A DNA stretch of 17,336 nt from a bacterium (GTDB taxonomy: Bacteria; AUK180). The notes beneath the pieces are model-generated. The model saw nothing but the letters and a program-made list of their open reading frames with translations. It was not told the origin of the DNA and did not search any database. The stretch covers positions 1 through 17,336 of the forward strand of contig JAUXGM010000033.1 in assembly GCA_030622125.1 (NCBI GenBank), in the 5' to 3' direction. Positions within the stretch are counted from its first letter, which is position 1, and the number at the start of each line of letters is the position of its first letter. Shown here piece after piece: positions 1-17,336 of this stretch. Made by a program: the position numbers and the translations under genes.

Positions 1-29
1 CATACGTTGCTTGCATCGTGTGTCCCAAG
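1..29. repeat. REP-like hairpin copy A, cut by the window edge
   Basis: These 29 bases recur at 146-174 with a single T-to-C change at position 21. In the second copy the unit forms a long imperfect hairpin that begins four bases earlier with GGGA. Those bases would lie outside the window here, so this is probably the 3' part of the same hairpin. A second shared block, TGTGTCCCGGATTCTT, follows at 40-55 and again at 177-192. The whole unit is therefore a composite repeat with variable internal spacing (10 nt here, 2 nt in the other copy). No coding function is apparent. Confidence 0.7.
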
Positions 30-141
30 AAAGTTGAGATGTGTCCCGGATTCTTCCTTAGATAACGATAGACCACCCGAGAACAATATAACCAAAGGAA
101 ATAAGTTCAAAGATTCAAAAGAAAATGCACTGAAAACAGGC

Positions 142-171
142 GGGACATACGTTGCTTGCATCGTGCGTCCC
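142..171. repeat. REP-like imperfect palindrome, copy B
   Basis: The 30 bases fold on themselves as GGGAC-a-TACG-t-TGC / loop TT / GCA-t-CGTG-c-GTCCC. This gives 12 pairs, including one G-T wobble, with A-C and T-T mismatches at symmetrical positions. Bases 146-174 are a direct repeat of 1-29, and 177-192 repeats 40-55. Short GC-rich imperfect hairpins in an AT-rich spacer are typical of REP elements mobilised by RAYT/IS200-like enzymes. That family assignment is inference, and no transposase gene is in the window. The hairpin lies about 30 nt beyond the MutL-family stop codon and could also protect or end that transcript. Confidence 0.75.
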
Positions 172-202
172 AAGACTGTGTCCCGGATTCTTGCCGAAGG
201 CA

Positions 203-2788
203 TCATGTGTCCCGAGACTCTGGTACACTTTTTCCCATTATAATATACGGACGTTTTACATTTGCCCGTAAACTTGTGTATGGATTTATATAAATATTTT
301 TTCCTAAGAAATGATTTAAAATGGAATTGTCAAATTTTCTATCTGAAAATCCCGAAAGAACAATAACATTTACATTCTCATCTTTCAATCTTTTGTAAAC
401 AGAATAATTGATATTCCGGAAGATAAAACTCCGTTCTCCTATTTCTATGAGTTCTTTTAGTTCATCAAATTCACAGGGAGAGTTGAAAAAGATGATCTTT
501 TTTCTTACATCATCATTAAACTTATGATTATAGAGTGATGCTATGCCAATATCTTCTTTGCCAAACCCTAATTTCCCATAAATTACTTTTCCTTTCGCTT
601 CTATAAAAAGTGAATTATTCCTTATTTTTTTAACCTCACCGGCAACAAGTGCTTGAATATCTTCATTATTATACTTTGCAGTTATTGTAATCTTCTTATT
701 TTTTAAATCAATATCTTTTATGATGCCGGATTTAGGTGAATATATATTCTTAAAGATACATTGACCGTTATAGATGGCATCTCCCTTTATAAGAGGGAAA
801 TTATACTTGTTTATTCGAAATTCTTTATCAATATCAATCACAATGTCATCTCTAAAATTATCAATATCTCTACTCGAAATAATTATATTGTTCTCACTGT
901 CAATTTCTTCTATCTTTCCGGAGTAGGGAAAGTAAAAATTGGGATCTCCCCTTCCCCATTTTTCATTTACAATCTTAAAGATTGCTTCTTTCTGCTTAAA
1001 ATTATTTCCCGGTTTTTTAAGATATTCGATCTTGTCATCTTTCTTTAAAAAAATATTTCTTACTACTATCTCCTTGATTTTACTGCCGCAGGAAGCAATT
1101 ATGGACTCTGAATTGACCATTTCCTTTTCCTTTACCCTTATTTTGTAAGGATAAGGAACGATCTTTTCCACTGTGATATTATCATCTGTTTTTATTTCCG
1201 ATAATTGTTCTTTTAATTCTAATCTATTATTTTTTTTATCAAATTGGGCAAAATTTATAAAATCCCTTTTCTTGAAATTATTAATATCCACTTTTGAAAA
1301 AATGAGACCGGAAAGATTCTTTTTTAAGATCTTAATGTCCCTCTTTGAATCTTCTATTAAAAGATAGTTCTTATCATAATTTTTAAGAAAAAATTTTTCA
1401 TTTCGCTTTGTAATGTATCCGCAAAATTCAATGTGCTGTTTTTGAATTTCATCAACATTAAAATCAGAATTTTTCAAAAGATTACCAAGATGAGGTAAGA
1501 TAAAATAGTTATCCTTATATATCTTTATCCTTTTATTAGTATTCAGTGCACTGTCAATTACCTTCATTGTATCTTCACGACTTAAAATGATAAATATTCC
1601 ACCCGAAAGAATAATATTATCAATATATTCGGTCTTATAGGTTTTCTGATTCCTAAATTTTTCTAATTCCTTTCGGCTTTGAAGATTTTTTTTGGTCTTG
1701 AGCGATTTATAATAATCCCTGAAATGTATATCCATCGCTTTTCTTATAGCAAGAGAGGCAAGGATCATTTCAAATTGTTCTTCCCTGTTGGATTTTGGAT
1801 TATCGGTAGGATTTGAATACTTATTCCCTATATAGTTATGAAATGATTCCATATCAATATTATATCCGAAAAAAGCATTAACAAAATTGAGATATTTTTC
1901 CGTATAGATATTGGCAATATTGTAACTCATTCCGAGATTTGCGACAACGGTTCGTTTGAAATTCCCATCAATATTTGAAAAAATATCTGTTGTTGCACCA
2001 CCAAGATCAATGGCAAGGATTGTCTCCTTTGTATCTTTATATCTTTTAAGTAAAAATTCTTCAACGGCAAGAGGGGTAGGTAGGATTTTATTTTTTGTAT
2101 AGTTATAAATTCCTTTAAATCCGGGGGCGATTTTCATCACATGGTTGGTAAAGATATCCTGAATTATATTTTTTACCTTATAAACATTCTCATCCATAAT
2201 CTTTGGTCTAATATTTTCCGAAAAATATATTTTATAGTGTTCGTTTAACAGTATTTCAATATATCTTCGTGCCTTGCTATTTCCTGCATAAATAAGAGGA
2301 ATTTTTTCGCCTGTTAAATAATTTCTTGGAGTTCCGTAAGAAAGTATATAGGCAAGTTCAATAATATTTGAGGTACCGCCGCCTTCAATTCCACCTATAA
2401 ATAGGATCATATCTGGTCTTGATTCTATGATTTTTGTAATCTTTTCAATCCTGGTCAAGGGGAAATCAAGGGTTACCTTATCTGCTATAACTCCACCCGA
2501 TATCTGTGCTGCCCTTACAGCGGAATTTCCCGATATTGAAGAGGTGAGAGCAATAACAAGAATCTTTAGTCCACCACCGGCTGAACTTGTTATATAAATA
2601 TTTTCCATTGGACAATCAACTGAATTATTCTTAAAAAGTTCTTTGATAGCGATTGTAACATCATTGTTTGGTGCTTCAACCGTTGTGGGTTGTCTGTCCT
2701 GAAGAATAATATTTTTTATGACATTGTCTTTTTTTTCAAAGCCAATAAGTTTTGTTGTTGTACTTCCAACATCAATACAGTAAATCAT
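203..2788 (-). CDS. MutL/GlmL-family cobalamin-mutase-associated ATPase with long C-terminal extension
   Basis: This belongs to the MutL family found beside B12-dependent mutases such as glutamate mutase (unrelated to mismatch-repair MutL). These proteins have an actin/Hsp70-like ATPase fold and are thought to help activate or recycle the mutase. Visible motifs are the first phosphate loop DVGSTTTKLI (residues 6-15), IGGIEGGGTS (131-140), the second phosphate loop AIDLGGATTDIF (259-270) and the adenosine-type ILSGGIF (393-399). From memory the family core is about 450-470 residues, yet this protein has 861. The extra part is rich in beta repeats (SGKIEEID at 623, SGIIKDID at 687, AGEVKKIR at 716) and ends in a Rossmann-like stretch (about 763-850). 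No mutase subunit lies in the window. The start matches the conserved N-terminus, but no Shine-Dalgarno is visible and a TATAAT sits 8 bases upstream of the start codon. The last residues are encoded by a repeat palindrome. Confidence 0.85.
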   Translation of the reverse strand: MIYCIDVGSTTTKLIGFEKKDNVIKNIILQDRQPTTVEAPNNDVTIAIKELFKNNSVDCPMENIYITSSAGGGLKILVIALTSSISGNSAVRAAQISGGVIADKVTLDFPLTRIEKITKIIESRPDMILFIGGIEGGGTSNIIELAYILSYGTPRNYLTGEKIPLIYAGNSKARRYIEILLNEHYKIYFSENIRPKIMDENVYKVKNIIQDIFTNHVMKIAPGFKGIYNYTKNKILPTPLAVEEFLLKRYKDTKETILAIDLGGATTDIFSNIDGNFKRTVVANLGMSYNIANIYTEKYLNFVNAFFGYNIDMESFHNYIGNKYSNPTDNPKSNREEQFEMILASLAIRKAMDIHFRDYYKSLKTKKNLQSRKELEKFRNQKTYKTEYIDNIILSGGIFIILSREDTMKVIDSALNTNKRIKIYKDNYFILPHLGNLLKNSDFNVDEIQKQHIEFCGYITKRNEKFFLKNYDKNYLLIEDSKRDIKILKKNLSGLIFSKVDINNFKKRDFINFAQFDKKNNRLELKEQLSEIKTDDNITVEKIVPYPYKIRVKEKEMVNSESIIASCGSKIKEIVVRNIFLKKDDKIEYLKKPGNNFKQKEAIFKIVNEKWGRGDPNFYFPYSGKIEEIDSENNIIISSRDIDNFRDDIVIDIDKEFRINKYNFPLIKGDAIYNGQCIFKNIYSPKSGIIKDIDLKNKKITITAKYNNEDIQALVAGEVKKIRNNSLFIEAKGKVIYGKLGFGKEDIGIASLYNHKFNDDVRKKIIFFNSPCEFDELKELIEIGERSFIFRNINYSVYKRLKDENVNVIVLSGFSDRKFDNSILNHFLGKNIYINPYTSLRANVKRPYIIMGKSVPESRDT
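207..228. repeat. Third GTGTCCC palindrome, overlapping a gene 3' end
   Basis: This 22-nt imperfect palindrome has outer arms GTGT/ACAC and inner arms CC/GG separated by a C-T mismatch, with loop GAGACTCT. It starts with the same GTGTCCCG seen at 20-26, 41-47 and 178-184. Read on the minus strand it encodes the last residues (VPESRDT) of the MutL-family gene. The stop codon at 203-205 lies immediately beyond it. Confidence 0.6.
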
Positions 2789-2796
2789 AATAATTC

Positions 2797-2825
2797 ATTA
2801 TAATCTTAAAAGACAAAAAAATCAA
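2797..2825 (-). promoter_or_regulatory. Sigma70-type promoter for the MutL-family gene
   Basis: On the minus strand, TTGATT (2825-2820), a 17-bp spacer and TATAAT (2802-2797) precede the start codon at 2788. Transcription would start near 2790, leaving essentially no leader. There is no Shine-Dalgarno between the -10 box and the ATG, which fits a leaderless or near-leaderless mRNA. It lies just outside the repeat element that begins at 2832. Confidence 0.55.
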
Positions 2826-2831
2826 TTTTAA

Positions 2832-3027
2832 TGGGGACGGTGGTTAGTTTGATTAGTTTCCTCACGTATTATTATATATCTTCTTTAGCCATATTTCTTT
2901 TATCATTGGGAAATATTAATTTACAGTTTTAGAAATTATTTTCGTTCCTTTTTTGTTAAAATTCTAATTGTTGATATATAGGCATATAAAAATTTAGTAA
3001 GTTAATACAAACTAACCACCGTCCCCA
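2832..3027. mobile_element. MITE/BIME-like non-autonomous element with 20-bp inverted ends
   Basis: The left end TGGGGACGGTGGTTAGTTTG (2832-2851) is the exact reverse complement of 3008-3027. The enclosed roughly 156 bp is AT-rich and has no credible reading frame on either strand. A GGGGACGGT core at paired inverted positions resembles REP pairs mobilised by Y1 (RAYT/IS200-like) transposases, but no transposase is present. Alternatively it is an ordinary MITE. The right end encodes the last residues and the TAG stop of the neighbouring Lnt-like gene. The transcript of that gene would fold the two arms into a long stem that could act as a terminator. I could not define target-site duplications. 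Confidence 0.7.
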
Positions 3028-4103
3028 ATATAAACTCTAATGTTATTTTTTTTCAAATACTTAATGCCCCATTTCATCCCTATTCGTGGTTTTTTACCCC
3101 ATCTTTCAGGGATCATTGACGGAACAATTAGAATATCACCGCTTTTTACCCTTTTATAGATATCGTTAAATAATATATCTTGACAGACGGCAAGTTTTAA
3201 AGTATGATTTTTGTAAATTATACAATCATTTATCGGTTCTTTCTTTATATGTGCTTCAAGAAATGGAATAGGATGATGTTTGTAGGTAAAGCTCTCATCA
3301 TCTTTGGAAAATAATGCAGCCCAGGATTCATGCTTTTCCTCGTTCTTCTTTGTAAATCCAAACGCCAAAAAACCATTTTCCTTAAAGTAAGGTGCAAATA
3401 TTGTTTTTATCTTGCCCTTTTCCTTTTGAAAATCCCTCTTAAATATATATTCATTCAGGATGGTACCGTCAAAACCCGCCATTCCATTGATAGTCTCAAT
3501 AATATTAAGTTCCTTATAAAGTTTCGGTGTTGAGATATGAAGGTAAAATAAATTTTCATTTATCTTCTTTGGGAAAAAATTTAAAAATAGGATCACTACT
3601 ATTGAAAAAATAATTCCCCTTTTGAAAGGAATAACGAGGATTATTATTGCAAGAATTATTGAAGAAAGATAGGGTCTTAACGGAAAATTGATATTAAATA
3701 TATTTACTAACGGATACGATATCAAAAGAGGCGGAAAAATGGAAAGAGTATTTAGTATAAATTCAACGATGGCAAAAAGCGGAACAAAGAGAATCAATGA
3801 AAAGATATTTTTTTTAAAAAGTATCAGAAAAGAAATAAGGTATAAAATAAAGATCAAGAAAAAAGCAAGTAAATAATACCATTTGATCGCTCTCACTGTC
3901 CAGAAAGTATTAGATAAAAGCAAAAAGAAAAGAAAAAAAACTAAATGTGAAGTCCGTCTTTTTCTAAATAATATCCATAATCCAAAAATGAACAGCAGAT
4001 AAAATACTAACGAGTTAGAGTAATAAAAAAAAGATAAAATGTATGAAAAAACCGCTATGCCAATAGCGTATAAAATATTACCTTTTACCTTTTTGAGACT
4101 CAT
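3012..4103 (-). CDS. lnt: Apolipoprotein N-acyltransferase-like membrane protein, probably C-terminally truncated
   Basis: Lnt transfers an acyl chain to the N-terminal cysteine of lipoproteins, using a periplasmic nitrilase-type domain carried by a membrane bundle. Here residues 10-175 hold several hydrophobic segments, followed by a soluble domain. In that domain K275 and E283 (YKHHPIPFLE) and C307 (LAVCQD) line up with the K335/E343 and catalytic C387 regions of E. coli Lnt, with the same 8-residue K-to-E spacing. E217 (ILNEY) may be the third triad member. The protein is 363 residues against about 500 for the family. It stops at RVYIGDGG, about where the family's NTG strand, the end of the domain and the last TM helix should follow. 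The stop codon and GDGG tail lie inside the inverted end of the 2832-3027 element. The start codon overlaps the upstream SPFH gene by 26 bp. Sequence similarity is modest, so a divergent nitrilase/Lnt relative is possible. Confidence 0.65.
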   Translation of the reverse strand: MSLKKVKGNILYAIGIAVFSYILSFFYYSNSLVFYLLFIFGLWILFRKRRTSHLVFFLFFLLLSNTFWTVRAIKWYYLLAFFLIFILYLISFLILFKKNIFSLILFVPLFAIVEFILNTLSIFPPLLISYPLVNIFNINFPLRPYLSSIILAIIILVIPFKRGIIFSIVVILFLNFFPKKINENLFYLHISTPKLYKELNIIETINGMAGFDGTILNEYIFKRDFQKEKGKIKTIFAPYFKENGFLAFGFTKKNEEKHESWAALFSKDDESFTYKHHPIPFLEAHIKKEPINDCIIYKNHTLKLAVCQDILFNDIYKRVKSGDILIVPSMIPERWGKKPRIGMKWGIKYLKKNNIRVYIGDGG

Positions 4104-5043
4104 TAACTATATCTTCAAGGTTCATAATTGTCGTCTGGTCGGTTACGATCACCTTTATATTATTTGAAAGTTTATTTACATAGAGCCAATTGCTATAGCC
4201 GGGATTTTGTTTTATTGCTTTACCGATTTGCTGAATCTTAGAAACCTCACCGGACGCCTCTATTTTTTTTCTTTCCGCTTCTTTTTGTTCTCTATCTAAA
4301 ACATATTCCATCTTCTGGGCATGCTGTTCTGCAATCTGCTTCTCCTCAATCGCCCTTTGAAATTCCTTTGGGAATACAATATCCCGCAATAATAATCTAT
4401 CAATAATGATCCCTTTATCTTTTATACTGTTTTTAAGACTTTCAAAAAGCTTTTCCTGAACCTCAGCCCTTTTTGAAGAATACAATTCCATAACTTTATA
4501 TTGTGAAACCGTATTTCTGATCAAAGAACGAATTGCCGGACGAAGTATCTTTTCTTCGTAATTTTCTCCGATGGTTTTGTGTAATAAAACCAGCTTTTCA
4601 GTATCTAATCTGAACCATAGAGTAAGATCAACACCTACCTGTAACCCTTCTTTTGTAGGGGACCATACGGAATCGTCGCCGTAGACTTTACCTTCTGATT
4701 TTGCAACAGACATCGTATATTCCTGTATCCGAATATCGTATTTATCAAGTTTGTAAATAAAGGGAACAATTATGTGAAAACCCTGTGTAAGCGTTGAAAG
4801 ATTTCCTCTTTTTGAAAGCTGATTAAATTTCACGATCGCAGTACCGGGTCTTACGATAACAACACCTTGGATAAGAATGATAATAAAAAGGATAATGGCT
4901 AAAATAGTAACAATCAATGCGGGCTTTATTCCGCTGCCTATTTTTTTCCCTTTTTCATTTACCCATTTGTGACCAGACGGCATAGAAGAAAAAATTATCA
5001 CAATAGCACCGATGAGAAGTATCAAAAAAATTACAAGTCCCAT
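4078..5043 (-). CDS. Prohibitin/SPFH-domain membrane protein
   Basis: SPFH proteins form large membrane-bound cage- or scaffold-like assemblies that often hold proteases such as FtsH or organise membrane microdomains. Two hydrophobic helices (about 2-19 and 42-62) are followed by the SPFH domain (about 60-230). Its prohibitin-like signatures include LRPAIRSLIRNTVSQYKVMELYSSKR (167-192) and LLLRDIVFPKEFQRAIEEKQIAEQ (217-240). A charged coiled coil covers about 228-275. Length (321) is normal. A strong AGGAGGT lies just upstream of the ATG, and the gap to the previous gene is 8 nt, so it is the third gene of the HD-GYP operon. Two N-terminal helices instead of one differ from classical prohibitin. 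The natural partner, perhaps a protease, is not in the window. Confidence 0.9.
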   Translation of the reverse strand: MGLVIFLILLIGAIVIIFSSMPSGHKWVNEKGKKIGSGIKPALIVTILAIILFIIILIQGVVIVRPGTAIVKFNQLSKRGNLSTLTQGFHIIVPFIYKLDKYDIRIQEYTMSVAKSEGKVYGDDSVWSPTKEGLQVGVDLTLWFRLDTEKLVLLHKTIGENYEEKILRPAIRSLIRNTVSQYKVMELYSSKRAEVQEKLFESLKNSIKDKGIIIDRLLLRDIVFPKEFQRAIEEKQIAEQHAQKMEYVLDREQKEAERKKIEASGEVSKIQQIGKAIKQNPGYSNWLYVNKLSNNIKVIVTDQTTIMNLEDIVNESQKGKR

Positions 5044-5051
5044 AGAACCTC

Positions 5052-5687
5052 CTATTTTATTAGTTCGAAAACTAAATAATTATTATTCAAGCCATTTATT
5101 CCTAAATATCTTACGGAATAACCTTCATATTCAAAACTCTCTATTTCTGTATAAATTTTTGTATTTTTAAGAAAATATATGCCCGGTATATTACCTTCTT
5201 TTGTGTATATTAGCGGATATTCTGCTCTCTTAGAGATACTGATGGGCGAAATTATATTTACTCCCTTTGCAATAAGCGAGCCGATCGCACCTACTGTGCC
5301 TCCCGTTTCCGAATAGATAAATACACCGACACCATCATCCTCAAATAATAGGTTTCCGCCTTTTATGAAATAATCACCGGTTCCGAGTTGTGAGAGTCCC
5401 TCTTTAAACATTACTCTTTTTACATTCCCTTTATTCAGTAGGATCAATTTTTCTCTTTTTTCCGTTTCTGTTACAGCAAAAGCCCCGTTTTTGATCTTTC
5501 CAGCAGTATAACCCTCATATTCAACATTGATATTTAAAGCTTTTAATATGTAATAATTTGTTGAACCGTAATTGATCAGTATCATTTTATTTTTAAGTGC
5601 ATCCATAAAAAAATCTTCTTTAATTAGGTTCGTAGCAATCTTTTCTTTTGCCTCTTCAATAGATAATATCTTCATTATTCTTTTCAT
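5052..5687 (-). CDS. Conserved protein of unknown function
   Basis: I do not recognise a characterised family. The 211-residue protein has no signal peptide or TM segment and is probably cytoplasmic. Glycine-rich motifs look conserved or ligand-binding: NYGSTNYYILKAL (39-51), GTGDYFIKGGN (102-112) and ETGGTVGAIGSLIAKGVNII (127-146), followed by PISISKR. I vaguely recall similar FIKGxN...TGGTxGA patterns in hypothetical proteins of anaerobes, but cannot name the family. It sits 7 nt after the HD-GYP gene and 8 nt before the SPFH gene, so it is co-transcribed with both. Shine-Dalgarno for the first ATG is weak (TAGTGG). A second ATG at codon 5 (5675) is an alternative start. Confidence 0.8.
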   Translation of the reverse strand: MKRIMKILSIEEAKEKIATNLIKEDFFMDALKNKMILINYGSTNYYILKALNINVEYEGYTAGKIKNGAFAVTETEKREKLILLNKGNVKRVMFKEGLSQLGTGDYFIKGGNLLFEDDGVGVFIYSETGGTVGAIGSLIAKGVNIISPISISKRAEYPLIYTKEGNIPGIYFLKNTKIYTEIESFEYEGYSVRYLGINGLNNNYLVFELIK

Positions 5688-5694
5688 TTTTCCA

Positions 5695-7521
5695 CTACAT
5701 TTTTATGTTTCCTTCTAAAATAGGAAGTAAATGTTTCTGAATATGATATTTTTCATCATCATCTACTTCTTTATAAAATTCCATTAAGACCCTTCTACAT
5801 AAAATCTCGTAATAGATCTGTTTCTCCTCTTGTGCAAGGGTAGCAGCAAGTTCCATTGAACTAATTGCCTTTCTTATATCAATATCTTCATACATTATCC
5901 CTTTCAAGTAGAAATAATACATGAGAATATCATTTTTCTTTATTTCATTTATATTTATTTTATCCAAAATTTCTCGTGCTCTTTCTCTGTTATTTTCATA
6001 AAAATTTATTTCTGCTTCAAGCAGATCGATCTCGTAATTTCTTTGGAATTCAGTTTTAAGGTTATGATAGATCATTTTTGCACTTACAAAATCTTGAGCA
6101 AGCATAAAATTTTTTATCCGTTCCATATATGATAAATAAATCCCATTTTTGAGATGCAATCTTTTTGAAAGTCTATAATTCATGAGAAAATCTTGTTCCG
6201 CCTTTTTAAACTTGCTCATCAAACTGTAAACCTTACCTCTGCCGCCATAACTTATTGAAAGTCCGTAATTATCATCAAGATCATTTTTTAGATCTATTGA
6301 CTTATTATAGTATTCAAGTGCTCTTTTAAAATTTCCGAGATCAAAATCAATGCGTCCTAAAACATCATAAAGTTTTGCCAAATTAAGTGAAATTTCTTCG
6401 TATAATAGGTAATTTTCATCAAAAATTTCAAAAAATTTAATTCCCATTTCAAGATTTCCACCTTGCTCTTCTAATAATTTTTTTGCAAGTTCCTGGTATA
6501 TATCCTCTGCATAAGACATTTCTACAAGGGCAGCTTCCTTTCTCATCGTTTTCCAGTAAGCCATTGCAAGATGTCTCAACGCTCTTGCCTTTTCAAATGG
6601 CGTAATATCCTTATTTGATAATACCATTTCCGATATATTTATCACCTCATCATATTCTTTCTTATAATAATGATATAATGCCATTTCATTTAAGAATTTG
6701 TCGTTAATTGCAACTTTGTATTTAATTGACATTTTTTCTATTCTATCGATAGTTTTTTTTGAATCACCGAGCCTCTTCATTTTATTTTGGACCTCTAATA
6801 TTTTAAGTTCCAATTTGAACGCATGTTGTGGTGTTGAGACTTTCTTAATAGCATTTTTAAAAAGTCTTATCGCCTCTAACCAAAGAGTTCCTTCATCCGT
6901 AGAGGCAAAGTTTATACCTTTCAAGTATTCTATTTCTCCAAAATTAAAAAGTTCATGAAAAATATCAACAATTTGGGGATCAAATAGAATTCCTCTATTT
7001 TCAAGGATCTCTTTCATTGCTTCATTACTAGTTTTTTGTCTTCTGTAAACTCTATTTGTTGTCATTGCATCAAAACTGTCACAAACAGCAATGATCCTTG
7101 AGATCAACGGAATTTCCGTATTTGATAATTGATCAGGATAACCGCTGCCGTTCCATCTTTCGTGATGGTGCTTTATTATTTTAGCGATCTCCTTTAAAAA
7201 CGGATGTCTACTCAATATGTGCTGGGCATAGATTACATGTTTCTCCATCTCAATGGCTTCTTCTCTTGTGAATTTCCCTTTCTTTTTAAGAATGGCTTCG
7301 GGGATTTTTGCTTTTCCAATATCGTGGAGTTGAGCGGCTAAATATGTTCTGAAAATACTATCCTTGTCCAAATCAAGCCTTTCTACTATCTTCATTGAAT
7401 ACAATCTTACCCGTTCCGAATGCCCCCAGGTATATTTATCCTTTGCATCAATTGATTCTGTCAAATACTTTATCGAAAGTATAAATAAGTCTTGTGCCCT
7501 TAATTGGAATACTTCTCTCAT
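5695..7521 (-). CDS. HD-GYP domain phosphodiesterase with TPR C-terminal half
   Basis: HD-GYP proteins hydrolyse cyclic di-GMP (some cGAMP) with a bi- or trinuclear metal centre. The domain starts almost at the N-terminus and seems complete: GHSERV (33-38), HDIGK (66-70) with KIPEAIL after it, H95, HHERWNGSGYP (119-129) and DSFDAMTTNRVYR (148-160). No receiver, PAS or membrane segment precedes it. Residues from about 210 to 600 are helical repeats of TPR type, e.g. DLGNFKRALEYYNKSIDL and neighbours near 390-480, likely sensing or docking partners. The ATG is only 9 nt from the 3' end of a tRNA gene, with no Shine-Dalgarno in that gap. The next Met is codon 43, beyond the first HD-GYP histidine, so this start is preferred. 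It heads the operon with the unknown gene, SPFH and Lnt-like genes. Confidence 0.92.
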   Translation of the reverse strand: MREVFQLRAQDLFILSIKYLTESIDAKDKYTWGHSERVRLYSMKIVERLDLDKDSIFRTYLAAQLHDIGKAKIPEAILKKKGKFTREEAIEMEKHVIYAQHILSRHPFLKEIAKIIKHHHERWNGSGYPDQLSNTEIPLISRIIAVCDSFDAMTTNRVYRRQKTSNEAMKEILENRGILFDPQIVDIFHELFNFGEIEYLKGINFASTDEGTLWLEAIRLFKNAIKKVSTPQHAFKLELKILEVQNKMKRLGDSKKTIDRIEKMSIKYKVAINDKFLNEMALYHYYKKEYDEVINISEMVLSNKDITPFEKARALRHLAMAYWKTMRKEAALVEMSYAEDIYQELAKKLLEEQGGNLEMGIKFFEIFDENYLLYEEISLNLAKLYDVLGRIDFDLGNFKRALEYYNKSIDLKNDLDDNYGLSISYGGRGKVYSLMSKFKKAEQDFLMNYRLSKRLHLKNGIYLSYMERIKNFMLAQDFVSAKMIYHNLKTEFQRNYEIDLLEAEINFYENNRERAREILDKININEIKKNDILMYYFYLKGIMYEDIDIRKAISSMELAATLAQEEKQIYYEILCRRVLMEFYKEVDDDEKYHIQKHLLPILEGNIKM

Positions 7522-7530
7522 TTTATAAAA

Positions 7531-7606
7531 TGGTACCCTGGAGAGGATTTGAACCTCCGACCCATGGATTAGGAATCCATTGCTCTATCCTCTGAGCTAC
7601 CAGGGC
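7531..7606 (-). tRNA. tRNA-Arg (anticodon CCU)
   Basis: The minus strand gives a 76-nt cloverleaf. The acceptor stem GCCCTGG pairs with CCAGGGT (closing G-U), then discriminator A and an encoded CCA. The D arm contains TAGCTCAGAGGATAGAGC. The anticodon stem ATGGA/TCCAT encloses loop TTCCTAA, giving CCT. The T arm contains GGTTCAAATCC. This isoacceptor reads AGG arginine codons. It has its own promoter directly upstream and is followed 9 nt later by the HD-GYP start codon, so the primary transcript probably contains both. Confidence 0.97.
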
Positions 7607-7616
7607 TCTTTTTATT

Positions 7617-7644
7617 ATTATATCAAATTAAAAAAAATAGTCAA
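7617..7644 (-). promoter_or_regulatory. Sigma70-type promoter for tRNA-Arg and the HD-GYP operon
   Basis: Minus-strand TTGACT (7644-7639), a 16-bp spacer and a perfect TATAAT (7622-7617) put the start site about 4 nt before the tRNA 5' end. No other promoter-sized gap exists before the HD-GYP gene, so the four downstream protein genes likely depend on it. Confidence 0.75.
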
Positions 7645-7656
7645 CATCTTTCGGTT

Positions 7657-8673
7657 TTAAAATAATCTCGGCGGATCTTTGCCGGGATTGTATCCCAAAT
7701 ATCTCAAAGCTTCACGGGTGATGACCCGTCCCCTTTGCGTTCTTTTTATAAATCCGATCTGAATCAAATATGGTTCATATATATCTTCTAATGTCTCCTT
7801 TGCTTCCGAAAGAGCAATGGCAAGTGTAGATAATCCCACAGGACCGCCATTATATTTCTCTGCAATGATCCTCAAAAGCCGCTTATCAATATTGTCAAGC
7901 CCCTTCTCATCTATCTTTAATTTTTCAAGTGAAAATATGGTAATATCAAAATCAATAATTCCCTTACCTTTTACCTGTGCATAATCCCTTACTCTCTTTA
8001 AGAGACGAATAGCAATTCTTGGTGTGCCTCTTGATCTTTTTGCGATTTCTTTTGCCGCATCATCTGTTATTTCAATATTTAAAACCTTTGAATCCCTAAT
8101 AATGATCTTTGCAAGGTCTTCATAGTTATAAAATTCCAATCGGTTTATTATCCCGAATCTGTCTCTTAAAGGCGAGGTCAGCATTCCCGCCCTTGTTGTA
8201 GCACCGATCAGGGTAAAATGCGGAACATCCAATCTGATCGTCTTTGCCGAAGGACCTTGTCCAATTATAATATCAAGTGCAAAATCCTCCATTGCAGGAT
8301 AAAGTGTCTCCTCAACCGATCTATTCAATCTATGTATCTCATCTATTAAGAGTATGTCCTTTTCCTCTAAATTTGAAAGTATCGATGCAATATCTTTTTT
8401 TCTTTCAAGGGCGGGACCGGTTGTTATGTGAATATTGACACCAAGCTCCTGAGCCATTATATAGGCAATTGTGGTTTTACCAAGTCCCGGCGGACCATAG
8501 AGAAGTATATGATCAAGGTGTTCATCACGTTCCTTTGTTGCCTGAATAGCAACCTTGAGTTGTTCAACAACATCCTTTTGCCCGACAAATTCCGTTAATT
8601 TTTTGGGCCTTAATGTTTTTTCGATCTCTTCTTCACCATTAAATTGAGAAGGCATATTGATATCATTATTCAT
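7657..8673 (-). CDS. ruvB: Holliday junction branch-migration ATPase RuvB
   Basis: RuvB is the hexameric AAA+ motor that pumps DNA through the RuvA-bound Holliday junction. All hallmarks are present: Walker A GPPGLGKT (60-67), Walker B LLIDEIH (108-114), sensor 1 GATTRAG (157-163), PLRDRFG (168-174) with arginine finger R170, sensor 2 RGTPRI (215-220), and a C-terminal winged helix ending in [11 protein letters not shown]. Length 338 is normal. The start overlaps the ruvA stop by 8 nt and an AAAGGTG ribosome site precedes it. A Met at codon 7 is a weaker alternative. It is the last gene of the yebC-ruv operon. I see no convincing hairpin terminator in the 50 bp before the tRNA gene. Confidence 0.98.
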
Positions 8674-9241
8674 TTTTTAACACCTTTTTTATGATCTCTT
8701 TTGCGGATAAATCAGGGAATTTTTTTTCAATTTCGGATAATTTTTTATCAATGTAACTTTTTTCAAAACCCATTGAAAGAAGTCCGGTTTCAGCATCTTC
8801 ATATTCACCGGAAACCAAAACCGGTGTTTCACCTTGAATTGAAACAAATTTTCCACTAAGTTCAAGTATGATCCGCCCCGCACTCTTTTTACCGATCCCC
8901 GAAACATGTGAAAGGGCTTCAATATCCTCATTTTGAACAATTGTAAGTAACTTTTCAAATGTGAATGTATCCAGTATTGAAAGTGCGGTTTTCGGTCCGA
9001 CTGAATTTATTCCGATAAGCACCTTAAATGCCTCTTTTTCTTGCTCGGATAAAAATCCATAAAGACTCATTCCATCTTCTTTTACTTTAAGGTATGTATA
9101 AATAAAGTAGTTTTTTGAGATATCCAATTTTCTTATATTTCTTATTGTAGAAAAAATACCGAATGTAATTCCCGATATTGTTTTTATAGTAATTTTATTT
9201 TGGCTTTTTTTTATTATCTGTCCTTCAACACCTTCTATCAT
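8666..9241 (-). CDS. ruvA: Holliday junction DNA-binding protein RuvA
   Basis: RuvA is the tetrameric junction-binding partner of RuvB. The protein has an N-terminal OB fold (1-62, MIEGVEGQI...), two helix-hairpin-helix motifs ([16 protein letters not shown] at 75-90 and [15 protein letters not shown] at 110-124) and the small C-terminal RuvB-contacting domain (about 148-191). The reading frame extends 12 codons further upstream. I chose the ATG at 9241 because it matches the family N-terminus, has an AAGGAT site 6 nt upstream, and forms an ATGA overlap with the ruvC stop. The final length of 191 residues is typical. Confidence 0.96.
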
Positions 9242-9723
9242 TTTAATATCCTTATTTTTCTTGAATAAATATGACAAAGGGCTGCTGCTATGGCATCTGC
9301 TGCATCATCGGGACTCGGAATTTCATCCAACCTTAAAATTCTCTTTACCATTTTTTGAACCTGTTTTTTATCTGCTCGCCCATAACCGGTAACGGAAATC
9401 TTTATCTCGTTGGGATTGTAATTGAATATCTTTACATTAGCCATTGCAGCGGTAAGAAGAACTACTCCTCTTGCTTGTCCAACTTGAAATGCGGTTTTTT
9501 GATTATTGGTAAAATACAAACTTTCAACTCCCAACTCATCCGGTTTATAGATTTTTATAAGTTCCTTTAATCTATTATGTATTATCAGTAATCGTTCAGC
9601 ATCTTTTAATTTTTTATCAGTTTCAATTACACCATAATTCAATAGTTTCAGATTGCTGCCTTTCTTTTCAATGAATGAATAACCTAATAGGGCAATTCCG
9701 GGATCAATACCGAGAACTATCAT
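9238..9723 (-). CDS. ruvC: Crossover junction endodeoxyribonuclease RuvC
   Basis: RuvC is the dimeric resolvase that nicks Holliday junctions symmetrically. The four catalytic acids are visible: D7 (GIDPG), E67 (GVESLYF), D140 and D143 (PDDAADA). The basic loop GYGRADKKQVQ (113-123) is also conserved. Length 161 is normal. The ATG overlaps the EF-G2 stop as ATGA, and its own stop overlaps ruvA the same way, which indicates translational coupling across the operon. Confidence 0.97.
   Translation of the reverse strand: MIVLGIDPGIALLGYSFIEKKGSNLKLLNYGVIETDKKLKDAERLLIIHNRLKELIKIYKPDELGVESLYFTNNQKTAFQVGQARGVVLLTAAMANVKIFNYNPNEIKISVTGYGRADKKQVQKMVKRILRLDEIPSPDDAADAIAAALCHIYSRKIRILK
9248..9253 (-). 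promoter_or_regulatory. Ribosome-binding site deciding the ruvA start
   Basis: AAGGAT on the minus strand lies 6 nt before the ATG at 9241, inside the end of ruvC. No comparable site precedes the longer in-frame start at 9277. Confidence 0.6.
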
Positions 9724-11795
9724 TCCTTTTCGCTTTCCTTTTTCCTAACTTCAATGATCTTCTTTGAGATATTTTGTGGTACCGGTTCATAATGAGAAAA
9801 TTTCATGGTATAAAATCCTCTACCTCCGGTCATACTTTTCAATGTATTCAGATATGTAAACATCTCTGCCAAAGGAACACTTGCCTTAACAACAATCTTG
9901 TGCCCTTTTCTCTGATCAGTTCCTTGGATCTTTCCCCTGCGTCCGGAAAGATCACCCATTATATCTCCCTGATTTTCTTCGGGAACTATTATCTCAAAAT
10001 CATATATGGGTTCAAGAAGGATCATCTTGGCACTTTTGCATGCTTCTTTAAAACCGAGTGATCCTGCAATCTGAAACGCCATATCGGAAGAATCAACGGA
10101 ATGATAGGAACCGTCAAAAAGCGTTACTTTTATATTGACAATCGGAAATTCTGCAAGAACACCTTTCTCCATAGCACCCTTAACACCTTTCTCTACAGAA
10201 GGAATATAATTTCTTGGTATCGAACCACCGACAATAGCATTTACAAATTCATAGCCCTCCGGATTAGGTTCAACGCGGAGGTAAGTGTCGCCGAATTGGC
10301 CATGTCCACCTGTTTGTTTCTTATATCGTCCCCTCGCTTCCGCTTTTATTGTTATCGTTTCTCTGAATGGAACCTGTGGAGTTGCCGTATCAACCTCAAC
10401 ACCGAATTTTGTTTTGACCTTTTCAAGAATCATATTGAGATGTGAATCACCCATTCCGGAAAGAATGAATTCACCAAATTCTTTATCCATATAGGAATTA
10501 AATGAAGGATCCTCCCTGTTCAACTTTTGTAATGCAATTGATATCTTTTCCTGGTCATCTTTTGACTTCGGTTGTATTGCTATTGAATATATCGGTTCGG
10601 GATATTCCATTGTTTTCACTATAATACAATCCTCTTTCGTTGAGATTGCATCTTTCGTTTCTGTAACTTTCAATTTTACAAATGAAGCGATATCACCTGC
10701 CGATACACCCGGCACCTCTCTTTTTTTATCTCCCAATATCCAATATATCTGCCCTGCCTTTTCTAACTTTTCCTTTGTAACATTATAAAATTCACCGCTT
10801 GAGTCAATTTTTCCGGATGTTATTTTTATATTGATAATATCTCCAAGATGTTGATCCGATATTGTTTTAAAAACAAAACCGGAAAGGGGTTCATTTTCAT
10901 TTCTTTTTAACTTGTGATCCTTATCTTGCATCTTTACCGCCATTTCTCCAAGCTCATTATATTTTGGAAAATAATTAGAAATAATATCCGCAGCAACATT
11001 CACACCTGCGTTTTTTGTAGCAGATGTAGTGAAGAGCGGTCTAAACTTTTCATTGATCATTCCAAGTTTTAAACCCTTCTTAATATCTTCCTGATCAAGT
11101 TCCATAGTTTCAAGATACTTTTCGGTTAATTCATCGGATGCTTCTGCAATTGCTTCAACCATTCTTTCGTGGAATTTAGATGCCATTTCTTTGTATTCAT
11201 CCGGTATTTCCGTAATTTCAGGTTTTCCGCTTGCATCCTTGTATATGTATGCTTTTTGATCAAGCAAGTTGATTATACCTTTAAAGTTCCCTTTTTCTCC
11301 CATTGGTAATGTAATCGGAGCAATACCAAGGGATGAATATACACTGATATCCTCAAAGGCTTTGTTGAATTCCGAATTTTCCTTATCCACACCATTGATG
11401 ATAAAAAATGACGGTACCTTCATCTCATCTATTAATTCAACTGCTTTTTCAAGCCCGACCTCTATTGCCGATCCCGGATTTACAAAAAGTGCTGCAATAT
11501 CCGTAGCATATAATCCCGATATAATTTCGCCCTGAAAATCCAAAAAACCGGGAGCATCCAATATTTGGATCTTTGTGTCATTATGCTCCACATACCCAAT
11601 TCCAAGATTAACGGACTGATTTTTTGTTTTTTCTTCCGCTCCGAAGTCAAGCAATGTATTACCTTCCGATATCTTTCCGATCCTTGTGGTTAATCCTCCA
11701 TTAAAAAACATTGCTTCGGCAAAAGATGTTTTGCCGCTGCTATTGTGTCCGAATAAACCTATTGTTATTTTCTTATCTGATGTGTAGGTTTTCAC
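9720..11795 (-). CDS. fusA2: EF-G2-type elongation factor G paralogue
   Basis: This is a five-domain translational GTPase of EF-G architecture (691 residues), of the divergent EF-G-like/EF-G2 group rather than canonical FusA. G motifs: P-loop GHNSSGKT (16-23), a switch I stretch with EGNTLLDFGAEEKTKNQSV (44-62), G3 DAPGFLDF (80-87) and G4 NGVDK (134-138). The His normally found in switch II (DTPGH) is Phe84. From memory the Thermus paralogue has Tyr there, so this may be a group trait. Domain IV and V sequences (GGHGQFGD, GSLGFKEACKSA, GRRGKIQGTD) are intact. It starts with GTG, preceded by GAGGAGG lying inside the last codons of yebC, 2 nt after the yebC stop. The 3' end overlaps ruvC as ATGA. 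Its job may be a special-case ribosomal factor, but no substrate can be read from sequence. Confidence 0.9.
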   Translation of the reverse strand: MKTYTSDKKITIGLFGHNSSGKTSFAEAMFFNGGLTTRIGKISEGNTLLDFGAEEKTKNQSVNLGIGYVEHNDTKIQILDAPGFLDFQGEIISGLYATDIAALFVNPGSAIEVGLEKAVELIDEMKVPSFFIINGVDKENSEFNKAFEDISVYSSLGIAPITLPMGEKGNFKGIINLLDQKAYIYKDASGKPEITEIPDEYKEMASKFHERMVEAIAEASDELTEKYLETMELDQEDIKKGLKLGMINEKFRPLFTTSATKNAGVNVAADIISNYFPKYNELGEMAVKMQDKDHKLKRNENEPLSGFVFKTISDQHLGDIINIKITSGKIDSSGEFYNVTKEKLEKAGQIYWILGDKKREVPGVSAGDIASFVKLKVTETKDAISTKEDCIIVKTMEYPEPIYSIAIQPKSKDDQEKISIALQKLNREDPSFNSYMDKEFGEFILSGMGDSHLNMILEKVKTKFGVEVDTATPQVPFRETITIKAEARGRYKKQTGGHGQFGDTYLRVEPNPEGYEFVNAIVGGSIPRNYIPSVEKGVKGAMEKGVLAEFPIVNIKVTLFDGSYHSVDSSDMAFQIAGSLGFKEACKSAKMILLEPIYDFEIIVPEENQGDIMGDLSGRRGKIQGTDQRKGHKIVVKASVPLAEMFTYLNTLKSMTGGRGFYTMKFSHYEPVPQNISKKIIEVRKKESEKE

Positions 11796-11797
11796 TT

Positions 11798-12541
11798 TTA
11801 TTCCTCCTCATAAGTTATATTATCTGGTATATCCAAATTGGAAAATATATTGGAAACATCTTCTAATTCATCTAAAATATTTAACAATTTTAATAATCTT
11901 TTTGTTTGATCGTCTTCTAATTTTATAGGATTTTGGGCTATATAGGTGATCTCTGAACTATCCGGCAAAACATTCTTTTTTCTAAGGGTATCGGATATAA
12001 TAAAAAGGTCCTTATAATCGCATGTAATATAGTATCCTTCATCTTCTGTTTTCATATCCTCGGCACCAACTTCTATAATAAGCTCCATCAGATCATTCTC
12101 TGAAATCAGTTCTTTTTTTACAAATATTTCTCCCTTTTTATCGAAATTCCAGATGACACAGCCAGGTTCGTCAAGCTTTCCACCATACTTTGATAGGGTG
12201 TGTCTTACATCCGCTGTTGTTCTATTTTTATTATCTGATATCGTTCTAATGAGAAGTGCGATCCCAAACGGTGCTCTTCCTTCATAGATATGTTCTTCAT
12301 AGACAACACCCGGAAGTTCGCCTGTTCCCTTTTTAATTGCCTTGTCAATATTGTCTTTCGGCATATTTGCTGCTTTCGCTTTGTCGATTGCAGATCTTAA
12401 AGCCGGATTCATATCGGCATCGCCGCTATTTTTTGCTGCAATAGTAATTTCTTTTGCGATCTTTGTAAAAATTTGTCCTCTTTTTGCGTCTGCAACACCT
12501 TTTTTTCGCTTAATGCTACTCCATTTACTATGACCGGACAT
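11798..12541 (-). CDS. yebC: YebC/TACO1-family protein
   Basis: YebC-family proteins bind the ribosome and relieve stalling, for example at proline runs. Some members were described as DNA-binding regulators (PmpR). The N-terminal signature MSGHSKWSSIKRKKGVADAKRGQIFTK is diagnostic. It is followed by NPALRSAIDKAKAANMPKDNIDKAIKKG and YEGRAPFGIALLI, with the length of 247 typical of the family. It is the first gene of an operon with EF-G2 and ruvCAB. An AGGAG site 5 nt upstream and a consensus promoter precede it. yebC next to ruvC is a common bacterial arrangement. Confidence 0.97.
   Translation of the reverse strand: MSGHSKWSSIKRKKGVADAKRGQIFTKIAKEITIAAKNSGDADMNPALRSAIDKAKAANMPKDNIDKAIKKGTGELPGVVYEEHIYEGRAPFGIALLIRTISDNKNRTTADVRHTLSKYGGKLDEPGCVIWNFDKKGEIFVKKELISENDLMELIIEVGAEDMKTEDEGYYITCDYKDLFIISDTLRKKNVLPDSSEITYIAQNPIKLEDDQTKRLLKLLNILDELEDVSNIFSNLDIPDNITYEEE
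11803..11809 (-). promoter_or_regulatory. Ribosome-binding site of the EF-G2 gene inside yebC
   Basis: GAGGAGG on the minus strand is also the run of Glu codons that ends YebC. It lies 7 nt before the GTG start at 11795, so translation of the two genes is probably coupled. Confidence 0.75.
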
Positions 12542-12569
12542 AACTGCTCCTAATTTACTTTAATTTATT

Positions 12570-12598
12570 ATTATAACAAATTTTAATTTTTATTTCAA
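12570..12598 (-). promoter_or_regulatory. Sigma70-type promoter of the yebC-EF-G2-ruvCAB operon
   Basis: Minus-strand TTGAAA (12598-12593), a 17-bp spacer and TATAAT (12575-12570) lie in the 75-bp spacer before yebC. The -35 box is 19 bp past the upstream VIT-VWA stop. No LexA-like operator is evident around it. Confidence 0.7.
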
Positions 12599-12616
12599 AT
12601 GGAAAATGAGAGAACT

Positions 12617-14794
12617 TCATTCAAACATTTCAAGCTGTTTCTTTAGAAGTTTCTTTTCTCCTTCCTTTTCGTTAATCTCCAGTATCTTACCTTTATAATT
12701 TATTATTATGTTATTGGAAAGTGAAAAATACTTGACAAGATCGGGGTATTTATCTAAAAGCTGAAAATATCCATCCGAGAATGTCTGAACTTTTAGATCT
12801 GTCTTCTGACCTTTTTTTATATCAAGTGTGTTCCAGACATTACCTTTTTTTACAAAGCTCTGTTGAGCAATATTTGAAAGGGTATCAATAATTACCTTAG
12901 TCCCCTCTTCGTTGTAATATACATTGGATTGAGCTGTCTGTGCATACTTCATTGTTTTGAGTTTCTTGCTTTGTTTAACGGCATGCCGACCGCTTAATTT
13001 ATCCATAGCAGGCTTCGCTATAGATTCGAACCTGACCCTTGAATCGGCTTTACTTACAGCAATGGAATCCTCTCTTGCCAAAAATGATGTATATTCCGTA
13101 ACTATTCCATACTTCTTTGAAAGTCTAATGATCTCATCAATAAGTTCCTGATCATTATTAAGTCGCACCTGTTCGGTTAGATAACCTATCTTTCTTGCTG
13201 CCCAGATATAGGCAATCGTTGGAGAATGGCTATTCTCAATCGGGAAATCAACCTTTTTTTTATAAACGATCTTATCCCTTCCAATAATGCCTCTCAAAAT
13301 GATGTCTGCATTTCCATTCCTTTTATATCTTCCTGCAATAACAAGTTGGCTCCCTGAAAAAAGGTCTGGAAGCTCCTTTGGAAATACATCATAAATATCT
13401 ATACCTGAAACGGAAAATTTAAGTTCTGCAAGAAATGGATTTTGTATCTTTGAATAGAAATTTGATATCTTTATTTCAATATCTTCCTCAGGTTCTATAT
13501 ATTCGGAAAAGCCCTTATTCTTATTTGCGAGTTTATCTAAAAAATGGGTATTCACATCATAGCCGACACCCCAGACAAAAAGTTTTGTATTTGTTCGATT
13601 CTTTTTCGCCACATTATTAAGTATCTTTATAACATTTGTAGTACCGACGGTTGGAAGTCCATCGGTCAGAAATATGAGATAGTTCCTTGTCTCGCCCTTC
13701 AGGTAAGAAAGTCCCTCCTCAAGAGATGTATAAATATCCGTTCCGCCATTGGCATTGAAATCCTTGATAAATGCTATTGCTTTCTTTACATTTCCGGAAT
13801 TTGCCTTCAAAAGCGTCCTTGAAAGTCTTTCTATGTAATCACTGAAGGCTATTATATTGAAGTTATCTTTTTCATTTAGATGTTCGATACAAAATTTCAA
13901 TCCGGCTTTTGCTTGAACGATCTTCTTCCCGCTCATTGAACCGCTTCTGTCAAAAACAAAAACAATGTTCTTTGGTTGTATATTTTTTTTATCAACCTGG
14001 CTTTTCGGTGCAAATAATGCGGCAAAAAAACCGTCTTCATTACCCTCTTTAAATGTGATCAGATTTATACCGACATCCTTCTTTGAAATCGAGTAATAGA
14101 GTATAAAATCCTTATCCGGGATAATATTGTTTTTTTCAAAGGAAATTCTTGCACTTTTTTCTCCCCTTTCACTAATAGATATATCATGAGTAGTTGAATA
14201 GATGTTCCTTATGGGTTCATTGGATTTGATATTGCATTCAATAAACACCTCTTTTATCTTTTCTTTTCCAAGATTCTCTATCTTAAGGGGATACCTGTAT
14301 CTTAGCAATCCGTTCTCATTATTGAGCATCTCGGTATATTCCATCTCTATTTTCTTATTTTTACCGGCTCCAATTGGAAATATCCTGACTCTGTATGCCT
14401 TTGAATTCATCCATTCCAACAGACCGGGATCTCTCATTCTTCTAACAATATCGGAATATATCCTTCTGGCTTCGGCGGCATCAAGGAGTTCCCCTTTAAG
14501 TTTTTTCCCTTTTTCCCAGATATTGAATTTCGTTATAACCGCCCCTTCGGGTACAGGAAAGATATAATCCCCTTCAAAAATAAAATTATTGGGATTGTGA
14601 AATTCCTGAACCACTTTTGTTGTAACAAGCTGATTATCTACATTTATATACACCTTATGGTAATTTACCGTTAAATGGCGTATAGGCACCGGTCTCGGTC
14701 TCGGTCTTGGGATAGGAATGATATATCCATCGGAAAATACGGACATAAATACAGCAAAAACAAGAACAATAGATAAAAAATTCTTAATTTTCAT
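12617..14794 (-). CDS. Secreted VIT and von Willebrand factor A domain protein
   Basis: Numbered from the chosen ATG (725 residues). A signal peptide (MKIKNFLSIVLVFAVFMSVFS) is followed by a Pro-Arg run IPIPRPRPRPVPIRH (26-40). Next comes a VIT domain (about 40-175) with the typical DAAEARRIYSDIVRRMRDPGLLEW segment. A VWA domain follows (about 275-450) with a complete MIDAS: DRSGSM (282-287), T352 in GGTD and D378 in LTDG. The layout recalls inter-alpha-trypsin-inhibitor heavy chains, a group of secreted or periplasmic metal-dependent adhesion or scaffold proteins. The C-terminal third is not recognised, has no obvious anchor and is charged at its end. A reading frame continues 20 codons further upstream, but AGGAGGT 4 nt before 14794 and the signal peptide decide this start. 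It has its own promoter and is divergent from ftcD. Confidence 0.9.
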   Translation of the reverse strand: MKIKNFLSIVLVFAVFMSVFSDGYIIPIPRPRPRPVPIRHLTVNYHKVYINVDNQLVTTKVVQEFHNPNNFIFEGDYIFPVPEGAVITKFNIWEKGKKLKGELLDAAEARRIYSDIVRRMRDPGLLEWMNSKAYRVRIFPIGAGKNKKIEMEYTEMLNNENGLLRYRYPLKIENLGKEKIKEVFIECNIKSNEPIRNIYSTTHDISISERGEKSARISFEKNNIIPDKDFILYYSISKKDVGINLITFKEGNEDGFFAALFAPKSQVDKKNIQPKNIVFVFDRSGSMSGKKIVQAKAGLKFCIEHLNEKDNFNIIAFSDYIERLSRTLLKANSGNVKKAIAFIKDFNANGGTDIYTSLEEGLSYLKGETRNYLIFLTDGLPTVGTTNVIKILNNVAKKNRTNTKLFVWGVGYDVNTHFLDKLANKNKGFSEYIEPEEDIEIKISNFYSKIQNPFLAELKFSVSGIDIYDVFPKELPDLFSGSQLVIAGRYKRNGNADIILRGIIGRDKIVYKKKVDFPIENSHSPTIAYIWAARKIGYLTEQVRLNNDQELIDEIIRLSKKYGIVTEYTSFLAREDSIAVSKADSRVRFESIAKPAMDKLSGRHAVKQSKKLKTMKYAQTAQSNVYYNEEGTKVIIDTLSNIAQQSFVKKGNVWNTLDIKKGQKTDLKVQTFSDGYFQLLDKYPDLVKYFSLSNNIIINYKGKILEINEKEGEKKLLKKQLEMFE

Positions 14795-14798
14795 CTTT

Positions 14799-14805
14799 AC
14801 CTCCT
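14799..14805 (-). promoter_or_regulatory. Ribosome-binding site of the VIT-VWA gene
   Basis: AGGAGGT on the minus strand, 4 nt before the ATG at 14794, favours this start over the upstream in-frame start at 14854. The predicted -35 element at 14849-14854 also overlaps that longer start. Confidence 0.75.
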
Positions 14806-14825
14806 GGTTATCATAACTCAACTTT

Positions 14826-14854
14826 ATTTTACCACTTTTGTATTTTTTTTTCAA
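14826..14854 (-). promoter_or_regulatory. Sigma70-type promoter of the VIT-VWA gene
   Basis: Minus-strand TTGAAA (14854-14849), a 17-bp spacer and TAAAAT (14831-14826) predict a start near 14819 and a leader of about 25 nt. It is back to back with the ftcD promoter, with 21 bp between the two -35 boxes. Confidence 0.65.
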
Positions 14855-14875
14855 GAAAAATATTTAGAATCTCTC

Positions 14876-14904
14876 TTTACATTTTACAAATATTTTGATA
14901 CAAT
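14876..14904 (+). promoter_or_regulatory. Sigma70-type promoter of ftcD and the lipoprotein gene
   Basis: TTTACA (14876-14881), a 17-bp spacer and TACAAT (14899-14904) predict a start near 14911, just before the ribosome site. The leader is short (about 16 nt), leaving no room for a riboswitch. Confidence 0.6.
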
Positions 14905-14914
14905 AAAAAATTAA

Positions 14915-14921
14915 AGAGGAG
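14915..14921 (+). promoter_or_regulatory. Ribosome-binding site deciding the ftcD start
   Basis: AGAGGAG lies 5 nt before the ATG at 14927. The upstream in-frame GTG at 14921 overlaps this site and is therefore unlikely to be the start. Confidence 0.7.
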
Positions 14922-14926
14922 TGACT

Positions 14927-16576
14927 ATGGAAAAGATAGTTGAATGTGTACCAAATTTTTCCGAAGGAATTGATCTTCAAAAGATCGAGGAGATCAAAAA
15001 GGCAATATTATCCGTTAATGATATTGTTCTTCTTGATGTTGATCCGGGAGCAGCAACGAATAGAACGGTAGTAACCTTTGTCGGTCAACCGGAAGCGGTG
15101 GGTGAAGCTGCATTTAGAGCAATAAAAAAAGCGAGTGAGGTTATTGATATGTCAACCCATAAAGGTGAGCACCCGAGAATGGGAGCAACCGATGTTTGTC
15201 CATTTGTACCTGTTGCAAATATGAATATGGATGAAACAGTAGAACTTTCAAGAAAGGTTGCCGAAAGGGTTGGGGAGGAACTGAATATTCCCGTTTTTTT
15301 ATATGAATACTCTGCAATTAAAAAGGAGAACAGATCCCTGGCACACATTCGTGAAGGTGAATATGAAAAAATGGAAGAAAAGTTAAAGAGAGAAGATTTT
15401 AATCCGGATTTCGGACCCAAAAAATTTCATAAGGAAGCGGGAGTGACCGCTATCGGTGCAAGAGAATTCCTTATTGCATACAACCTCAATTTAAATACAA
15501 AAAATGTCAAAATAGCGAACAAAATAGCAAAGGAAATAAGAGAAAAAGGTAAGGTTATAAAACAAAAAGATGGAACAAAAAAACAAGTTCCGGGACTTTT
15601 GAAGTCGGTCAGGGCAGTCGGATGGTATATTGATGAATACGGTATAGCACAGATATCCGTTAACCTTATAAACTACAAGATAACTCCTCTTTGGAAACTT
15701 TTTGAGACAGCGGTAATGGTGGCGGAAAAACATGGAATACGAATTACGGGAAGTGAACTGGTTGGACTTATGCCGCTTCAGGCATTAAAAGAGACGGGTG
15801 AGCATTTTTTACATAAAGCAGGAAATATGAGAGGAATACCTGAAAAGACGGTTCTTGATATTGCCGTAAGATCTCTTGGACTTTCCGAACTTTATCAATT
15901 TAACCTTTCCGATAAGGTAATTGAATATAAAATAGCAAAAAGAGGAATCTTGACCTCATTAAGTCTTAATGATTTTAATAATGAGCTTTCATCTGATTCA
16001 CCTGCACCGGGTGGGGGTTCCGTTGCTGCACTTTCCGGTTCAATATCGGCTTCATTGGTTTCAATGGTAGCAAATCTTACTTTTGGAAAAAAGAAATATC
16101 AAAATGGCTGGAAAAAGGCTGAAGAAATTGGAATGAAGGCACAGAAAATAAAAGACGAAATAATGAAGATCGTTGATAGCGACACCGAACTTTTTAATGA
16201 TTATATGACGGCAAGAAAACTTCCAAAAGGGACACTCGAACAAAAAACATTAAGGAAAGAGAAAATAGAAGAGGCATCAATAAAGATAACAGAATCACCG
16301 TTGGGTCTTCTTAGAAAACTTTCAGAACTCCCAAATATTTTAATAATTATTGCTAAAAAAGGTAATCAGAATTCTATTTCCGATGTTGGCGTTGCCGCTT
16401 CAATGTTGAGAAGTGCAAGTGAGGGTGCCTATCTGAATGTTTTGATAAATCTTCCGTCAATTGAAAACAAAGAACTGCAAAGACAATTCAAAGAGGAAGC
16501 GGAAATACTTTACAAAAAACTTATTACCGCATCAAATAGTGTTTATAGAAAGATATTAAAAAATCTCAAACAATAG
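14927..16576 (+). CDS. ftcD: Bifunctional glutamate formimidoyltransferase / formimidoyl-THF cyclodeaminase
   Basis: The first half moves the formimino group from formiminoglutamate (from histidine breakdown) to tetrahydrofolate. The second half cyclises the product to methenyl-THF with release of ammonia. The transferase occupies about 1-325, with VPNFSEG (8-14), DVDPGAATNRTVVTF (37-51) and HKGEHPRMGATDVCPF (78-93). His82 falls at the number of the catalytic His of the mammalian enzyme. The cyclodeaminase (about 340-549) has SDSPAPGGGSVAALSGSISA (356-375), the folate-binding glycine loop. At 549 residues it has the size of the animal-type fusion, and both halves look intact. The rest of the Hut pathway is not in the window. 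The cytoplasmic product probably feeds one-carbon units during amino-acid fermentation. The stop overlaps the next start by one base. Confidence 0.95.
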   Translation: MEKIVECVPNFSEGIDLQKIEEIKKAILSVNDIVLLDVDPGAATNRTVVTFVGQPEAVGEAAFRAIKKASEVIDMSTHKGEHPRMGATDVCPFVPVANMNMDETVELSRKVAERVGEELNIPVFLYEYSAIKKENRSLAHIREGEYEKMEEKLKREDFNPDFGPKKFHKEAGVTAIGAREFLIAYNLNLNTKNVKIANKIAKEIREKGKVIKQKDGTKKQVPGLLKSVRAVGWYIDEYGIAQISVNLINYKITPLWKLFETAVMVAEKHGIRITGSELVGLMPLQALKETGEHFLHKAGNMRGIPEKTVLDIAVRSLGLSELYQFNLSDKVIEYKIAKRGILTSLSLNDFNNELSSDSPAPGGGSVAALSGSISASLVSMVANLTFGKKKYQNGWKKAEEIGMKAQKIKDEIMKIVDSDTELFNDYMTARKLPKGTLEQKTLRKEKIEEASIKITESPLGLLRKLSELPNILIIIAKKGNQNSISDVGVAASMLRSASEGAYLNVLINLPSIENKELQRQFKEEAEILYKKLITASNSVYRKILKNLKQ

Positions 16577-17178
16577 TGAGTTCATTCAAAAAGATACTGT
16601 TGCCTTCCATTCTCATTTTGTTTCTCGGATGTTCTTATGAAAATACACAGTTAAAAAAAAAGAGCGCGGAGTTCAACCTTTTTGCACTTGCAATTGCACC
16701 GACAGAGGATATAAATAATGAATTACCGATCATTGATGTCAGTGGAACTATATTCGATTACCTTTATAAAAATACATCATCCAAATTGATTAGAAAGGGT
16801 GCCGTCAATGATTTTTTGAAAAAGAACAACATTAATATTTTCCAATTGCGGGGTATTAAGATAAGGAACAGGATTTCTTTTTTTACCGGTAGCGATTATA
16901 TTCTATTGAACAAAATTGAAAAAAAGATCTATACTACGGAAAAAAGCGAAGGAAAACTTGCCGAGATTGTCTGCACAATCACTATATCCGGTGAGATCAT
17001 TGATATAAAAAACGATAAGGTAATGGCAAAAGCAGAAGGCACCGGAAATTTCAGGAGGGTTAAAATGCTTACAAGGTTTCCTTACTATCTTGAAATAACA
17101 CCGGTAAAACAAAAGATCATTTCAGAAACCGCAAATGCCGCTGCTTTGAATATGGTAAAGAGGTTGATAAGGGAATAA
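16576..17178 (+). CDS. CsgG/LpoB-like lipoprotein (tentative)
   Basis: The start is GTG in a TAGTG overlap with the ftcD stop, with no clear Shine-Dalgarno, so translation is probably coupled. An N-terminal signal with lipobox LFLGC places the lipid-bearing Cys at residue 19. The mature part (about 180 residues) has the pattern of the CsgG/LpoB/TolB-N-like fold. It includes a segment with GSDYILLNKIEKKIY, a beta strand pair EIVCTITISGEIIDIKNDKVMAKAEGTG, and a terminal helix ETANAAALNMVKRLIRE that resembles the end of such proteins. Members act in outer-membrane secretion or activate peptidoglycan synthases. The family call rests on pattern only. The last codons and stop run into an 8-bp tandem repeat. 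Confidence 0.75.
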   Translation: MSSFKKILLPSILILFLGCSYENTQLKKKSAEFNLFALAIAPTEDINNELPIIDVSGTIFDYLYKNTSSKLIRKGAVNDFLKKNNINIFQLRGIKIRNRISFFTGSDYILLNKIEKKIYTTEKSEGKLAEIVCTITISGEIIDIKNDKVMAKAEGTGNFRRVKMLTRFPYYLEITPVKQKIISETANAAALNMVKRLIRE

Positions 17179-17218
17179 GGGAATAAGAAAATAAGGAAGT
17201 AAGGGAATAAGAAAATAA
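17163..17218. repeat. 8-bp tandem repeat, consensus GGGAATAA
   Basis: Octamers GTTGATAA, GGGAATAA, GGGAATAA, GAAAATAA, GGAAGTAA, GGGAATAA and GAAAATAA follow one another in register. A higher-order 24-bp period is visible (17179-17198 equals 17203-17222). The lipoprotein stop codon TAA (17176-17178) is part of the second octamer. Every unit ends in TAA, so in any frame a stop recurs each 24 bp. Confidence 0.85.
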
Positions 17219-17270
17219 GGAAAACAATATTAAATTCCGAAAAGCCATAAAAGAGGGACATTACCGAATA

Positions 17271-17303
17271 CAATTGACAATGGACAATGGGCAATTGACA
17301 ATG
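17271..17303. repeat. Short CAATTGACAATG tandem repeat
   Basis: CAATTGACAATG occurs at 17271-17282 and 17292-17303, separated by a partial unit GACAATGGG. Such strings are common slippage-type intergenic repeats. The remaining spacer 17219-17336 shows no gene, promoter pair or hairpin that I can support. Confidence 0.7.
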
Positions 17304-17336
17304 AAAAAAAGACAAATACAAACTCAGAAAACAAGC

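Follow-up and report, generated by a model that had tools for sequence, protein, structure and literature searches.

The window, a 17,336-nucleotide stretch of DNA from a bacterium of an uncultured lineage, carries on its minus strand a tRNA-Arg(CCU) gene that ends just short of the start codon of an HD-GYP gene. Several other tRNAs in the family of this bacterium show the same layout. It is probable that tRNA 3' processing makes near-leaderless mRNA 5' ends at such junctions. By itself the HD-GYP case is no more than a modest curiosity, and the greater interest lies in the recurrence of the layout.

The tRNA-Arg(CCU)/HD-GYP junction

The window belongs to the genome designated G000 and is read here on the minus strand. 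The order is the end of ruvB, a promoter, 10 nt, tRNA-Arg(CCU), a 9-nt spacer, and the HD-GYP ATG at 7521, followed by the rest of the operon:

7657..8673, minus strand: ruvB, the upstream neighbor, with the tRNA promoter just past its stop codon
7617..7644, minus strand: promoter TTGACT-16-TATAAT, 11/12 matches, with TG before the -10 box
7531..7606, minus strand: tRNA-Arg(CCU), CCA encoded, placed by ARAGORN (as 7606..7531) and Rfam
7522..7530, minus strand: 9-nt spacer TTTTATAAA, with no Shine-Dalgarno sequence (SD), no terminator, and no -10 box at leaderless spacing
5695..7521, minus strand: HD-GYP and TPR protein, 608 aa, ATG start (Pfam HD_5, E 1.8e-42, plus TPR)
5052..5687, minus strand: 211-aa protein, the operon's next gene, with no Pfam or NCBIfam match
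4078..5043, minus strand: SPFH/Band 7 protein, the operon's third gene (ORF and Pfam)
3012..4103, minus strand: membrane protein gene overlapping the SPFH gene, apolipoprotein N-acyltransferase-like by eye, with no Pfam match

The original prediction had described a promoter near consensus, an ATG 10 nt past the CCA end, and a gap lacking an SD; ARAGORN, Rfam, promoter scoring, and ORF calling confirmed this layout. TTGACT-16-TATAAT (7644..7617) is the best promoter match of the region, and a similar promoter precedes tRNA-Arg(CCU) in related genomes. The purine runs closest to the ATG lie within the folded tRNA, not in the spacer. Rfam identified the tRNA as the sole structural RNA match in the window, and the RNA spanning tRNA, spacer, and coding sequence (CDS) is predicted to fold no better than its shuffles (z -1.1). 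Given the 9-nt gap, the lack of room for a terminator, and the strong tRNA promoter, co-transcription of tRNA-Arg and the HD-GYP gene would be nearly unavoidable. As judged from sequence alone, the two genes have the attributes of a mixed tRNA-mRNA operon (same strand, shared promoter, no intervening terminator), and also those of tRNA punctuation, in that the tRNA abuts the CDS and a separate promoter signal for the mRNA is absent.

The HD-GYP designation proved correct, with H66 and D67, H119 and H120, and G127, Y128, and P129 invariant in the alignment. The closest PDB match is a 3'3'-cGAMP phosphodiesterase, and the c-di-GMP phosphodiesterase 4r8z was also matched; the motif residues predict a member of the HD-GYP c-di-GMP phosphodiesterase family. 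Orthologues from four relatives are 41–55% identical to the window protein, and in all of them, including one encoded in a different operon, the N-terminus is 13 residues from a conserved LF. On the strength of this equal length other start codons were rejected, and the ATG assignment is sound. Gaps between the HD-GYP, 211-aa, and SPFH genes are within 8 nt, and the membrane-protein gene then overlaps. A 214-aa ORF without a Pfam match occupies the same place after the HD-GYP gene in relative G003, and a similar SPFH-type ORF also lies downstream in G001, G003, and G004.

The comparison set for G000 comprised four relatives of the same family (G001–G004) and two class relatives, all of them metagenome assemblies. 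A scan of the genome contigs revealed no full-length HD-GYP orthologues besides those of the four relatives. Among the five family genomes, the tight tRNA-Arg/HD-GYP junction occurs in G000 only. G004 and G001 share an arrangement of a sigma/phosphoribosyltransferase gene, a promoter, tRNA-Arg(CCU), and, approximately 43 nt (G004) or 380 nt (G001) further on, the HD-GYP gene with its own promoter, TTGAAA-17-TATAAT, the -10 box of which ends 6 nt before the ATG. The G003 gene lies away from tRNA-Arg behind TTGAAT-17-TATAAT, which stops 5 nt short of the ATG, while that of G002, also apart from tRNA-Arg, overlaps the preceding gene in a chemotaxis-like operon. In G001, G003, and G004, the mRNA for the HD-GYP protein thus appears to be leaderless. 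The check proposed for the original prediction, whether relatives keep the junction, was negative. Two observations had been named as counting against the pairing: unlinked genes in relatives, which were found in part, and a promoter inside the tRNA, which was not found.

The ORF directly upstream of tRNA-Arg(CCU) in relatives, approximately 446 aa long, combines sigma-70 regions 2, 3, and 4 with a phosphoribosyltransferase domain resembling adenine phosphoribosyltransferase; all four domains are recognized by Pfam in three genera. This joining of a sigma factor to a purine-salvage enzyme looks unusual. The ORF was located at:

L009:3438-4781, minus strand
L010:3773-4735, minus strand (partial ORF call)
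L029:324-1664, minus strand
L032:160-1500, plus strand
L091:7-768, minus strand (partial)

Recurrence of tight tRNA-to-ATG junctions

Forty tRNAs were located in G000, together with those of G002, G003, and G004, and for each run-ending tRNA it was recorded how far downstream the next ORF begins and whether an SD is present. ORFs were called by length, and the 3' ends of CCA-less tRNAs are uncertain by 1 nt. An ATG without an SD lies 3–17 nt after about 19 of the 97 run-ending tRNAs in these four genera (G000, 6/22; G004, 3/27; G003, 5/26; G002, 5/22), compared with one or two of 63 control tRNAs from approximately 30 other genomes, a small convenience sample in which two genomes are actually class relatives. 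The corresponding Fisher P values (0.0003 or 0.0016) are indicative only, as the criterion was set post hoc and related genomes do not yield independent junctions.

Several of the junctions are shared. The gap between tRNA-Gln(UUG) and the gene for a GlmU-type nucleotidyltransferase is 10 nt in each of the four genera, with spacers unrelated in sequence and proteins 43–56% identical; it is 13 nt in G005, which belongs to another family. tRNA-Gly(CCC) precedes a PHP hydrolase of the RNase RNM or nucleoside bisphosphate phosphatase type by 7–14 nt across genera (23 nt, with a TTG start, in G005). tRNA-Met(CAU) precedes tilS by 8–12 nt across genera, with a possible SD inside the gap in G004, and by 10 nt in G005, so that this linkage spans two families. 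The CAU tRNA before tilS is of the elongator Met type by eye, and in G000 an initiator-type tRNA-Met precedes it. A GGDEF diguanylate cyclase gene (42–47% protein identity) follows tRNA-Ser(GCU) by 13–21 nt in three genera, and tRNA-Thr(CGU) stands 7 nt (G002) or 14 nt (G003, TTG start) ahead of a TMEM260-like gene; the G000 homologue of this gene has a leaderless-type start, TTGAAA-17-TATTCT-5-GTG. Coordinates for two of these genes are:

L211:3550-4893: tilS, 3–12 nt after a CAU tRNA at this locus and in relatives (L272, L303, L314, and L427)
L226:3506-4798: GGDEF diguanylate cyclase, 17 nt after tRNA-Ser(GCU), in G000

An SD is present for two other conserved tRNA-linked genes of the family, those behind tRNA-Pro (LOG protein) and tRNA-Leu (trigger factor). 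Genome G021, which is unrelated, also has a tRNA-Arg(CCU) with a tadA-like ORF beginning 15 nt beyond it and lacking an SD (L049 near 1496, minus strand), and such junctions are therefore not strictly confined to the lineage of the window.

The arrangement thus recurs at several tRNAs, as expected of tRNA punctuation, and this recurrence lends support to the general idea of the original prediction, that tRNA processing sets the mRNA 5' end; a 9-nt leader also fits a genome that uses leaderless mRNAs. The circuit specific to HD-GYP fared less well. The Ser-GGDEF and Arg-HD-GYP junctions place genes for both synthesis and breakdown of c-di-GMP behind tRNAs in G000, but the proposed tie between c-di-GMP and tRNA maturation is not supported: the HD-GYP junction is private to G000, and the tie is unproven because the products of the tRNA-abutting genes are functionally diverse (GlmU, TilS, PHP hydrolase, glycosyltransferase, diguanylate cyclase).

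Proposed initiation on short leaders, and tRNA 3' maturation

Initiation without an SD was surveyed in approximately 1.04 Mb of G000 (half of the genome), using a simple ORF method that gave 671 ATG-start genes. An SD accompanies the first ATG in approximately 53% of these genes and is absent at roughly 40–47% of called starts. TATAAT-like boxes whose ends lie 5 or 6 nt upstream of the ATG number 33 and 19, respectively, versus approximately 14 expected from neighboring positions (P about 2e-5 for both positions together). Of these 52 boxes, 49 precede SD-less genes and three precede others, and 43 are also accompanied by a plausible -35 box. Approximately 40 genes of the sampled half have leaderless-type promoters. 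With this number of genes, SD-less initiation seems normal in G000, and dual initiation, SD-dependent and leaderless, is likely to be the norm. The absence of an SD alone is weak evidence, because 40–47% of starts lack one and a gap of 9 nt is too short to hold it; short gaps and SD-lessness are not independent of each other.

The following mechanism is proposed for the window. The promoter at 7644-7617 would produce a single transcript of tRNA-Arg(CCU), the 9-nt spacer, and the HD-GYP operon. A cut at the tRNA 3' end would leave an mRNA whose 5' end lies approximately 9 nt before the AUG; the leader predicted for cleavage after CCA (9 nt) compares with -10 boxes 5–6 nt before the ATG of the orthologues. 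This short-leader mRNA would be translated without an SD, in the manner of leaderless mRNAs from the dedicated promoters of G000. A ribosome positioned at an AUG needs roughly at least 15 nt of single-stranded mRNA upstream, so a folded tRNA that ends 10 nt upstream of the AUG should stand in its way. In an uncut transcript the ribosome should be hindered, and tRNA maturation thus probably permits or boosts HD-GYP translation. Translational coupling is excluded, as no CDS directly precedes the HD-GYP start. For the junctions in general, the simplest account is that tRNA 3' processing would leave leaders of 7–14 nt, on which initiation would proceed independently of an SD.

Alternatively, the junctions could be ordinary tRNA-mRNA operons in which genes are simply tightly packed, cleavage has no translational role, and initiation occurs independently of an SD on an A/U-rich site either way. 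Tightly packed operons occur elsewhere in the window, many called starts are SD-less, the HD-GYP gene is found in other contexts, and some tRNA-linked genes do have an SD. However, such short gaps are rare in unrelated genomes, the Gln-GlmU gap is held at exactly 10 nt in four genera despite unrelated spacers, and a ribosome on the AUG should, given its established footprint size, take up the spacer and reach over the 3' end of the tRNA. This explanation is credible but rather unlikely. A promoter inside the tRNA, with the T-loop serving as -35 and the spacer as -10, would instead make a leaderless mRNA independently of processing. The T-loop TTCRAA does look like a weak -35 and is spaced approximately as required, and good -10 boxes near the gap are present in two G003 spacers, those of Gly (TATAAT) and Gln (CATAAT), for which a promoter of their own is possible. 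When -35/-10 pairs at leaderless spacing were scored in tRNA plus spacer at 21 junctions, no promoter signal above shuffled spacers was detected (observed mean 5.67, shuffled 5.76), and such a promoter was rejected as a general explanation. The window junction scores 5 versus 6.7 for its shuffles, whereas the true leaderless-type promoters of HD-GYP orthologues reach 10–11/12, making an internal promoter improbable here.

It is more improbable still that the window records a one-off rearrangement, in which the HD-GYP gene was parted from its former leaderless promoter, landed behind a tRNA, and now has little or no expression. The restriction of the junction to G000 would fit such an event, as would the upstream neighbor being ruvB and not the sigma/phosphoribosyltransferase gene of relatives, but the 608-aa ORF is intact with its catalytic residues kept, the downstream genes are present, and the same layout is found at several other tRNAs in the family.

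In approximately half of the G000 tRNAs the CCA is not encoded, so that the 3' cut must be accurate. RNase E/G is absent from all five family genomes (91–96% complete) and was found in both class relatives, which are of another family. Searches for canonical RNase Z gave nothing above the cut-off (293 bits) in seven genomes; diverged metallo-beta-lactamase-fold proteins with RNase Z as best match score 72–74 bits in G002–G004, and nothing exceeds 39 bits in G000. Six of the seven genomes clearly have RNase Y. P. acnes, which has no obvious tRNase Z, nevertheless cuts tRNA 3' ends endonucleolytically (PMC3848588). It is tempting to speculate, though this is decidedly tentative, that tRNA punctuation is a routine source of near-leaderless mRNAs family-wide, that the folded tRNA holds back initiation until it is cut away, and that the output of GlmU, TilS, PHP hydrolase, and c-di-GMP enzymes depends on an endonuclease, other than RNase E/G or canonical RNase Z, that matures tRNA 3' ends. 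If so, translation of a set of genes would hang directly on tRNA maturation. The junctions could be used to ask how bacterial ribosomes start on SD-less leaders of 7–14 nt, and which enzyme cuts tRNA 3' ends where RNase E/G and canonical RNase Z are lacking.

Comparison with known systems

Among open-licence papers, no report was found of tRNA excision making leaderless mRNAs in bacteria. Bacterial tRNA-mRNA operons are textbook knowledge, the E. coli examples being thrT-tufB, metY-rimP-nusA, and tyrT-tpr. As in these, a tRNA and a protein gene here share a promoter and would be separated by processing. However, the E. coli mRNAs have longer leaders with an SD, in contrast to the SD-less gap of approximately 10 nt described here.

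Mycobacteria, Streptomyces, and P. acnes have many leaderless mRNAs (PMC3848588, PMC4681348, PMC4633059). The predicted mRNAs would resemble these in being translated from leaders of 0–10 nt without an SD, and in a subset of genes here the -10 box lies 5–6 nt before the ATG. In actinobacteria, however, the 5' end is the transcription start, whereas at the junctions it would come from tRNA processing. An endonuclease cut that creates leaderless mRNAs has a precedent in MazF of E. coli, in the account relayed by PMC3848588, although MazF is a stress toxin and has no part in tRNA maturation.

A close parallel in layout is tRNA punctuation, which is established in human mitochondria (PMC8348895). 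In animal mitochondria, according to Ojala, Montoya, and Attardi 1981 as conveyed by PMC8348895, tRNAs lie directly before CDSs and their excision defines mRNA 5' ends. Here too tRNAs abut CDSs, and excision would set an mRNA 5' end near the start codon, without an SD. In contrast to mitochondria, the junctions are on a bacterial chromosome, involve some tRNAs only, have separate promoters and predicted leaders of 7–17 nt, and stand among genes most of which have an SD. If the proposal is true, a hallmark of mitochondria, the production of leaderless mRNAs by tRNA excision, would also be found in free-living bacteria.
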